Shown here: positions 1 to 64,000 of the stretch, piece after piece
Layout of the letters: the number at the start of each line of letters is the position of its first letter
Position numbering within the stretch: the stretch's first letter is position 1
Origin: Agrobacterium vitis
GTDB taxonomy: Bacteria > Pseudomonadota > Alphaproteobacteria > Rhizobiales > Rhizobiaceae
Direction of reading: 5' to 3'
Assembly (NCBI RefSeq): GCF_013426735.1
Contig: NZ_AP023275.1
Span: forward strand, 245,505-309,504
DNA length: 64,000 bases
Translations under genes and position numbers: made by a program
Notes under the pieces: model-generated
Seen by the model: only the letters and a program-made list of their open reading frames with translations
Told to the model about the DNA's origin: nothing
The model's database searches: none

Positions 1-684
1 GGCGATCTCGTCGCGTTTCAGCCGACCGAGCCGGCCTGGGAGAGGCCTCTCCGTCAAACGCAAACAGGGGCTTCGATCCCTGGCCGGTGGAACCACCGAA
101 AACGGCCATGGCGCGCATCGGCGACGTGGAGCTATCTTCGACAGAACCGGGCGCTGCCATGGCAGGTCATTTCTGCGGCGATCGAGGCGGACGTTCTTCG
201 AGAAGGCCCATTTGGCTCGATGTGGGCAAAGCATGTCGATAAGGCGGGCGCGGTCATTGGCTGGGAAGAGCGCGGTCCGGACTGGCGCGGGTTTTCCACC
301 GGCGGCGCCAAGGCGCTCTTCCGGTTTGGAATGAACGACGTTCGTCGGATCTGTGTGACCGAGGCGGCGATCGATGCGCTCAGCCTGGCCGCAATCGAGC
401 AGACACGATCCGACACGCTCTACGTCAGCACCGGCGGCGGGTGGTCGCCGCTAACCGCGCTCGCGTTGAAAAACTTAGCGTCCGGGGAAGGCACGTGGCT
501 GGTGGCCGCGACCGACAACAATGTTCAGGGTGAGGTTTTTGCCGATCGTCTGCGCCAGATGGCGGAATGCGCCGGCTGCGATTTCTCCCGGCTGAGGTCG
601 CGATGTGAAGACTGGAATGAGGAACTGAAGGCCAGGAGGGAAAGAGGAGAGCTGCCGCATACGCGGCCAGCGCATCAAGGGTAA
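1..684 (+). CDS. Toprim/DUF3991-type plasmid protein (5' truncated by window edge)
   Basis: The reading frame is open from base 1, so the start lies outside the window; the visible 227 residues are the C-terminal part. The segment from WAKHVDKAG through FSTGGAKALFRFG to VTEAAIDALSLAAIE and STGGGWSP is typical of the Toprim-like C-terminal half of DUF3991/Toprim proteins carried by rhizobial plasmids. The acidic E of VTEAAID and the D of VAATDNN would correspond to Toprim metal-binding positions. Family knowledge suggests a primase- or nuclease-like nucleic-acid role, but no specific reaction is established. It heads a row of + strand backbone genes (DUF1419, then the methylase-helicase). The assignment to the Toprim family is fairly confident; the biological role is not known. 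Confidence 0.7.
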   Translation, partial: GDLVAFQPTEPAWERPLRQTQTGASIPGRWNHRKRPWRASATWSYLRQNRALPWQVISAAIEADVLREGPFGSMWAKHVDKAGAVIGWEERGPDWRGFSTGGAKALFRFGMNDVRRICVTEAAIDALSLAAIEQTRSDTLYVSTGGGWSPLTALALKNLASGEGTWLVAATDNNVQGEVFADRLRQMAECAGCDFSRLRSRCEDWNEELKARRERGELPHTRPAHQG

Positions 685-815
685 AGCTGCCGCCCGCCTG
701 ACGGCGGCCCTTGACCCGCTGCCCGCGAGGCGCCGGCTGAGGAGGGGTAATCAAAGGACTGAACAGAGAGGTCGATCAGGCTTCGCTTCAGTCGCAACCC
801 CCAGAGGAGCCGCAG

Positions 816-1421
816 ATGTTCGTTTCCCCCGCTATCCGTAAGGTGTTCGAAGGCGTGGCCAGCCGCCATGAGATGTACGCCCTGTTCAACCGCCACAGCC
901 AGTCGCCATTCGACGATGACCGTATTTCCGGCACGCGTTATGTCGGTGAGTGGTTCGAGATATCCGAAGCCGACCACGACCGCATGTTCGAGATCCTCCC
1001 TCCGCTGTTTTACCGCGGTGACATGTTCGCCATGCGCGAGTTTCTGGCCGCCAGCGTCACCAGCGTGTTCTTCGCGTTGACGATCGATGATCGGTCTCGC
1101 TGGTTCCATGGCTATTGCGATCTCGGTGATCGCCAGTCGCCCGACCGGATGCGCGGCGAGATTATTGCCCGGGAATCCCGCCCGGTGCGCGCAATGAGCG
1201 CCCAAGAAAAACTCGATCATATCTGGAGCATGACCGGCCCCGATTTTCGTGCCTATGCCGACAACCGCTGGCCTGCGGATCTTCGCAATCGCCAGATCGT
1301 GCTCATCTATCCCTCTGCCCAGGGCAAAATCTGGAAGCTTCTGGCCGATCTGACCGACGAGGAGATCGCCGCCAAACTCCCGGTGCAATTCCGTCTTCTG
1401 CCGGAAACCATCGCTGCCTGA
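816..1421 (+). CDS. DUF1419 family plasmid protein
   Basis: A 201-residue protein with a strong ribosome site (GAGGAG) 8 bases before the ATG. Length and sequence (RHEMYALFNRHS near the start; EWFEISEADHDRMFEILPPL around residue 50; a C-terminal LTDEEIAAKLP) fit the DUF1419 proteins of rhizobial and agrobacterial plasmids. I see no catalytic motif, signal peptide or membrane segment, so it is probably cytosolic. It sits between a Toprim protein and the methylase-helicase giant on the same strand, a gene order I associate with rhizobial plasmid backbones. Function is unknown; the family assignment is from recognition only. Confidence 0.7.
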   Translation: MFVSPAIRKVFEGVASRHEMYALFNRHSQSPFDDDRISGTRYVGEWFEISEADHDRMFEILPPLFYRGDMFAMREFLAASVTSVFFALTIDDRSRWFHGYCDLGDRQSPDRMRGEIIARESRPVRAMSAQEKLDHIWSMTGPDFRAYADNRWPADLRNRQIVLIYPSAQGKIWKLLADLTDEEIAAKLPVQFRLLPETIAA

Positions 1422-1519
1422 CGGCAGTCTTCACGTCCAAACCTCCACCATCCGCAGCCTGGCAACACCGCTTCTTCCCGCGAGTGTGCCTCGGCGCGCC
1501 CACTCACAGGAGTTTTCCA

Positions 1520-4500
1520 ATGGCGCATGACGATCCTTTCACGTCAGACTTGTTCGGTAACACAGCTCTCGCATCGGGTTTTGATCGCGGAGTGCCGGGT
1601 TTCGCAGCAGACTTCGGTACCGATATCGATATCGACCCCTGGCGCTCGACACCTGCGCCGGCCGCTCCGGTCCGCAAAGAACCCAAGCCCACACCACAGA
1701 TACGCACGAAGGTCAATTTCCGGCTGCAGGGTTCACGCGGTCTCGCCAAGTCCTGGCGCGACCGTGCGCGTGACAATATCGCCGCCATCCTTTTCGCCCA
1801 TGAGATCGAGCGTCAGGGCCTTCCGGCCCGACCTGACCAGCAGGCCAGGTTGATCAAGTTCACCGGCTTCGGCGCCTCCGATCTGGCCAACGGCATATTC
1901 CGGCGTCCGGGCGACGAGGCATTTCGCAAAGGTTGGGAGGAGCTCGGCGGCAATCTCGAAAGTGCCGTTGCGCCGGGTGATTACGCGTCTCTGGCGCGCT
2001 GCACGCAATATGCCCACTTTACTCCGGAGTTTATCGTTCTTGCCATCTGGGCAGGGCTGATCCGCATGGGCTTCAAGGGTGGCCGGATCTTGGAGCCGGG
2101 TATCGGGACTGGCATGTTTCCGGCGCTGATGCCGGAGGCGCTCTCCAAGGTGAGCCACGTCACCGGCGTCGAGCTCGATCCCGTCACCGCCCGCATCGTT
2201 CGGTTGTTGCAGCCGCGGGCCAAAATCATCAACGGCGATTTCGCGCGGACGGACCTGCCTGCGCATTTCGATCTGGCGATCGGCAATCCGCCCTTTTCCG
2301 ACCGTACGGTGAAAAGCGACCCGGCCTTCCGCTCTTTCGGCTTGCGGCTGCATGACTATTTCATCGCCAGATCCATCCACCGGCTAAAGCCTGGCGGGCT
2401 TGCTGCCTTTGTGACCTCGTCCGGCACGATCGACAAGGCCGACGCCCGCGCCCGCGAACACATCGCCGGCATGGCCGATCTCGTTGGCGCGATCCGCCTT
2501 CCCGAAGGCAGTTTCCGCGCTGACGCCGGCACGGATGTTGTCGTCGATATCCTCTTTTTCCGGAAGCGCCGCGCCGACGAGCCGGCTGGAGACGATAGCT
2601 GGCTCGATCTTGCGGATGCGTCGGTGGCAGGCGAGGGCGGTAGCATGCGTACCAATAAGTGGTTCGTTGATCATCCCGAGATGGTGCTGGGACGCCATGC
2701 GATCACCTCAGGGCCATTCGGTGAGACCTACACTTGCCAGCCGACGGGTGATGATCTTGAAACGAGCCTGAACGCTGCCATCGAATGGCTTCCTGCGGAC
2801 ATCTATAACAGCGAGCCAACCACAATCGATTTCGAACTTGAGGATGAGGTGGCGGATGCGATGGCAGAGCGGCCTGATGATCCCAAGGTCCGCGAGGGCA
2901 GCTATTTCATCGGCAAGGGCACGGCCCTGATGCAGGTGGTGGATGGGGTTGCTGTTCCGGTCGAGGTCAGGAAAGGTCGCAGCACCAATGGCATCTTTGC
3001 CAAGCATGCCCTGATCATCCGCAAACTCATCCCAATCCGCGACGCGGTCCGGCTCATCCTCACGCTTCAGGAGCGCGACCAGCCCTGGCAAACGGCGCAG
3101 GTCTCATTGCGCATCGCCTGGTCGAGCTTCGTGCGCGAATTCGGCCCGATCAACTTCACCTCCGTCTCGACATCGGAGGATCCGGAAACCGGTGAAGTCC
3201 GCGAGACCCATCGCCGGCCGAACCTCGCGCCTTTCCTCGATGATCCCGATTGCTGGTTGGTGGCCTCGATCGAAGACTACGATCTGGAGACCAACACCGC
3301 GAAGCCAGGACCGATCTTTACTGAGCGGGTGATCGCGCCGCCGCCGGCGCCCGTGATCACCTCGGCATCAGATGCGCTCGCGGTTGTTCTGAACGAACGC
3401 GGTCATGTCGATCCCGACCACATCGCCGAGCTGCTGCATGGCGACGTTGAGGACGTTCTTGGCGAGTTGGGCGAGGCGATCTTCCGCGATCCATCCGACG
3501 GCTCCTGGCAGACGGCCGATGCCTATCTGTCCGGCGCAGTCCGCTCGAAGCTCTCTGTTGCCCGCGCTGCGGTCGAACTCGATCCGGCCTTCGCGCGAAA
3601 CGTGACAGCACTGGAGCGCGTCCAGCCAGCCGATCTCAGGCCTTCTGATATCACCGCACGCCTTGGCGCACCGTGGATCCCAGTCGACGATGTCGTCGCC
3701 TTCGTGCACGAGACCATGGAGGCGGCGATCTCCATTCACCACCTGCAGGAACTGGCGACATGGACGGTCAATGCCCGGCAGCTCGAATGGTCGGCCGCCG
3801 GGACGACGGAATGGGGCACTCACCGCCGCCATGCCGGCCAGCTTCTCTCCGACGCTCTGAACTCGTCCGTGCCGCAGATCTTCGACACCGTCCGCGACGG
3901 CGAGACCGAGCGCCGGGTGCTGAACACGGTGGAGACGGAAGCCGCCAAGGAAAAGCTCGCCAAAATCAAGACCGCATTCCAGTCGTGGATCTGGTCTGAC
4001 CCGGACCGCACCGACCGGTTGGCGCGGGTCTATAACGACACCTTCAACAACATCGCGCCTCGAGCCTTCAACGGCGATCATCTCCAACTTCCCGGCGCCT
4101 CTGGCGCCTTTTCTTTGTACGGGCACCAGAAGCGCGGCATCTGGAGGATCATCTCCGCCGGTGCCACCTATCTTGCCCACGCCGTCGGCGCCGGCAAGAC
4201 GTTGACCATGGCGGCCGCCATTATGGAGCAGCGCCGGCTCGGTCTGATCAACAAGGCGATGCTGGTCGTGCCCGGCCATTGCCTGGCGCAGGCCGCGCGC
4301 GAGTTTCTGGCGCTCTATCCCAATGCCCGCATCCTGGTTGCCGACGAGACCAACTTCGTCAGGGAGAAGCGCCACCGCTTCCTGTCACGGGCAGCCACCG
4401 CCAACTGGGATGCCATCATCATCACCCATTCGGCGTTCCGCTTCATCTCCGTTCCCTCATCGTTCGAGGCCCAGATGATCCAGGACGAACTGGACCTCTA

Positions 4501-6607
4501 CGAGGAGCTGCTGGTCAAGGTTGATAGCCGGGATCGGCTGTCGCGCAAGCGCATCGAGCGCATGAAGGAGGGTCACAAGGAACGGCTTGAAGCGCTGGCC
4601 ACGCTTAAGGACGATCTGCTGACCATCTCCGAGCTTGGTATCGATCAGATCATCGTCGACGAGGCGCAGGAGTTTCGCAAGCTGTCTTTTGCCACCAACA
4701 TGTCGACGCTTCGCGGTGTCGATCCGAACGGCTCGCAGCGCGCCTGGGATCTATTCGTCAAATCCCGCTTCATCGAGACAAAGAACCCGGGCAGGGCGCT
4801 GGTGCTGGCTTCGGGAACGCCGATCACCAACACGCTCGGCGAGATGTTCTCCGTGCAGCGGATGATGGATCCGACAGCATTGTCGGAACGTGGTCTGCAA
4901 GAGTTCGACGCCTGGGCCTCGACCTTCGGTGACACTTCAACCGAACTCGAACTGCAGCCGTCGGGCAAGTACAAGCCGGTCACGCGCTTCAGCCAGTTCG
5001 TCAACGTGCCGGAGCTGATCGCCATGTTTCGGTCGTTTGCCGACGTCGTGCTGCCGGTTGATCTGAAAACCTATGTGAAAGTGCCGGAGGTCTCCGGCGG
5101 CAAGCGCCAGATCGTCACCGCAGAGCCAACCGCTGCTTTCAAGGCGTACCAGAAGCAACTTGACGCGCGGATCAAGGCCATCGAGATGCGCGACGGTCCG
5201 GCAAAGCCCGGTGATGACATCCTGCTTTCCGTCATCACCGACGGCCGCCACGCCGCGATCGATCTGCGCTTGGTCGATCAGGCCATGGGCAATGAGGCGG
5301 CCAACAAGCTGAATGCACTGGTCACCAATGCCCACCGGATCTGGCAGGAAACGGGAGAGGCAGAGTATCGCCGCAAGGACGGCAAGGCGTTCGACCGGCC
5401 GGGCGCTGGCCAGCTGATCTTCTCCGATCTCGGCACGATCAATGTGGAGGCGACCCGTGGCTTTTCGGCCTATCGCTGGATCCGCGATGAACTGGTGCGA
5501 TTGGGCGTGCCGGCATCCGAAATCGCTTTCATGCAGGACTACAAGAAGTCGGATGCCAAGCAGCGGCTGTTCAACGACTTCAACGCCGGCAAGGTCCGCG
5601 TGCTGATTGGCTCGTCCGAAACCATGGGAACCGGCGTGAACGTTCAGGCGCGCCTCAAGGCCCTGCATCACCTCGACGTCCCATGGCTGCCATCGCAGAT
5701 CGAGCAGCGCGAGGGCCGCATCATCCGCCAGGGCAACCAGCATGACGAGGTCGACGTTTTCGCCTACGCGACGCTTGGCAGTCTCGATGCCACCATGTGG
5801 CAGAACAACGAGCGCAAGGCCCGCTTCATCGCGGCAGCTTTGTCCGGCGACACCAGCGTCCGGCGGCTGGAAGATATGGGCGAGGGGCAGGCAAACCAGT
5901 TCGCTATGGCCAAGGCCATCGCGTCCGGCGACGAGCGGCTGATGCAAAAAGCCGGGCTTGAGGCCGAGATTGCTCGTCTCGATCGATTGCGGGCCGCCCA
6001 TATCGACGATCAGCACGCGATCCGCCGGCAGATCCGCGACGCCGAGCGTGACATCGAATTGGCTGGCCGGCGGATTGAGGATGTGGGTAGGGACATTGAA
6101 CGTCTGATCCCGACTACGCGCGATGCATTCACAATGCAGGTCGGTGAATACACTTTCGACGAGCGCAAACTCGCTGGCCGCGCGCTGATGAAGGAAATCC
6201 TGACGCTGGTTCAGCTTCAGCAGGAGAAAGCGGTGATCATCGCCACCATCGGCGGCTTCGATCTCGCCTATCATGGCGAGCGGTTCGGCAAAGACGGTTA
6301 TCGCTACGACACGTTTCTTCAACGCACGGGTGGCGAATACGAGATCGACCTCCCAGTGACCACGACGCCGATCGGCGCGATCTCCCGGCTCGAACATGCG
6401 CTTGGTGGGTTTGAACAGGAACGAGAGAGCCATCGCATTCGCCTCGCCGATGCGAAACGGCGTCTCGCCTCCTATACGCCGCGTCTGGGTGAAAGCTTCT
6501 CATTCGAAGCCGAGCTCGAACTCAAGCTGAGCCAACTGGACGAGATCGAGAGGGATCTGGCAGCAACCGCCGACGAACCAGAGGAGGATCGCAAGGAAGC
6601 GGCGTAA
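1520..6607 (+). CDS. Giant DNA methylase-helicase fusion (antirestriction-like)
   Basis: A 1695-residue protein. The ATG at 1520 follows AGGAG by 6 bases and is preferred over an upstream in-frame ATG at 1484. N-terminal part: an N6-adenine methyltransferase fold with motif I (LEPGIGTGMF, about residue 190) and catalytic NPPF (about 255). Middle to C-terminal: an SF2/SNF2-like helicase with Walker A GAGKT (about 890), a DEAQ box (about 1045), SGTP (about 1095) and the arginine-finger motif QREGRIIRQG (about 1395), then a probable coiled coil. This architecture is known from plasmid and phage proteins such as phage P1 DarB, which protects incoming DNA from restriction. I infer that it protects or processes transferred plasmid DNA. 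It is the largest gene of the backbone and is followed by a strong terminator. Confidence 0.85.
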   Translation: MAHDDPFTSDLFGNTALASGFDRGVPGFAADFGTDIDIDPWRSTPAPAAPVRKEPKPTPQIRTKVNFRLQGSRGLAKSWRDRARDNIAAILFAHEIERQGLPARPDQQARLIKFTGFGASDLANGIFRRPGDEAFRKGWEELGGNLESAVAPGDYASLARCTQYAHFTPEFIVLAIWAGLIRMGFKGGRILEPGIGTGMFPALMPEALSKVSHVTGVELDPVTARIVRLLQPRAKIINGDFARTDLPAHFDLAIGNPPFSDRTVKSDPAFRSFGLRLHDYFIARSIHRLKPGGLAAFVTSSGTIDKADARAREHIAGMADLVGAIRLPEGSFRADAGTDVVVDILFFRKRRADEPAGDDSWLDLADASVAGEGGSMRTNKWFVDHPEMVLGRHAITSGPFGETYTCQPTGDDLETSLNAAIEWLPADIYNSEPTTIDFELEDEVADAMAERPDDPKVREGSYFIGKGTALMQVVDGVAVPVEVRKGRSTNGIFAKHALIIRKLIPIRDAVRLILTLQERDQPWQTAQVSLRIAWSSFVREFGPINFTSVSTSEDPETGEVRETHRRPNLAPFLDDPDCWLVASIEDYDLETNTAKPGPIFTERVIAPPPAPVITSASDALAVVLNERGHVDPDHIAELLHGDVEDVLGELGEAIFRDPSDGSWQTADAYLSGAVRSKLSVARAAVELDPAFARNVTALERVQPADLRPSDITARLGAPWIPVDDVVAFVHETMEAAISIHHLQELATWTVNARQLEWSAAGTTEWGTHRRHAGQLLSDALNSSVPQIFDTVRDGETERRVLNTVETEAAKEKLAKIKTAFQSWIWSDPDRTDRLARVYNDTFNNIAPRAFNGDHLQLPGASGAFSLYGHQKRGIWRIISAGATYLAHAVGAGKTLTMAAAIMEQRRLGLINKAMLVVPGHCLAQAAREFLALYPNARILVADETNFVREKRHRFLSRAATANWDAIIITHSAFRFISVPSSFEAQMIQDELDLYEELLVKVDSRDRLSRKRIERMKEGHKERLEALATLKDDLLTISELGIDQIIVDEAQEFRKLSFATNMSTLRGVDPNGSQRAWDLFVKSRFIETKNPGRALVLASGTPITNTLGEMFSVQRMMDPTALSERGLQEFDAWASTFGDTSTELELQPSGKYKPVTRFSQFVNVPELIAMFRSFADVVLPVDLKTYVKVPEVSGGKRQIVTAEPTAAFKAYQKQLDARIKAIEMRDGPAKPGDDILLSVITDGRHAAIDLRLVDQAMGNEAANKLNALVTNAHRIWQETGEAEYRRKDGKAFDRPGAGQLIFSDLGTINVEATRGFSAYRWIRDELVRLGVPASEIAFMQDYKKSDAKQRLFNDFNAGKVRVLIGSSETMGTGVNVQARLKALHHLDVPWLPSQIEQREGRIIRQGNQHDEVDVFAYATLGSLDATMWQNNERKARFIAAALSGDTSVRRLEDMGEGQANQFAMAKAIASGDERLMQKAGLEAEIARLDRLRAAHIDDQHAIRRQIRDAERDIELAGRRIEDVGRDIERLIPTTRDAFTMQVGEYTFDERKLAGRALMKEILTLVQLQQEKAVIIATIGGFDLAYHGERFGKDGYRYDTFLQRTGGEYEIDLPVTTTPIGAISRLEHALGGFEQERESHRIRLADAKRRLASYTPRLGESFSFEAELELKLSQLDEIERDLAATADEPEEDRKEAA

Positions 6608-6726
6608 GCAGCGACATATCTGCCCCACTTGAAACGGGGCACGACCACACACATCTATTGGTCATCACCCGTTTCGATGGTTTCCTGCAGTGGCAATTGC
6701 CGCGCGTTCGAAGCTGTCCGGGTCAG

Positions 6727-6760
6727 AAAAGGCGCTCCCCGAAAGGGTCGAGCGCCTTTT
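6727..6760. terminator. Bidirectional intrinsic terminator
   Basis: A perfect 10-bp stem (AAAAGGCGCT / AGCGCCTTTT) closes a 14-base loop and is followed by TATT on the + strand, with A-tract symmetry serving the opposite strand. It separates the + strand methylase-helicase gene from the convergent PLD gene. Confidence 0.85.
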
Positions 6761-6833
6761 TATTGATTGGATCTCTCGGACCGGAGCCAATTGGGTACCA
6801 TGCGTTGTACTTTTCGAGAACGTCAGTAGCGCG

Positions 6834-8594
6834 CTATCTCGAAAAGAGCTGCCGGTCCCTCTCAGCTTGGCTGTCGGGCTTGTAGAACTTTTCGAACCAC
6901 GCTTCTTCGCCGCTGATAGCTGTGGGTTTACGAAGGACCATCGCCTTCGGGGCCTTTGCCTTTTCGAGTTTTCCATCCTTCTTTCCAAAGGCATCCCGCA
7001 TCCGGTTGCGAAACTGAAGGTGATCGAAGACCCGTACGGCCTCGATTGCGTAGGCAGTGGCGATCTTTCGGTCTTCGATCATGATCAGGTGGTCTCCGTT
7101 ACCCTCTTCACCAGATGGCGAGAAGTTGCTGGAGCCGGTAAAGACCTTTGCTGTGGGCAAGTTGAAGTCAGTGACCAGAAATTTGTGGTGAATGTTGCGG
7201 CCCTTACCGCCGTTCCATTCGGTTTTGAAGGGTTCCGGCGCTTTGCGAGCCAGATATGCAAAATCGACCAGTCCCACGGATCCATCGGGCTTTCGCAATT
7301 CCATGTCACGCCGGGAATCCACGGTTCCGTAACTGAACACCGGCCGCTTCATCAGTCGTCGGAAGGCCTCCACTGTTGGCCCCTTGGTCATTTGGCCAAG
7401 AAACGCAACTGAATAGAAGACAGACGATGTGGCCTGATCGATCGCCCCCCGTATTGGATTGAGCGACAAGTCGGTTTGCGTATGCGGGGAGAAGCAAATT
7501 TGCACCGTCGGTTTTCCCTCGGTGTGAATGCTGTGCCATGTCTTTGCAAAATCCTGTCTCTTGAACGTTGCAGGGTCTTTAAAGGCGATATCAAACATCT
7601 GACCGAACAGCCCGGCTACGCCGGCGGAATGAAACACCAGCATATTGTTCGCCTGGATATACAGCCCACGGAACGTAAAGTTTGTGGAACCGCAAAGCAC
7701 CTTCTCGGGGATGCCGTTGCGTCGGGTTATGAAGACCTTGTGATGTTGGAGATTTTGAAAGTGCGTGCGCTTGATTACCGCGCCGCTCTGAATGAAACGA
7801 TCAGCTGATCGAGATTCCGGGCTGTCTGCGAGATCGTGGCCATTTGGAACTCCATCTTCCTTCGAAGAAGAGTCGTCAATGATTGCCCGCATGCGTTCGC
7901 CAAAGCGCTCCAGCCCTGCAACGATGTCAGGCTCATTGAGATCATAGGCCATCACGTCCAGGGTGAGGTCAGGGTCTGCGTGTGCCTCGTCAATAAACCT
8001 GAAGAGAAGGTCACGAGCCTCGAAACCAAGCCATTCATAGACGCTTTGGCCACGATCGTTTCTGACATCGGGCTTCACGAAATCCAGACCCTGCTTTGCC
8101 TTTTCGGGAATGATATCCTGCCTCCCGCCAAACTGTTCCTTATAGGCTTGTGACGACGCGAAATTGCGTGTGAATCCGATATCGACCAGTCCGTCGTGGG
8201 TCACCGAGCTCTGCTCGATGTCGAGTGTCAGACTGGTGCCAGCAACAAGTTCATTATCCCGGGGCATGTGGAGTTTCGTGACGCGATAGACATAGGTGCC
8301 GTCCACTGGCTGGTACGGGAAATGGACCCATCGGAACTTCTGGAACGGTGCCACGGTCGACAAGAAGTTCCTGTCGCCGGTAACTTCAGCCCCAGCCCCG
8401 GACGGATAGGAAAAAGCAAACCGATTCCGCAACGGCCAAAACTGGTTGGACGAGGGCGACTTGACTTCAATCGAAAACCCGACGAAGTCCGGCTCCGGTT
8501 CCAGGACGTCGAAACCAAGCATTGTCATGCGCTCGCCGCGCCAGAGTTTGCAGGTAAAACCATCTCTGCTGTCAGAATTCTCGAATTCGCCCAT
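6834..8594 (-). CDS. Phospholipase D-like (two HKD motifs) protein
   Basis: A 586-residue protein. ATG at 8594 is preceded by AAGGGA; a TTG seven codons upstream is the alternative. Two PLD half-sites are visible. The first, HHKVFIT followed by CGSTNFT, lies near residue 281 and has Arg where the usual Asp of HxKxxxxD would be. The second, HHKFLVTD followed by TGSSNFS, lies near residue 469 and is complete. PLD proteins form a bilobed active site through a phosphohistidine intermediate and act on phospholipids or nucleic acids. No signal peptide is seen, so a cytosolic nuclease/phosphodiesterase is the simplest reading. The first 200 residues match nothing I recognise. It lies 131 bases downstream of a lipoprotein amidohydrolase on the same strand and may be cotranscribed with it. 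Confidence 0.75.
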   Translation of the reverse strand: MGEFENSDSRDGFTCKLWRGERMTMLGFDVLEPEPDFVGFSIEVKSPSSNQFWPLRNRFAFSYPSGAGAEVTGDRNFLSTVAPFQKFRWVHFPYQPVDGTYVYRVTKLHMPRDNELVAGTSLTLDIEQSSVTHDGLVDIGFTRNFASSQAYKEQFGGRQDIIPEKAKQGLDFVKPDVRNDRGQSVYEWLGFEARDLLFRFIDEAHADPDLTLDVMAYDLNEPDIVAGLERFGERMRAIIDDSSSKEDGVPNGHDLADSPESRSADRFIQSGAVIKRTHFQNLQHHKVFITRRNGIPEKVLCGSTNFTFRGLYIQANNMLVFHSAGVAGLFGQMFDIAFKDPATFKRQDFAKTWHSIHTEGKPTVQICFSPHTQTDLSLNPIRGAIDQATSSVFYSVAFLGQMTKGPTVEAFRRLMKRPVFSYGTVDSRRDMELRKPDGSVGLVDFAYLARKAPEPFKTEWNGGKGRNIHHKFLVTDFNLPTAKVFTGSSNFSPSGEEGNGDHLIMIEDRKIATAYAIEAVRVFDHLQFRNRMRDAFGKKDGKLEKAKAPKAMVLRKPTAISGEEAWFEKFYKPDSQAERDRQLFSR

Positions 8595-8725
8595 GACTAT
8601 TCCCTTTGGCGGCAAGGCGGCCCCGCAGATCGCCGCTGAATTTCTGCGGGAGAATACCGAATGCGAAATCTCGTTATTATCGCATGGGTAGTTGTGGTCT
8701 CTGCGACACTAGGAGCTGGCACGCG

Positions 8726-10441
8726 TCAGCGAAACAGGCCTGCAAAAATGCTTTCTTGCGTGAGCGGCAGCCTTTCGGGCTCTAAGCCATTCCTCACGTA
8801 CCAGCTCTCAAGCCGCCTTCTGCCAATGCTGCGCTGCTGGAGGGGAAGAAAATTCAGCGCGTTGCGCCTGAAAATCTTGTCGCAGACTTCCTCCGTGAAG
8901 CTGCAATCTCTGGTCAGGAAGGTTTTAACGCTATCGACGTAGTGTTCATAACCCTTCTCCTGACCGAGCATCAGCCAGTCGGTACCGAATATCAGACGAT
9001 CTACCCCTGGATCGAACAAGTCCGTCCAAAGCCGGAAGTTCGCTGCCAGGGACTTCCGCAGCGCAACGTCGTCGTTCAGCGCTTCCGAAAAATAGCTGAT
9101 ATCGGCGTATATCTTCTGCTTGGGGTGTCCCTTGATATACTCACCCAGTGCCCACTCCCAGCTTCCTTGTGGAAAAGGGAGGTTTTCCCGCCCGCGTGAA
9201 AGGGTATCGAAGCGCCCGAAATGAGCCAGGCAGACACGAAGTTTGGGAAAGCCGTCGAAAACCGGAAGCCAGTAGTAAGGATCTCCCCGCTTGGCGTAGC
9301 CATCGCCAGATTCGTTTGACGAATAGCCATGAGCGAGAACCGGCGCATCAAGATTGACGCAAAGCGCATAGAGTTTGCGTAGCGCCTCGTCCATCTGCGT
9401 GCTGGGATCAAAACCGAGCATGTCAATCGATCGCTTAGGGTAGGGGCCCCTATTCCCTGATGGCTGAAAACCCATTGGTGGATAGAGCTTCACGCCTGCG
9501 AACCCAAACTCGTTCAACGCGCGTTCGACGGTGTTTAGAGAGCTCACCTTGCCTTTATTGTTATCGAAAGCGACTTCCCGAAGCGGGTCAAAGCCGATGT
9601 AGCCATGGAGCACCGGCCCGTCTTTCTGCTTGGCACAACGCACTGAAATTTCGGACATCACTTCGACTTGCTGGCCAAGCGGAGATTTGACATCCTGATA
9701 GAGCCACTCGTCGTAATCAACCAGCGCTGGCGCCAGCATCAAGGGTTTGAAGCCTTGCCGGGTCGTGTCGGTGATGAGCTTTTCGACGAGGACATGACGA
9801 TACAATCTGAACAGGCTGAACCAGTTGAGATATCGCGAAATCGCTCCCCTGGATGTGAACGCTTCCCGGCTGGCCACGCGGGCATCGGTAAAACTCATTT
9901 CCGCGTCAGACCGCATGATCTCTGTGCGTGAGCCGAGCATGTAAACCAGAAATTTTTCGTCGCTGGCAGCTCGCTTTGTCTGCCGAGCCGTCGGGACCGT
10001 CATTGTCGCGATATTTCGCCGTCGCCGATCGAGCATGACAAGGAAGTTTGCGGTATCTGCTATGGCCGCTTCGCGCGCATCGGTCGGCTCTCGCCTTGCA
10101 CGAGACCCGGGCACACCCCTCAGGAACGCTATCTCCTCCTTGGCTGTCGGTGCCTTGTCTACTCCCAGAAGTGTCAGAATGAGCTCGATGAATCGATCCG
10201 TAACGTCGGGATCCCTGATCTCGAATGTTCGCATCGCAGATTGCTTCGGAAAATCCCGGATAACGACCTGGCGCAGGAACCGTGCTGTCGGCAGGTCCGA
10301 CGCATTGAAGACGTGGCAATGCGCATCGATGATCGACTGTGCTGTCCCCGGCAAAGATGGATCCGGCTCTGTTGTACGGCAGCCGCCACTTAGCACAGCA
10401 AGCGACAGCGTCGTATGGCGAAGAAATTCTCTCCTGCGCAT
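8726..10441 (-). CDS. Amidohydrolase-2 family metal hydrolase, probable Tat lipoprotein
   Basis: A 571-residue protein. The N-terminus MRRREFLRH followed by a hydrophobic stretch and LSGGC reads as a twin-arginine signal with a lipobox and Cys21 as the lipidation site, so export to the periplasmic side is likely. DAHCHVF supplies the HxH metal ligands (His41, His43). Further TIM-barrel signatures follow: GFAGVKLYPPMGF, APVLAHG, CLAHFGRFD, IYADIS and the late FGTDW aspartate. These fit the amidohydrolase-2 (ACMSD-like) superfamily of decarboxylases, hydrolases and lactonases; the substrate cannot be told. The stretch between the first strand and the rest of the barrel is long (about 200 residues). 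It is paired with the PLD-like gene downstream. Confidence 0.75.
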   Translation of the reverse strand: MRRREFLRHTTLSLAVLSGGCRTTEPDPSLPGTAQSIIDAHCHVFNASDLPTARFLRQVVIRDFPKQSAMRTFEIRDPDVTDRFIELILTLLGVDKAPTAKEEIAFLRGVPGSRARREPTDAREAAIADTANFLVMLDRRRRNIATMTVPTARQTKRAASDEKFLVYMLGSRTEIMRSDAEMSFTDARVASREAFTSRGAISRYLNWFSLFRLYRHVLVEKLITDTTRQGFKPLMLAPALVDYDEWLYQDVKSPLGQQVEVMSEISVRCAKQKDGPVLHGYIGFDPLREVAFDNNKGKVSSLNTVERALNEFGFAGVKLYPPMGFQPSGNRGPYPKRSIDMLGFDPSTQMDEALRKLYALCVNLDAPVLAHGYSSNESGDGYAKRGDPYYWLPVFDGFPKLRVCLAHFGRFDTLSRGRENLPFPQGSWEWALGEYIKGHPKQKIYADISYFSEALNDDVALRKSLAANFRLWTDLFDPGVDRLIFGTDWLMLGQEKGYEHYVDSVKTFLTRDCSFTEEVCDKIFRRNALNFLPLQQRSIGRRRLESWYVRNGLEPERLPLTQESIFAGLFR

Positions 10442-10772
10442 CTACGGCCCCCAAATGTATCCCGAGAATGATGCAATCATAACGGTAGTATATTGGCAAT
10501 GGTACTTAATAGGGGGAGAGAAGAAATGAGCGAGAAATAGGGAATAGCGCGCTCGCAGCACAGTCCAACGGCTGACGGTTCCCTCAATCGCGCCGGTCGC
10601 TGAGACCGGGCCAGCTTGTCTCGCAAGGCAGGTGTGCCTCGCTCTCCCGCAAGCCAGGTTTGCTCCGGCGCAATTGCAGCCGCCGGCTCGTCCTGCGGTT
10701 CGGGAGATGTCTTCGAGAAGAAGATGAGGAGGCAAGGACAGTCCGTCCGCCCGAAACCGAAAGGTCATTCCC
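10442..10772 (+). other. Intergenic leader of the ParB-like gene
   Basis: About 330 bases with no convincing gene. The first 100 bases are A+T-rich, then the sequence becomes G+C-rich toward the ParB-like start. It contains TCGCAAGGCAGGT at 10621-10633, which recurs exactly at 13566-13578 in the leader of another backbone gene. I read it as promoter plus a long untranslated leader. Confidence 0.4.
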
Positions 10773-12488
10773 ATGCAGTTGATTACAGCCGATCCGCGCA
10801 GCCTGAAGGACAATCCTGACCGGTCCCGCCAGTCGAAATCCTCACTCCAGTCCGACGCGCTGCTCTGCGCATCGATCAGGGCCATCGGCGTCGTGCAGCC
10901 ACCGATCGTCAAACTCGATCCGGAGGGTGGAAACAGTTACATCATCGTCTTTGGCCATCGCCGCGCCGCCCAGGCGATTGCCGCGGATCTCGTGGAAATC
11001 CCGCTGCTGCTGGCAGATCCCTCCGACGATCTCGGCGCCATGCAGTCTTTTGCCGAAAACATCGCCCGCGAACCGCTGAATCCGGTCGACCAATGGCGCG
11101 CCATCGAGCGGCTGGTAGCTCTCGGATGGACCGAGGAGTCGATCGCCATGGCGCTGGCACTTCCGAGCCGGCAGATCCGCAAGCTGCGGCTTCTGGCCAA
11201 TATCCTGCCCGCGATGCTCGACCAGATGGCGCGCGGTGACATGCCGAACGAGCAGCAACTGCGCACAATCGCCGCCGCCGGACAGGATGAGCAGGCCGAG
11301 GTGTGGAAGAAGTACAAGCCGAAGAAGCAGGATCCGCAGGTGCCGTGGTGGGAGGTTGCTCGGGCACTGACCACGACCCGGATGCTCGCCAAACATGCAA
11401 GTTTCGGCGACGATCTGGCACAGGCTTACGGCATCACCTGGGTCGAGGACCTGTTTGCACCCGCTGACGAGGACAGCCGCTATACCACGGACGTCGAGGC
11501 GTTTCTCGGTGCTCAGCAGGAATGGCTCGCCGACAACCTGCCGAAGCGCGGCTCGGTTATCGAGGCCAATGAATATGGCCAGGCCAAGCTGCCTGCCAAA
11601 GCGCAACAGGTCTACGGCAAGCCCGGCAAGGGTGACCTGACCGGATGGTACATCAACGCGCGAGACGGCTCAGTTCAATCGGTTGCCTATCGCATGCCAG
11701 AGGCGAAGAAGCCAAAGCTGGTCAAGGATCTCGATGGTGTCGAAACCATCGTCGAGGAGGTTGAGACGCCGAAAGTGCGGCCCGATGTGACCCAGAAGGG
11801 TCTCGACATGATCGGCGACTTGCGGACGGACGCTCTGCACGAGGCGCTCGCCCGTGCGCCGATCGAGGACGATACGTTGATGGCTCTGCTCATTCTGGCC
11901 TTTACCGGCACGAATGTCAGCATCGCCAGCGGTGCATCGGACAATCCCTATGGTCATGCAAAATGCGGCCCACATGCTGCTAGGCTGATTGGCGAGGACG
12001 GCAAGCTGTCCTTCGATCGTGAGACACTGCTGCAGGCTGCGCGCTCGGTCCTGGTCGAAGTCCTGTCTCTTCGGCGCAATCGCTCAGATAGCTGCCTGAT
12101 CGCCCGTATTGCCGGCGACGCCATCGGCGCTGACGAGTTCCTGCCCAATATGGCGACCGACGACTTCCTCTCATGCCTGTCCCGCACTGCGCTGGAGGCG
12201 ACCGCGGAAACGGCGGGCGTGCCCGGTCGGATCAAGGTGAAGGATACCCGCGCGGCTCTGGTCGAGCATTTTGCCGAGGACAAGCTGGTGCATCCGGCAG
12301 CGCTGCTCGCGCCTTCCACGGACGACGTGCGGTCCTGGGCTGGACGTTTTGCCAGCGTCGACAGCGGATTGGAGGATGCCGCTCACGATCCCGATACTCT
12401 CGAAGATCAGCTTGTCGGTGGTGAACTGGTTGACCATTCCGCCGCCGAGGAAGAGGCCGACGAGGGTTTCCGCGAGGCTGCCGAATAG
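10773..12488 (+). CDS. ParB/RepB-like nuclease-fold plasmid protein
   Basis: A 571-residue protein with ATG preceded by AAAGG. The ParB N-terminal fold is recognisable in the first 100 residues: GVVQPPIVK, then VFGHRRAAQAI (the ParB box with its Arg pair) and IAREPLNPVDQWRAIERL. An HTH-like segment (WTEESIAMALALPSRQIRKLRLL) follows near residue 130. The long C-terminal half with an acidic tail is not a standard ParB dimer domain. Proteins of this type are common on rhizobial plasmids alongside, not in place of, the repABC partition genes, and I do not see a ParA here, so a role in DNA binding, stability or regulation is inferred. The gene ends at a strong terminator. Confidence 0.75.
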   Translation: MQLITADPRSLKDNPDRSRQSKSSLQSDALLCASIRAIGVVQPPIVKLDPEGGNSYIIVFGHRRAAQAIAADLVEIPLLLADPSDDLGAMQSFAENIAREPLNPVDQWRAIERLVALGWTEESIAMALALPSRQIRKLRLLANILPAMLDQMARGDMPNEQQLRTIAAAGQDEQAEVWKKYKPKKQDPQVPWWEVARALTTTRMLAKHASFGDDLAQAYGITWVEDLFAPADEDSRYTTDVEAFLGAQQEWLADNLPKRGSVIEANEYGQAKLPAKAQQVYGKPGKGDLTGWYINARDGSVQSVAYRMPEAKKPKLVKDLDGVETIVEEVETPKVRPDVTQKGLDMIGDLRTDALHEALARAPIEDDTLMALLILAFTGTNVSIASGASDNPYGHAKCGPHAARLIGEDGKLSFDRETLLQAARSVLVEVLSLRRNRSDSCLIARIAGDAIGADEFLPNMATDDFLSCLSRTALEATAETAGVPGRIKVKDTRAALVEHFAEDKLVHPAALLAPSTDDVRSWAGRFASVDSGLEDAAHDPDTLEDQLVGGELVDHSAAEEEADEGFREAAE

Positions 12489-12513
12489 CGCCAGGCAACA
12501 GGATCTGAACCGA

Positions 12514-12547
12514 CGCCGCTGGCTCACGCCGGCGGCGTTTTCGTTTC
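12514..12547 (+). terminator. Intrinsic terminator after the ParB-like gene
   Basis: A 10-bp G+C stem (12514-12523 with 12528-12537, one G-U pair) with a TCAC loop runs directly into TTTTCGTTTC. The next gene starts at 12570, so the terminator sits just before its ribosome site. Confidence 0.85.
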
Positions 12548-12569
12548 GGGCAATCAGAAGGAGTTTGTC

Positions 12570-13406
12570 ATGGCAGAGATCCATGATGACATGGCCACAG
12601 AAAAAGCGGTGCATGAGGCCGAACTAAGGTCATTGGAACGGCCAACGATACAAGCAGGAGCATCGACGCCTTGGGGCATGGCACAGGTCTCGCGGCAATA
12701 TGCCGACGGTATCGTTCTGCATTCGACCGCCAGTCATGGTGGTTTCCATCTCGCCGAGAATACCAATGCCATCGTCCATGCCCTCTATCGTAATGACACC
12801 GAATTTTACGAAGAGGATTGTGAATGGGCGAAGGTTGTCCATGCTTTCCCGCATCTATTCACGACCTATGAACGTCGGTTGGCCGATCGCACGCTTCGCG
12901 ACTATTTCCCTGATGCCTACGAGTGCGTCACGGGCGCAATACTGAACGGCAGTCACTCTCACATGCGGGACCGGCAGGAATTCGAGAGTCGCCATCGCAA
13001 CGACTGGGTGGTCATCGCAGCCCTCAATTCCGATCAACAGCCTGGCTTTGTCGAGTGCATCGCGACGCTAGGCGGGATCCGTGGGGGGATCGATGAACGA
13101 CGGTTTCTTGTTCCACGCTCCGACTACGTGATCGGCCAACATGGCTTCGTCATCGATCCACTGAAGCACCAGCCATATGACGGTCCGTCCAGCTTCGTGA
13201 CACACGAAGGCGCGGTGGAAATGCAAGCACCGCATGGCCGCGTACCGATCACGGCACGTAGATCAACCGAGCCGGATGAGAGCGGAAAGTCTGTCCAAGT
13301 CGAGGGTGCGGTGACGCTTCGATCGAAGGCGGAAGCCAAGGCAAGGGGCAACTCGCTTGCACTGGAGTGTGGTGTGGTCGAGATTTGTCGGGCCCCTTGT
13401 GAATGA
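12570..13406 (+). CDS. Conserved plasmid protein (possibly DUF7007 family)
   Basis: A 278-residue protein with AAGGAG 8 bases before the ATG. The segment STPWGMAQVSRQYADGIVLHSTASHGGFHL (residues about 33-62, shown here as separate parts STPWGMAQ and HSTASHGGFHL) is highly characteristic of a family found across alphaproteobacterial plasmids, which I believe is catalogued as DUF7007, though I am not certain of the number. A second conserved block, YEEDCEWAKV and FPDAYE, follows. No membrane segment or known catalytic motif is visible. It follows the ParB-like gene closely but behind a terminator, so read-through or a promoter of its own would be needed. Function unknown. Confidence 0.65.
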   Translation: MAEIHDDMATEKAVHEAELRSLERPTIQAGASTPWGMAQVSRQYADGIVLHSTASHGGFHLAENTNAIVHALYRNDTEFYEEDCEWAKVVHAFPHLFTTYERRLADRTLRDYFPDAYECVTGAILNGSHSHMRDRQEFESRHRNDWVVIAALNSDQQPGFVECIATLGGIRGGIDERRFLVPRSDYVIGQHGFVIDPLKHQPYDGPSSFVTHEGAVEMQAPHGRVPITARRSTEPDESGKSVQVEGAVTLRSKAEAKARGNSLALECGVVEICRAPCE

Positions 13407-13766
13407 CGCGGCGGTGCCAAGGTCGGATCGCCATGGCGATTGCATCATGCTGTCGTGGACCAGATTGTCGGCCGGCACAGCACCTCGGTTTTGCTGCGGT
13501 CTGACATGGGCGCGTCCCGGTCAAAGGCCGCTGGCGCGCCGCGTTGCGGCAGGATCCTCGCCTCGTCGCAAGGCAGGTCCGCGTCTGTCGCAGCCCGCAA
13601 GTGCGGGCAGCACCATCCGCAAACCATCCTCGCTCCTCCTGGCGATGCCCTGACCTTGGGCCGGGCCGCTGGTGCCCATGTCCTTTTGCCCGCACCCAAG
13701 GGGCTGAGCCGGACGACGACCGGCACCCCGGGCTTCGCTGAAACATCGCTCATAAAGGATCCGATC
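13407..13766 (+). other. G+C-rich leader with a repeated 13-mer
   Basis: About 360 bases without a supported gene. It has a 13-base exact match (13566-13578) to the ParB-like leader and several short inverted repeats, such as CCCGCA/TGCGGG near 13604. Open frames through it lack plausible starts and run into the gene that begins at 13767. Confidence 0.4.
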
Positions 13767-14351
13767 ATGGCACCGCTCAACCGCTCCACCCAGAAGAACC
13801 GTTCCGTAAAATCCCAGCGTGTCACCACACTCGAAATGGTCAGGCTCGCCTGCCCCGACGCCACCCAGGCACTGCGCATCTCCGAAAGCTTCGGCCTTGC
13901 CCTCATCGACAGCGACGGGATCCGCGATCTCCACCGCGGTCAGTTGATCGAAAGCGCCGATGCCCTGAAGGACGGCCTTGCCGAAAAGGCCATGCAGATC
14001 CACATGCAGCGCATCGTCGGATCCTTCGTCGGCTCCGCCTACGGCGCGGGGCAATTCTACAGCCGCGCGGTAACCGAAGCCCGCGATCTCACCACGAAGC
14101 TCTCCAACGATACCAGAGACGAGGACCTCGATGGCCCGGTAGGCTTCGACAGCCGCGCCCAGCGCAAGCGCGAGTTCGCAGCCGACATGGGTCTGCAGGC
14201 CCATGTGCTTCGTATGGCAGCCGAAGGCGCCGTCTCCGCCTACGAGGACATCACAGGCGAAACCTGGAAGCCTTACGAGCGCACGGTCGAGCAGCCCGCC
14301 AACTCGGTCGATCAAAAGGCCGCAACGGTCCAGATGGCAGCATTCGAATAG
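13767..14351 (+). CDS. Conserved rhizobial plasmid protein of unknown function
   Basis: A 194-residue protein. ATG at 13767 has AAAGGAT upstream; a longer open frame upstream is leader sequence. The body is mainly helical and polar, for example TLEMVRLACPDATQALRISES, ADALKDGLAEKAMQIHMQRIVG and SAYGAGQFYSRAVTEARDLT, and begins with a basic, Ser/Lys-rich tail (NRSTQKNRSVKSQR). No signal peptide, membrane segment or catalytic motif. I recognise it as the type of small conserved protein seen in rhizobial plasmid backbones but cannot name a family. A basic N-terminus could suit nucleic-acid contact. A UUCG-capped terminator follows. Confidence 0.65.
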   Translation: MAPLNRSTQKNRSVKSQRVTTLEMVRLACPDATQALRISESFGLALIDSDGIRDLHRGQLIESADALKDGLAEKAMQIHMQRIVGSFVGSAYGAGQFYSRAVTEARDLTTKLSNDTRDEDLDGPVGFDSRAQRKREFAADMGLQAHVLRMAAEGAVSAYEDITGETWKPYERTVEQPANSVDQKAATVQMAAFE

Positions 14352-14358
14352 GACGATC

Positions 14359-14376
14359 GCGGGGCTTCGGCCCCGC
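14359..14376 (+). terminator. UUCG-capped terminator hairpin
   Basis: GCGGGGC-TTCG-GCCCCGC, a 7-bp perfect stem with the very stable UUCG tetraloop, 8 bases past the stop codon. The U-tract after it is weak. Confidence 0.7.
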
Positions 14377-14446
14377 CTGAGGCCTCATTTAGAAAAATCA
14401 TAAATGGGTAAATGCGCCGTAGGGTCCGAGCGCCCTCTTTCTCCGG

Positions 14447-15274
14447 TCAGCCGTCCGTCGATACCGTCACGGACGTCCACGCATCGATCTCTTCTTGAAG
14501 ACGCTTGATTCTTGCCGATACATGCTTGAGAGCGTCGCTGCCAAGGAGAAGCTGCGGTGGCGGGTTATCGGTCTCAACTAGGATCAAGACGGCTGCAGCG
14601 AGTTTCTCTGGATCCCCAAGCTGCTTGCCACTGACTGCCTGCCGGGCCTCGCGTATCGGATCAAAAAGGGAATCGTAATCCGCGATCGACCTTTCCGTGC
14701 GGATCATCGAACGTCCGGCCCAGTCTGTGCGGAAAGAGCCGGGGCATAACGCCGTCACATGCACGCCGAACGGCGCCATTTCTGAACGCATCACTTCCGA
14801 TATGCCTTGCAGCGCAAACTTGCTGCCACAGTAATACCCGATACCGGGCATGGTGATCATGCCGCCCATCGACGTGACATTGACGATGAAACCCTGGCGC
14901 CGTTCGCGGAACCTGGGAATAAACGCCTTGGCGACAGCTACAGCGCCAAAGACGTTGACGTCGAACTGTCTTCGCATCTCTTCGAGAGGCGATTCTTCGA
15001 TGACGCCCTCGTGGCCGTAACCGGCATTGTTGATGAGCACATCGACCGGCCCGTGCTTCTCTTCCGTATCACGGACGACATCCGGTATCCGGTCGAACGC
15101 GGTTACGTCGCAAAGGACGGGGTGAATGGCGGGTACGGCTGCGGCAAGCGCCGAGCGTGCTATCTCGGATCGGACGGTGCCGATCACCTGATGGCCCATC
15201 CGGGCAGCAGCTGTAGCGATGGCCAGGCCGAAACCGGAATTTGCGCCGGTGATGAAAAAGGTCTTTCTCGACAT
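14447..15274 (-). CDS. Short-chain dehydrogenase/reductase (SDR)
   Basis: A 275-residue classical SDR. The start at 15274 (MSRKTFFITG) follows AAGGAA and puts the Rossmann motif at the usual place; an upstream in-frame extension is not typical. Motifs seen: TGANSGFG (NAD(P) binding, residues about 9-16), NNAGYG, a catalytic Ser in VNVTSM, and YYCGSK (YxxxK). The downstream Asp of motif I (CDVTAF) is present. Substrate unknown. It is divergently transcribed from an AraC-type regulator with about 75 bases between the starts, the usual layout where the regulator controls an oxidoreductase. The pair looks inserted between plasmid backbone genes. Confidence 0.85.
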   Translation of the reverse strand: MSRKTFFITGANSGFGLAIATAAARMGHQVIGTVRSEIARSALAAAVPAIHPVLCDVTAFDRIPDVVRDTEEKHGPVDVLINNAGYGHEGVIEESPLEEMRRQFDVNVFGAVAVAKAFIPRFRERRQGFIVNVTSMGGMITMPGIGYYCGSKFALQGISEVMRSEMAPFGVHVTALCPGSFRTDWAGRSMIRTERSIADYDSLFDPIREARQAVSGKQLGDPEKLAAAVLILVETDNPPPQLLLGSDALKHVSARIKRLQEEIDAWTSVTVSTDG

Positions 15275-15349
15275 GATGTGCGAACTTCCTTGATTGCAGA
15301 GACGTTTGACCGATAGTATTAATCGTCCGGCTGAACGATTGCAGATCCG

Positions 15350-16282
15350 ATGAAGTTGTTGCCAAATCCTATGATTGACGGACATCGCCAATCGATGCGA
15401 GACCAGCTGGTAGAATTGGCCGGCGGTCTAGCCACGCGTCACGGATACAATCCGACCGGACTCGATCCCGTTCGCATTCTGCGCACTGAGGCCGTGCTCC
15501 ACGATGTCCCGGTCCTCTATAACCCAGGCGCGGTGTTCGTCCTTCAGGGCAGCAAGCAGGGCATGCTGGACGGAGAAATCTTCCGCTACGATGAAGACCA
15601 CTATCTGGCTGTTTCTGTCCCCGTGCCTTTCCGGATGGAATCGACCGCCAGTCCGAAGCGGCCATTGCTTGCGGTCTATCTCGAATTCGATATGCAGTTG
15701 GCGGCTGAGATCGCCCTGCAGGTCGAAAAGCGCAGCGAGCTGGCTGGTCATCCGCCACGCGGTCTGATGTCGAACAAGATGGATGCTGACATCGAGGACG
15801 TCCTGTTACGCCTGTTGAGGGCGCTTCGCAGTCCGGTCGAAAGTGCCGTTCTGGGTGCGGGCATTCTGCGCGAACTGCACTATCGGGTGCTGGTCGGTCC
15901 GCAAGGCGGCGCAATGATTGCCGCGCTTCAGCACAGTGGGCCATACGGGAAAATCTTCCGGAGCCTGGCCTGGCTGCGGGAGCACTACAGCACTGAAATC
16001 TCCATCGCCGACCTGGCAGGCAGGGTGGGCATGAGCGTGCCGTCCTACCATGTACATTTCAAGGACCTGACTGGCACCAGTCCGATGCAATACGTGAAGG
16101 CCATGCGGCTGCAAGAAGCAAGATTGATCATCGCCCGCCAGGAAAAGACGATTGCGATGGTCGCGACGTCAGTCGGTTATGCAAGCCCGGCCCAGTTCAG
16201 CCGAGACTTTAAGCGACATTTCGGTCGCACAGCGTCGGAAGAGGCCAAATGGGTCAGACACCACCTTGGCGAACTCGTCTGA
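15350..16282 (+). CDS. AraC-family transcription regulator (AraC_N type)
   Basis: A 310-residue regulator. The N-terminal 180 residues match the AraC_N cupin-like sensing domain (VLYNPGAVFVLQGSKQGMLDG; HYLAVSVPVPFRME). The C-terminal pair of helix-turn-helix motifs is clear (ISIADLAGRVGMSVPSYHVHFK, split here as ADLAGRVGMS and YHVHFKDLTGTSPMQYVK; then AMVATSVGYASPAQFSRDFKRHFG). Such proteins often control a divergent oxidoreductase, here the SDR gene. An ATG seven codons further in is an alternative start. The intergenic region contains CGAT-N7-ATCG at about 15311-15325, a candidate operator. Confidence 0.85.
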   Translation: MKLLPNPMIDGHRQSMRDQLVELAGGLATRHGYNPTGLDPVRILRTEAVLHDVPVLYNPGAVFVLQGSKQGMLDGEIFRYDEDHYLAVSVPVPFRMESTASPKRPLLAVYLEFDMQLAAEIALQVEKRSELAGHPPRGLMSNKMDADIEDVLLRLLRALRSPVESAVLGAGILRELHYRVLVGPQGGAMIAALQHSGPYGKIFRSLAWLREHYSTEISIADLAGRVGMSVPSYHVHFKDLTGTSPMQYVKAMRLQEARLIIARQEKTIAMVATSVGYASPAQFSRDFKRHFGRTASEEAKWVRHHLGELV

Positions 16283-16698
16283 GTCTAAGCGAGGAGGCAT
16301 AGTGCCCGTTCCGGCAATCTGTCACAGGTGGGCGTTCGCTACGACCATTCGATTGGGAGTTGTGGCCACTATGCAACCTGTTCCCATTCGACACCTCCCG
16401 ATAATGCCATAGTCGTACCACTTGATCTGTCAGCCGGCACGTCCACTGCGGTCTCGATGGGGCATGTCTGACCAAAGACCGCCTCGCGAGGCTCGGCTCG
16501 ATCGGCATCCGCAACGGCCGGCTCGTTTTCTTCCCCTGTGCGCTGAAGCGCCCATTCCTCGCGAGGCAAGAAAGCCTCTCCCTGGCCGTCCTCCACTCCG
16601 TTTCGGTCCGTTGGATGCAGGCCGATCGTCCCCGGTCCTATCGACTGCCATCGAGGCCGCGATGGACGCGGCCCGAACAACCGAAAAGGATTACGACA
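16283..16698 (+). other. Long leader upstream of the DUF736 gene
   Basis: About 415 bases without a supported gene. It has several short G+C inverted repeats and CTCGCGAGGCAAG near 16558-16570, resembling the 13-mer seen in two other backbone leaders. Probably promoter and untranslated leader of the highly expressed-looking DUF736 gene. Confidence 0.4.
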
Positions 16699-17010
16699 AT
16701 GGCAACCATCGGCTCTTTCACCGCTTCCGGAAACGGCTTCTCCGGCACCATCAAGACCCTCAACCTCAACGTCAAGGCAACCATCCGCGCCGTCGAGCGC
16801 ACTTCCGAAAAGGGACCGGACTACCGCATCCTCGCCGGGGCTACGGTCGAATTCGGCGCTGCCTGGAAGAAGACCTCGAACGAAGGTCGCGATTACCTCT
16901 CCGTCAAGCTCGACGACCCGAGCTTCCCGGCTCCGATCTACGCAACGCTGATCGAGGTCGAAGGCGAGGAAGGCCTCTCCCTCATCTGGTCCCGGTCGAA
17001 CCGGGACTGA
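16699..17010 (+). CDS. DUF736 family protein
   Basis: A 103-residue protein; ATG at 16699 follows [27 protein letters not shown] (start), a central GPDYRILAG and a C-terminal [10 protein letters not shown] are the hallmarks of DUF736, a small beta-rich protein present on most rhizobial and many other alphaproteobacterial plasmids, usually near conjugation or maintenance genes. Its molecular role is not known. Codon use is strongly biased to C/G-ending codons, suggesting high expression. It is followed by a terminator, beyond which the convergent HU gene begins. Confidence 0.9.
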
Positions 17011-17018
17011 GACTGGAT

Positions 17019-17040
17019 GCCCCGCCCGCCAAGGCGGGGC
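17019..17040. terminator. Terminator between convergent genes
   Basis: GCCCCGCC (17019-17026) pairs perfectly with GGCGGGGC (17033-17040) over a 6-base loop, between the DUF736 stop at 17010 and the HU gene stop at 17056 on the other strand. Confidence 0.75.
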
Positions 17041-17055
17041 TCTCCACGTCAGGGA

Positions 17056-19565
17056 TCACTTGTTCAGTGCATCCTTGAGGGCCTTGGCAGGCGCGAAAGT
17101 CAGCTTCTTCGAAGCTGCAACAGTCATTTTTTCTCCGGTCGCGGGATTGCGACCCTCGCGCTCAGGTGATGTTTGTCGGGTAGGAACGACCCGTTGCCGG
17201 GCCGCTCCTCCCTAAGAACTGTACGTGCGAGTTTCCCAGCATACAGCTCAAGCCTCCGCCAAGCCCTGTTTGACCAGAGCCGCCAGTTCCTGTGCATCGG
17301 TTTGAGATGTGGAATCACCGGGCCGATCCGTAACTTCCGACGGCATACCGCGCCTTCCGGCGAAGTAGCTGTCCCACATGGGATCGAAAGGATTTGCTTC
17401 GGCCCGGATTTTGCAGTGGCGACGTATCGGTACGTCGGACGCGTGGATGAGGCGGATGAACTTGAGGTTTCCTGCCTTATCCTTCATCCCTGTGCGGAAT
17501 ACCCAGTCTCGCGTACCTTCCCGAGCGAAGTAACGATACTTCACCCAGCGAAGCGGCTTGTCCGGGTGTCTACGACAGGCCCACTGCCAGAGACACTTCC
17601 AGATGAGATGATCGACCTTACGGAAGGTCTCCTTCGCCACCTGGTTGTGATGATAATTGGTCCATCCCCGGATGACCGGGTTCAGCCGCATTATCAGATA
17701 CTCCTGTTTCACATCGGCGGCACCCTTGATGATAGTTCGGATCTTGCGCATGAACGCCGCCACGTTCTTCTTGGCGGGCTTGATGTGGGTGTGCCCATCA
17801 TATCTGCGCACGTTCCAGCCGAGGAAATCGAAACCTTCCTCGACCCGCACGATGCGAGTCTTTTCTTCAGACAGAGACAGGCCTCGTTCCGACAGAAAGT
17901 CCTCGACTAGAGATTTCGCCTCCTCAAGCACCTCTTTCGAAGCACCTGTGACGACGAAGTCATCGGCGTAACGTATCAAGTGGACCTTGGTCAGGCTGTT
18001 GCGACGTCTTGGGCCGTAGAAGTCCCGTAACATCTTTTCCATTCCGTCCAAGGCCATGTTGGCGAGCGTGGGCGAGATTATTCCCCCTTGCGGAGTACCC
18101 GCTTTCGTCGCGTGCCAATCACCATCCTGTATGTAACCGGAGTCCAGCCATTTCCGGAGCACCACCTTGTCCATGGGGATGTTGGCGATGAGCCAGTCTT
18201 TGCTGATTTCGTCGAAGCAACCAGCAATGTCCGCATCTAAGACCCATTCCGCCGTGCCGCGCCCGCGCAGAGCGATATAGCACTGGCGGGCCGCATCACG
18301 GGTCGCTCGAAACGGTCGGAAACCGTACGAATTCGGGTCTGCCGTCGTTTCCGCGACAGGTAGCAGAGCGAGCAGGTGAAGTGCCTGCATGGCCCTGTCC
18401 TTCATCGTCGGAATACCGAGCGGACGCAGTTTCTTGCTATTTGCTTTCGGGATATATACCCGCCTCAATGGCAAAGGATGATACCCACGCCGTTTGAGCG
18501 ACAATAATCCTCTGACGCACTTATCCGGTGTGTCCCAGATAATCCGGTCCACTCCGGGTGTTCTCTTTCCCTGATTTCCAGTAACCCGTTTCACGGCAAG
18601 CGCTTTGCCGCTGAACGAGTGGGTCAGCAGCCGTTGCAAGACTTTCACCTTGCCCCAGCGACCTTCCCTAACCGCCTTCGCAATACGCATCTGCAGCCAT
18701 CGCACGTGTTGGTAAGCCTTGCGCCAGTCAATCTGGTCCCAGCTCACCGCTTCGCGGGAGGCCGCACCAGTCACTGTTGTGACCGTCATTTGCCTGTCCT
18801 CCTGCCGAGGTTCTGCACATTCTCTCGCAACGGGAGACCCGTCGGAAGTCTGCTCCCTTTCGGGCGGGGTGATGTTGGCGAGCCGCAACCCCTGTCCAAA
18901 CCATTACAGTCCGGCGTTCGCTTTCTCCGACATCCTCTGCCCGCACCGCCAACAACTTCCCTTGCGGTCGGCCTGCCCGTTGCCGGGCGACGATACGGGT
19001 TTACCGTGTTTCACCTAAATAACGCGAGTGGGTTAGATCCTGCCTATCCGCCGGCGGTCCTTCGTCCGTGTGCCTCCAAGGTCAAGGGAAGCAGCCGCCC
19101 GCACACCTTTTGGTTCAAGCCTGTCAGCATCTTTGGCTTGTCAAATTTCACGACGTTTATCAGCAGTTCATTTGCATTGATCATACCACCCAGCCTAGCG
19201 CCCCATCCGCACTGATGCTCGCAGAAGATGCCTAAGCCTCACGACATCGGCATGGCCCGAAGGCCCGGCTACATTGTCCCGGCAGCTTCAAACCGAACCG
19301 TTACCAGTCCCGCATGTGCCGGTAGGCTACTGATGACGGAACATCAGGTTTGGCCCGGGATATAAATCCCGTACAAACAATTACTTAGGCGACTTCACGT
19401 CGCACTCACCTTAAATTTGCCGAAGCCGGGGATTGACGTTTCCATGTCGGAGCCTGCGGCGTCGGCGATGGCCTGGAACACGGATTCGACGATGCCCTTG
19501 GCCTGAACCTTTGTCAGGCCGTTGTCGGCGGCGATCTTGTCGGCGATTTCATTGGTGGTGGTCAT
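17056..19565 (-). CDS. HU-family DNA-binding protein gene split by a group II intron
   Basis: The 5' exon is 19565-19406 (ATG at 19565 behind AAGGAA), encoding MTTTNEIADKIAADN through PGFGKFKV. The 3' exon is 17174-17056, encoding TSPEREGRNPATGEK through ALKDALNK and a stop. Joining 19406 to 17174 restores one frame, K-V-K-T-S-P-E-R, giving a 92-residue protein with the HU signatures GFGKF and GRNPATG. The interruption lies just before the DNA-binding beta arm. HU proteins are small dimeric nucleoid and plasmid architecture factors that bend DNA. Without splicing, only a 55- to 60-residue dimerisation fragment could be made. Other HU genes on the chromosome presumably exist, so loss of this one may be tolerated. 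Confidence 0.85.
17216..17249 (-). ncRNA. Group II intron domain V
   Basis: The 34-nucleotide minus-strand segment starts GAGCTGTATG and ends CGTACAGTTC, forming the conserved domain V hairpin with a GAAA-like loop and a bulged centre. This is the catalytic metal-binding helix of group II introns. Domain VI follows (17215-17175). Confidence 0.9.
17248..18789 (-). CDS. ltrA: Group II intron reverse transcriptase/maturase
   Basis: A 513-residue intron-encoded protein. ATG at 18789 has an ideal AGGAGG 8 bases upstream; a longer upstream frame is intron RNA. RT motifs: RVYIPKANSKKLRPLGIPT, NSYGFRP, DADIAGCFDEIS, GTPQGGIISPTLAN and the catalytic YADD (residues about 274-277), followed by GFDFLGW and the maturase domain X region ending ANPFDPMWDSYF. 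This ending resembles chloroplast-like (CL) class introns, in which an HNH endonuclease usually follows; here only about 35 residues remain and no CxxC/HH pattern is seen, so the endonuclease is absent. Works with the intron RNA in splicing and retrohoming. Confidence 0.92.
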   Translation of the reverse strand: MTVTTVTGAASREAVSWDQIDWRKAYQHVRWLQMRIAKAVREGRWGKVKVLQRLLTHSFSGKALAVKRVTGNQGKRTPGVDRIIWDTPDKCVRGLLSLKRRGYHPLPLRRVYIPKANSKKLRPLGIPTMKDRAMQALHLLALLPVAETTADPNSYGFRPFRATRDAARQCYIALRGRGTAEWVLDADIAGCFDEISKDWLIANIPMDKVVLRKWLDSGYIQDGDWHATKAGTPQGGIISPTLANMALDGMEKMLRDFYGPRRRNSLTKVHLIRYADDFVVTGASKEVLEEAKSLVEDFLSERGLSLSEEKTRIVRVEEGFDFLGWNVRRYDGHTHIKPAKKNVAAFMRKIRTIIKGAADVKQEYLIMRLNPVIRGWTNYHHNQVAKETFRKVDHLIWKCLWQWACRRHPDKPLRWVKYRYFAREGTRDWVFRTGMKDKAGNLKFIRLIHASDVPIRRHCKIRAEANPFDPMWDSYFAGRRGMPSEVTDRPGDSTSQTDAQELAALVKQGLAEA

Positions 19566-19648
19566 GGAAATTCCTTGCATCTTCTCACAAAGATAAAATC
19601 CGTGTCAGCTTATGTGCGGATTGTCATCGGCGAGGATTGGGACGAGGG

Positions 19649-19921
19649 TCAGATCCGCTGGATGTCCACAGGTCGTTTTGGCCGATAACCTCGTTTGCGC
19701 TTCTTGCGAAGCACGTCGAGGAACAGGTTGGTGGCCTGGCTCTCATTGTCGAACAGACGCACCATCTGCTGTCTGCGCGTTCCGATCCGGCCCCAGGCGC
19801 GCACAAGCGACACCTCTCCGAACAATGTCGGCTGAACAGCAAGCGCATAGAACCGCGCCATGTTCTGTTCCGGCGCGATACGCTCGACATAGATGTGGTA
19901 GGGCGTTGGGGCAGGGATCAA
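19649..19921 (-). CDS. WGR domain protein
   Basis: A 90-residue protein, essentially a single WGR domain: RFYALAVQPTLFG, then VRAWGRIGTRRQQM and a C-terminal basic KKRKRGYR. WGR domains occur in PARPs and in bacterial proteins and are thought to bind nucleic acid. The only start that keeps the conserved N-terminal block (HIYVERI) is TTG at 19921, as a stop lies two codons before it, so an upstream frameshift or a genuine TTG start is possible. A paralogue lies at 25191-25448. It is upstream of the HU gene on the same strand. Confidence 0.75.
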   Translation of the reverse strand: MIPAPTPYHIYVERIAPEQNMARFYALAVQPTLFGEVSLVRAWGRIGTRRQQMVRLFDNESQATNLFLDVLRKKRKRGYRPKRPVDIQRI

Positions 19922-20079
19922 ATTTCAATGTTCTGCGTCTATACGGCCCGGATCAAAAACAGATTGATTGATCCCGGGTGCCGCACAAACATAACGCCGC
20001 CCGCCGCCATCACGTCGGTAAGATGAAGTTCAAACGGGTTTTCTTGTGATTTTCTCACGCCAATATCGGTCTATTCACG

Positions 20080-20111
20080 ACCACCAGAAAAGCGGCCGTT
20101 TTTCTGGTGGT
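20080..20111. repeat. Perfect 12-bp inverted repeat (likely terminator)
   Basis: ACCACCAGAAAA at 20080-20091 pairs with TTTTCTGGTGGT at 20100-20111 across an 8-base loop. It lies 20 bases past the stop of the AP2-like minus-strand gene; no U-tract follows, so it may instead stabilise the mRNA end or bind a protein. Confidence 0.6.
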
Positions 20112-20130
20112 GCTGAAGACAATGCCTTCT

Positions 20131-20751
20131 CTAATCGTCGTTGTCGTCTCGAGTAAGCTTCTCATGAAGTTTCAAAGCTTGCGGGCTGCGTAAAGCCGGA
20201 TCTTCGCCATTTTCGACAGCCATGACCATGCGAATGCGTTCTTCTTCCGCCATACGGCGGGCTTCCTCATAGCCGAATTTGCTGACGTTGAAGGTGCGCG
20301 TAAACTGTCGGCGGCGGCGCTTTCCTGCAGGGATCGGCGTTTTATCATCAAGGGCGATCTCAATACGAGCCATCCAGATACCGGTTTTATGCGCCCCGGT
20401 GGGTCCGATATAATAGACGCCCGGCACGCTGCTGCCTTCTGAGCGATTTTTGCGCACCAACATGCGCATATCATTGTTGCTCAATGGGGGTACGACCCGG
20501 AGAACGGCATCGCGGTAGGCTTGCGCGACTTCCAGCGCCGGTTCCTTGCCACCATAGGTCCCATCACTAAAGGTCATCTGGATTGTTTTTCCGCCACGGG
20601 TCAAGTGGACCAGCCAAGCATTCTGACGATGGCGGTTCGTATCCACGCGCTGGATTGCGTACATTGCCTCGTCGTGAAATCGTTTCTTACGGTCATTGTC
20701 TGGTCCGGACGGTTCTAGATTCGATGACGTCATTTTGGGTAGTTGGACCAT
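20131..20751 (-). CDS. AP2-like DNA-binding protein, two repeats
   Basis: About 206 residues from ATG 20751 (an ATG at 20733 and GTG/TTG at 20808-20811 are alternatives; none has a strong ribosome site). Two segments look like the AP2/ERF three-stranded sheet plus helix. The first is NAWLVHLTRGGKTIQMTFSD with ALEVAQAYRDAVLR. The second is GIWMARIEI, a basic KRRRRQFTRTFNVSKFG and YEEARRMAEEERIR. AP2 domains are best known in plants but occur in bacterial and phage homing endonucleases and regulators. No nuclease motif is seen. Inferred role: sequence-specific DNA binding. It is next to the type VI cargo module but not obviously part of it. Confidence 0.5.
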   Translation of the reverse strand: MVQLPKMTSSNLEPSGPDNDRKKRFHDEAMYAIQRVDTNRHRQNAWLVHLTRGGKTIQMTFSDGTYGGKEPALEVAQAYRDAVLRVVPPLSNNDMRMLVRKNRSEGSSVPGVYYIGPTGAHKTGIWMARIEIALDDKTPIPAGKRRRRQFTRTFNVSKFGYEEARRMAEEERIRMVMAVENGEDPALRSPQALKLHEKLTRDDNDD

Positions 20752-20826
20752 TCTTTGTAAAATGCCTTTCAATCTTCCACTGAAATTCAGATCGCATAGA
20801 GCTGGCACCAACGATTGAAATATAAT

Positions 20827-21111
20827 CTAATCGAATGTAACCCACTCTATTCCTTCGATAAGCTGTCCGCCGTGGCTACAGGAATCGCCTATACGGGCAA
20901 CTTTTTTTCCCTCTATGCTTACTAAGATCGACCCCGAAGAAATGCTGTCATCAGTAGGAACTCCTGTACAGAGACAAACATCTCCAACGGTTGCAATTGG
21001 AATTCCTTCAACAGTCACAAAGCTTTGTTGTGTTTCTGTCACCGGCCCACCTTTATGCCTTGATAATGGGCAGGAGTGGTTGTGACCCTTTAAAGAAACG
21101 GGTTGGCCCAT
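20827..21111 (-). CDS. PAAR-domain protein (type VI spike tip)
   Basis: A 94-residue protein made of a PAAR-like repeat fold: GHNHSCPL, IPIATVGDVCLCTG, SGSILVSIEGKKVARIGDSCSHGG. The His and Cys residues (HNHSC, CLC, CSH) are the expected zinc ligands of the cone that caps VgrG trimers. It is the last gene of a minus-strand unit vgrG, membrane protein, 291-residue protein, PAAR, starting 22 bases after its neighbour. It sharpens the VgrG spike and may dock an effector. The gene is A+T-rich compared with the vgrG 5' half. Confidence 0.88.
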   Translation of the reverse strand: MGQPVSLKGHNHSCPLSRHKGGPVTETQQSFVTVEGIPIATVGDVCLCTGVPTDDSISSGSILVSIEGKKVARIGDSCSHGGQLIEGIEWVTFD

Positions 21112-21133
21112 AGCAGTTTACCTCCCCAAAAGG

Positions 21134-22009
21134 TTAGTACGCGGGTGATACGAGTAGCGACAACGGTATATGGTCCTCAACTTGCCTGGTAACCGACCCG
21201 CTTGCATCGCGCCCTGTATGAGCTGCGTTCCATTTCTCGCGGCTCATTGCTCCCGACGCAATATCAAAAGGCCCGCCGCTTGACGCATAGTCATGACAAA
21301 ACTGCACGTTTACCTGGGAACCAAATGTATCGTCGGGATTCCAATCAACCTCCAAAAGTGTGTTGCACATGGAAATTGCTCGACCTCCGGGCAGTTGAAA
21401 TGCGGCGGTCCCTACCCGGATATGGCTTGCCAAAAACAGCACATTACCACTACCGTCGATAATAAAACTCTCGCAATTGGGGAAACTGTCGCCAGAAATA
21501 TTACAGGTTACAATTGCTTTTTTTGATTTCCGATCGATACGGATCGATACCTTGTTAATGACGTCAAGATCGGGAACAAGATGACGCCATACCCAATTGC
21601 CCTTGGCGGTGCTAGCCCATGGAAATGCAAAATTCTGTCCTGCATATTTGACTGTTATATTGATGCTTTGATCACCATCTTGTCGATAAGGGGTGATGTT
21701 TTTAGGATCTTCGGAATAACGTGGCTGTGTTCTCTTTTCCTTGTAATCCTGGCTAAACTCGGCTCCAACATGGGACAGAATCCAGTTCGCACCGGACGCT
21801 TTAGCGACCGCGTTTTCACTATGATTCGATCCACAAGTTGCGGCTCCGAATTCTGACGCGGTTACATCAATATCAATATAGTGGAAGACTCTAGCTGTCG
21901 CTTTTGGATTTGAACTGAACTTTCGATTATCTCCCTCAAATCCTAATCCACCCACTCCGAAATTTTTATCCGGATGAAAAGACCGCGTATAAAGCGTCAG
22001 TTTACTCAT
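21134..22009 (-). CDS. Candidate type VI secretion effector (unknown family)
   Basis: A 291-residue protein whose ATG overlaps the preceding stop (ATGA). No signal peptide or membrane segment, as expected for a cargo loaded on VgrG/PAAR in the cytoplasm. The N-terminus carries GGLGFEGDNRKFSSNPKAT, a motif that reminds me of domains found in some secreted proteins (DUF3238-like), but I cannot confirm it. The C-terminal third has CHDYASSGGPFDIASGAM and a charged tail with DHIPLSL. No nuclease, lipase or amidase motif is certain. Position between vgrG and PAAR is the main argument for an effector. It could instead be an adaptor. The codon use is A+T-richer than the vgrG 5' region. Confidence 0.5.
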   Translation of the reverse strand: MSKLTLYTRSFHPDKNFGVGGLGFEGDNRKFSSNPKATARVFHYIDIDVTASEFGAATCGSNHSENAVAKASGANWILSHVGAEFSQDYKEKRTQPRYSEDPKNITPYRQDGDQSINITVKYAGQNFAFPWASTAKGNWVWRHLVPDLDVINKVSIRIDRKSKKAIVTCNISGDSFPNCESFIIDGSGNVLFLASHIRVGTAAFQLPGGRAISMCNTLLEVDWNPDDTFGSQVNVQFCHDYASSGGPFDIASGAMSREKWNAAHTGRDASGSVTRQVEDHIPLSLLVSPAY

Positions 22010-22668
22010 GGCCGACTCTCCCCAGGGGGAACAACTTTATCAATTTGCTCACTAGACAGAGAATAAAGGACAGAGCCTTCATATTGAGTTTCAGCGGGGT
22101 GTAGCTCCATAAGTCGACCTACATACGATACAATACCTCGGCTATCAGCATCCGATGATTCAGGCCCTTGAATTTCGACAGCAGAAAAATAGTGCCAGGC
22201 TTCTTCGGACTGGTCATTTTCCCCCTTGGTACGAGATCCGAATGATACTTCTCTGGATGTAACGCTATCTTTTCCTTCTCCTGCCAGTGGCAGGAAATTG
22301 AAGCTGAATGTCCCATCTTCTGGATAGACAAATTTAACGATGCTAACCTGAGTTCGAGCAACCACGCCGAACAACCGGTCGTCGGGGTGCATGGTTTCCA
22401 GTCTTCGTTTGAGGTAGGAGGGATCATCCTTTGTAGAATTCGGACCGGATGGAAGATTTTTCCATTGCTGAACTGGAATAGGATTTGCGACAACGATGAC
22501 TGTGCCCCCCTTCGCTAAGAGAGGCCCCGCGAGGTAAATTGTCATATGTGCTTTCACTCTATCATCCTCTTTAGAGCAGAAAATCAGCGCAATGATGAGG
22601 AAAATAAATGTTGCCGCAATCAGTGATTTTTTAACAAACGGCGCATAAGTTGCTTTCCTGGGCATCAT
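22006..22668 (-). CDS. Membrane-anchored protein of the VgrG module (candidate immunity or adaptor)
   Basis: A 220-residue protein. A single N-terminal hydrophobic helix (SLIAATFIFLIIALIFC, residues about 15-31) after a basic start predicts an inner-membrane anchor with the rest in the periplasm; the cysteine context is not a good lipobox. The body has AHMTIYLAGPLL, TFSFNFLPLAGEG and LMELHPAETQYEGSVLYSLS and matches no family I know. Its start overlaps the vgrG stop (ATGATG) and its stop overlaps the next start (ATGA), so the three are translationally coupled. A periplasmic immunity protein against a periplasm-acting effector is the most economical guess; a chaperone would not usually be membrane-anchored. 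Confidence 0.5.
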   Translation of the reverse strand: MMPRKATYAPFVKKSLIAATFIFLIIALIFCSKEDDRVKAHMTIYLAGPLLAKGGTVIVVANPIPVQQWKNLPSGPNSTKDDPSYLKRRLETMHPDDRLFGVVARTQVSIVKFVYPEDGTFSFNFLPLAGEGKDSVTSREVSFGSRTKGENDQSEEAWHYFSAVEIQGPESSDADSRGIVSYVGRLMELHPAETQYEGSVLYSLSSEQIDKVVPPGESRP

Positions 22669-24809
22669 TTTTTGAAATCAATCGCTTGAGATTTCATAGT
22701 TATATTAGCATCTTGCTCAACGTTTAACTTTATTCCTTTGATAAGTATTGAGCCGTCCGGCTTCATCAGTATTTCTGATTTTCCGCAACGAAGATGCAAC
22801 TCTCCATGCGCATCAATTGTCTTTCGGCCATGGATGACTTCATCAAAGTCTTCTCCAGCAGCAATCCGTACCGTCCCACCAACGTTTTGTGTATGGTCGG
22901 TCCCGACAGACACAAATAGCGCTCCACCAGTCGTATGGATCGATCCGGCCATGGAACTCATCGTGATCGTTGAGGATGCAGAGACTGAAAAATTGCCCAC
23001 TCCTGTCATAAGGGGTAGCGTATCCGTCAGAAAATATCCGGAACTGCGGATTCCGAATACGTTTTCGAGAAGTTGGCCTCTTGCTATATCCCCAGCCGGT
23101 CCAGTACCCACATTAATTGCCATGCTTTGGCCGATGTTTCGGATATCTGTTCTTTGAACCTCTGTGATTGCAGCGCCGCCGATAGATACCACGCGGTTTG
23201 AATCTATTCTTTCGGTTTTATGATTTTTCACTTTAACCGTCAGATCCTTTTGCGCATGGATATAGATTTCCTCGTCATCTGTCGCATCTTCAAAAGTTAA
23301 TTCATTAAATTTATCTACTGAATTTCCCTTATGCGTGTTGGTTCTGAACACGCTCTTCGTCTTATTCGCTGGCAGCGGATAAGGCACTGGATTCTTGGGA
23401 TTTGGCACGACGCCCGTCACAAGCGGCCGGTCCGGATCGCCATCGATGAAAGCAACCATCACTTCCATGCCGATGCGCGGGATGATCTGTCCTCCCCATT
23501 GGCCGCCCGCCCAGTTCTGGGCAACCCGCACCCAGCAGGTATCGCTACCATCCTTCTTGGCTCGCCGGTCCCAGGGATACCAGACCTTGATGCGCCCATA
23601 TTTGTCGGTGTGGATCTCCTCACCCGATGGCCCTGCAACAATCGCCACCTGCGCACCTTCAATACGCGGACGCCTGGTCTCCCGGTGCGGCGTTAGCGGA
23701 ACGCGTGATGGAATGGCCTCAAACGCGTTGGCATATTCCATCTCATTGCTGGCCGTCTCATAGGAGCGGTCCACCACCCGATGCATGATGCGGGTAATCA
23801 CATGCTCTTCGTATTTATGCTCCGGATGCGGCTCCTCATAGGGCGTGAACCGGCGGCCCGCTTCCAGAAAGCGCACATTGGACTGGCCCGTCACCCGCTC
23901 ATGGTCGGCTTCCGTCGCCTGCGTTCGAAAGGTTTCTGCCACTTCGGCTTCTTTGACATCGCTGATACGGGCTGGATATTCGTAAAGCTCGCGCTGCTTG
24001 GCGCCTGGCATCTGGATCAGTGACGGCGTGACATTCAGTGGCACAGTGCTGGGCGTCTCAAAATTCCAGTCCGCACCGGCGCGCTGGCCGGGGACATAGG
24101 AGAATTGCCGCATCCATTCGTTGATGTGGTTGCGGTCCGATGAACCCTGGGCCAATCTGACTGTATCGACACCTTCTGCCGCAGCCGATGGCTGGCTCCA
24201 GGCCACCTTGCTGTCGCTGACCTTCAGGCGATGAACGCCAGTCTCATGTTCAAACCAGTAGAATAACCCTTCTTGCTCGAACCGCCGCAACAGATAGTCG
24301 AGATCACTTTCATTCCATTGCACACTGAATTCGCGTGAAGGTGGCTGTTTATGGATCGGCGCATATGCGGCGGCTGGAATGCCATGCTCAGAAAACAGGG
24401 TTTCCATCACCTGGATGGCCGTCATATTCTGCCAGATCCGGCAATCGGAACGGCGCGACAGCAGCCACAGTTGCGGACGGATGGTCAGGGTATAGGAGCG
24501 AAGCCCGCGCGTCACCGGCGGTCCCTCGGACAGATTGGTCACCAGTCCATTGAATGGTCGGCGCACGCCATCCCCATCCAGTTCACCCTGGCGGATTTCA
24601 AGGGACACATCAACGAGCTTGCCGATCAGTTCTTCAGGCTTGACTGCCTCGCGCTTGGCCCGAACTGACACAGTGATTTCGAACAGGCGATTGACGCCTT
24701 CATCCACCGTCATCCGCTCAGGCAGCAACTGGTCTTCACCCAGGGACGAGGATAATTTTAGCACACGGCTGGCCTGGATGAAATCGGCGGGTGACAGAAC
24801 GTCGTCCAT
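22665..24809 (-). CDS. vgrG: Type VI secretion spike protein VgrG
   Basis: A 714-residue VgrG. ATG at 24809 follows a GGGGG run; a TTG four codons upstream is the alternative. The gp27-like part includes SDLDYLLRRFEQEGLFYWFEHE (about residue 180, given here as parts LDYLLRRFEQEG and FYWFEHE). The gp5 OB-like part has DKYGRIKVWYPWDR (about 405) and WAGGQWGGQIIPRIGMEV. The C-terminal 220 residues form a repetitive DUF2345-like beta tail. It forms the trimeric puncturing tip of a type VI system. No tss structural gene is present in the window, so this is an orphan vgrG cassette. The tail-coding part is clearly A+T-richer than the first two thirds, with the change near 23330. Confidence 0.95.
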   Translation of the reverse strand: MDDVLSPADFIQASRVLKLSSSLGEDQLLPERMTVDEGVNRLFEITVSVRAKREAVKPEELIGKLVDVSLEIRQGELDGDGVRRPFNGLVTNLSEGPPVTRGLRSYTLTIRPQLWLLSRRSDCRIWQNMTAIQVMETLFSEHGIPAAAYAPIHKQPPSREFSVQWNESDLDYLLRRFEQEGLFYWFEHETGVHRLKVSDSKVAWSQPSAAAEGVDTVRLAQGSSDRNHINEWMRQFSYVPGQRAGADWNFETPSTVPLNVTPSLIQMPGAKQRELYEYPARISDVKEAEVAETFRTQATEADHERVTGQSNVRFLEAGRRFTPYEEPHPEHKYEEHVITRIMHRVVDRSYETASNEMEYANAFEAIPSRVPLTPHRETRRPRIEGAQVAIVAGPSGEEIHTDKYGRIKVWYPWDRRAKKDGSDTCWVRVAQNWAGGQWGGQIIPRIGMEVMVAFIDGDPDRPLVTGVVPNPKNPVPYPLPANKTKSVFRTNTHKGNSVDKFNELTFEDATDDEEIYIHAQKDLTVKVKNHKTERIDSNRVVSIGGAAITEVQRTDIRNIGQSMAINVGTGPAGDIARGQLLENVFGIRSSGYFLTDTLPLMTGVGNFSVSASSTITMSSMAGSIHTTGGALFVSVGTDHTQNVGGTVRIAAGEDFDEVIHGRKTIDAHGELHLRCGKSEILMKPDGSILIKGIKLNVEQDANITMKSQAIDFKK

Positions 24810-25190
24810 GGAAGCCCCCAAATGTCGTTTTCAAAATCAACAGATCGTATTGCTGGCCATGCAATGGCTATTCTAATATTCACTCATGAAGTGTCGCAAT
24901 CACGACATCGAACTTGGAACCTAGATCACCCTACCAAAAGGTCAAGGTCTCGGTTGTAGATTGTTTCCTGGTTGTGCTTGCGCAGCAATTCGCTTTAAAC
25001 AGTCGCTTTTTGTTGAGCAACAGGCCAAAACCCAAGCATCCTGACCCATCAGTGCCATCAAAAGCTGCACACCCCTGCCGGAGTAGGTTCGAGGATCAAT
25101 GAGCATGATACTCGAAATCAATCATGTGCGTTCATCGCAACGAATGTGATTTCATTCTCATTTATTGCGCGCCACTACAATAAGGGGCAG
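24810..25190. other. Intergenic region upstream of vgrG
   Basis: About 380 bases between the vgrG start and the end of the second WGR gene. I see no convincing gene, repeat or hairpin; it presumably holds the vgrG promoter. Confidence 0.3.
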
Positions 25191-25448
25191 CTATTCAGTG
25201 CGATTGACCTCGGAATAACCCCGTCGTTTCTTTGCGCGCTCGAGGTGGGAAACGGCCAAATTCGCATCTTCCTGGCGATCGAAGGTTTCAATCATCGTCT
25301 GGCCGCCTGAGCCGATCCGGCCCCAGTTGCGAATGACTGATGCGCCACCAAACAGTGTTGGCTGGATTGCAAGCAAGTAGAAGCGTCGCATGTTCTGCGT
25401 CGTGTCAATGCGGTGAAGATGAACCAGGTCTTTCGCGTCTTTTTCCAT
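25191..25448 (-). CDS. WGR domain protein, paralogue
   Basis: An 85-residue WGR protein starting at ATG 25448 (AGAGGAA about 14 bases upstream; longer upstream frames have no homology). RFYLLAIQPTLFG, VIRNWGRIGSGGQTM and ERAKKRRGY align along the whole length with the WGR protein at 19649-19921, including the N-terminal HLHRIDTTQNM. Two copies within 6 kb suggest duplication on the plasmid or two maintained variants. Likely nucleic-acid binding; role unknown. Confidence 0.8.
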   Translation of the reverse strand: MEKDAKDLVHLHRIDTTQNMRRFYLLAIQPTLFGGASVIRNWGRIGSGGQTMIETFDRQEDANLAVSHLERAKKRRGYSEVNRTE

Positions 25449-25806
25449 GACCGCATTGTTGTTTCCTCTTGGAGTTGCGTCCAACGACTTTTCTGAATCG
25501 ATACGGCTTGATTGATTCAAAGCCTTGATGAACCGCCGCTGTTGGACAACACCGAAATGGGCGAGGTGGTGTTGTCCCATTCGGGTTGCAGCGCGATCCC
25601 GCGGGCAAATTCGCAATGACGGCCAATGTGCTCTTTTGCGGGCGAAAGATCATCCATCGAAGATGGCACCAAACGCGCGGTGTCCCGGAATCTCTTGATA
25701 AGATGCACGGTCGAAGATGCCGTGGGGATCTTCGATATGTCGTGTTGAGGCTTGACGTTCTCTATCGATGATGAGAACATAAAGTGAACATTGATCGGAG
25801 GCCACC
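25449..25806 (+). other. Intergenic region with SOS-type promoter
   Basis: About 360 bases between divergent genes. The right end holds TTGACG at 25753-25758, a LexA-like box at 25775-25789 and a strong GGAGG ribosome site at 25797. Nothing else recognisable in the left 300 bases. Confidence 0.4.
25775..25789 (+). promoter_or_regulatory. Alphaproteobacterial LexA (SOS) box
   Basis: GAAC-ATAAAGT-GAAC is a perfect GAAC-N7-GAAC, the reverse complement of the alphaproteobacterial LexA operator GTTC-N7-GTTC. It lies 18 bases before the ATG of the small gene at 25807 and downstream of a plausible -35 (TTGACG), an ideal place for repression. Confidence 0.6.
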
Positions 25807-26016
25807 ATGAACACAGCCGACATTGCAATTCAAAACGCCAGGCAGGAAATATCCAAGATACGCGCTGCCCGTGAGGTCCACATGGCTCAACGCTTGGAAA
25901 TGCAACGCAAGGCAGAGGCCATGATACGTCGTCCTCCGACATATATGGTAAGGAAATACGGTGGCCAGCAACTCACTCTCAACATCGGGGCGGGCCATGC
26001 AAACAAAACCAATTGA
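25807..26016 (+). CDS. Small basic protein under a putative SOS promoter
   Basis: A 69-residue protein with an excellent GGAGG 5 bases before the ATG. MNTADIAIQNARQEISKIRA and a helical, basic middle (LEMQRKAEAMIRRPPTYMVRKYGG) give it a possible nucleic-acid-binding or toxin/antitoxin look, but I recognise no family. The next gene starts inside its 3' end (ATG 25997), a coupled pair. A LexA-type box lies directly upstream. Confidence 0.55.
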   Translation: MNTADIAIQNARQEISKIRAAREVHMAQRLEMQRKAEAMIRRPPTYMVRKYGGQQLTLNIGAGHANKTN

Positions 26017-26236
26017 ACCCCAGGTTCATGATGAGGCGGCTCACCTCATCGCTTGGCACGATGGAGACGCGACGGCTGCCATCCGGACTTTGCTCAAAGA
26101 TTGTCGCCATCTTCATGAACAGTTGCGGCTGGCGGCGGTTGCAATGGGCTGCGGATATACACGAGGCTGGATGCCAACAGCCGAGCCGAAACACCTCGAC
26201 GTCGAAGAGACCTCGACTGGTTGCAAAGAAACGTAG
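25997..26236 (+). CDS. Small hypothetical protein, coupled to the preceding gene
   Basis: A 79-residue protein starting at ATG 25997 and overlapping the previous gene by 20 bases. MQTKPIEPQVHDEAAHLIAW, LLKDCRHLHEQLRLAAVAMGCGYTRGWMP: a short helical protein of a kind common on rhizobial plasmids. No membrane segment or motif. It ends 62 bases short of the convergent traG stop. Confidence 0.5.
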   Translation: MQTKPIEPQVHDEAAHLIAWHDGDATAAIRTLLKDCRHLHEQLRLAAVAMGCGYTRGWMPTAEPKHLDVEETSTGCKET

Positions 26237-26298
26237 CCGCGCCCAATGTGGACAAAACGGAAAGGTATGGATCGCCCTGTTGACAGGTGCGCACCACC

Positions 26299-28266
26299 TC
26301 AGTCTTCATCCGACTTCGTCACTTTGGATGCGGCAATGGCTGTTGTTGTCGTATGGTGGTGGTGGAACCTATTCTCTCCGACGCAGGCTTTCATATCTTC
26401 GCGTCGAAACCAGATAGCGCGCCCGCAGCGTAGCGGTGCATTGCCAGCAGTAAAGACGATTTGCTCGTCGCTGCGCATGCGCAGAACCTCATGCGGCAGG
26501 ATCAGTGGCCGGCGGCTGAGCTGTTTTGATCGCGACCGTGACGATCCCTTCATTCCGGAAGAGCGATTGGTTTGGTCGACCTCAACCGTGGTGTCACCAC
26601 AACGTTTCGAGATATAATCTGCGGTATCAGGATCGTTGATCGCCGCAAATGATATCCAGGATGCGGACTCGAACCATTTGGACGTCGCGTCCCGACCCCC
26701 ATAAGCCTCGCGCATCTGGCCCAGCGACTGGAAGATCAGCGTCAGCGTGATGCCGTATTTGCGCCCGGCATCGCGTGCGGTTTCTAGGATACGCAGGTAT
26801 CCGAGCCGGGCGACCTCATCGAGCAGGAAGAGCGTGCGTCCCTTCACATCACCGTTGCGATTGTAAATGGCGTTGAGCAGCGCGCCGATGACGACTCGTG
26901 CCAGGCCTGGATGGGCTTCCAGCACCTTCAAATCGAGTGCAATGAAGATATCCGTTCCACCGTTGGCTAGATCGTCGGTCGAAAAACTGTCACCAGATAC
27001 GAGGCCAGCATAGTGCGGATAGGACAGCCAGTGTGTCTCCTTCACCGCGTTCGCGTAGACACCGGAAAACGTCTCCGGCGTCATGTTGACGAAGACAGCG
27101 ACGTTCTCTTTCACGAAGTCGGATTCCGACTGTTCATAAATCTCGGTCAAACGTCCCCGCAGCTTGGGCTCCGGTTCGGAGAGATTGGCCCGGACACGGC
27201 GTAGTGTCTGGTTCTTCGCGTCGGTGTGGCCGGACAGACAAACGTCGGCGATGAGTGCGGTCAAAAGCTGCATGGCCGAGGCGCGAAAGAAGTCGTCGCG
27301 GACGGATGCGGTGCGCGCATTGTCGGTCATGATCCAGGTGGCCACGGCGACAATATCTTCTTCCTTCGTATTGCCGTGACGGCCGATCCAGTCGAGCGCG
27401 TTGAAGCCCACTCCCTGAAGGGTGGGATCCAGCACAATCACCTTCCGGCCAGCCTTGCGCCTGTGATCAACGACCATCGGTGCAACCTCGCTTGACGGAT
27501 CAAGCACAACCAGCCCGCCACCCCATTTGAGCGCTGTTGGGATCGTCACCGACGTCGTCTTGAAACCGCCGGAGCCTGCAAAAACGATGCCGTGCGAGGA
27601 GCCAAACGACCCATCGAAGCAGAGCAGCTGCGACTTGCCGCCCGCACCCCAGCTCTGTGGCTCATCGGCCCGAAAAGGCATGGTGGCCACGCTGTCCTTG
27701 TCGACTCTATATCGCTCGCCAATAACGATGCCGCCGGGTTCGGGAAAGAGCTTTGCCGCCTCCTGCAACTTCATCCAGTCGGCTTCGCCATGCACCGCTC
27801 GCTTTCCGCCGATCCGCTTAGGTCCGGTTTGAGCAAAAGCGGCATTTCCCTTGATCGTAACGCGCAACGCAAACATTGCGCTGATGAAGGCGACGCCCGC
27901 ACCGACCGCTGTCGCTGGATCGGCATAGGTGAGAACCGATTGCCCTGCCGGTACGCTGCTAGCGATGCCGGTCAGGCGGATCGTCTCGCGTATCATCGCG
28001 ATAACGATCGCCGCACTGTTTGCGGCAAGGACGCTCACACCCACCGTCTTGATGTCGGCTGATCCATTTGCCGCAAACAATGCAATGGCACCAATTGCGG
28101 CGACGGCGATGTAGGGGAGGGCAAGGCCAGTTCGTCCTAGCATCAGCTTCGCCTGGGTCGAGGAGCCGAACTCCGCCAGCCGATGTTCCATTCCGGATGT
28201 CATTACCAACGCGGCAAGCATGATTGCCGCCAGCAGAACGAACAGCAAAAGCCTATTCGCTGTCAT
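26299..28266 (-). CDS. traG: Type IV coupling protein TraG
   Basis: A 655-residue VirD4/TraG ATPase. ATG 28266 lies inside the end of traD. N-terminal membrane helices span about residues 1-150. Walker A is GSGGFKTTS (about 230) and Walker B is [10 protein letters not shown] (about 478), with IFQSLGQM after it. It links the TraA-DNA relaxosome to the mating channel at the inner membrane and pumps DNA. Sequence and gene order traC-traD-traG match Ti-type plasmids. The C-terminus ends in a His/Thr-rich run (HHHHTTTT). Probably driven from the tra box and promoter between traC and traA. Confidence 0.95.
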
Positions 28267-28468
28267 TGCCAAACGCCTCCACGCCGATGGACGTCAGGCG
28301 CGATCGCTCCGTCTCATTGTCCTTGATCCTTTTGCTCGCATCGATCAGAAGACCGAGCAGCAGCGCCCGCTTCTCATAGCGCAAGCCCGCTTTGACGATC
28401 AGGCCACCGAACTCGATCTTTTCGCGCGTGTCCTTTTTGCGCGCTTCTGTCGTCATCCCCTTCGCCAT
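28253..28468 (-). CDS. traD: Conjugal transfer protein TraD (small, Ti-type)
   Basis: A 71-residue protein; ATG 28468 comes 4 bases after the traC stop. [22 protein letters not shown] and [15 protein letters not shown] match the small TraD of Ti plasmids in sequence and length (about 71 residues). It is an accessory relaxosome or DNA-processing protein, unrelated to F-plasmid TraD. It overlaps traG by 14 bases. Confidence 0.9.
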
Positions 28469-28472
28469 CCGA

Positions 28473-28769
28473 TCAAGCCTCACCAGTGCTGCTCGCATCC
28501 GTGCCAGACGCGACCGAGGGGTGTGTGTTGTGACTTGGCTTTTCACCACGCCCATTTTCTTTTCCGGTCGCAGGTCCTTTGCCTCCGCGAAACCGTCGTG
28601 CAATTTCCTCGAAAGCCGCCTGAAGCTCGGCCTCGTCAATCTCGATCTCCCCAATCCCGGCCTTCAGCGCGATCCGGCCGATGCGCTCGGCCTCGCGTGT
28701 TTCAGCCGCTCTCAGTTGGTCCTGTAATCTGGCGATTTCTTCCCTGATCTTCGATGACGGCTTCTTCAT
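28473..28769 (-). CDS. traC: Conjugal transfer protein TraC
   Basis: A 98-residue protein, the same length I recall for Ti Tra[20 protein letters not shown] and [20 protein letters not shown] are the signature segments; the C-terminus is polar and disordered. It probably assists TraA at oriT. First gene of traCDG, with tight coupling to traD. The start is 74 bases from the tra box. Confidence 0.92.
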
Positions 28770-28842
28770 TCCGGTTGCTCTCCTTGGCGTCGTGGCATTG
28801 CACTTGCGACGCCAAGTCTCCCCCGGATGCTCGAAAAATGGA

Positions 28843-28860
28843 ATCTGCAGATCTGCAGAT
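28843..28860. promoter_or_regulatory. TraR-binding tra box between traC and traA
   Basis: ATCTGCAGATCTGCAGAT is an 18-bp perfect palindrome. It matches the known Ti tra box ATGTGCAGATCTGCACAT at 16 of 18 positions, with one symmetric change in each half. Its place between the divergent traC and traA genes is where TraR activates both tra operons on Ti plasmids. Confidence 0.85.
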
Positions 28861-28910
28861 CGCCAAGGGCGATGCTTTCGTGAATGATCCCGCCGTTCCG
28901 AAGGAATGGC

Positions 28911-28945
28911 TCCAAGGGCGCAATTATACGTCGCTGATGCGACGT
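28911..28945 (-). other. oriT: Origin of transfer (oriT) nic region
   Basis: CCAAGGGCGCAATTAT is followed by the inverted repeat ACGTCGC-TGAT-GCGACGT (28928-28945). Read on the minus strand this gives a hairpin then ATAATTGCGCCCTTGG, closely resembling the RSF1010/Q-type nic core (AAGTGCGCCC) used by Ti-plasmid TraA. The nick is expected within GCG/CCC on the minus strand. It lies between traC and traA, the normal Ti location. Confidence 0.88.
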
Positions 28946-29024
28946 GGTTGCTTTCCGCCCTGGCGGGGCCGTAGTGGGCTCGTCGCCCCCGACGAACGAG
29001 ATTCGAACCGGGAGTGTTTACGCG

Positions 29025-32000
29025 CTGGCCATCGCCCATTTCTCAGCCAGCATCATCAGCCGCGGCGACGGCCGCAGTGCCGTGCTGTCTGCGGCCTACC
29101 GGCATTGCGCGAAAATGGAATATGAGCGAGAGGCGCGCACGATCGATTACACACGCAAACAGGGCCTGCTGCATCAGGAATTTGTTCTGCCAGCCGATGC
29201 CCCGAATTGGGTCCGCTCCCTTATCGCCGATCGCTCTGTATCGGGAGCGGTCGAAGCCTTCTGGAACAAGGTCGAGGCCTTCGAGAAGCGCTCCGATGCC
29301 CAGCTCGCGCGAGACCTGACAATCGCACTTCCGCTGGAGCTGACGGCCGAGCAGAACATCGCACTGGTACGGGACTTCGTGGAAAAGCACATTCTCGCCA
29401 AGGGCATGGTTGCCGACTGGGTCTATCATGACAATCCTGGAAATCCGCACATCCACCTGATGACGACATTGCGGCCGCTGACCGAAAATGGGTTTGGGGC
29501 AAAGAAGGTTGCAGTCATTGGTGAGGATGGCCAGCCTGTCCGCACGAAATCTGGTAAGATCGTCTACGAACTCTGGGCCGGTTCGACCGAAGATTTCAAC
29601 AAGCTGCGCGATGGATGGTTCGAACGCCAGAACCATCACCTGGCGCTCAGTGGTATCGATCTCCGTGTCGATGGCCGCTCCTACGAGAAGCAGGGCATAG
29701 ACCTGGAGCCGACCATCCATCTCGGCGTCGGCGCCAAGGCGATCGAGCGCAAGGCGGAAAGCCAAGGCGTGCGTCCGGAGCTCGAGCGGATTGAGCTGAA
29801 TGAGAAGCGGCGAAGCGAGAACACCCGTCGAATTCTGCGACGCCCGGAGATCGTGCTCGACCTGATCACCCACGAGAAAAGCGTCTTTGACGAGGGTGAT
29901 ATCTCCAAGGTGCTGCATCGCTATATCGACGATCCCGGCATGTTTCAGCAGTTGATGGCGCGCATCATCCAGAGCCCTGATGTTCTGCGCTTGAAGCGCG
30001 ATACGATCGATTTTGCAACCGGCGACAAGGTGCCGGCCCGTTACTCAACACGGGCGATGATCCGGCTGGAAGCGAGAATGGCGACGCAGGCGATATGGCT
30101 GTCAAACCGGGAGGGACGTGCGGTTTCCCCAACCATACTGGATGAGACATTCCGGCGGCATGTGCGACTGTCGGATGAGCAACGGATTGCAATCGAACGT
30201 ATCGCTGGCCCGGCTCGCATCGCGGCTGTCGTAGGCCGTGCGGGTGCGGGCAAGACCACGATGATGAAGGCGGCGCGTGAGGCATGGGAACTGGCCGGAT
30301 ATCGTGTGGTCGGCGGCGCGCTTGCGGGCAAAGCGGCCGAAGGCTTGGAGAAGGAAGCGGGCATTCAGAGCCGCACGCTTGCGTCCTGGGAGCTGCGTTG
30401 GGGCCGTGGCCGCGACATGCTCAATGAGCGGACCGTATTCGTCATGGACGAGGCGGGTATGGTCGCCTCAAAACAGATGGCGGACTTTGTCGATGCCGTT
30501 GTCCGGACAGGGGCGAAGATCGTGCTGGTTGGCGATCCGGAACAACTCCAGCCGATCGAGGCGGGGGCCGCCTTTCGTGCGATCGTTGACCGTATCGGAT
30601 ACGCCGAGCTGGAGACGATCTATCGCCAGCGCGAAGACTGGATGCGGCATGCCTCGCTTGATTTCGCGCGTGGCAATGTCGCTCGGGCGCTGTCTGCCTA
30701 CCAGAGCGAAGGCAAGGTGCTTGGGTCGACGCTGAAAGCCGAAGCCGCCGACCATCTGATTTCCGACTGGTACCGTGATTACGACCCTGCGAAGTCCACA
30801 TTAATCCTCGCTCACCTGCGCCGTGACGTGGGCATGTTAAACGGCATGGCGCGTGACAAGCTGGTCGAAAGCGGCATCATCGGTGAAGGCCATGCCTTTA
30901 GAACTGCCGACGGCATCCGCCAATTTGACGTAGGTGATCAGATCGTCTTTCTGAAGAACGAAGGATCGCTCGGCGTCAAGAATGGCATGATCGGTCATGT
31001 CATCGAAGCGGCGCCGAACCGGATCGTCGCTGTCGTGGGGGAAGGCGATCAGCGCCGCCAGGTGACGGTCGAACAGCGCTTCTACAGCAATCTCGATCAT
31101 GGCTACGCGACAACGATCCACAAAAGCCAGGGAGCGACGGTCGACCGGGTGAAGGTGCTGGCTTCGCTGTCGCTCGATCGACATCTGACCTACGTGGCGA
31201 TGACCCGTCACCGTGAGGATCTGCAGCTTTATTACGGGACGCGGTCCTTTGCCTTCAATGGTGGCCTCACCAAGGTTCTGTCCCGGAGAAACGCCAAGGA
31301 AACCACGCTCGATTACGAGCGCGGAAACCTCTACCGCGGGGCACTGCGGTATGCAGAAAACCGTGGTCTCAACATCGTCCAGGTGGCGCGTACGCTGCTG
31401 CGCGACCAACTCGACTGGACACTGCGCCAAAAAACCAGACTTGCCGATCTTGCTCAGAGGCTTCGTGCAATCGGTGAGCGCTTTGGCCTCCAACAATCCC
31501 CGAAAACCCAAGCGATGAAGGAGACAGCACCTATGGTCGCAGGCATCAAGACATTTTCCGGTTCCGTCGCCGATACGGTGGAGCAAAAGCTCGACTCTGA
31601 TCCAGCCCTCAAGAAACAATGGGAAGAGGTCTCGACCCGCTTTGTTTACGTCTATGCCGATCCCGAGACTGCCTTCCGGGCGATGAACTTCGATGCAGTG
31701 CTGGCAGATAAAGATAGCGCCCGCCAAGTGCTTCAAACGCTTGAAGCGGAGCCGGCATTCATCGGACCATTGAGGGGTAAGACCGGCATTCTCGCCAGTA
31801 AGGCCGACCGCGAGGACCGTCGCGTCGCAGAACTGAACGTCCCCGTGCTGAAGCGCGATCTTGAGCATTATCTGAGGATGCGCGAGACTGCCGTGCAGCG
31901 GCTGCAGGCTGACGAGCAGGTATTGCGCCAGCGCATATCGATCGACATTCCAGCGTTGTCGCCGGCCGCACATGTGGTGCTGGAGCGCGTGCGCGATGCG

Positions 32001-32327
32001 ATTGACCGTAACGACCTGCCAGCGGCCATGGCGTATGCGCTCAGCAATCGTGAAACCAAGACTGAGATCGACGGGTTCAACCAGGCCCTTGCCCAGCGGT
32101 TTGGGGAACGCACGCTGCTCACCAATGCCGCGCGGGAACCCTCCGGAAAGCTGTTCGACACACTCTCTGAAGGAATGCAGCCGGAGCAGAAGGAGCGTCT
32201 GAAGCAAGCCTGGCCGGTGATGCGCGCAGCCCAACAGCTTGCGGCCCACGAACGCACCGTCCAGTCGCTGAAGCAGTCGGAGGAATTGCGTCTCATCCAG
32301 AGCCAGACCTCGGTGCTCAAGCAATGA
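29025..32327 (+). CDS. traA: Relaxase-helicase TraA
   Basis: A MobQ-type relaxase fused to a RecD-like helicase. From the codon aligned with the usual first Met the protein is 1100 residues, as I recall for Ti TraA. That codon is CTG (29025) with GGGAG 10 bases upstream; the nearest conventional in-frame start is GTG 28944, inside oriT. Relaxase part: [13 protein letters not shown], then [13 protein letters not shown] (metal-binding His motif, about 141). Helicase part: [10 protein letters not shown] (about 406), [33 protein letters not shown] (about 699), YVAMTRHRE. It nicks oriT, stays on the 5' end and unwinds the strand. Its stop overlaps traF (ATGA). Confidence 0.95.
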
Positions 32328-32854
32328 CACGGCGGCAGCTACTCTTGTCTCTGGCGGGTGTCGGCGTGGTCATCTCCAGTCTTGTCGCGACCGGGTGGAT
32401 TGGCGGCTATCGGCTGAACCTGACGCCAAGCGAGCCGCTCGGGCTGTGGCGTATCGAGGCGCTTTATAGCGACGTCGCGGTCGGAGATCTCGTGTTCGTC
32501 TGCCCGCCGGCTACAGCCACATTCGAAGAGGCATGGCAGCGCGGCTATCTCCGGCGCGGACTGTGTGCCAGCGGCTTTGCACCGCTCATCAAGACTGTTG
32601 CAGCACTCCCTGGCCAGCACGTCGCCATTGGCGAAACGATCGAAGTCGATGGCGTGCCGCTGGGCGCATCCCGCCTCCGAAAAAGTGATGGGCAACGGCG
32701 GGTGATCGTCCCGTATTCCGGTGGTGTTGTGCCGCGAGGATACCTGTTTCTCCACTCATCCTTTGAGAGCTCCTATGACTCACGATATTTTGGACCGATC
32801 CCCGATAGCGGGCTCCTCGGGCTTGCCAAGCCGATCCTCACGTTTGATCCCTGA
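32324..32854 (+). CDS. traF: Conjugal transfer peptidase TraF (S26 family)
   Basis: A 176-residue membrane-anchored protease overlapping traA by 4 bases. Hydrophobic residues 7-27 anchor it. SEPLGLWR (Ser about 36) and [11 protein letters not shown] (Lys about 90) form the Ser/Lys catalytic pair of signal-peptidase-like TraF proteins, which process and cyclise conjugative pilin. FGPIP near the C-terminus is typical of the family. The substrate pilin (TrbC) would be on the absent trb operon. Confidence 0.93.
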
Positions 32855-34010
32855 CAGCTGGCGCGGACCGGTCCTGGTCGGGCTGTCGATCGCGGCTGGG
32901 ACGGTCGGCTGGAGTGGAAACATCATGACCTTGCCGGTCGTGATGCTGTTCCCGCTACTCTGGGCGCAATCGCCGTCACGTTTGGTCGCTGCTGCCGTCT
33001 CAGCTGGTTACTTCCTCGCCGCTTCCCGCGGCTTGCCCCAGGGCGTCGCCAATTTCTACGCCGCTGATCTTTGGCCCGGCCTGCTACTTTGGGCGGTTGT
33101 CTCGCTTGCTTTCGTTGTCGTGCATGCCGTCCTCTGGGCAAGGCAAACAGAAAGGTTACGGGCGGTACGTTATGTGGTGGCCATGGTGCTGATGGCTCTG
33201 CCGCCATTTGGGATCATGGGCTGGGCGCATCCATTGACCGCGGCCGGCATCCTGTTTCCAGGATGGGGATGGTTTGGTCTCGGTGCTACCGCGATCCTGT
33301 TGGTCGTCATGACCGGTCGAAGGTGGAAAATCGCCGTTGCGGCCCTGGTGGGACTATACGCCTGGTCCGCCACGAACTGGACGCAGCCCAAGGCACCCGA
33401 CAGATGGAAAGGGGTTGATCTCGCGCTCGGGCAGAGGCTCGGTCGTGACAGCTCGCTCACCTATCAACGCGGTCTGATCGCAACCGCGCGTGCAAAGGCG
33501 GACGGGAAGGCTCGTTTCGTCGTTTTGCCGGAGAGTGCGCTCGGCTTTTGGACGCCGACCGTGGCGCGTCTTTGGCAGGATGGCTTGCAGGGATCCAGCG
33601 TCACCGTGATCGCCGGTGCAGCGGTCATCGATGCGGCCGGTTATGACAACGTCATGGTGGCTATCTCTGCCAGCGACGCCCGTGTTCTCTATCGAGAGCG
33701 GATGCCGGTCCCGGTCTCCATGTGGCAGCCGTGGCTCGATTGGACAGGGCAGGGTGGAGGTGCACGCGCTGACCTTTTACGAAATCCGACCGTCGATATC
33801 GACGGCCAGAAGATCGCTCCGCTGATCTGTTACGAACAGCTTATCCTTTGGCCGGTTCTGCAATCGATGCTGCATTCGCCTGATATCATCGTCGCCACAG
33901 GCAATGGATGGTGGACTGTCGGCACCTCGATCGTTGCCATCCAGAAGGCAAGCGTGACTGCCTGGAGCAGGCTGTTTGGCGTGCCCGTCATCATGGCGTT
34001 CAACAGATAG
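32775..34010 (+). CDS. traB: Conjugal transfer protein TraB (Lnt/nitrilase-like)
   Basis: A 411-residue protein. ATG 32775 lies inside traF (80-base overlap), as on Ti plasmids. The N-terminal half has several membrane helices. The C-terminal half has a nitrilase-like fold with [10 protein letters not shown] (Glu about 252) and LICYEQL (Cys about 351), resembling apolipoprotein N-acyltransferase. Known Ti TraB raises conjugation efficiency; its reaction is not defined, though transfer of an acyl or similar group at the envelope is a reasonable inference. Confidence 0.9.
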
Positions 34011-34021
34011 GAGATTTCTCG

Positions 34022-34678
34022 ATGATCGATGCAGCCCTTATCCAGCAATGCGCCGATCCTGCTCTAAAACCCGCAATCGTCGAGCAGTTCATCGAACGGG
34101 CAGGGTCTCAGGATCCACTCGCTGTGACGGTCCGCTCTGGGAACCGAGTCATTCTGGCACCGAAGCCCGCGACACCGGATGATGCCCTGACGCTGATCCG
34201 CAACAACCTCGGTCGAAACACCGTGCGCGCTGGGATCACCCAATATCCCGCCGGCCTTGGCATCCTGGAGGCTGGACAACTGAAGCCGGACCTCGTCGAT
34301 TCATGTGCGAACATCCGCATGGGCACGGCGCTGTTTGCCAAGGTCTACCGGATCGTCACCAAATGGTATGGCAATCCAACCAACAAAGATGTGATGCCAC
34401 AGGTACTCGACGATGCCATCATGGCTTGGGAGACGGGGTATTTCGAGGGGGTGGCGGTGTTTCGGGCAGAGGATCCCGTGGACGTGAAGACTGATGAGCC
34501 CGAGCAAGAGCAAGCGGGAAAAGGTTCCATCCGTGATGAGGATGGGAATGAAATCAACCATACGACAGCACCGGCGGGCAATGATACAGACGACCCAAAC
34601 AGCGCAGGCATTCGGATTGACCTTTCAGGTATTGGCGCTCGTTCGAGAGACAACCGCTTAGCAGTGGACCCCAATTAG
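34022..34678 (+). CDS. traH: Conjugal transfer protein TraH
   Basis: A 218-residue protein with AGGAG before ATG 34022, 11 bases after traB. QYPAGLGILEAGQLKPDLVDSC and RIVTKWYGNPTNKDVMPQVLDD match TraH of the traAFBH operon. The C-terminal 60 residues are acidic and repetitive in Asp/Glu/Asn, likely disordered. No signal peptide is evident. Function in transfer is accessory; the operon ends here. Confidence 0.88.
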   Translation: MIDAALIQQCADPALKPAIVEQFIERAGSQDPLAVTVRSGNRVILAPKPATPDDALTLIRNNLGRNTVRAGITQYPAGLGILEAGQLKPDLVDSCANIRMGTALFAKVYRIVTKWYGNPTNKDVMPQVLDDAIMAWETGYFEGVAVFRAEDPVDVKTDEPEQEQAGKGSIRDEDGNEINHTTAPAGNDTDDPNSAGIRIDLSGIGARSRDNRLAVDPN

Positions 34679-34893
34679 ACTTGCTGGCACCGATCTTCCA
34701 AAATGTTCTCGGTAACGTCTCCCCCGCGAGCGGAAATGCCAAGGATAAATAGCTCTTCATCCTTGACAATGAGGGCTATGTTGGCGGGCTTCTCCAGAAA
34801 AGTGCCGGTGCGTATCGTATGCTGCAAAACGCCACCATCGATACGGAGCGCGAAATTACGTTTGCGTCTGTAAGAAAGACCAGGCTGGAACAC
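34675..34893 (-). CDS. Small hypothetical protein convergent with traH
   Basis: About 72 residues from GTG 34893 (AGGA 9 bases upstream; TTG 34899 also possible). The sequence (FALRIDGGVLQHTIRTGTF, ANIALIVKDEELFILGISARGGDV) has an even, protein-like composition with alternating strands. It overlaps the traH stop by 4 bases on the other strand. No family recognised; it may be the rest of a larger gene. Confidence 0.35.
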   Translation of the reverse strand: MFQPGLSYRRKRNFALRIDGGVLQHTIRTGTFLEKPANIALIVKDEELFILGISARGGDVTENILEDRCQQV

Positions 34894-34899
34894 GACCAA

Positions 34900-35403
34900 T
34901 CCTGTGTCCGGCTCAAGTTAAGGCGACGCGACTATGCCGTTGGCCTAGTGGCTTTCCCATAGCGAAGCGTATTCAGTTGCACTCGTCTTGTTGTGCCTTT
35001 CATACTTCTGGCCATGCGGCCATTTCAGGTCTTGCGGGATGCCCCAATATTGCGTTTATCAATCAGATATTACAAGGCTTCGGAACGGTAGAATGCCATG
35101 AAGTTTCGCGATTTAGAGATAAAATCCTTTCGAAAGAAAGTCGAAATCTGGTCCATATACGCGCTCATATATACAATGCTCATTGGAACATTTCTTTCGA
35201 TTGCTATGAAGCTCTATAAACTATGTTCATCATAGAAACCCTCTTAGTGCTTACATGAATAAATTCAAATATTTCTATTTGATGTCGACATAATTATTGT
35301 TCATTGGACTGCACTTTCGTTCAATCTTTCGTTGTAGTATTTTTCTTCTATCGTGGAATAAAGGGGTGTCAGACGCAGATCGGCCGGGGCTGGCGTTTGG
35401 CTA
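34900..35403. other. A+T-rich intergenic region at the island edge
   Basis: About 500 bases. Base composition falls sharply around 35050, marking the change from tra backbone to the following island. A short + strand frame (34977-35219) has no ribosome site or recognisable content. Likely contains the promoter of the AraC gene. Confidence 0.35.
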
Positions 35404-36282
35404 TTGGCTGAAACAATTGGGGTACAAACATTGGACGCCGAAGACGAAAGATCACGTGACTGGGTATCGATCCGTCGGCCGTTCGCAAAGGCTGGCCTGG
35501 AAACGATGACGGCGCGGTATATCCAGCAATCCTTTAAACCGCATGCACATGATGAATATGTCATAGGGATCATCGAAAGTGGGGTTCATTCGGTTTGGTG
35601 TCGAGGAATTCATAACAATGTGCCTTCAGGCACTGTGGTCACTATGCATCCAGGGGATGTCCACTATGGCAATGCGGCAATTGCCGAGGGCTGGAAGCAG
35701 CGAATGATTTATATAAGTGAGAATGAAATTCGGAAGTTCATTTGCGACATTGCGGGTGGAGACAAGTTTTTGCTACCCGATTTCAAACAAACGTTTCATG
35801 ATAGGCCGGATCTCGCCCATTCCTTCGCGCAGTTTCATGAAGTCTTGCATAACTCACCCTTGGCGTTGGCGCGTGATGTTGCGCTTGATTCGATTATGCG
35901 CGTCACAATTGGTGCCTTGTCGCCAGATTTAGTGAAGGCAAAAGACGCAAAGCAGCCGTCCGGTCGCATCGCAGATGCCGTTGAGTTCTTGCACAATCGC
36001 ATCGAAGACGATGTCACGCTGGACGAACTTTGTGATGTCGCTGGTTTGAGGCGGCGCCAAACCATTGAAGCATTCAAGCGGTGTACTGGATTACCCCCGC
36101 ACGCTTATCACGTCATTCAAAAAGTGAAGGCCGTCAAAACCATGCTGCGGAGTGGCTTTTCGGCAACCGAGGCGGCCGCAAGAGCAGGATTTGCTGACCA
36201 AAGCCATATGACGCGCCACTTCGTTGGGGTGGTTGGAATGACACCCGGTGCCTATGCTCTGGATTGCCAAAAAAAATATTAA
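35404..36282 (+). CDS. AraC-family regulator of the ligase/hydroxylase cluster
   Basis: Up to 292 residues from TTG 35404; the start is uncertain and ATG 35506 would drop the first 34. The N-terminal cupin (FKPHAHDEYVIGIIESG; MHPGDVHYGN) is the AraC_binding fold with a His-rich face. The C-terminal double HTH is clear (VTLDELCDVAGLRRRQTIEAFKRCTG and SATEAAARAGFADQSHMTRHF, each given as short pieces DELCDVAGL and AARAGFADQSHMTRHF). It sits 102 bases upstream of the exporter, ligase and hydroxylase genes in the same direction, so it probably regulates them, perhaps in response to an amino acid. Confidence 0.85.
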   Translation: MAETIGVQTLDAEDERSRDWVSIRRPFAKAGLETMTARYIQQSFKPHAHDEYVIGIIESGVHSVWCRGIHNNVPSGTVVTMHPGDVHYGNAAIAEGWKQRMIYISENEIRKFICDIAGGDKFLLPDFKQTFHDRPDLAHSFAQFHEVLHNSPLALARDVALDSIMRVTIGALSPDLVKAKDAKQPSGRIADAVEFLHNRIEDDVTLDELCDVAGLRRRQTIEAFKRCTGLPPHAYHVIQKVKAVKTMLRSGFSATEAAARAGFADQSHMTRHFVGVVGMTPGAYALDCQKKY

Positions 36283-36384
36283 CCCGCATTTTTATTCTAT
36301 CCGGTTCATGACCGGCTCTCTTAGCTTGGTTGCGTACAGCCCGCTCATCTTGCGGGAAATGCAATCAAAGAGGAAAGCCTTATC

Positions 36385-37299
36385 GTGAATGGTTTTAGAA
36401 ATGCCTCATTATCGAGAAGACCTGTTGCTGTCTCCATGTGGGCAGACTTGGCAGTCCTCGGGGTCGCTGTCGTGTGGGGGGCTAGCTATCCCGTTGCAAA
36501 GGGAGCGCTACTATACGCTCCAGTCTTGATCCTTATTCTTTATCGCTTCCTGATCACGACGATTATCATGATGATCGTAGCGCGTCGCGAGATTGTGGCT
36601 ATGTCGCGGGGAGATACTCTACGGGGATTTTTACTTGGGTCGATCCTGTTTTCAATTTTCCTTGCGGAAACCTATGGGGTCGCTTTGACGACTGCGACGA
36701 ATACGGCGCTAATCATCTCCCTTTGTGTGATCTTTACACCAATTTTGGACTACGGGTTGTCACGGAAACTTCCGCCGCCTGCCGTTATTGCGAGTGCCAT
36801 CGTTTGTTGCGTTGGCGTCGGTATCTTGACCGGTGGTATAAACGCCTTCGGTGCAGGTGACTTGCTCGTTTTGGGTGCAGCAGTATTGCGGGCTATTATG
36901 GTTGTCTCGACAAAGCGGCTTATGTTCGGCCGCCAGATTTCCTCTGCGGCACTCACTGCAATCCAGGGTTTTTCGGTCACAACACTGACCTTGGTTGTCG
37001 TGATCGCTCAATTTGGTGCCAGCAGCATTGCGGTTGATGCCGATCCCCAATTTTGGTTTGCAGTCGCATTCCTTTCGCTCTTTTGCACCATCGCAGCATT
37101 CTACATACAGAATGCTGCGGTCAGGAGAACAACGCCAACGCGTGTTGGATTTCTGATGGGAACTGAGCCCTTTTTCGGCTTCCTCCTCGCGCATCTTTTG
37201 CTCGCCGAACCGATCAGCGCGACAAGCGTATCGGGTGCCGCCCTCATCCTCGTAGGGACCTTTGCCGGAATTCTCTCCGAAAACAGGAAAAGATCATGA
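36385..37299 (+). CDS. DMT/EamA-family exporter
   Basis: A 304-residue inner-membrane protein with ten predicted helices and two EamA repeats. GTG 36385 has GAGGAAAG upstream; ATG 36436 is possible. [13 protein letters not shown] near the start and [22 protein letters not shown] (given as [10 protein letters not shown] and LLLAEPI) in the second repeat are diagnostic. RhtA, YddG and other members export amino acids. Its stop overlaps the start of the argininosuccinate-synthase-like gene (ATGA), so it likely exports that pathway's product, as RhtA-type exporters do beside isoleucine hydroxylases. Confidence 0.88.
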
Positions 37300-38513
37300 A
37301 TTTCGTTCCACAATCGATAAAGATATCTGCCAATCGTGTTTCAAATTTTGAAGATCTTATCGCTTTACCAGACAGAAGCGCCCCGGTCGTTACCATGTTC
37401 AGCGGCGGCCTTGACAGCACGTACCTTCTCTACAAATTGCAAAGCTTGGGTTTTAAAAATGTTCAGGCAGTTGCGGTCAATGTCGGAGAGACCATTGACG
37501 GGCGGTTGCTTGAGCAAGTTGCAATGCAATTGGGCGCGCGATTTGTTTATCTTGATGGTCGCGAAGCCTTCGTGGAAGGTGGCGTCAAACCTGCGATTCG
37601 AGCTCATGCGAAATACCTTGGCAATTACCCTCTCAGCAGTTCGCTCAGCCGGCCAGTGATTGCGTCACTGGTCGTCGATTATGCCACCTCGATCGGGGCA
37701 AGGGTTCTGTTGCACACTGCAAACCTGTCTCAAAATAGCCTTCCGCGGCTCAACAACAGTATAAAGCGGTGCGGCTTTGAAGGCTATTTTGGGAGCCCTT
37801 ATCAAGGCTCTGTATTGTTGCGCGAACAGAAGGCCGCTGCCCTTGCGCAAGTCGGGCTCACATTTATGACGGACCGACACCTGAGTGGAGATGAAAATCT
37901 ATGGTGCAGGGAGTTTGAGTCTGGTCCTTTGGACGATCCCGAGAGTTTTTCCATACCAGAAGACGCTTTTTCCTGGACCAGAGAAGCTGCTGATCGACAG
38001 ACGGAAGATCTCAATCTTGGCTTTTTAGACGGGAATCTTGTCTCCATTGATAATGAAGATATTGCGCTCATTGATGCCATATCAATCTTGAATCAGAAAA
38101 TCGGCAAATTCGGTCATGGCCGTTTCGTCGGCCTCGAGCATATTTCGTCCGGCGAGAAAGTTCTTGAGGTTCGTGAAGCGCCTGCGGCAGCCATCATCAT
38201 GGACGCTTTGCGCCACTTGGAAACAGCGTCTCTCAGTACCGGTTCGATCATCCTGAAGCAAGGTCTTGAACAAGCCTGGGCCCAAGAGGCCGTATCCGGG
38301 AATTGGGGCAGCACCATTCACAAAATGTGTGATCAGGCAATTATCACTGCGCTCCAAGGCGTAAGTGGGTACGTCCGTTACAGCATCGATAGCACTCGCT
38401 TTTTGCCGAAGTCCATCGTTGCTCACAATCCGAAATATATTCGGGATCGGGAACTCTGGGAATACCAGGCTGCAGGTGCGACAGCACCGGTTAGAGATTT
38501 CGACTTTGCTTAA
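37296..38513 (+). CDS. Argininosuccinate-synthase-like ATP-dependent ligase
   Basis: A 405-residue protein, the usual length for ArgG. The PP-loop ATP motif FSGGLDST is at residues about 34-41. The family signature [17 protein letters not shown] (about 197-213) is followed by a FSWT segment and [12 protein letters not shown], then [11 protein letters not shown]. ArgG joins citrulline and aspartate with ATP to give argininosuccinate. The N-terminal motif and the region around HTANLSQN differ from housekeeping ArgG, so a different amine or ureido substrate is plausible. Context (AraC, exporter, 2OG hydroxylase) points to a specialised metabolite rather than arginine supply. Confidence 0.85.
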
Positions 38514-38534
38514 CCACGATAACAGGAAGCAATC

Positions 38535-39281
38535 ATGCTGAAGAAAATCGCATCTCAAGCGCAGTACAACCATAAGCAGGAAGGCGTTGACCATCTCTTG
38601 AAAAACGGCTGGTGGTTCTCAAGAGGCGAACATACAGAAGCAGCCTTTGACATCGAAATAGATGCCGATTGGTATGATTTTGCCGGTCACTGGAACCGCT
38701 TATTGTTGGATGAGTATATGCGTGACGGTGGAACTTACCGTTATCGTCGCTATAGCGCTTTCGAATATAGCTCCAAGGACGAAAAATTTCACCTCTTGCC
38801 GCATGCCCCTTATGAGCAATCCAAACGGGTTAACCACTTGAATGGCGGCTTCAAGCGTCATTTTGAGCCATTAGAGAAGTGCTTTGTCAACCATCCGGTC
38901 CTGAGCAAGATCCTGATCAATTTTGGCCGAATGTTCTCGGAAGCTGCCGGGCATGATCGCTGGGATATCAAACTCCACCCATACCGGATTACCGCTCGGG
39001 AAAGCACCTGCGGTGAGCCGACACCTGAAGGGCTGCATCAGGACGGAGTTGATTTTATTGTTTCTTATATGATCAGCCGGGTGAATGTGACTGGGGGCAC
39101 GAGCACGGTAACAAATTCTGAAAAGCAGCCGATCGGAGACGTCGAGATGAACATGCCAAACGATTTCGTCGTTGGTAATGATCGTGAAACATATCACGGG
39201 GTAACGCCTATTGCGATTGAAAATACCAAAATGCCAGTTGCATATCGTGATGTTCTCGTCATCGCTTTCGAAAAGATCTGA
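38535..39281 (+). CDS. 2OG-Fe(II) dioxygenase, amino-acid hydroxylase type (PF10014-like)
   Basis: A 248-residue protein with AGGAAG before the ATG, 21 bases after the ligase. RYRRYSAFEY (about 72-82), LHQDGVDF (His/Asp iron ligands, about 167-170), a distal YHGVTP His (about 220) and YRDVLVIAFEKI with the 2-oxoglutarate Arg form the pattern of the 2OG-Fe_dioxy_2 family. That family includes L-isoleucine 4-hydroxylase of Bacillus thuringiensis. It hydroxylates an aliphatic carbon using 2-oxoglutarate and O2. The likely substrate is a free amino acid or the ligase product. Confidence 0.85.
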   Translation: MLKKIASQAQYNHKQEGVDHLLKNGWWFSRGEHTEAAFDIEIDADWYDFAGHWNRLLLDEYMRDGGTYRYRRYSAFEYSSKDEKFHLLPHAPYEQSKRVNHLNGGFKRHFEPLEKCFVNHPVLSKILINFGRMFSEAAGHDRWDIKLHPYRITARESTCGEPTPEGLHQDGVDFIVSYMISRVNVTGGTSTVTNSEKQPIGDVEMNMPNDFVVGNDRETYHGVTPIAIENTKMPVAYRDVLVIAFEKI

Positions 39282-39325
39282 GCCACTGCATGGCTGCATC
39301 ACGACCCATCAATGGAGTACGGACC

Positions 39326-39499
39326 TTGTCAGAAGTCATATGCGTTACGGATGAACATGAGGGACTTCAGGAAAAAACTGAACGGCAAATTCTTGCGGCT
39401 GTGCAATCTGCAAGAGAGATGGAGGACCACTTCCTGACCTATTTGCTCACCATGGCTCTTCAATACCTTGCTCAAGGTGATTGCCAAAAGTCAAATTGA
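39326..39499 (+). CDS. Small hypothetical protein
   Basis: A 57-residue frame from TTG 39326 with GGAG 9 bases upstream; ATG 39290 would add 12 residues without a ribosome site. SEVICVTDEHEGLQEKTERQ and HFLTYLLTMALQYLAQ form one amphipathic helix-rich protein. It follows the hydroxylase by 45 bases. I recognise no family. Confidence 0.4.
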   Translation: MSEVICVTDEHEGLQEKTERQILAAVQSAREMEDHFLTYLLTMALQYLAQGDCQKSN

Positions 39500-39569
39500 C
39501 ACCTTTTTCTCTGGCCAATTTTGAATAGAGTAATTTACTCAAATTTGCGATTTCGGTTAGGGACACAAG

Positions 39570-39776
39570 ATGGTTCAAAAGCGTGTGAGTTACGCAAAAA
39601 TAATTTATGCGCGAATTGTTTCCGAATACAATAAAAGCACACCGCCAAAAGAGACTTTGGCGGTGGCTCGCGGGATTTTTGATAAGCAATTTCAAGCAGA
39701 TGAATGTCGAAAAAAAATCATGGAAGATCGTAAATCCGTAGATATACATGCCGTAGAGAAAAATATTAAACAATGA
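39570..39776 (+). CDS. Small basic hypothetical protein
   Basis: A 68-residue, Lys-rich protein with AGGGA 8 bases before the ATG. VQKRVSYAKIIYARIVSEYN and DECRKKIMEDRKSVD suggest a helical protein, possibly DNA-binding. It is A+T-rich like the island around it and ends 85 bases from the IS66 element. No family recognised. Confidence 0.45.
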   Translation: MVQKRVSYAKIIYARIVSEYNKSTPPKETLAVARGIFDKQFQADECRKKIMEDRKSVDIHAVEKNIKQ

Positions 39777-39853
39777 ATTTCATTTAGATGCCGTATCTAT
39801 AAAGAAATCTGGAATTTATAAAGCGTATACATATTGATAGCGTTATAGTGGCA

Positions 39854-39861
39854 GTTGGTGC
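39854..39861 (+). repeat. Left copy of 8-bp target duplication
   Basis: GTTGGTGC immediately left of the IS66 terminal repeat, identical to 42661-42668 on the right. Confidence 0.92.
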
Positions 39862-39965
39862 GTGAGCGTCCGGTGAGCGGATTTTGCCGATCGGGCAAAT
39901 CGGGGGATGTTCTGGCATTAGAACCAGCATTAGTGCTGACATTAATACCAGAACGAAGAGGTTGC

Positions 39966-40328
39966 ATGGCTCGCATGGAGATCATGTCCGGCAGTGAGCG
40001 TCGGCGGCGCTGGTCTGACGAGGCGAAACTGAGGATATTGGCGGAAGCGGATCAACCTGGTGTTCGCATTGGTGATGTGGCTCGCCGGCATGATATCTAC
40101 CCATCCCAGATCCGTTTGTGGCGGCAGTCATTCAGTTATGTCGGTCAACCGGCGATGTTCCTTCCGGTTGAAATCACCGAGGAGGCAAGCGCTACCCAGG
40201 CACCTGACACGCCACCGACGCCAGCGCTCATCGAGATCTCGCTACGAAACGGTCGGTGCTTGAGGGTTCCGGCTGACATAGAGCTTAGGATGCTCGGGTC
40301 GTTGATCGCCTGCGTGGAGGCGGCATGA
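39966..40328 (+). CDS. tnpA: IS66 TnpA (HTH accessory protein)
   Basis: A 120-residue protein. ATG 39966 is chosen because the Lys/Arg-rich SGSERRRRWSDEAKLRILAEA that follows is the conserved start of IS66 OrfA. An HTH (VRIGDVARRHDIYPSQIRLWR, in parts GDVARRHDI and SQIRLWRQ) lies at about 40-60. It is required with TnpB and TnpC for IS66 transposition and probably binds the element ends. It overlaps tnpB by 4 bases. Confidence 0.9.
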   Translation: MARMEIMSGSERRRRWSDEAKLRILAEADQPGVRIGDVARRHDIYPSQIRLWRQSFSYVGQPAMFLPVEITEEASATQAPDTPPTPALIEISLRNGRCLRVPADIELRMLGSLIACVEAA

Positions 40329-40672
40329 TCGGGCCATCGGGAAATGTGCGGGTCTATCTGGCCTGCGGAGTGACGGATATGCGGCGCGGCATTGATGGCC
40401 TATCGGCGCTGGTCGAGACGGTCGTAAAGGAGGCCCCTGGCTCGGGCGCAATCTTCGGCTTCCGCGGAAAGCGCGCGGACCGGATCAAGCTTCTCTGGTG
40501 GGACGGTCAAGGGTTCTGCCTGTTCTACAAGATTTTGGAGCGCGGATACTTTCCTTGGCCGACGGCGAAAGAAGGTGTCGCGCACCTAACGCAGGCACAG
40601 CTTTCGATGCTCGTTGAGGGGATCGATTGGCGCCGCCCGGCGTGGACATCCGCCCCCGGTCGAACAGGATAA
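40325..40672 (+). CDS. tnpB: IS66 TnpB (Orf2 family)
   Basis: A 115-residue IS66 Orf2 protein: VRVYLACGVTDMRRGIDGLSAL, then RADRIKLLWWDGQGFCLFYK and a WPTAKEG segment, with the usual length of about 115. Accessory transposition protein of unknown biochemical role; not related to the RuvC-like TnpB of IS605. Start ATG overlaps the tnpA stop (ATGA). Confidence 0.93.
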   Translation: MIGPSGNVRVYLACGVTDMRRGIDGLSALVETVVKEAPGSGAIFGFRGKRADRIKLLWWDGQGFCLFYKILERGYFPWPTAKEGVAHLTQAQLSMLVEGIDWRRPAWTSAPGRTG

Positions 40673-40744
40673 AAGCCATATTTTGCAGAGACATCCGAGG
40701 CATAAAACTGGCATGCCAACGGCAAATCGGCTAGATTTGCGGGT

Positions 40745-42310
40745 ATGGAAACAGCGCCGCCGGACAGTCAGGACGAGCTCACTGCTTTGCGCGCGCTGGT
40801 CGCGGAACAGGCGGCGAAACTTGAGAGCCAGGAAGCCGAGGTCATCAAGCGTGACTCCATAATCGGACTTCTTCGCGCGCAACTGGAGCTGCTCCGACAC
40901 CGGCAGCATGGCGCTTCCTCGGAAAAGATCGACCGGAAGATCGAGCAATTCGAACTGATGCTGGAGGAGATTGAGGCCTCCCGTGCCGAGGCTGAAATGC
41001 GTTCCGGGAAAACTCCTTTGCCGGAGTTGGACGACGCGCCGGACAAGCCGAAGCGCAAACCACTGCCCGATGGCCTTCCCAGCGAAGAGTTGGTCTATGC
41101 GGCCCCCTGCAATTGCCCGACCTGTGGTGGCACATCGTTCCTGAAGGCCGCCGACAGGGTGATCCAGATCTTGGAGCACGTGCCGGCGTCGGTCAAGATT
41201 GTCCGCCATGTCGAAAAGCGCATGATCTGCAGGGAGTGCGATACGACGGTGGCTGGCGAGATGCCGACCTTGCCGATCAAGCGCGGCAAACCCGGGCCGG
41301 GACTGCTCGCCCATATCATGATCGCCAAATTCGACGATCACATCCCCCTCTACCGCCTGTCCGAGATGTACGACCGGTTGGGGATAGACATCTCCCGATC
41401 CGTGATGGCCGACTGGGTCGGCCGCGTATCCGCTTTGCTGACACCACTCGTCTTGTTGATCAGGGCCCATATCGCAGCACTCGACCGAATCCATACGGAC
41501 GATACCCCGGTCGATGTTCTCGACCCCGGGCGGGGCAAGACAAAAACCGGCAGGGTCTGGGTCTACGTGTTCGACGGCAGTGGCTATCAATCCGCCACTC
41601 CCGCAGCCATCGCCTATTACTACAGCCCTGACCGCAAGGGGGCGCATCCCGCTGACCATCTCGCAAGCTTCAGCGGCGTCATGCATGCCGACGGCTATGG
41701 GGGATACAAGAAGCTCTACGGCAACCAGATCGTTGAGGCCGCCTGCATGGCGCATGTGCGCCGCAAGGTCCATGATGTGATCAAACTCAAGCCGTCGCCG
41801 ATCGCGGAGGAAGCGCTGTCGCGCATCGGCGCTCTCTACGATATCGAGAACCGTATCCGAGGCATGTCGGCTGACGAGCGGCGCACTCTGCGCCAACACC
41901 ATGCCCGGCCCGCTCTGGATGAGCTGAAGGCCTGGATCGAAACCACGCTCTCAACTTTGCCGCAGAAGCAGAAGCTGGCCGAGGCAATGCGATATGCCCT
42001 CTCTCGATGGGCAGCCTTGAGCGTTTACATCGACGATGGCCGGGTCGAGATTGACAACAACATCGCTGAACGAGCCATGCGTCCGCTCGGAATCGGAAGG
42101 AAAAACTGGCTGTTTGCCGGCTCGGATAAGGGCGGTGAGCGCATCGCCAACATTCTGACCATCATCGAGACGGTCAAACTGCAAGGCCATAATCCGGAGG
42201 TCTATCTGACAGATGTCCTGACCCGGATCCAGGATCACCCCAAAGATCGAATTGAAGACCTGCTGCCCTGGAACTGGACACCAGCAAACGCTCGATGCGA
42301 GGCCGCCTGA
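40745..42310 (+). CDS. tnpC: IS66 transposase TnpC
   Basis: A 521-residue DDE transposase. An N-terminal leucine-rich coiled coil (ELTALRALVAEQAAKLESQE) is followed by a Zn ribbon with CNCPTCGG and MICRECDT. The catalytic domain has HTDDTPVDVLDPGRGKTKTGR (Asp), MHADGYGGYKKLY (Asp) and GRVEIDNNIAERAMRP (Glu), then the C-terminal LPWNWTP. It performs cutting and joining of the element ends. Confidence 0.95.
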   Translation: METAPPDSQDELTALRALVAEQAAKLESQEAEVIKRDSIIGLLRAQLELLRHRQHGASSEKIDRKIEQFELMLEEIEASRAEAEMRSGKTPLPELDDAPDKPKRKPLPDGLPSEELVYAAPCNCPTCGGTSFLKAADRVIQILEHVPASVKIVRHVEKRMICRECDTTVAGEMPTLPIKRGKPGPGLLAHIMIAKFDDHIPLYRLSEMYDRLGIDISRSVMADWVGRVSALLTPLVLLIRAHIAALDRIHTDDTPVDVLDPGRGKTKTGRVWVYVFDGSGYQSATPAAIAYYYSPDRKGAHPADHLASFSGVMHADGYGGYKKLYGNQIVEAACMAHVRRKVHDVIKLKPSPIAEEALSRIGALYDIENRIRGMSADERRTLRQHHARPALDELKAWIETTLSTLPQKQKLAEAMRYALSRWAALSVYIDDGRVEIDNNIAERAMRPLGIGRKNWLFAGSDKGGERIANILTIIETVKLQGHNPEVYLTDVLTRIQDHPKDRIEDLLPWNWTPANARCEAA

Positions 42311-42615
42311 TGGCCCGCTCGAGGTTCATCTACACACTCAGCCAAGTCGCCGGCATGATCGGCGAGAACCTCGAACTGATCGAAGAAGTGACCGCAAACT
42401 CGGACAACCTCTCCGAGGGCGAACTGGTTTACGTCAGCGATGGCAGTGAAGATGGCACGAAGGGTCTGACCGAGAATGGCATCGACGAACTTCAAAGCCT
42501 ACTTGCCGACATCAGGACTTGGGAGGGCGGTATCCGCGAGTTCCTCATCGACACACAGTGCGATCCTGAAATAATCGACCGCGTCATGGCCGATGAGATG
42601 AAACGCGGCCTGTAG
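42310..42615 (+). CDS. Fourth small gene of the IS66 element
   Basis: A 101-residue acidic protein whose ATG shares a base with the tnpC stop (TGATG), inside the element 45 bases before the right terminal repeat. SQVAGMIGENLELIEEVTAN, DGSEDGTKGLTENGIDELQS: no catalytic motif. Some IS66 members carry such a gene; its role is unknown and may be regulatory. Confidence 0.7.
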   Translation: MARSRFIYTLSQVAGMIGENLELIEEVTANSDNLSEGELVYVSDGSEDGTKGLTENGIDELQSLLADIRTWEGGIREFLIDTQCDPEIIDRVMADEMKRGL

Positions 42616-42660
42616 ATTCGGACAATCGAACGCGCGAAAATCCGCTCACCGGACGCTCAC

Positions 42661-42682
42661 GTTGGTGCGGTGTTTCACCAAC
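42661..42682. repeat. Inverted repeat hit by the IS66 insertion
   Basis: GTTGGTG (42661-42667) pairs with CACCAAC (42676-42682) over 8 bases. The first arm is the IS66 target duplication, so the element inserted at the edge of a pre-existing stem-loop, perhaps a terminator. Confidence 0.6.
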
Positions 42683-42814
42683 CATCATCCGCATTCAGGT
42701 TGATCGAATAATTATGCCGTCGCCGCCGAGACATGCACATTGGTGGCAATCCGGTTGGCAGGAGGTCCTCCGTCAAGACAGATAGTGGCCGACACACGAC
42801 AATTCCGGCGCAGT

Positions 42815-43831
42815 CTAGGCTACTTTGTCAACTTCCACCAAAAAACGCTTTAATTTCAAGCCGGCCAATACAATGTAGGGCGGAAGCGCCAGGGAGTAAT
42901 GACCACAATTTAACTCTAAAATATTCGGCCTGGCTCCGGTAGCCTTCAGACTGTGCAGGAACCGATGCGACAGCTCAGGCAGGACAACCTTGTCTCTCTT
43001 CGCCAACACAATCTGGAGATCCAGATCTGGACGCGTCAAATTGTGAGCGTAATTCTCTAGGTTAAGCGGCCCCCACGCCCTTCTGAGGTCACTCAACTCA
43101 ATAGCAGGTTCAAGGCTCTCCCGTATTGATCGTGTCGCGCGCCCCGTCCAGATCATATCGGCTAGACTTCCCGCTGTGAGAAACAGCGAAGCTTTTGACA
43201 CAGCCGGCTCGTGTGCGGCGACCAACCCTGCTACCCAGGACCCTAAACTCATACCGAGAACGGAAATCTTCTTATAGCCTTTGCTGTTCAGCCATCGGAT
43301 GAGTTTTTGCCCGTCGCAAACTGCTTGCCTCACTGACTGGATGGTTCGACCCAGATTAGGACTAAGCATGAAATCGGCGTACCTAGAACCAAGGCGTCGT
43401 CGCTCAAAGTGATAAGGCATAGCAATCTCGACAACCGAGATCCCACGTTTCGAGAAAAAGTGTGCAAGCTGGTGGTTCCGAGTGCTTGCATTCCAATGAT
43501 GGAAGATCACCAAGGCATGATCGAATGATCCGCTGTCTGTTATTTTCGCCCAGACTACATTGTTCTCTTCAACGTCAGTCGAAATGTCCGATGGAAATTT
43601 GAGCCATCCACCTTGCCCTTGAAAACACTCTTTGTCCCCGCCCGGCGCATAAAAATACGCCGAGTTACCTATGGCTTGGTCCGCAAGGACACAGAAATCG
43701 TCGATAGATCCTGTGTTTTTCGCGCCCGGAAATGCGCGATCAGCGTCTAAAATAAAATCGGTTGTTTTCTTCCATTTGCCACCGCGTTGTGAACGTTGCT
43801 CATCCCAACGATCAAGCAAGTTATGATACAT
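42815..43831 (-). CDS. Alpha/beta hydrolase (ABHD18-like)
   Basis: A 338-residue protein from ATG 43831, overlapping the upstream gene by 11 bases. HHWNASTRNHQ forms the oxyanion region. GMSLGSWVAG is the nucleophile elbow with Ser about 192. AKRDKVV supplies a late Asp and NCGHYSLAL the catalytic His. The arrangement resembles the ABHD18/DUF2048 group of alpha/beta hydrolases. No signal peptide, so cytosolic. The substrate is unknown, but tight coupling to a large membrane protein suggests a lipid or exported ester. Confidence 0.75.
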   Translation of the reverse strand: MYHNLLDRWDEQRSQRGGKWKKTTDFILDADRAFPGAKNTGSIDDFCVLADQAIGNSAYFYAPGGDKECFQGQGGWLKFPSDISTDVEENNVVWAKITDSGSFDHALVIFHHWNASTRNHQLAHFFSKRGISVVEIAMPYHFERRRLGSRYADFMLSPNLGRTIQSVRQAVCDGQKLIRWLNSKGYKKISVLGMSLGSWVAGLVAAHEPAVSKASLFLTAGSLADMIWTGRATRSIRESLEPAIELSDLRRAWGPLNLENYAHNLTRPDLDLQIVLAKRDKVVLPELSHRFLHSLKATGARPNILELNCGHYSLALPPYIVLAGLKLKRFLVEVDKVA

Positions 43832-45434
43832 TTTGGCTTTTCCCAATCTCGCTCGCTTGCCGACGGCAAAAGGCTGGATCAATAAGGCCGTAGATTGCCA
43901 GTACGACGCCAATGCTCATAAGGATTGAAAAGCCTTGAAATGCACCAATCAAGAGATAACTGGTAAAAAGTAATGCTATGACCGCCGTCATCTTCCATAG
44001 CGGCAAAACAAATCGGCATGAGCCACCCAAGCGGATTGAGCCATAAACAAAAACAAAACAGCTCGAAAGAGCGATCAAAAGGCTGCTATAATAGTTCGGC
44101 ATAGTGTAGCGGAATCCGTTACCAATATGTTTGCTTTCGTAAAACGCTGTAGATATATCATCGACCAACCAAGCCACAATGTTATTGCCAGTCGATGCCA
44201 GGTACGAGCTTTGAGCCTTCATGCATATGGCAATCAGAATCCCTAAAACAGTGCAGCGGAAAATTCCGTGCATCACCCGTAGGCTTGCTTGCTGAACCTG
44301 TTCTTCATAATTTTTTTCCGACCAAGTCCTGGATGTTTCTCCAATTTTCCAAAGATCATGGGTCAACGTATGAAGCAAAATGAGACCTGCGAAAAACAGG
44401 TAGAAGCTAACACACATGTATAGATAGGCGAGGCCGGTGAACAGAATCGCCATGGGCACAGATATGACCTCAGGGCGTACGACTGCTAACTTGCTCCAAT
44501 CAACCGCATAGTTGCCACCGCCTTCTACCAATGGGATCAAACACACTGCGATCCACTGAAAAATACCGGCGAACAATACGCAGACCACAAAGACCGCCCA
44601 AAATGTGTAAGAAGAAGCCTCGACGCTGAGCGCCCATCGATCTTCACGTTCCATCTGAGTGTTCGTCGTTGCAAACTCTAAGCGCCCTTGGTGTTTCCAA
44701 AAGCCCACCAAATCACTCACGAACGCAAAAAACAGTGGCAAGAACACCATGAAAAGCACTGTCCAATTTGGTGCCCAAAGAAAACCGACCTGTTTAGTGA
44801 CGCCATCCGCACGACCGTACGTGGCGTTATGAATACCCATAAAATACGACAGAAACCCAAGAGCGGTGGCGGCCGCAAACACAGACGCTGGCAAATCCAA
44901 CGGAGACCCGCGACTAAACAGCTTCTCTGATCTCTTTGCCAAACTGAAACGTAGCCTTGACTGGCTGGCTCCACTATCCTGTGCCGACGTTGTCGGGGTC
45001 TTCGTCTGATGCTGAGCGGCCTCAGTGAGTGGCAGATTTCGGACATTTAGCGGAGCGCTACTTTCCTTTTTTTTCGAAGCCCTCCTCTTGGTCGTTAACC
45101 GAGATTGCGCTGCGATGAGCTCCATCTGCCATTCGCTGGTTGCGATCGGATCATCGCACCCAAAGATCCTAGCCAGCCAACGAATGTTGGCAGTGCTAAT
45201 CCCCTTCTCTTGTTCCTGGAACCAAAGCTGCACCGTCCTTAGATCGACCCCGATTTGGTTCGAATCGATCTGTGAAATAGCCTCTGTAAGAAGCTCGGGC
45301 GTCCATGGTCCTGGGGGAAACCCATCACTGTCCAATGGTCGCCCGGCACCCAATGCAGCCATTTGTTTGAACAGCTCTTTGAAATCACTCCCATCCTTCG
45401 GCGGAGGGACGAAAAATTTTAATTTATTTAACAA
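43821..45434 (-). CDS. Polytopic membrane protein with an N-terminal HTH-like segment
   Basis: Up to 537 residues from TTG 45434 (a stop lies just before it; ATG 45356 is the next choice). Residues about 45-105 look like a helix-turn-helix (LRTVQLWFQEQEKGISTANI, RWLARIFGCDD). A basic linker (TKRRASKKK) and a Ser/Thr-rich stretch follow, then about eight hydrophobic helices from residue 180 on. A soluble DNA-binding-like head on a membrane body suggests a membrane-bound regulator or sensor. Rhizobial plasmids carry membrane proteins annotated as RcgA-family putative transporters that may be relatives; I cannot verify this. Phased repeats lie just upstream. Confidence 0.55.
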   Translation of the reverse strand: MLNKLKFFVPPPKDGSDFKELFKQMAALGAGRPLDSDGFPPGPWTPELLTEAISQIDSNQIGVDLRTVQLWFQEQEKGISTANIRWLARIFGCDDPIATSEWQMELIAAQSRLTTKRRASKKKESSAPLNVRNLPLTEAAQHQTKTPTTSAQDSGASQSRLRFSLAKRSEKLFSRGSPLDLPASVFAAATALGFLSYFMGIHNATYGRADGVTKQVGFLWAPNWTVLFMVFLPLFFAFVSDLVGFWKHQGRLEFATTNTQMEREDRWALSVEASSYTFWAVFVVCVLFAGIFQWIAVCLIPLVEGGGNYAVDWSKLAVVRPEVISVPMAILFTGLAYLYMCVSFYLFFAGLILLHTLTHDLWKIGETSRTWSEKNYEEQVQQASLRVMHGIFRCTVLGILIAICMKAQSSYLASTGNNIVAWLVDDISTAFYESKHIGNGFRYTMPNYYSSLLIALSSCFVFVYGSIRLGGSCRFVLPLWKMTAVIALLFTSYLLIGAFQGFSILMSIGVVLAIYGLIDPAFCRRQASEIGKSQNVS

Positions 45435-46101
45435 TGACTTATTGGCTCAAATTTCGTTTCATTTCGCTCGATTTCGCATCGTATCGTGCTTGTGTCCTCG
45501 AGCAAGGGTTATCAGCGCGAGACAGCGATCAAAATATTTAATGCATCACTTTTGTGCGACGGAATTTTTTTGTAAGCGGCTAGGTATTCATGAATTTCAT
45601 TATTTTCATCATTAGCGCAATGTCGTTCTTGTTTACGGCACGAGAACAGAGAAAAGTTATAGGGCAGCCGCGATTAACGCTACGCTCATCGGCAATAGAG
45701 CGCGTTACCGCCTATCTTTGACGTCACGGAGACGGATAGGCGCAACAGGGCCGGACAGCGAATTATTTCAGCCGAGCCAATTTCATCATGGTCAATGAGT
45801 TCGGCTGCTTCCTCCGCCTTATGCGACGCTTAAATGACAAACGCACAAGTTTTATCGGTTCACCCATCACAGCGAGAATATGAAGACAAGCAATGAAATA
45901 TTGTTTTTAAAAACCGTTCTTTCCTTAAAGCCAAAGTCAAAGAGTTACTATTTTGCGCGCTGATTCACAGCCCAAGACTACACAAAACGATTGATTTTTC
46001 GCGTTGCATAACCGCCGAAAACTTAACAACGGAGGAGGGCACTAACGTCACTTTCCTAAGCCGTTGCAACGTTCTACCGCGCAACTCTATTGGAGAATTT
46101 C
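45435..46101. other. A+T-rich intergenic region between divergent genes
   Basis: About 665 bases. The left edge has the phased ATTTCG repeats. Near 45709-45742 an 8-bp inverted repeat (CGCCTATC/GATAGGCG) encloses 18 bases. The right end holds the GGAG ribosome site of the XRE gene. No convincing gene. Confidence 0.4.
45451..45480. repeat. Three phased 10-bp direct repeats (ATTTCG)
   Basis: ATTTCGTTTC, ATTTCGCTCG and ATTTCGCATC follow each other without a gap, so ATTTCG recurs at exactly one helical turn. They start 17 bases upstream of the TTG start of the membrane/HTH gene, the expected place for an operator. Confidence 0.6.
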
Positions 46102-46518
46102 ATGTCTTCTAAGGTACAAGTTAAGGTATCGGATGCGATAGATGTCCATGTCGGCTGTCGTATTCGCTTTCAACGTATGATCAAGGGAATGAGTCAGAAG
46201 GCGCTCGCCGAAGGGGTCGGTGTAACCTTTCAGCAGGTCCAGAAATACGAAACTGGCGCAAATCGGATTGGCTCAAGTCGGCTTCAGGCCGTAGCCAATA
46301 TTCTCAGTGTCCCTGTCGCGTTCTTTTTCGAGGATGGCCCTCAGAGCTCTTCCCCTTCGCAACTGCCCGAGGCCGGCATCGGCAAGGAAATCACGCGGTT
46401 TATTCGTTCAGAGGAGGGGTTGGCCCTCAATCTTGCTTTCACAAAAATCCAGGATGCCAATGTCAGGCGAAAGGTCATCGGACTGGTGAAGACGCTGGCA
46501 AAAGAGCATGCAGAGTGA
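46102..46518 (+). CDS. XRE-family transcription regulator
   Basis: A 138-residue protein; ATG 46102 has GGAG 7 bases upstream. The Cro/CI-type HTH is clear (IRFQRMIKGMSQKALAEGVG, FQQVQKYETGANRIG, about residues 20-60), followed by a C-terminal helical part (SEEGLALNLAF). This layout is common among rhizobial HTH regulators. It neighbours traR convergently and may control plasmid transfer or the divergent membrane gene. Confidence 0.88.
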   Translation: MSSKVQVKVSDAIDVHVGCRIRFQRMIKGMSQKALAEGVGVTFQQVQKYETGANRIGSSRLQAVANILSVPVAFFFEDGPQSSSPSQLPEAGIGKEITRFIRSEEGLALNLAFTKIQDANVRRKVIGLVKTLAKEHAE

Positions 46519-46608
46519 GATCGGAATGCGGGCCCAGATGATTGCCGCGAATACGCTGATGGCTTGCTCGGCTGCATCCGAAAGATATTAATCAATTGAA
46601 CTCAGTTT

Positions 46609-47313
46609 TCAGATGAGTTTCGCACGGATGGCCAATGCGACGAGATGAGACATGGTGTGGATCTCAAGGCGCTTCCGGGCTTCTTCGAGTTTGCTTTTTA
46701 CGGAGTTGTATTTGACCCCTTCGAGATCGGCCACTTCCTCCATGGTTTTGCCGACGGCGATCCATCTGAGATAGGTGGCTTCCTTGGGGTCGAGCCAGGC
46801 AGGGTGCTGCGCGCTGGGGGTGACTGGCAAGAGCGATAGGCGAGCATGCAGTTGTCCGACAGCTGCCGAGGCCGCCACTGTGTCGATGTCGCCTTGGAGA
46901 TCGACCGTCGTTTTCTCTGACGCCAGGGTGAATATTGAAATCGACCCATTGGCGGCTTTCACCGGAATGGTGATGCCAGAGCGGATGCCGAAGTCGGCAG
47001 CCTGAGCATAGAAAGCACGCTCGGCTTTGGAAAGATGGATACCGCCTTGTTCACCGCTCCAGACGAAGGCCTTTTTCAAAGATTTCGCACGTTTCACCAC
47101 CGGATCAACGGTGATAAATTTTCGCTTGAAATAGATCGATCGCCATTCTGGATGATAGTTGGAGATCGCCAATGTATGGCCCGGTTGGATATGAAGATAG
47201 GCATAACCGCCGAAACCAGCTTGGCCAGCAAGATGCCCAAGGGCTTGTCTAAAAGTGCTCTCGTCACCTTGTATTGCACTGAGATCGGTTAGCCGGTCCA
47301 GCCAATGCTGCAT
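46609..47313 (-). CDS. traR: Quorum-sensing conjugation activator TraR
   Basis: A 234-residue LuxR-type regulator, the same length as Ti TraR and similar along its whole length ([14 protein letters not shown] start; [37 protein letters not shown]). The acyl-homoserine-lactone contacts of Ti TraR occur at identical numbers: Tyr53, Trp57, Asp70 and Trp85. The C-terminal GerE HTH ([20 protein letters not shown]) is intact. GGAG precedes the ATG. With ligand it should bind the tra box at 28843 and turn on both tra operons. Its gene lies downstream of a methyltransferase on the same strand. traM and traI are not in the window. Confidence 0.95.
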
Positions 47314-47514
47314 CTGCTACTCCATATTCAATTGTGGGCTGAAATAAGTCACGCCCGCCGTCGATGATCAGGATCGACTTGGAAAATGCGGATCTAAAAT
47401 TAAATTTTGCGGAAATAAGTCGAGACCTTGTACTCTCTATTATGGCTATCATATTGAGCGGCAGGATATGCCTGGGACAAGCCTTGGTCTCCCGATAGCA
47501 TGGGTGTTCGGTCT

Positions 47515-48513
47515 TTATGGGCTTTGGGTTGCGCCAACGCATCGAGCCAAGTCGGTAAATGGTACCGGTTGGTAGATATATTCCGTGGGGATTGCGGGCT
47601 CGGGCATGAAACCCAGATAACGCGACAGATTGTCCGCACTATTGCTGGCGGCAAGACCGTAGAAGTTTCCGCAGCTCCAGGTAACGATACAGTGCTGGAA
47701 ATGGGCGTATACGGCGCGTGCCATCTCCGCCAGGGTGACCTCGTTGCCATGCATGGCTGTCAGTACAGTCTCGGCTTTTCGGGCGATTTCTTCAGCACCA
47801 AAATAATGTGCTTTGAAACCAAAATCCTTCTGCGCTTCGCGTGCTTTGTAGTCATTCTGATCGGCTGTGCGAAATTTTTCCAGAAAAAGAAGGATACCAT
47901 CGGACTTGAGATGGTGGGCAACGAATTCAACCTGTTTGGCCCGGTTGGGTGAGTACATCTGAAACGTGGTGTCCTCGAGGATGAAGTCGAATCCGTCTGA
48001 GAATTCTTCGAGATGGCGCTCAGACCTAAGATAGTCTTTCGAAAGACGATGGAACGGGCCAAGGAAGAAACTGGCATGCGGCGGATCGCCAAACGCCATG
48101 AAGCATTTGTAATTATCTTCGTTGGGACTGCAGGAGAGCGATCGGATCTTTCCGCAACTGAGTTCCGATAATGTCCGTGCCATCGTGCCTTCCGCTGTTC
48201 CCAGGCTGTAGAACGAGACGTTTCTCGGGCTCGACTGGCTATAGCGAAGCATTGCATAGGCGATCCGGCATTCCTCTTCCAGCCGGTAAGGAATGCTGCC
48301 GTGGTAGTGTTTGTCGAAAAATCCCTGCCGGCGGGAATGAAGCTCGACGAGCCGGTAAAGCAGCGGGTCGGTCGGCAGAAGACGCATATCGGCAACGGGG
48401 CGTCGAACAGGCATGCCTCTGCTACCGGATGCGGTTTCGTCAAAGAACCCGGCCAACCGGTTCAATCGTGGACCTTGATCACATTCTTGAAGGAAACTAC
48501 TGAAATCCTGCAT
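47515..48513 (-). CDS. SAM-dependent methyltransferase-like protein
   Basis: A 332-residue protein with AAAGG 8 bases before the ATG. VSFYSLGTAEGTMARTLSEL looks like the SAM-binding motif I of class I methyltransferases, followed by a shortened acidic strand, an EDTTFQMYSP motif IV-like loop and LKSDGILLFLEKF, a common motif VI. The first 90 residues (PLLYRLVELHSRRQGFFDKH) are a helical cap. Substrate unknown. It lies upstream of traR with 200 bases between and divergent from an AraC regulator, so it may belong to the opine-like locus or be read into traR. Confidence 0.6.
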   Translation of the reverse strand: MQDFSSFLQECDQGPRLNRLAGFFDETASGSRGMPVRRPVADMRLLPTDPLLYRLVELHSRRQGFFDKHYHGSIPYRLEEECRIAYAMLRYSQSSPRNVSFYSLGTAEGTMARTLSELSCGKIRSLSCSPNEDNYKCFMAFGDPPHASFFLGPFHRLSKDYLRSERHLEEFSDGFDFILEDTTFQMYSPNRAKQVEFVAHHLKSDGILLFLEKFRTADQNDYKAREAQKDFGFKAHYFGAEEIARKAETVLTAMHGNEVTLAEMARAVYAHFQHCIVTWSCGNFYGLAASNSADNLSRYLGFMPEPAIPTEYIYQPVPFTDLARCVGATQSP

Positions 48514-48777
48514 TTCTAAACCTTTAACAAATAGGGGATCAACGCGACGAAACCCAAAAGATCTGGAAAGAGATAAATGCCGGAGGGTGACTGAATATGG
48601 GCGGCGTCAACTTGTCCTAAGTCGGTATTTCACGCTGTGCTTTCATCGGCATGCCGTTTTGTCATGAAAGTGCCACGATCGGACCAGCGTGGATCCGCGG
48701 CGGTTGTTCAGGAGGCCTGAATCGACCTATAAAAGTGATGATTGGCGGTTTTTCATGTGGGAGGATTGCCCTGTTTG

Positions 48778-49656
48778 ATGAAGACCTGTGATTTTCGCCC
48801 AGATGAGGCCCGTCGTTGCGACCACCGAAAGCTGGTTCATCAGTATGTCGATTGGGGCATCGTTCGCGCCGACCTTGTCAGAAGAACGGGCTTCAAGCGG
48901 CAGGAAACGAAAGTTGCACTGAAGCATCACTGCTTGCTGATCAACCTGCACGGCGAGGCGCGCATCGGCGAGGATTTTGTCGAGGGGCGCCCGGTCGCCT
49001 TCACACCGCGCCGGCCAGGATCGGTGATTTTCATTCCGGCTCATCACGAATGGAGAGGCTGGGACGAGGGCGACGCGGCTGGATCCTACTTGTTCGTTTC
49101 CATCAACACTGGTTTTATTGAGCAGACAGTCGGCTCGCATTGGATCCCTGGATTAAAACCTGCGATCGGCTTTCGCGACAACACTGTCGAAGCCTGCCTG
49201 CACCGGATCTCAGCGGAGCTGAAAAACCCGGATCCGATCAGCCTCGTGATGGTCGAGAGCCAGATCATCCAGCTTTTTGTGCAGATCCTGCGGATAAATG
49301 GTGCGGGATTGAAGCCCACCAAGGGCGGACTGTCTTCCTTTGATCTGAAGCGCGTTCTGGCATTTATCGAGGAACGGCTTACAAAGCCCCCCACCCTTCT
49401 GGAAATGGCAACAGTGGCAGGCGTCAGCCGGCGCCACTTCTTTCGCGCCTTCAAACAGTCGACCGGGAAAACACCGCATAGTTATCTGGCGGAATATAGA
49501 CTGAAACAGGCCCTTGCACTGTTGAACGGCACTGAACTCTCAGCCACAGAGATTGCTTTGGAATGCGGTTTCGCAAGTTCGAGCCACTTCACCTATGCCT
49601 TCCGGCGCACCTTCGGCGTCAGTCCGCTGGAATATCGTCGCGGATGGCGCAGTTGA
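48778..49656 (+). CDS. AraC-family regulator (copy 1 of a paralogous pair)
   Basis: A 292-residue regulator. ATG 48778 is used; TTG 48775 is slightly better spaced from GGGAGGA. The N-terminal part is a cupin-like sensor (IVRADLVRRTGFKRQET; FIPAHHEWRGWDEGD). The C-terminal double HTH is standard (PTLLEMATVAGVSRRHFFRAFK; ATEIALECGFASSSHFTYAFRR, written in short pieces MATVAGVSRRHF and ALECGFASSSHF). It is clearly related to the regulator at 51418-52317 and is divergent from the methyltransferase gene. Confidence 0.87.
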   Translation: MKTCDFRPDEARRCDHRKLVHQYVDWGIVRADLVRRTGFKRQETKVALKHHCLLINLHGEARIGEDFVEGRPVAFTPRRPGSVIFIPAHHEWRGWDEGDAAGSYLFVSINTGFIEQTVGSHWIPGLKPAIGFRDNTVEACLHRISAELKNPDPISLVMVESQIIQLFVQILRINGAGLKPTKGGLSSFDLKRVLAFIEERLTKPPTLLEMATVAGVSRRHFFRAFKQSTGKTPHSYLAEYRLKQALALLNGTELSATEIALECGFASSSHFTYAFRRTFGVSPLEYRRGWRS

Positions 49657-49764
49657 AGCCTTTCCGCTTGTTTATGGCACGATCATGATATCTAGGCACG
49701 ATTATGAAAGCGTGCGACATGTTAGCCCTCCATCATGGCCTTTGACCATCGATGAAGGTGCCCG

Positions 49765-50949
49765 ATGTTTCGACGATGCCTTGCAGCAGACACGGGACGG
49801 GCGTCTCAAATCTTTTTTCTCGTCGCAATTTTCTTTATGTCCTTCGGCCGCAACAGCTATAATTTCGCGTGCTCGTGGCTTCTCGTTGCCTCGGGTCACG
49901 GCACGACATCCGTTGCGGTGTTTTTTGCTGTCTCCAGCTTGACAGAGCTGGTGACAAGTCCGATCGCCGGATGGCTGTCCGACCGATATGATCGCCGCAA
50001 CCTGTCAACGATCGCCGACATCACCCGACTGTTTGCTGCACTGCTGATTGCAGCCATGATTATGGTCGCTGATCTGCCTTGGATGCTGTGGTTGTCGACC
50101 ATTGTGTTCTCGGGCTGCGACAGGCTGTCCCTCACGGCGACACAGTCTATGATTCCATCGTTGAGAGCCGACCGATCGCTGGCAAGAATCAATTCGATTG
50201 TGTTCGTCATCCTGCAGATTGGAAGCCTCGCTTCCGCAGCCATCATCGGTTTCCTGCTGCAGGCGTGTTCCCCTCGGACCACATTGTTCGCCATTGCTGG
50301 ATGCTTTTGCATTTCGGCTGCCTGCGGTGGCCTGGTGCACAATGAAAGGCGAACTCTGTGGCGAGAGGTCGTATCGAGAGACATATCATTGGTGCTAAAT
50401 GACGCCTTGCGGCGGCTTGCCGTCATCTATGCCCTTTTGAACGCCGGCGGTATTTTGGTGAGCGTGGTTGGGCCCAGTTTTGTGTGGGAGGAACATCTGC
50501 GAGGTGCCATGGATTTTGGGCATCTGGAAAGTGCATGGTCAGCCGGTTCTATCCTCGGGGTTCTCATGCTGATCCCGGTGATGCGGTTCATCAAGCTCTC
50601 GAGCCTGCATCTGATCGTCCTTGTCGTCATGGCCAGCCTGTTTGCAGCCACGGCCTACGTTGCTTTTTCCTGGAACCTGCTCGTCTTCGCCATGCTGGGG
50701 GCCTTCTATAATCTTGGCAGGGTGTCCGTCGAGGTAGCGCTGCAGGCTTGCGTTGCGCAAGACGAGCTCGGCCGGGCCAAAGGCACCATCCATTCCATCG
50801 CCGTTGCCGTGAGCCTGCTTCTGGTTGCGATAGTCTCTCTGACATCGGATGATCTCGAACCCTCAACCATGTTTTTGATGTTTTCAGGCCTTGTCGCATT
50901 GAGCGTGAGCGCTCTGGCAAGCCTGCCGGTTCAGCGCAAAAGCCACTGA
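49765..50949 (+). CDS. Major facilitator superfamily transporter
   Basis: A 394-residue, 12-helix inner-membrane protein with GAAGG before the ATG. The MFS loop motif GWLSDRYDRRN (about residues 65-75) lies between helices 2 and 3. The second half has FGHLESAWSAGSILG and FYNLGRVSVEVALQA. The fold resembles the enterobactin exporter/EntS-type group of MFS efflux proteins. The substrate is unknown. It lies between two related AraC regulators. Confidence 0.88.
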   Translation: MFRRCLAADTGRASQIFFLVAIFFMSFGRNSYNFACSWLLVASGHGTTSVAVFFAVSSLTELVTSPIAGWLSDRYDRRNLSTIADITRLFAALLIAAMIMVADLPWMLWLSTIVFSGCDRLSLTATQSMIPSLRADRSLARINSIVFVILQIGSLASAAIIGFLLQACSPRTTLFAIAGCFCISAACGGLVHNERRTLWREVVSRDISLVLNDALRRLAVIYALLNAGGILVSVVGPSFVWEEHLRGAMDFGHLESAWSAGSILGVLMLIPVMRFIKLSSLHLIVLVVMASLFAATAYVAFSWNLLVFAMLGAFYNLGRVSVEVALQACVAQDELGRAKGTIHSIAVAVSLLLVAIVSLTSDDLEPSTMFLMFSGLVALSVSALASLPVQRKSH

Positions 50950-51017
50950 TGCGAAGTTCCGATGTGTTTTTCGCCAGCGCAGACTGGCGAAGCGCTGTCA
51001 TCTCATTTATCTTGTGA

Positions 51018-51250
51018 CGTGAGGCAGTACGTGCTGCCTTGGGGCGTGGAAACCCCTCCGTGCGACTGATGCTGGTCGATTCAGCATCGAACTCTCTGAC
51101 CTTTCGGGTCGGGGAGCCTGTGGCGTATGTCCAGGTTCCCCGGAACTAAAGGCCACAGGGCTGTCACGGACAGTTTCCAACTCCCCGATCATTCGGAGGT
51201 TAAGTGAGTCTATCGCGGGGACGGACCGCGACAAACTCTCTTGATGGGGA
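51018..51250 (+). ncRNA. Structured RNA-like region, possibly a group II intron 5' fragment
   Basis: A run of perfect short helices: AGGCAG/CTGCCT (51022-51039), GATGCTG/CAGCATC (51069-51089), TCGGGGAG/CTCCCCGA (51109-51116 with 51181-51188) enclosing CCTGTGGC/GCCACAGG (51117-51124 with 51152-51159) and CTGTC/GACAG (51161-51173), then TCGCGG/CCGCGA near 51213-51231. GTGCGAC at 51060-51066 equals the first seven bases of the intron at 19405. Nested helices with coaxial branches suggest a folded RNA. A truncated intron domain I is one reading; a structured leader of the next AraC gene is another. Confidence 0.4.
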
Positions 51251-51417
51251 GCAACCGATGGGACACCAAGCCGTTCAGCATTATGATACGCACCATTCAG
51301 AAGTGGTTGCCTATGATCGCCAGAAGTCCGCATCCCATCCATCATCTCCGCATTATGTGAATGTGGTACGCGCCTGGGCGATATCGTTGCCATTGATGAA
51401 CGGGGCCGAGGCGCATG

Positions 51418-52317
51418 ATGGCGTCTGATTTGCACCCGACCTTGAAACGCGGACCCTGCCGTACCTTATCCCATCAGTCGAAATCCTGGCACCATATGCG
51501 CGCCGATCTGGTGCGCAGGACGGGCCTTGACCGGGAAGAGACAGCGTTTATCGCTGACCGGCATCTTGTTCTTCTCAATCTTCAGGGACATTCGGAGCGG
51601 GGCGAGCATTTTCTGGACAACCGCAGAACTGATTTCGTGCGCAGAAAACCGGGCGCAATCCTCTTCGTTCCAGCTGGCAGTATCTGGCGGGGCTGGGAAA
51701 CGGGGGCGTCCAATGCCGCCTATCTGTCTCTCGGCGTCGATCCCGCAAAGCTCACGGATCTGTTTGCACCTGCGCAATCACGCACCGTGTCCTGCCTTTC
51801 CTTTTCGCCCGATCTTGGCTTTGAAGATCCCATTGTCACGAATGCAATGCGCGGGATCGGCTCGGAAATTCGGGAGAAGGGTCCACTAAGCAATCTTCTC
51901 GTCGAAAGCTATGTGGCGACGATCTTCACGCAATTGATGCGAAGGCAAAGCAGTCTACCCACGCGGCGCCAGGGCGGGCTTTCATCTGCCACCCTCAACC
52001 GTGTGGCCCAGAAGATCGACGATGAGTTGGACGATGGCCTTTCTCTCCAGCAGTTGGCGGATCTGGCCGGGCTCAGCATTCCCCATCTTTGCCGGGCCTT
52101 CAAGCAGACCTTCGGCTTGCCACCATATCGCTACATCATTCAGCGCAGAATAGAGCGTGCGAAACAATACTTGCGCGAGACAGCTCTTTCGATCACCGAG
52201 ATTGCCCTGTCCTGCGGTTTCTCGAGTGCAAGCCATTTTGCCAATGTCTTCAGAAAAGAAGTCGGAACTACGCCGCTCGACTATCGAGCCGCATGGTCCG
52301 ACAGGGCGTTCGGGTAA
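51418..52317 (+). CDS. AraC-family regulator (copy 2 of the pair)
   Basis: A 299-residue regulator; ATG 51418 has GAGG 6 bases upstream, ATG 51415 is also possible. Aligns with the regulator at 48778 throughout: MRADLVRRTGLDREET against VRADLVRRTGFKRQET, and GAILFVPAGSIWRGWETG against GSVIFIPAHHEWRGWDEG. The double HTH ends in ALSCGFSSASHFANVFRKEVGTTPLDYR. It lies about 95 bases upstream of the ABC transporter operon and probably controls it. Confidence 0.87.
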   Translation: MASDLHPTLKRGPCRTLSHQSKSWHHMRADLVRRTGLDREETAFIADRHLVLLNLQGHSERGEHFLDNRRTDFVRRKPGAILFVPAGSIWRGWETGASNAAYLSLGVDPAKLTDLFAPAQSRTVSCLSFSPDLGFEDPIVTNAMRGIGSEIREKGPLSNLLVESYVATIFTQLMRRQSSLPTRRQGGLSSATLNRVAQKIDDELDDGLSLQQLADLAGLSIPHLCRAFKQTFGLPPYRYIIQRRIERAKQYLRETALSITEIALSCGFSSASHFANVFRKEVGTTPLDYRAAWSDRAFG

Positions 52318-52411
52318 TTTCGTGATCAGATCCCGTTGCCAGATCAATTTCCTGCAAGCGCCACGCGAATGAGCGGGCAATCATGGTGATATCTTTCGCA
52401 AGGATGTCATC

Positions 52412-53221
52412 ATGGAATTCGAAGCCGTCTCATCCCGTCTGCAACTGCCACATCCCTCTGATCAGACAGCATTGCGCGTCAAGGATCTGAAAAAGCAGTT
52501 CGGTCCGCTCGAGGTGCTAAAGGGGATCTCGTTGAGTGCTTCGCGCGGTGAGGTGATTTCAATCCTTGGATCCAGCGGATCAGGAAAAAGCACCTTACTC
52601 AGATGCCTCAATTTTCTCGAGGAACCGAGCGGTGGCGACATCTGGATTGGCGGCCAGCATATTCGCCTGCGCCGGGGACGGGCTGCCCAGTCGGAAATCA
52701 ATGTCCTGCGTGCCCGCCTTGGCATGGTGTTCCAGACCTTCAATCTCTGGCCTCATAAGACAGTTCTTGAAAACCTGATCGAGGCGCCGGTTTACGTGCG
52801 CAAGATCCCGAAGAAAATGGCATGTGCTCGGGCTGAAGACCTCCTGTCGAAAGTTGGCCTGGCGGATAAGCGCCATGCTTATCCTGTGCATCTGTCCGGT
52901 GGTCAACAGCAGCGGGTCGCCATCGCCCGGGCGTTGGCGATGGAGCCCGACATTCTCCTGTTCGATGAGCCGACATCGGCTCTCGATCCCGAACTGGTTG
53001 GCGAGGTTCTGAATGTCATTCGGTCGCTTGCCGATGAAGGGCGAACCATGCTGATCGTCACCCATGAACTCGCGTTTGCGCGTCAGGTCTCCAACCGCAT
53101 TTTCTTCCTCCATCAGGGGCGGATCGAAGAGGAAGGGGCGCCTGAAGCCATATTCGAACGACCGGTGTCGCCGTGGTTGCGGCAATTCCTATCCGCGCAG
53201 TTCGGGAGGACCACCCGATGA
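52412..53221 (+). CDS. Polar amino-acid/opine ABC transporter ATPase
   Basis: A 269-residue ATPase of the GlnQ/HisP/OccP family. Walker A GSSGSGKST (about 53), Q-loop FQTFNLWPH, signature LSGGQQQR (about 162), Walker B LLFDEPTSALDPE (about 183) and the switch His in VTHE. It energises amino-acid import at the inner membrane. Its stop overlaps the first permease (ATGA). Operon order: ATPase, permease, permease, alanine-racemase-like, binding protein. Confidence 0.93.
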   Translation: MEFEAVSSRLQLPHPSDQTALRVKDLKKQFGPLEVLKGISLSASRGEVISILGSSGSGKSTLLRCLNFLEEPSGGDIWIGGQHIRLRRGRAAQSEINVLRARLGMVFQTFNLWPHKTVLENLIEAPVYVRKIPKKMACARAEDLLSKVGLADKRHAYPVHLSGGQQQRVAIARALAMEPDILLFDEPTSALDPELVGEVLNVIRSLADEGRTMLIVTHELAFARQVSNRIFFLHQGRIEEEGAPEAIFERPVSPWLRQFLSAQFGRTTR

Positions 53222-53904
53222 TATCTCTGCAAGAGCTTGGCCTGCAAGGATTTGGAGCGCAAATCGCGGCAGGTGCCGCCACGACGCTTCAAACAGCATT
53301 AACAACCCTCCCTGTGGGGATCTTCGTCGGCCTGTCCGGGGCAGCAGCAAAGTGCAGCCGCTTGCCGCTGCTCCGTCGTCTGGCGCAAGCCTACACGACA
53401 ATCATCAGGGGCATTCCCGAACTCCTGATCATTCTCATTTTGTATTTCGGGGGAACTGTTGCCCTGACGGCGATGTTCGGGCGCTATGTCGAGGTCAGTG
53501 CGTTTGCAGCCGGCGTGTTTGCCCTGACCATCGTGTTCGGTGCCTATGCGACTGAAGTGTTCAGAGCCGCGATCCTCGCTGTGCCACGGGGACAAATCGA
53601 GGCCGCTTGCGCCCTTGGTCTGTCTCGCTTTGCTCTCTGGCATTTGATCGTCCTGCCGCAGATGTGGCGCTACGCTTTGCCGGGTCTTGGCAATCTGTGG
53701 CTCACCTTGCTCAAGGACACGGCACTCATATCTGTGGTCGGGCTGGAGGATCTCATGCGCAAGACTGGTGTCGCGGCTGGAGTGACCCACGATCCTCTCA
53801 GGTTCTATCTGGTTGCCGCCTGCCTCTATCTGCTGTTCACCTCAGTATCTTTGGTGGTTTTGACGCTGCTCGAGCGGCGAGCAAGCCGTGGTCTGGGCCG
53901 ATAG
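53218..53904 (+). CDS. ABC transporter permease (HisQ/OccQ type)
   Basis: A 228-residue membrane protein starting at the ATG that overlaps the ATPase stop. TTLQTALTTLPVG near the N-terminus and the EAA loop EAACALGLSRFALWHLIVLPQ (parts EAACALGLS and IVLPQMWRYALPG) identify it as a polar amino-acid permease. IIRGIPELLIILILYFG is a family hallmark. About five helices. Works as a heterodimer with the next gene. Confidence 0.92.
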   Translation: MISLQELGLQGFGAQIAAGAATTLQTALTTLPVGIFVGLSGAAAKCSRLPLLRRLAQAYTTIIRGIPELLIILILYFGGTVALTAMFGRYVEVSAFAAGVFALTIVFGAYATEVFRAAILAVPRGQIEAACALGLSRFALWHLIVLPQMWRYALPGLGNLWLTLLKDTALISVVGLEDLMRKTGVAAGVTHDPLRFYLVAACLYLLFTSVSLVVLTLLERRASRGLGR

Positions 53905-53913
53905 GAAATCATC

Positions 53914-54672
53914 ATGAACATCACTCTGATCCTTGAGGTTCTGCCGCATCTGCTTGGTGGCGCATTGCTGACAGCAGAATTGACGGTCACGGCCGTTGTG
54001 GCCGGATTTCTGATTGCTGTGCCTTTGTCCTTGCTGCGTGCATCTCCGTCATTGGTCGTCTCCGCGCCCGTTCAGTTCTTCACTTTCCTGTTTCGGGGCA
54101 CGCCACTGCTGGTCCAGCTTTTCCTGATTTACTATGGTGCGAGCCAGATCGGCTGGCTTCGAGCGAGCCCGGCCTGGATTGTCTTGCGCGACCCCTATGG
54201 CTGCGCCCTCATCGCCTTTTCACTCAACCACGCGGCCTACGCGACCGAAATCTTGGCGGGTGGAATTCGTGCTGTTCCGCAAGGAGAAGTGGAAGCGGCA
54301 AAGGCGCTCGGCATGCCGGCCCTGTTGCGCATGAGGCGGATCATTTTTCCCAATGCCTTTCGTCTATCCTTCCCGGCTTATGGAAATGAGGTCGTTCTGA
54401 TGCTGAAGGCAAGTTCTCTCGCGAGCACGATCACGCTCATGGAGTTGACCGGAACGGCCCGAAAGCTCGTCGCCCAAACCTTTTCGCCATACGAAGTCTT
54501 TGTGTCGGCGGCCCTGGTCTATCTTGGACTGACCCTGGTTCTAGTTCACATTTTTGCTCGCTTGGAGCGACATCTGGCCAACCAGGAAAAGCGTAGTTCT
54601 GAGGTGAATGAATACAAAGCACTGACCAAGGTTACACCCCCACTCTCGACGAAAGAAAGGGCGTCACAATGA
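53914..54672 (+). CDS. ABC transporter permease (HisM/OccM type)
   Basis: A 252-residue permease 10 bases after the first. FLFRGTPLLVQLFLIYYG, EAAKALGMPALLRMRRIIFPNAFR (EAA loop) and SLASTITLMELTG are the HisM-group signatures. The C-terminus after the last helix is a hydrophilic tail of about 25 residues. The stop overlaps the racemase-like gene (ATGA), indicating coupling. Confidence 0.92.
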   Translation: MNITLILEVLPHLLGGALLTAELTVTAVVAGFLIAVPLSLLRASPSLVVSAPVQFFTFLFRGTPLLVQLFLIYYGASQIGWLRASPAWIVLRDPYGCALIAFSLNHAAYATEILAGGIRAVPQGEVEAAKALGMPALLRMRRIIFPNAFRLSFPAYGNEVVLMLKASSLASTITLMELTGTARKLVAQTFSPYEVFVSAALVYLGLTLVLVHIFARLERHLANQEKRSSEVNEYKALTKVTPPLSTKERASQ

Positions 54673-55826
54673 ACGGTCGCATGTTCCCTACATCGAATGA
54701 TCCACTTTATGGGGTGAGCGAGGCCGCTTTGCGCGGCAGCTGGTATGATATTGATCTCGGCGCAATCCGGCATAATTATCGTCAGCTGCGCGGACATTTG
54801 TCCGCCCATGTCAAGGTCTTTGCCTGCCTGAAACGCAATGCCTATGGCTGTGGCGCCGGTCCGGTCGCTGCGGCCCTGGCCTGTGAGAACATCGATGGCT
54901 TCGCGGTTGCCTCCATGCTGGATGCTCTTGCCATCCGTCGCGCGGGGGTCTCGAACCCGATCCTTCTATATCCCGGCGTCACACCTGTGGGGGCAGCCAT
55001 GGTGGAAAGCCTTGATCTCATCGTCAGTGTATCGAGCCTCGATGAACTCCAACAATGGTCTGCTGTCGTTAACACCCTGCGGGTGTTCATCAAACTGGAT
55101 CTCGGGTTTTTTCGGGCCGGGGTCACACCTGCGGGTGCCAGGAAGCTGGTCGCCGCGGCAATGGCAGATCCCACTGTGCGAGTTGAGGGCATATACGCTC
55201 ACATGAGTGAGCTCCCGACAGTGCAGTCCACCGGCGCCGACGCGCAATATCAACGCCTGGTTGGCATTATCGCTGATCTTGACAATCAGGGAATCCGTCC
55301 GCCGGTTGTGATGATGTCAAGCACCGACGGTGTCTTGAATCATCCCGAAATGGATTTCGACGCCGTTGATCCAGGAGCGCTGTTCGTAGGGATCGGCGGC
55401 CCTTCATTGCGCGCGCGCGCAGTCGAGTTGCGTCCAGCCCTTAAAACTATTTCCACGAGTCTCGTTTGTGTCAAGCGCCTCGACCCATCTCTTGGGCCAT
55501 TGCCGGGAATCCCAGGATACAAGACTAATATGAGCCTCGGCGTTATCGGTATGGGTTGGGGAGACGGTTTGCCCCGGCATATTCCAGAAGGCGCTGTTGG
55601 TCTGGTTCACGGCAGGCGTGCCCGACTGCTGGCGCCGGCACATCTTGAACATATTCGCATTGATCTGACCGGTATCCCGAACGCCAGAACGGGAGACGAG
55701 GTCATTCTTCTCGGTCGACAGGGACCGGAGATGATCACTCACGACGAAGTCTGCGCCATCTGGGGCACAGATGCTGTCGGCCTCTATGCCGATCTACGGG
55801 ACCACGTCCCCAGACGCTATCTCTGA
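54669..55826 (+). CDS. Alanine-racemase-like PLP protein lacking the second catalytic Tyr
   Basis: A 385-residue fold-type III PLP enzyme. WYDIDLGAIRHNYRQLR is the family start. The PLP lysine lies in FACLKRNAYGCG, where racemases have VVKADAYGHG. In the segment that normally reads GYADG, carrying the second catalytic base (Tyr265 of Geobacillus Alr), this protein has GWGDG, so Tyr is replaced by Trp. YKTNMSLG before it and the C-terminal DEVCAIWG are conserved. Either it racemises a different amino acid by another base or does another PLP reaction. Its place inside an uptake operon suggests it processes an imported D- or L-amino-acid derivative. Confidence 0.8.
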   Translation: MNGRMFPTSNDPLYGVSEAALRGSWYDIDLGAIRHNYRQLRGHLSAHVKVFACLKRNAYGCGAGPVAAALACENIDGFAVASMLDALAIRRAGVSNPILLYPGVTPVGAAMVESLDLIVSVSSLDELQQWSAVVNTLRVFIKLDLGFFRAGVTPAGARKLVAAAMADPTVRVEGIYAHMSELPTVQSTGADAQYQRLVGIIADLDNQGIRPPVVMMSSTDGVLNHPEMDFDAVDPGALFVGIGGPSLRARAVELRPALKTISTSLVCVKRLDPSLGPLPGIPGYKTNMSLGVIGMGWGDGLPRHIPEGAVGLVHGRRARLLAPAHLEHIRIDLTGIPNARTGDEVILLGRQGPEMITHDEVCAIWGTDAVGLYADLRDHVPRRYL

Positions 55827-55849
55827 ACCAACAAAAAAGGGAACAAAAA

Positions 55850-56689
55850 ATGAATATATGCAGATTGCCACTCATATTGCTTTCTATCCTTACAATCGCC
55901 GGACCGGCTATGGCTGATGAACAGCGACTGATCAAGATTGCCACCGAAGGCGCGTTTCCACCCTGGAACTCAGTTGATCCATCCGGAAATGCCATAGGAT
56001 TTGATGTCGATGCCGGCAAGGCGATCTGCGAGCGCGCCAAACTTAGATGCGAATTTGTCACCCAAGCATGGGATGGCATCATTCCCGCGCTGACGGTTGG
56101 CAAAGTCGATGCAATCATGGCCGGCATGTCGATCACCGATAAGCGAAAAGCCGTCATCGGATTTTCGGAGCCTTATGCCCTTACCTCCAACTATTTTGTC
56201 GTCGCAAAGGCGCTTAAGCTTCCAGAGATGGACGGCACAGCACGTCTTTCACTCTCATCGATGGGAGTGAAAGATAGCCAGTCTTTGAAGGTCATGAAGG
56301 CCAATCTTCAAGGGAAAATCATAGGGGTCCAGGGCTCTACAAATGCCGAATCCTTTGTCCGCGACTATCTGGGGGAGGCCGTCAATGTCCGCATCTATGA
56401 CAAGCAGGATAGTCTCAATCTTGACCTGATTGCCGGGCGGATTGATGCGGGCTTGGCGGATTACTCGGTCTGGAAGAGTTTTCTGGGAACGAAAGAGGGC
56501 GATGCCATGACCCTTTATGGCCCACAAATTTCTGGTGGTGTGTTTGGGCCCGGTGTCGGGATCGGATTGCGGAAGCAGGACAAGGAATTGATTGAGCGAT
56601 TCAATGCCGCGATCAAATCTCTAAAGGTTGACGGCACACTGAAAGCGCTCAGCTTGAAGTGGTTTGGGGCGGATCTGGTGTCAGAGTGA
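55850..56689 (+). CDS. Periplasmic opine/amino-acid binding protein (OccT/NocT-like)
   Basis: A 279-residue solute-binding protein with a clear signal peptide (LPLILLSILTIAGPAMA, cleavage about residue 22) and AGGGAA before the ATG. IATEGAFPPWNSVDPSGNAIGFDVD, AQAWDGIIPAL-type and KVDAIMAGMSITDKRKAVIGFSEPYA segments, IGVQGSTNAESF and LNLDLIAGRIDAGLAD resemble the octopine- and nopaline-binding proteins OccT and NocT closely (by memory), more so than general histidine or glutamine binders. It delivers substrate to the permease pair. Last gene of the operon, 23 bases after the racemase-like gene. Ligand predicted to be an arginine/ornithine-type or opine compound. Confidence 0.88.
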   Translation: MNICRLPLILLSILTIAGPAMADEQRLIKIATEGAFPPWNSVDPSGNAIGFDVDAGKAICERAKLRCEFVTQAWDGIIPALTVGKVDAIMAGMSITDKRKAVIGFSEPYALTSNYFVVAKALKLPEMDGTARLSLSSMGVKDSQSLKVMKANLQGKIIGVQGSTNAESFVRDYLGEAVNVRIYDKQDSLNLDLIAGRIDAGLADYSVWKSFLGTKEGDAMTLYGPQISGGVFGPGVGIGLRKQDKELIERFNAAIKSLKVDGTLKALSLKWFGADLVSE

Positions 56690-56887
56690 TATTTCCCGGA
56701 TGCAGGCGTAGGTTGTTTGAGTTCGACGATGGCTACGGAGATTCCCATTGCACATACCCCCATAATAACTGCCAAAATAAATTCCATAATATATCTTATC
56801 CAATTTTTATCTGTAGAGGGGTGGGTTCAAGGATGAAGTGCGACTTGCAATAGATAACAAAGGTTTATCGTTTGCAAGGAAAGCGCA
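56690..56887 (+). other. Intergenic tail of the ABC operon
   Basis: About 200 bases, becoming A+T-rich around 56765-56810. I see no strong terminator or gene. Confidence 0.3.
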
Positions 56888-57052
56888 ATGAAACGCACCT
56901 ACTCCCATATCGACTTGGACGAACGTCGCAAGATCGCTCGCGGGCGTATGGTTGGGCAGATGACGATGGTGACAGAGGCCCATTTGCTCGGCGTGAGCCC
57001 GACCGTTTTGCAACCGCCTGGAACGAGCCTGAAATGCTGCGTTCATCCATGA
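56888..57052 (+). pseudogene. IS30-family transposase N-terminal fragment
   Basis: KRTYSHIDLDERRKIARGRM is the usual N-terminus of IS30-family transposases (compare YxHIDLDERRKIARWRMAG). The frame then diverges (VTEAHLLGVSPTVLQ) and stops after 54 residues, so it is a decayed remnant. No terminal repeats were found. Confidence 0.7.
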
Positions 57053-57324
57053 TGACGGCACTGTGAGCAACTTCGCGCAAAGCGAATGGAAGAGCTCCGT
57101 CGCATAGTTTTTTCTGATCTCAGATGAAACAATCTGGAGTCATTGCTCTGTACAGTCAATCCTAGTGGTTGTTTTTATCCCGAAAGCAGTTGCATCGGCA
57201 ATTCGGTACTTACTATTTCGTGCTAAATAACGCAGGTCTAAGAATATGTCATTAATCTTTCATTTGTAACGGAACCGACATTGTGGTGTTGCGTTTCTGC
57301 GCAACGCCGATGGAGAAGTTCTTA

Positions 57325-57585
57325 ATGGTGACGGGATCATTTCTCGCAGTATTACAGTCTCGAACCTCTCACTCCATGGTGCTTGTTGCCCTCATTCTTG
57401 GTATTTCCATCTGTCGCGCCCAGGCCGCGGATGATGCGACCATTCCTGTCACGGCGGTAACGGCAAGGATGGAGACCATGCACCGTGTCATCAATGGCAT
57501 TGGCACCGTCGAGCCTCTCCAATCCGTCATCGTCAGGCCACGTATCGAAGGTCAAGTGGTTGAGATCCCCTTCACAGAAGGGCAC
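57325..57585 (+). pseudogene. RND efflux adaptor (AcrA/HlyD-like) N-terminal fragment
   Basis: A signal-peptide-like start (MVLVALILGISICRAQA) then IPVTAVTARMETMHRVINGIGTVEPLQSVIV (parts IPVTAVTARME and GIGTVEPLQSVIVRPRI) and EGQVVEIPFTEG match the first 100 residues of periplasmic adaptors of RND efflux pumps. Similarity ends at about 57585 and the rest of the gene is missing. No inner-membrane pump gene follows. Confidence 0.7.
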
Positions 57586-58467
57586 CCGGGCTCGAGTTTC
57601 AAAGATCTGCTGATCCGGAACACATCGCCGCACACCACACTGGTGGTCCGTCCACACCGGTCTGGGAGTAGCTCGCCGTTAATGCAGGCGTACGGTGGCA
57701 ATGAGTTGCACGCAGCAAGCAACCGCAAATTCGAGGGTGTTATGGAGGCCATCTCCTTTTGCATAGGTGCGTTGCACAATTCTTGTTTGCGCACCGCACA
57801 ATATCTAGGCAGTATGCCTATAGCTGATGCACGCGATGGCTTCCTCCCAGTTCCATCGTATCAGCTGTTCCCCTCTGGAGGTTTTTGACCTTCACAATTA
57901 AAGGGCCTAGGTATTCCGATGGCCCTATTTTTTGTCTCTGTGGACGCTTTGACTCCGACCGTGAGAAAGTGGGGAATCGAGAGTATTCGCCGCCGCGTTC
58001 GGCCGAGATCTTCACAACACGCTCCGACTCTACTGATACCTGGCGCGGCTTCGTCATCGACAAGACTTATTGCAAGCCACGCCACGGCGTCATCGATGTG
58101 GTTTTCCGTCAACGCGCCTACGAGTGGCACCGCGACTACTTTGTTGCGACGCAGCCACCAGCGAAACTTCGGCGGCACTAGCGCTTTTTTTCGAGTAGCA
58201 ACCGCATTTACAGCCTCGATGATCGCGCGGTCGCTCTCAGCAGTCACCGGGTTTTGAGCCGCGCGAGAGGGGTCCGACACGGTACGTCCCGTTGTCGTGC
58301 CCCATCGTCGGGCAAGCTTGCCACGCGCCAGAGAACGGTAGATCATCGTCGCCATGCCCTCATCCATTTAAAGTCGCGCTCCTCCTCGCGCGCCACACGG
58401 TTGTACAGATCGATATAGTCAGTTCACAGTCGGCGGAGGCTATGATCGATCTCCGTCATGATGGCCT
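57586..58467. other. Decayed intergenic DNA
   Basis: About 880 bases with no gene I can support. Several overlapping open frames in both directions have no ribosome site or family signature. Together with the two fragments to the left it looks like a graveyard between the opine-type locus and the hydantoinase operon. Confidence 0.4.
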
Positions 58468-59538
58468 TTATATTCGTTCATGCGAAAATGGCTTTTCTGT
58501 CGATTCGCGTCTCACGAGTTCCGGCTGGAACACTGTTTCGGTCGAGGACCGGGTCGGAGAACGCAGCCGCGCGATCAGCAATTCCACGGCCGCCTCTGCC
58601 ATTTGCGTCACAGGTTGGCGAATAGTGGAAAGGCCAGGTGTGGTCAGCTGCGACAGCACGATGTCGTCAATCCCCACGAGCGACATCTCGCCGGGAACAG
58701 CGACGCCGTGCTGCCTGAGAGCAGACAATATGCCGACCGCTATCATGTCGTTAAGGGCGATGATGGCCGTTGGACGCGGATTAGATGACAGCAATTGTGC
58801 CACGCTGCCGCGCCCAATCTCAAAGAGCTCAACGTCGGAATAGCTCGCAATGCCATCGACAAAGGACTGGACGACGACAGGGCAAGCGGAAAGGCCGTGT
58901 CCAGCGACGGCGGCCTCGAACCCTGCAGCCCGCGATGCGCGAGCGAACGTGAACGACGAGTCTGACACGTAGGCGATATGCCTGTGTCCCAAACTCACGA
59001 GATGGTCGACCGCTATGCTCGTTGCAGCCTGATTGTCTAGATTCACGAGGTCAACATTTGCCGAGCCGAGATCCCCGCGCCGGGCGTCTATTGCCACCAC
59101 CGCCAGATCCGCGGGGGCCGACTTTCGGCGGCCGACGATCGGCGAGACGGTGATGACGCCGCGAATGCCAAAGCTGAGCATCTCCTCCTCGAATTCGTAC
59201 TCACGCTCAGCGTCGCGCATCGTATTGCACAGCAGGACACGATAGTTGTGCCGGCCCGCAGCCTGTTCGACCGCCAGTGCCAGTTCACCGAAGAACGGGT
59301 TGATGACGGTGGGAACCAGCAATCCCACCATCGGTACCTTGCCCGTCTTCAGTTGGCGTGCAGCGTTGTTGGGCCGATAGCCGAGGCTCTCGATCGCCTG
59401 GTTGATGCGCTCCCGCGTCTCAAGCCCCATATTTGCAAAGCGCTCGTTCAGGTAGTTCGAAACGCTGGAGCGAGAAACGCCGGCGGCTTCCGCGACCTCT
59501 TTGATGGTGATTTTCGTGGAGCCTTCGCCTGTGGTCAT
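58468..59538 (-). CDS. LacI-family repressor
   Basis: A 356-residue regulator. The N-terminal LacI HTH is complete (TIKEVAEAAGVSRSSVSNYL, residues about 10-30, then GYRPNNAARQL). The periplasmic-binding-protein-like core follows (VGLLVPTVINPFFGEL; HLVSLGHRHIAYV; LSLVGIDDI-like EMSLVGIDDIVLSQLT). Adjacent to and on the same strand as the aminotransferase and hydantoinase genes; probably their substrate-responsive repressor. Confidence 0.93.
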   Translation of the reverse strand: MTTGEGSTKITIKEVAEAAGVSRSSVSNYLNERFANMGLETRERINQAIESLGYRPNNAARQLKTGKVPMVGLLVPTVINPFFGELALAVEQAAGRHNYRVLLCNTMRDAEREYEFEEEMLSFGIRGVITVSPIVGRRKSAPADLAVVAIDARRGDLGSANVDLVNLDNQAATSIAVDHLVSLGHRHIAYVSDSSFTFARASRAAGFEAAVAGHGLSACPVVVQSFVDGIASYSDVELFEIGRGSVAQLLSSNPRPTAIIALNDMIAVGILSALRQHGVAVPGEMSLVGIDDIVLSQLTTPGLSTIRQPVTQMAEAAVELLIARLRSPTRSSTETVFQPELVRRESTEKPFSHERI

Positions 59539-59579
59539 CGCCTGTGCCGTCTCGACTGGATTCTCATCATTTCAAGGTT

Positions 59580-60971
59580 CTATCCGGCTGCCGGCAATTT
59601 GGAAATGACCTCCTGCTCGAGCTCCTTCATGCTTGCCAGCAGCGCATCCACGATGAAGTCGATCTGGGCATCATCGATAATGAATGGTGGGCAGAAGGTA
59701 ATTGAGTTGCCCTGCGGCCGGAGCATGAGCCCCTTCTGCATGGCGATACGCTGGAGATGCTGCGGAATGCAGAAAACAGCGGCAAAGGGCTCTTTCGTTT
59801 CCTGATTCGCGACGAGCTCCGCTGCGAGCAGAAGGCCCTCCCCGCGAAACTGACCGACGTACGGGCACGCCGCAAGGACTGGCTCGATTTTCGCCCGCAG
59901 CATTTGCCCTCGCTGTTGCACCCATCGGGGCAGCTCCATGGACTGATACTGCCTAATGGCTTCCGTCACGATGGCGGCACCCACAGGATGTCCGGAATTT
60001 GTGAAGCCATGCCCGAACAGGCTTCCATCCCTGTTGATCGACTTGATCGCCTCGTAAATTTTGCCGGAAACCGCAACTGCAGAAATGGGGAAGAAAGATG
60101 ACGACAAGCCCTTCGCCATCGCCATCATGTCCGGCATCATGCCGACCGTCTGGCAGCCGAACCAGTTGCCTGTGCGGCCGAAACCGCAAACGATCTCGTC
60201 ATCCAGGCAGAGGATGCCATATTTATCGAGAACCGCCTGGATACGTTCGAAATAGCCTGATGGCGGCACGATGACACCGGCGCCAGCATTGATCGGCTCT
60301 GCGATAAATGCAGCGATCCTATCAGCTCCCTCGGCCAAAATGAGCGCTTCCAGTTCATTTGCGAGGCGCTCGACAAAGGCTCCCGTGGTCTCGTCCTTAC
60401 GCTGCTCGCGATAGGGGTCTGGGCAAAGCGTGTGGACAACGCCTTCCAGAGGCAATCCGAATTCCCGGTGCATATGGGGAAGGCCGGTCAACGACGCTGC
60501 AAAGATGGTGGAGCCGTGGAATGCGCGCTGTCTTGCGATGATCTTTCGCCTTTGCGGCGCGCCATTGGCGGCGTGATAAAGCCAGGCGATCTTGACCATG
60601 GTCTCGATCGCTTCCGAACCGGAGGTCGCGAAAAAGACCCGCGCATCGTCCAGCGGGACCAGCTGCGCGATCGCCTCGGCGGCATCGATGACGGCCGGAG
60701 AAGCCCGGCCGCCGAAAGTGTGATAGAAGCCCATGGTCGCGTAAGCGTCCGAGGCTGCTTTCGCCAAGCCATCATTGGTGAACCCGAGTGAGGCGCACCA
60801 GAGTCCAGCCATAACGTCCAGATAACGGGTTCCCGCATCGTCGAAGATATAGGGGCCGTCTGCCTTCGCGATGACGAGGGGGCCCTCGCCTTCATGCCGC
60901 TCGGGATTCGTCTGAGCATGCAGGTGAAAACGAACGTCACGGGCGGCGCTAGAATTCGGTATCATGGACAT
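59580..60971 (-). CDS. Class III (PLP) aminotransferase
   Basis: A 463-residue omega/aspartate-aminotransferase-family enzyme; GGAG before ATG 60971. GLWCASLGF, TSGSEAIETMVKIAW, AFHGSTIFAASLTG, EPINAGAGVIVPP, LDDEIVCGFGRTG and the Schiff-base lysine in MAMAKGLSSSF (about 287). It swaps an amino group between an omega-amino acid or amine and a keto acid. In this operon with hydantoinase A/B it could handle the amino acid released from a cyclic amide. Confidence 0.92.
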   Translation of the reverse strand: MSMIPNSSAARDVRFHLHAQTNPERHEGEGPLVIAKADGPYIFDDAGTRYLDVMAGLWCASLGFTNDGLAKAASDAYATMGFYHTFGGRASPAVIDAAEAIAQLVPLDDARVFFATSGSEAIETMVKIAWLYHAANGAPQRRKIIARQRAFHGSTIFAASLTGLPHMHREFGLPLEGVVHTLCPDPYREQRKDETTGAFVERLANELEALILAEGADRIAAFIAEPINAGAGVIVPPSGYFERIQAVLDKYGILCLDDEIVCGFGRTGNWFGCQTVGMMPDMMAMAKGLSSSFFPISAVAVSGKIYEAIKSINRDGSLFGHGFTNSGHPVGAAIVTEAIRQYQSMELPRWVQQRGQMLRAKIEPVLAACPYVGQFRGEGLLLAAELVANQETKEPFAAVFCIPQHLQRIAMQKGLMLRPQGNSITFCPPFIIDDAQIDFIVDALLASMKELEQEVISKLPAAG

Positions 60972-60986
60972 GGGACGTTTCTCCTG

Positions 60987-62909
60987 TCAGGCCTTGGTCC
61001 AGCCGTAGATTTGCTCTGCCGCTTCGATGGAAACGAAGCCTTCGGCGACATCGCGTTCGATAGCATCCTTCGCACGCGCAGTCGGCGCGCCGAAGCCACC
61101 GCCTCCCGGCGTGCGCAACCGAATGCGATCGCCTGGCTCGAAGCGGATATTGGCGTACTTGCTGGTCGAACGCTTGCCGTAGGCTTCCTTCACGTTCTGC
61201 CACTCGGTCGAGCTTGCCTTCAGCACGTGGGTCGCGCCATTGTCGCCTTCCTTGCCGTCGAACAATGCCCAGGGCCTGATCGTATGGCGATCCGTGCACT
61301 GGCTGCCGGTAATGGCCACATCGGTCATCAGCAGAGTCCGCTCATAGCCGAGACCGCCGCGATATTCGCCAGCGCCAGCCGAATCCGTGATCAGCTCGCA
61401 ATTCTCGACGCGGATGGGGAAGCGGGTTTCGAAGACTTCCGTTGGATTGAAGCGGCAATTGCCGTTGATGGCGATGTTGCAATTGTTGCCGTCGAAGCCG
61501 CTACGACCGCCCCAGCCACCGGCCATGATGTCATAGCAGGCGAAGTATTCGTCATAATCAGGATGATGGCCGCCGAAGACGAAGTTGGTGCCGGTGGCGG
61601 CTTCAGCAGCCATGACACGCTCGGGCGCGCAGGTCGCCATTGCGCCGATGACGATCCCGGCCAGACGTGGATGGGTTTCGGTGTTGCCGGCAACTTCCGG
61701 CGCCGGGAAATCGACGTTGGCGACAGTTCCGGGCGGCGAGACGACCTTGATGGGGCGGAAGCAGCCGGAGTTCTTCGGAATGCTGGGATCCGTCATGTGC
61801 AGGACGGCATTGTAGGTAGCACTTGTCGTCACGCCATAAGTGGCGTTGATCGGACCACGTGCCTGCTTTGCCGTGCGGCGGAAATCGGCGATGAACTCGT
61901 CGCCCTGCACAAAGACGTCGACGGCGACCTTATAAGACTGCGCCGTTATGCCGTCGTCCTCGACGGTGTCCTCGAAGCTGTACATGCCGTCATCGAAGGA
62001 CGCGATTTCGGCGCGCATACGGCGTTCTGAGTAATCCATTAGATCCAAGCATGTCTGCTTGAACACGTCCTTGCCATACTTGCGGATAACGGCCGTCAGA
62101 CGGTCGACACCCAAATCGACGCTGGCGATCATCGCCCGAAGGTCACCATAGTTCTGGCGCGGCGTGCGAACGTTGGCGAGAAGCAATTTCCAGACCTCGT
62201 CGACATCTTTGCCGGCCTTCTTGATCTTGATCGGCGGCACGCGAAGGCCTTCCTGGAAGACTTCCGTCGCCTCGCCCGCGAATGCGCCCGGCACCATGCC
62301 GCCGATCTCGGCGACGTGGCCTATGCAGACGGCAAAACCCACGAGTTCGCCGTCGATGAAGACGGGTTTGAAGAAGGTATGTTCGGGAAGATGGAGGCCG
62401 CCCCGATAGGGGTCGTTATGCAGGATGACGTCGCCTTCTTCCAGAGTATCGAAATCGATCTCCTGCGCGCAGCTCTTCATCAGGATGGGCATGCCACCGA
62501 TCATGGCCGGGTTGAATTCGGCCACCGCAATCATCTCGCCGTCCTTGTCGGCGAAAGCGCAGGTGAAATCGAGACCTTCATTGAAGATCGTCGAATAGGA
62601 CGTCTTCATGAGCAATATGCCCATCTCGCGGCAGACCGAAACCATGGTCGATTCAAGGATGTTCATGGTGACGGGATCGAGCGGTGCAAGCCGCGTGCTC
62701 GTAGATGCCACTGGCGCCGATGGCTCGAAGGGCAGCAATGCACGAGCCGAACGGTCCGCGCGCATGCCATCCCAGCTTTCGCACCACTCGCTGCAGTAAA
62801 GCGTGTGCCCGCCGTGCAAGCGTTCGTCGGACACGCCGTAGAGCAGCTGACCGCAATTGGCGCACTTCAGATATTTTTCGATGTAGTAGCCGTTTTCAGA
62901 AAAACGCAT
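60987..62909 (-). CDS. hyuB: Hydantoinase B / 5-oxoprolinase subunit with N-terminal Zn ribbon
   Basis: A 640-residue protein; GGAG before the ATG. The HyuB core starts near residue 75 (LDPVTMNILESTMVSVCREMG) and contains FNEGLDFTCAF, HNDPYRGGLHLPEHT, the central GHVAEIGGM and the C-terminal GGGGFGAPTARA. A preceding segment holds C16-x2-C19 and C39-x3-C43, a zinc-ribbon-like element (LKCANCGQLLY; YCSEWCESW). HyuB with HyuA cleaves cyclic amides such as hydantoins or 5-oxoproline with ATP, or belongs to the related acetone carboxylase family. The ribbon is not typical of HyuB. Confidence 0.9.
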   Translation of the reverse strand: MRFSENGYYIEKYLKCANCGQLLYGVSDERLHGGHTLYCSEWCESWDGMRADRSARALLPFEPSAPVASTSTRLAPLDPVTMNILESTMVSVCREMGILLMKTSYSTIFNEGLDFTCAFADKDGEMIAVAEFNPAMIGGMPILMKSCAQEIDFDTLEEGDVILHNDPYRGGLHLPEHTFFKPVFIDGELVGFAVCIGHVAEIGGMVPGAFAGEATEVFQEGLRVPPIKIKKAGKDVDEVWKLLLANVRTPRQNYGDLRAMIASVDLGVDRLTAVIRKYGKDVFKQTCLDLMDYSERRMRAEIASFDDGMYSFEDTVEDDGITAQSYKVAVDVFVQGDEFIADFRRTAKQARGPINATYGVTTSATYNAVLHMTDPSIPKNSGCFRPIKVVSPPGTVANVDFPAPEVAGNTETHPRLAGIVIGAMATCAPERVMAAEAATGTNFVFGGHHPDYDEYFACYDIMAGGWGGRSGFDGNNCNIAINGNCRFNPTEVFETRFPIRVENCELITDSAGAGEYRGGLGYERTLLMTDVAITGSQCTDRHTIRPWALFDGKEGDNGATHVLKASSTEWQNVKEAYGKRSTSKYANIRFEPGDRIRLRTPGGGGFGAPTARAKDAIERDVAEGFVSIEAAEQIYGWTKA

Positions 62910-62974
62910 TTGATTTCTCCGGGTATCGGGCCTGCGGATAGCTCATCCACGCAAGGCGCCGGGAATGACTGGGC

Positions 62975-64000
62975 TCAGGCGAGGATGTCGATGATCAGAT
63001 TTCCGAACTCGTCAACGGACAGCGTGCTGCCGGGATTGAGCACCGTGACGGATGCAGGCTCCTCGACAACGGCTGGACCGGGAATGACGTCTCCGAACAG
63101 CAGGTCGCCCCGATCGTAGACCGGCGCCTGATGCGAACCGTCGGCAAAATAGACCGACCGCGCCGATTTCCGCGTCGCGGTTCCCGCGGTGCGCTCCAGC
63201 CGAAGGATATCCGGCTTCGGCGTCGTTGCCACAAGGGTGACGGCGCAGCTTACGATTTCCATGATGTCGCCCGGCGAGGAGAAACCGAAACGGGCCTTGT
63301 GTGCGCGATGGAATGCCTCCCAGAGCGCGCTGCCATCGGCAGCCTCGAAGGCCGTCTCGTCGATCCGCATTTCAAGTTCATAGTTCTGGCCGAGATAGCG
63401 CATCTCGAGCAGGTAGTGCCCCTCGATGTCAGTGGTGTAGCCCTGTTCATGCAGCTCCGCCGTTGCCTCGGCGATCAGCTGGGAAAGGATGGACTGGCCG
63501 AGCACCGGGTCGTAGTGCCTGCTGGTAATATGCGTCGTGCGCTGCCGATCGACGCGGGCGTCGGTCAGTATGAAGCCGGAAGCCGAGAACTGGCCCGGAT
63601 GGTTGGGAACCAAAGCTCTCGGAATTCCCATATCAGCGGCAAGGTCATTGGTATGCAGGGGACCTGCACCGCCAAAGCCGGCCAGTGTAAAGTCCCGGGG
63701 ATCAAGACCCTGTTCGATGAGAACAGTACGAAGCGCGCCGACCATGTTGTTGTTGGCGATTTTGAGGATTGCCAATGCTGTGTCCTCAATGCTGCGACCC
63801 AGTTTCTCGGCAACACTCGATACGGCAACTCGCGCCGCTTCAGCGTCGAGCTTCATGCGGCCGCCGAGGAAGTTGTTGGGATCGATGCGGCCGAGCACGA
63901 CATTGGCGTCCGTGACCGTTGGAAGTGTTCCGCCCCCGCTGTAGCAGGCAGGCCCAGGATTTGCTCCGGCGCTCTGCGGGCCGACGCGCAGCATGCCGCC
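62975..64000 (-). CDS. hyuA: Hydantoinase A / N-methylhydantoinase A, partial
   Basis: The frame is open at the right edge, so the N-terminal part lies beyond the window; the visible 341 residues are the C-terminal half. GPQSAGANPGPACYSGGGTLPTVTDANVVLGRIDP (parts GANPGPACYG-like ANPGPACYSGGG and TVTDANVVLGRID) and LAGFGGAGPLHTNDLA are the classic HyuA signatures, with GPAVVEEPASV near the C-terminus. It acts with HyuB 65 bases downstream as an ATP-dependent cyclic-amide hydrolase. The direction of transcription is A, B, aminotransferase, LacI regulator. Confidence 0.92.
   Translation of the reverse strand, partial: GGMLRVGPQSAGANPGPACYSGGGTLPTVTDANVVLGRIDPNNFLGGRMKLDAEAARVAVSSVAEKLGRSIEDTALAILKIANNNMVGALRTVLIEQGLDPRDFTLAGFGGAGPLHTNDLAADMGIPRALVPNHPGQFSASGFILTDARVDRQRTTHITSRHYDPVLGQSILSQLIAEATAELHEQGYTTDIEGHYLLEMRYLGQNYELEMRIDETAFEAADGSALWEAFHRAHKARFGFSSPGDIMEIVSCAVTLVATTPKPDILRLERTAGTATRKSARSVYFADGSHQAPVYDRGDLLFGDVIPGPAVVEEPASVTVLNPGSTLSVDEFGNLIIDILA

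Follow-up and report, generated by a model that had tools for sequence, protein, structure and literature searches.

An ArgG-like ligase, a PF10014 dioxygenase and an exporter form a recurrent gene set predicted to make and secrete an oxidised nitrile amino acid

Argininosuccinate synthase (ArgG) is an arginine-pathway enzyme, and the question raised by this Agrobacterium vitis locus is what an ArgG-like ligase does when its gene lies between those of an exporter and a dioxygenase. The 64,000-nucleotide stretch analyzed here (the window) forms the terminal part of contig C4 (NZ_AP023275.1; 309,504 bases) in a 5.88 Mb genome of seven contigs. Four forward-strand genes with intact open frames make up the cluster: an AraC-family regulator (35404..36282; Pfam AraC_binding 85.5 bits, HTH_18 62.5 bits), an EamA/DMT-family exporter with a GTG start (36385..37299; Pfam EamA 96.9 bits), the ligase, carrying both argininosuccinate-synthase Pfam domains and predicted to be an ATP-dependent nitrile synthetase of the ArtA type (37296..38513), and a PF10014 Fe(II)/2-oxoglutarate dioxygenase (38535..39281; 2OG-Fe_Oxy_2, 207.6 bits against a gathering score of 23.1). 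The exporter and ligase frames overlap by 4 bp (37296-37299, ATGA), and a 21 bp gap separates ligase and dioxygenase. Because AraC homologs on two grapevine Agrobacterium/Allorhizobium plasmids are annotated at 852 bp, the regulator probably starts at TTG 35431, 27 bp inside the listed start.

The cluster is preceded by traA, traF, traB and traH, and followed by rcgR/rcgA-type genes and an IS66-family insertion sequence (39860..42662, forward strand; TnpB_IS66 and DDE_Tnp_IS66), which begins ~0.58 kb downstream, has 27 of 30 terminal bases paired as inverted repeats and is a neighbor of the cluster rather than part of it. The overlapping ligase and exporter genes, the hydroxylase behind them and the AraC and IS66 neighbors are thus all present as an earlier note on this DNA had described them. 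The same note had called the locus an A+T-rich island; the cluster does have a lower G+C content (50.3%) than the window (56.3%) or the tra genes (60.1%), but the adjacent rcg genes are equally low (49.4%), so base composition alone marks no island. A BID-type domain (PF17841, 144.7 bits) is part of the TraA relaxase (28944-32327), and a VirE2 model gave a single match in this genome (35 bits, above cut-off, on contig C5).

The ligase and its closest relatives

The ligase scored 536.7 bits against NF038212 (argG_rel), an NCBI family without stated function, passing the curated cut-off of 425, and fell below both ArgG equivalog cut-offs (TIGR00032, 157.7 against 268.2 bits; NF001770, 171.8 against 334 bits). 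A search of 150 genomes, this one included, returned some argG_rel match in 147, with the cut-off passed in the A. vitis genome only. Phylogenetic inference on 132 rows (111 ligase-family and 21 ArgG; 125 different sequences), performed with a quick method and SH-aLRT support, split the ligase family from ArgG at a support of 100. This was the comparison proposed in the earlier note, and the ligase did not group with ArgG; together with its 29% and 26% identity to the two ArgG copies of its own genome, the split leads us to reject a duplicate of the housekeeping enzyme.

The closest solved enzyme is the nitrile synthetase ArtA, with 64% identity and the same ArgG-like fold. The residues reported to contact the amide in ArtA-type enzymes, Q146, S197 and D199 (PMC13060819), are all present in the window ligase, Q146 being the only one of the three that distinguishes the ligase family from ArgG. 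On these grounds we predict that the ligase is an ATP-dependent nitrile synthetase of the ArtA type. ArtA and NitB are ArgG-like nitrile synthetases of the auranthine pathway, and fungal homologs branch near the rhizobial ligase group. ArtA is described as serving a non-ribosomal peptide product (PMC13060819), whereas the genes that accompany the window ligase encode an exporter and a PF10014 dioxygenase, and the region examined showed no NRPS gene. PesC (nitrilobacillins), ToyM/QueC and CalN share ATP-dependent nitrile formation according to the same source (PMC13060819), but belong to other protein families and act on other substrates.

Glutamine, rather than asparagine, is the most likely substrate by analogy: quinazolinones related to auranthine have been proposed to derive from anthranilate and glutamine (PMC3397440), Aspergillus lentulus is listed among auranthine producers (PMC4703822), and the A. 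lentulus homolog is 64% identical to the window ligase. Other clades may use other amides, since the pocket is not uniform across groups, varying for example at Y111, L144 and A295.

Conservation of the gene set

Of 171 relatives confirmed by a genome scan, the best 80 supplied the locus counts, a sample that leans to near relatives and over-represents some genera (13 Mesorhizobium, 12 Streptomyces, 7 Collimonas). A PF10014 gene is present in 60 of these best 80 loci, always within 269 bp of the ligase as measured between matched domains, and 34 of the 40 genus labels in the same sample include a dioxygenase-bearing locus. Three of the 60 dioxygenase frames are partial (L085, L096 and L033, whose gene is interrupted by an assembly gap), and the L086 ligase is split over two frames. 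In 57 of the best 80 loci, the ligase-dioxygenase pair occurs together with an exporter homolog scoring above 100 bits. PF10014 is otherwise uncommon, occurring in six of 60 relatives' genomes (this one included) and in one of 14 control genomes. These counts make the partnership of ligase, dioxygenase and exporter more than chance; the ligase-dioxygenase partnership is real, and both the pairing and the biosynthesis-and-export content suggested by the earlier note hold in other genomes.

Gene order was compared in 85 loci, comprising the best 80 of 171 and five plasmids, one of which carries a broken copy (L026). The order ligase-dioxygenase-exporter was found in 36 loci and exporter-ligase-dioxygenase in 23, of which 14 have a ligase-dioxygenase fusion and one has exporter and ligase in one frame; the rest have dioxygenase-ligase-exporter (2), ligase-dioxygenase (4) or the ligase alone (20). 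Rearranged order combined with fusion is a stronger sign of joint function than one fixed order. The single-frame exporter and ligase of Microvirga lupini (L033, 7041-9197) contain no unknown bases in the frame.

An AraC-like gene above 100 bits occurs in two of the best 80 of 171 loci (Methylobacterium L046 and Rhizorhapis L047), and the same AraC gene as in the window precedes the exporter in plasmid pAtS4e and in VAR03-1. A gene cluster present in 27 loci includes a LysR gene (one member checked), and LysR regulators seem to take the place of AraC at many loci. The best NCBIfam match of the exporter is TIGR00950 (45.7 bits, under the cut-off of 230.2), and the EamA protein is likely the efflux pump for the cluster product.

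The 20 dioxygenase-free loci among the best 80 of 171 comprise 18 from Actinomycetota, one from Burkholderia paludis and one from a metagenome-assembled genome (MAG). Of these 20 loci, 11 have NRPS-like genes nearby, compared with two of 65 dioxygenase-bearing ones, and the pocket residues His-111, Arg-144, Thr-148 and Met-295 each occur in 17 of 19 dioxygenase-free loci, the MAG locus L045 being grouped with the rhizobial rows. This pattern, to which shared ancestry may contribute, suggests a class with another substrate or role. The Actinomycetota loci (L053, L057-L059, L061, L066, L068, L072, L076, L077, L079, L090, L094, L097, L098, L100, L107 and L108) have ArtA-like genes, and these, often near NRPS-like genes, could possibly supply nitrile building blocks for peptides.

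Proposed pathway and alternatives

The dioxygenase contains H168, D170, H221 and R238, matching the HxD...H...R pattern that we take to be the metal and 2-oxoglutarate set. It does not reach the cut-off of the HilB model for isoleucine-derivative 4-dioxygenases (NF042428; 35.6 bits against 350), and its best match among solved structures is HrmJ (9dqp, 115.1 bits). Identity to the listed PF10014-type structures ranges from 17 to 29%, with 27-29% to HrmJ and BelL. Assigning the structure 3pl0 to a betaproteobacterial version of the cluster found no support, a Rhizobacter dioxygenase reaching only 116 bits against it. A second PF10014 gene lies on the main contig of the A. vitis genome (G000:C1:3271626-3272204), with no argG_rel gene over cut-off there.

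Two known systems offer the nearest parallels. The IDO and Hil operons likewise combine a PF10014 dioxygenase with hydroxylation and export of a free amino acid, an RhtA-type exporter being reported in the IDO operon and some Hil operons, some also with an ATP-dependent ligase (PMC3684760); that ligase, however, belongs to PF13535, and no nitrile chemistry is described there (PMC3684760). The cyclopropanases HrmJ and BelL are also PF10014-type enzymes, and their substrate carries a terminal electron-withdrawing nitrogen group, but they are only 27-29% identical to the window protein, and a haem-oxygenase-like enzyme forms the nitro group (PMC10764440).

We favor, with a probability of about 0.65, a pathway in which the cluster converts a side-chain amide into a nitrile amino acid that is oxidized and exported, yielding a small non-protein amino acid. 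By close homology to ArtA, the ligase would use ATP to adenylate the side-chain amide, most likely of free L-glutamine, and elimination of AMP would give the nitrile, here (S)-2-amino-4-cyanobutanoate (L-cyanohomoalanine). The dioxygenase would oxidize a C-H bond, often at C4 by family precedent, and may act before or after the ligase, on either the amide precursor or the nitrile amino acid. The EamA protein would then secrete the free amino acid, with the AraC protein presumably controlling the cluster genes. Weighing against this pathway are the 20 dioxygenase-free loci among the best 80, the 17-29% identity of the dioxygenase to the listed structures and the variable pocket positions of the ligase. 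Precedents exist for ArtA-type chemistry, for PF10014 oxidation and for RhtA-type export taken singly; a bacterial ArtA-type gene together with a PF10014 gene was not found in the open-licence literature, in searches directed partly at this pair. Cyanohomoalanine, the nitrile of glutamine, is reported to be incorporated by E. coli methionyl-tRNA synthetase, and at 800 ug/mL slowed E. coli growth only marginally (PMC13320846), which argues against a simple methionine-antagonist role of the unoxidized compound and leaves room for an active oxidized product.

If the hydroxyl group were placed at C4, next to the nitrile, the exported cyanohydrin would break down to HCN and aspartate semialdehyde, making the product a masked cyanide derived from glutamine. 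PF10014 enzymes are reported to yield 4-hydroxy-leucine, -isoleucine and -threonine (PMC3684760), HrmJ and BelL to abstract hydrogen from C4 of an amino acid bearing a terminal nitro group (PMC10764440), and IDO and HilB to oxidize methionine as well (PMC3684760), of which cyanohomoalanine is a mimic (PMC13320846); the frequent pairing with an exporter, in 57 of the best 80 of 171 loci, points the same way. We nevertheless consider this outcome unlikely: TqaL, whose fold is related, seems to attack the beta carbon (PMC10764440), a different amide substrate would alter the geometry, and no cyanide-resistance gene was recognized in the seven gene clusters, some annotated, that are common to at least three genera. 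If cyanide were released in this way, it could be directed at competitors, or could serve as a signal around roots and in nodules.

Far less probable is a ring closure by the dioxygenase giving a cyclopropane-nitrile amino acid. HrmJ is the best structural match, and HrmJ and BelL cyclize a nitro amino acid, but cyclization depends on an acidic carbon and a carboxylate analog was merely hydroxylated by HrmJ (PMC10764440). A nitrile, by established chemistry, acidifies far less than a nitro group does.

Equally hard to sustain is the proposal of the earlier note that the ligase retains ArgG-like chemistry and attaches an aspartyl or guanidino-type group to the hydroxylated amino acid. The fold and PP-loop are those of ArgG, and the human ArgG residues T119 and D124, which we take to bind aspartate, correspond to N143 and S148 in the window. 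The D124 position is Ser in 83 and Thr in 28 of the 111 family rows and never Asp, and the T119 position is Asn in 106, Ser in three and Thr in two, so that Asp is replaced in 111/111 and Thr in 109/111, whereas both are present in 21/21 ArgG rows. On the citrulline side, compared through what we presume to be the human ArgG contacts, several positions are kept in the 111 family rows (Y111 in 77, S116 in 103, N147, R151 and S197 in 111, and E281 in 105) and two are changed (S189 to E206 in 110, Y282 to R293 in 111), a pattern that fits an enzyme still binding an amide-bearing amino acid with aspartate no longer needed. The missed ArgG cut-offs and the nitrile synthetase as nearest solved enzyme also speak against aspartyl or guanidino addition, and a search of the flanks of the 85 loci with the A. 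vitis ArgH gave only two weak matches (36-37 bits, both Marinobacter), neither a convincing partner.

The nitrile pathway favored above offers a concrete, testable reaction for a family whose NCBI naming is limited to argininosuccinate synthase-related proteins, and predicts that rhizobia, vibrios, Collimonas and others export a class of oxidized nitrile amino acids. For nitrile biocatalysis, the cluster provides a simple gene set.

Carrier genomes, plasmids and decayed copies

The core set recurs across many unrelated bacteria, plant symbionts among them. Of 17 carrier genomes or records hand-picked from the 85 loci, 13 gave a NodA match, namely all nine Mesorhizobium, Rhizobium and Microvirga genomes, Methylobacterium WSM2598, two cluster-bearing Rhizobium plasmids and, weakly (26 bits), Bradyrhizobium SSBR45G; NodA was not found in MAG L045, Rhizorhapis or two records searched as plasmid only. 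The A. vitis genome and 14 control genomes gave no NodA match, a search that does not by itself show absence.

Fungal ligase homologs (n = 18) form one branch (support 88), which attaches to the rhizobial group with a support of 83, within a 54-row set supported at 100. Fungi aside, the members of this set are alphaproteobacterial with two exceptions, a long-branched Halomonadaceae protein and an unclassified MAG. Most fungal homologs (P0015, P0020, P0024, P0025 and others) are 60-65% identical to the window ligase and two from Fusarium 53-55%; bacterial loci outside the rhizobial group, at 42-52%, are less similar than most of the listed fungal homologs. This placement is consistent with bacteria-to-fungi transfer of the ligase gene, and points to a possible source of the fungal auranthine-type nitrile synthetases. 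The broadest claim, of a widespread cyanogenic pathway in which L-cyanohomoalanine is C4-hydroxylated, the cyanohydrin exported and HCN formed outside the cell, with the fungal auranthine-type synthetases descending from the bacterial set, strikes us as doubtful.

Plasmid pAtS4e of Allorhizobium ampelinum S4 matches the window tra region at 95.1% identity, which probably places the host in or near the grapevine Agrobacterium/Allorhizobium group. On pAtS4e, too, the tra genes are followed by the AraC and exporter genes, at ~95% identity; IS66 thus finds no support as carrier of the cluster. The transfer beside IS66 suggested by the earlier note accordingly survives in part: plasmid location and patchy presence in relatives are compatible with transfer, but no part played by IS66 was demonstrated. 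The pAtS4e match stops four codons into the ligase, with further matches from window position 45588, and the VAR03-1 match stops after ~97 ligase codons. In CG957 ligase and dioxygenase are fragmented, an IS5 element lying between the fragments; pAvCG78b lacks window positions 34784-46551, and the window copy is uninterrupted. Between the window and VAR03-1, dN/dS is ~0.22 for the exporter and ~0.32 for AraC. The decayed copies on other grapevine Agrobacterium/Allorhizobium plasmids, with a truncated ligase or IS5-split pieces, lie at L109 6001-8230, L110 5956-8284 and L026 6435-9008. On the Rhizobium tropici CIAT 899 plasmid (NC_020061.1, 27930-28385), the best match, one of two places in the record, spans ligase residues 165-316 only, suggesting that this copy has also decayed.
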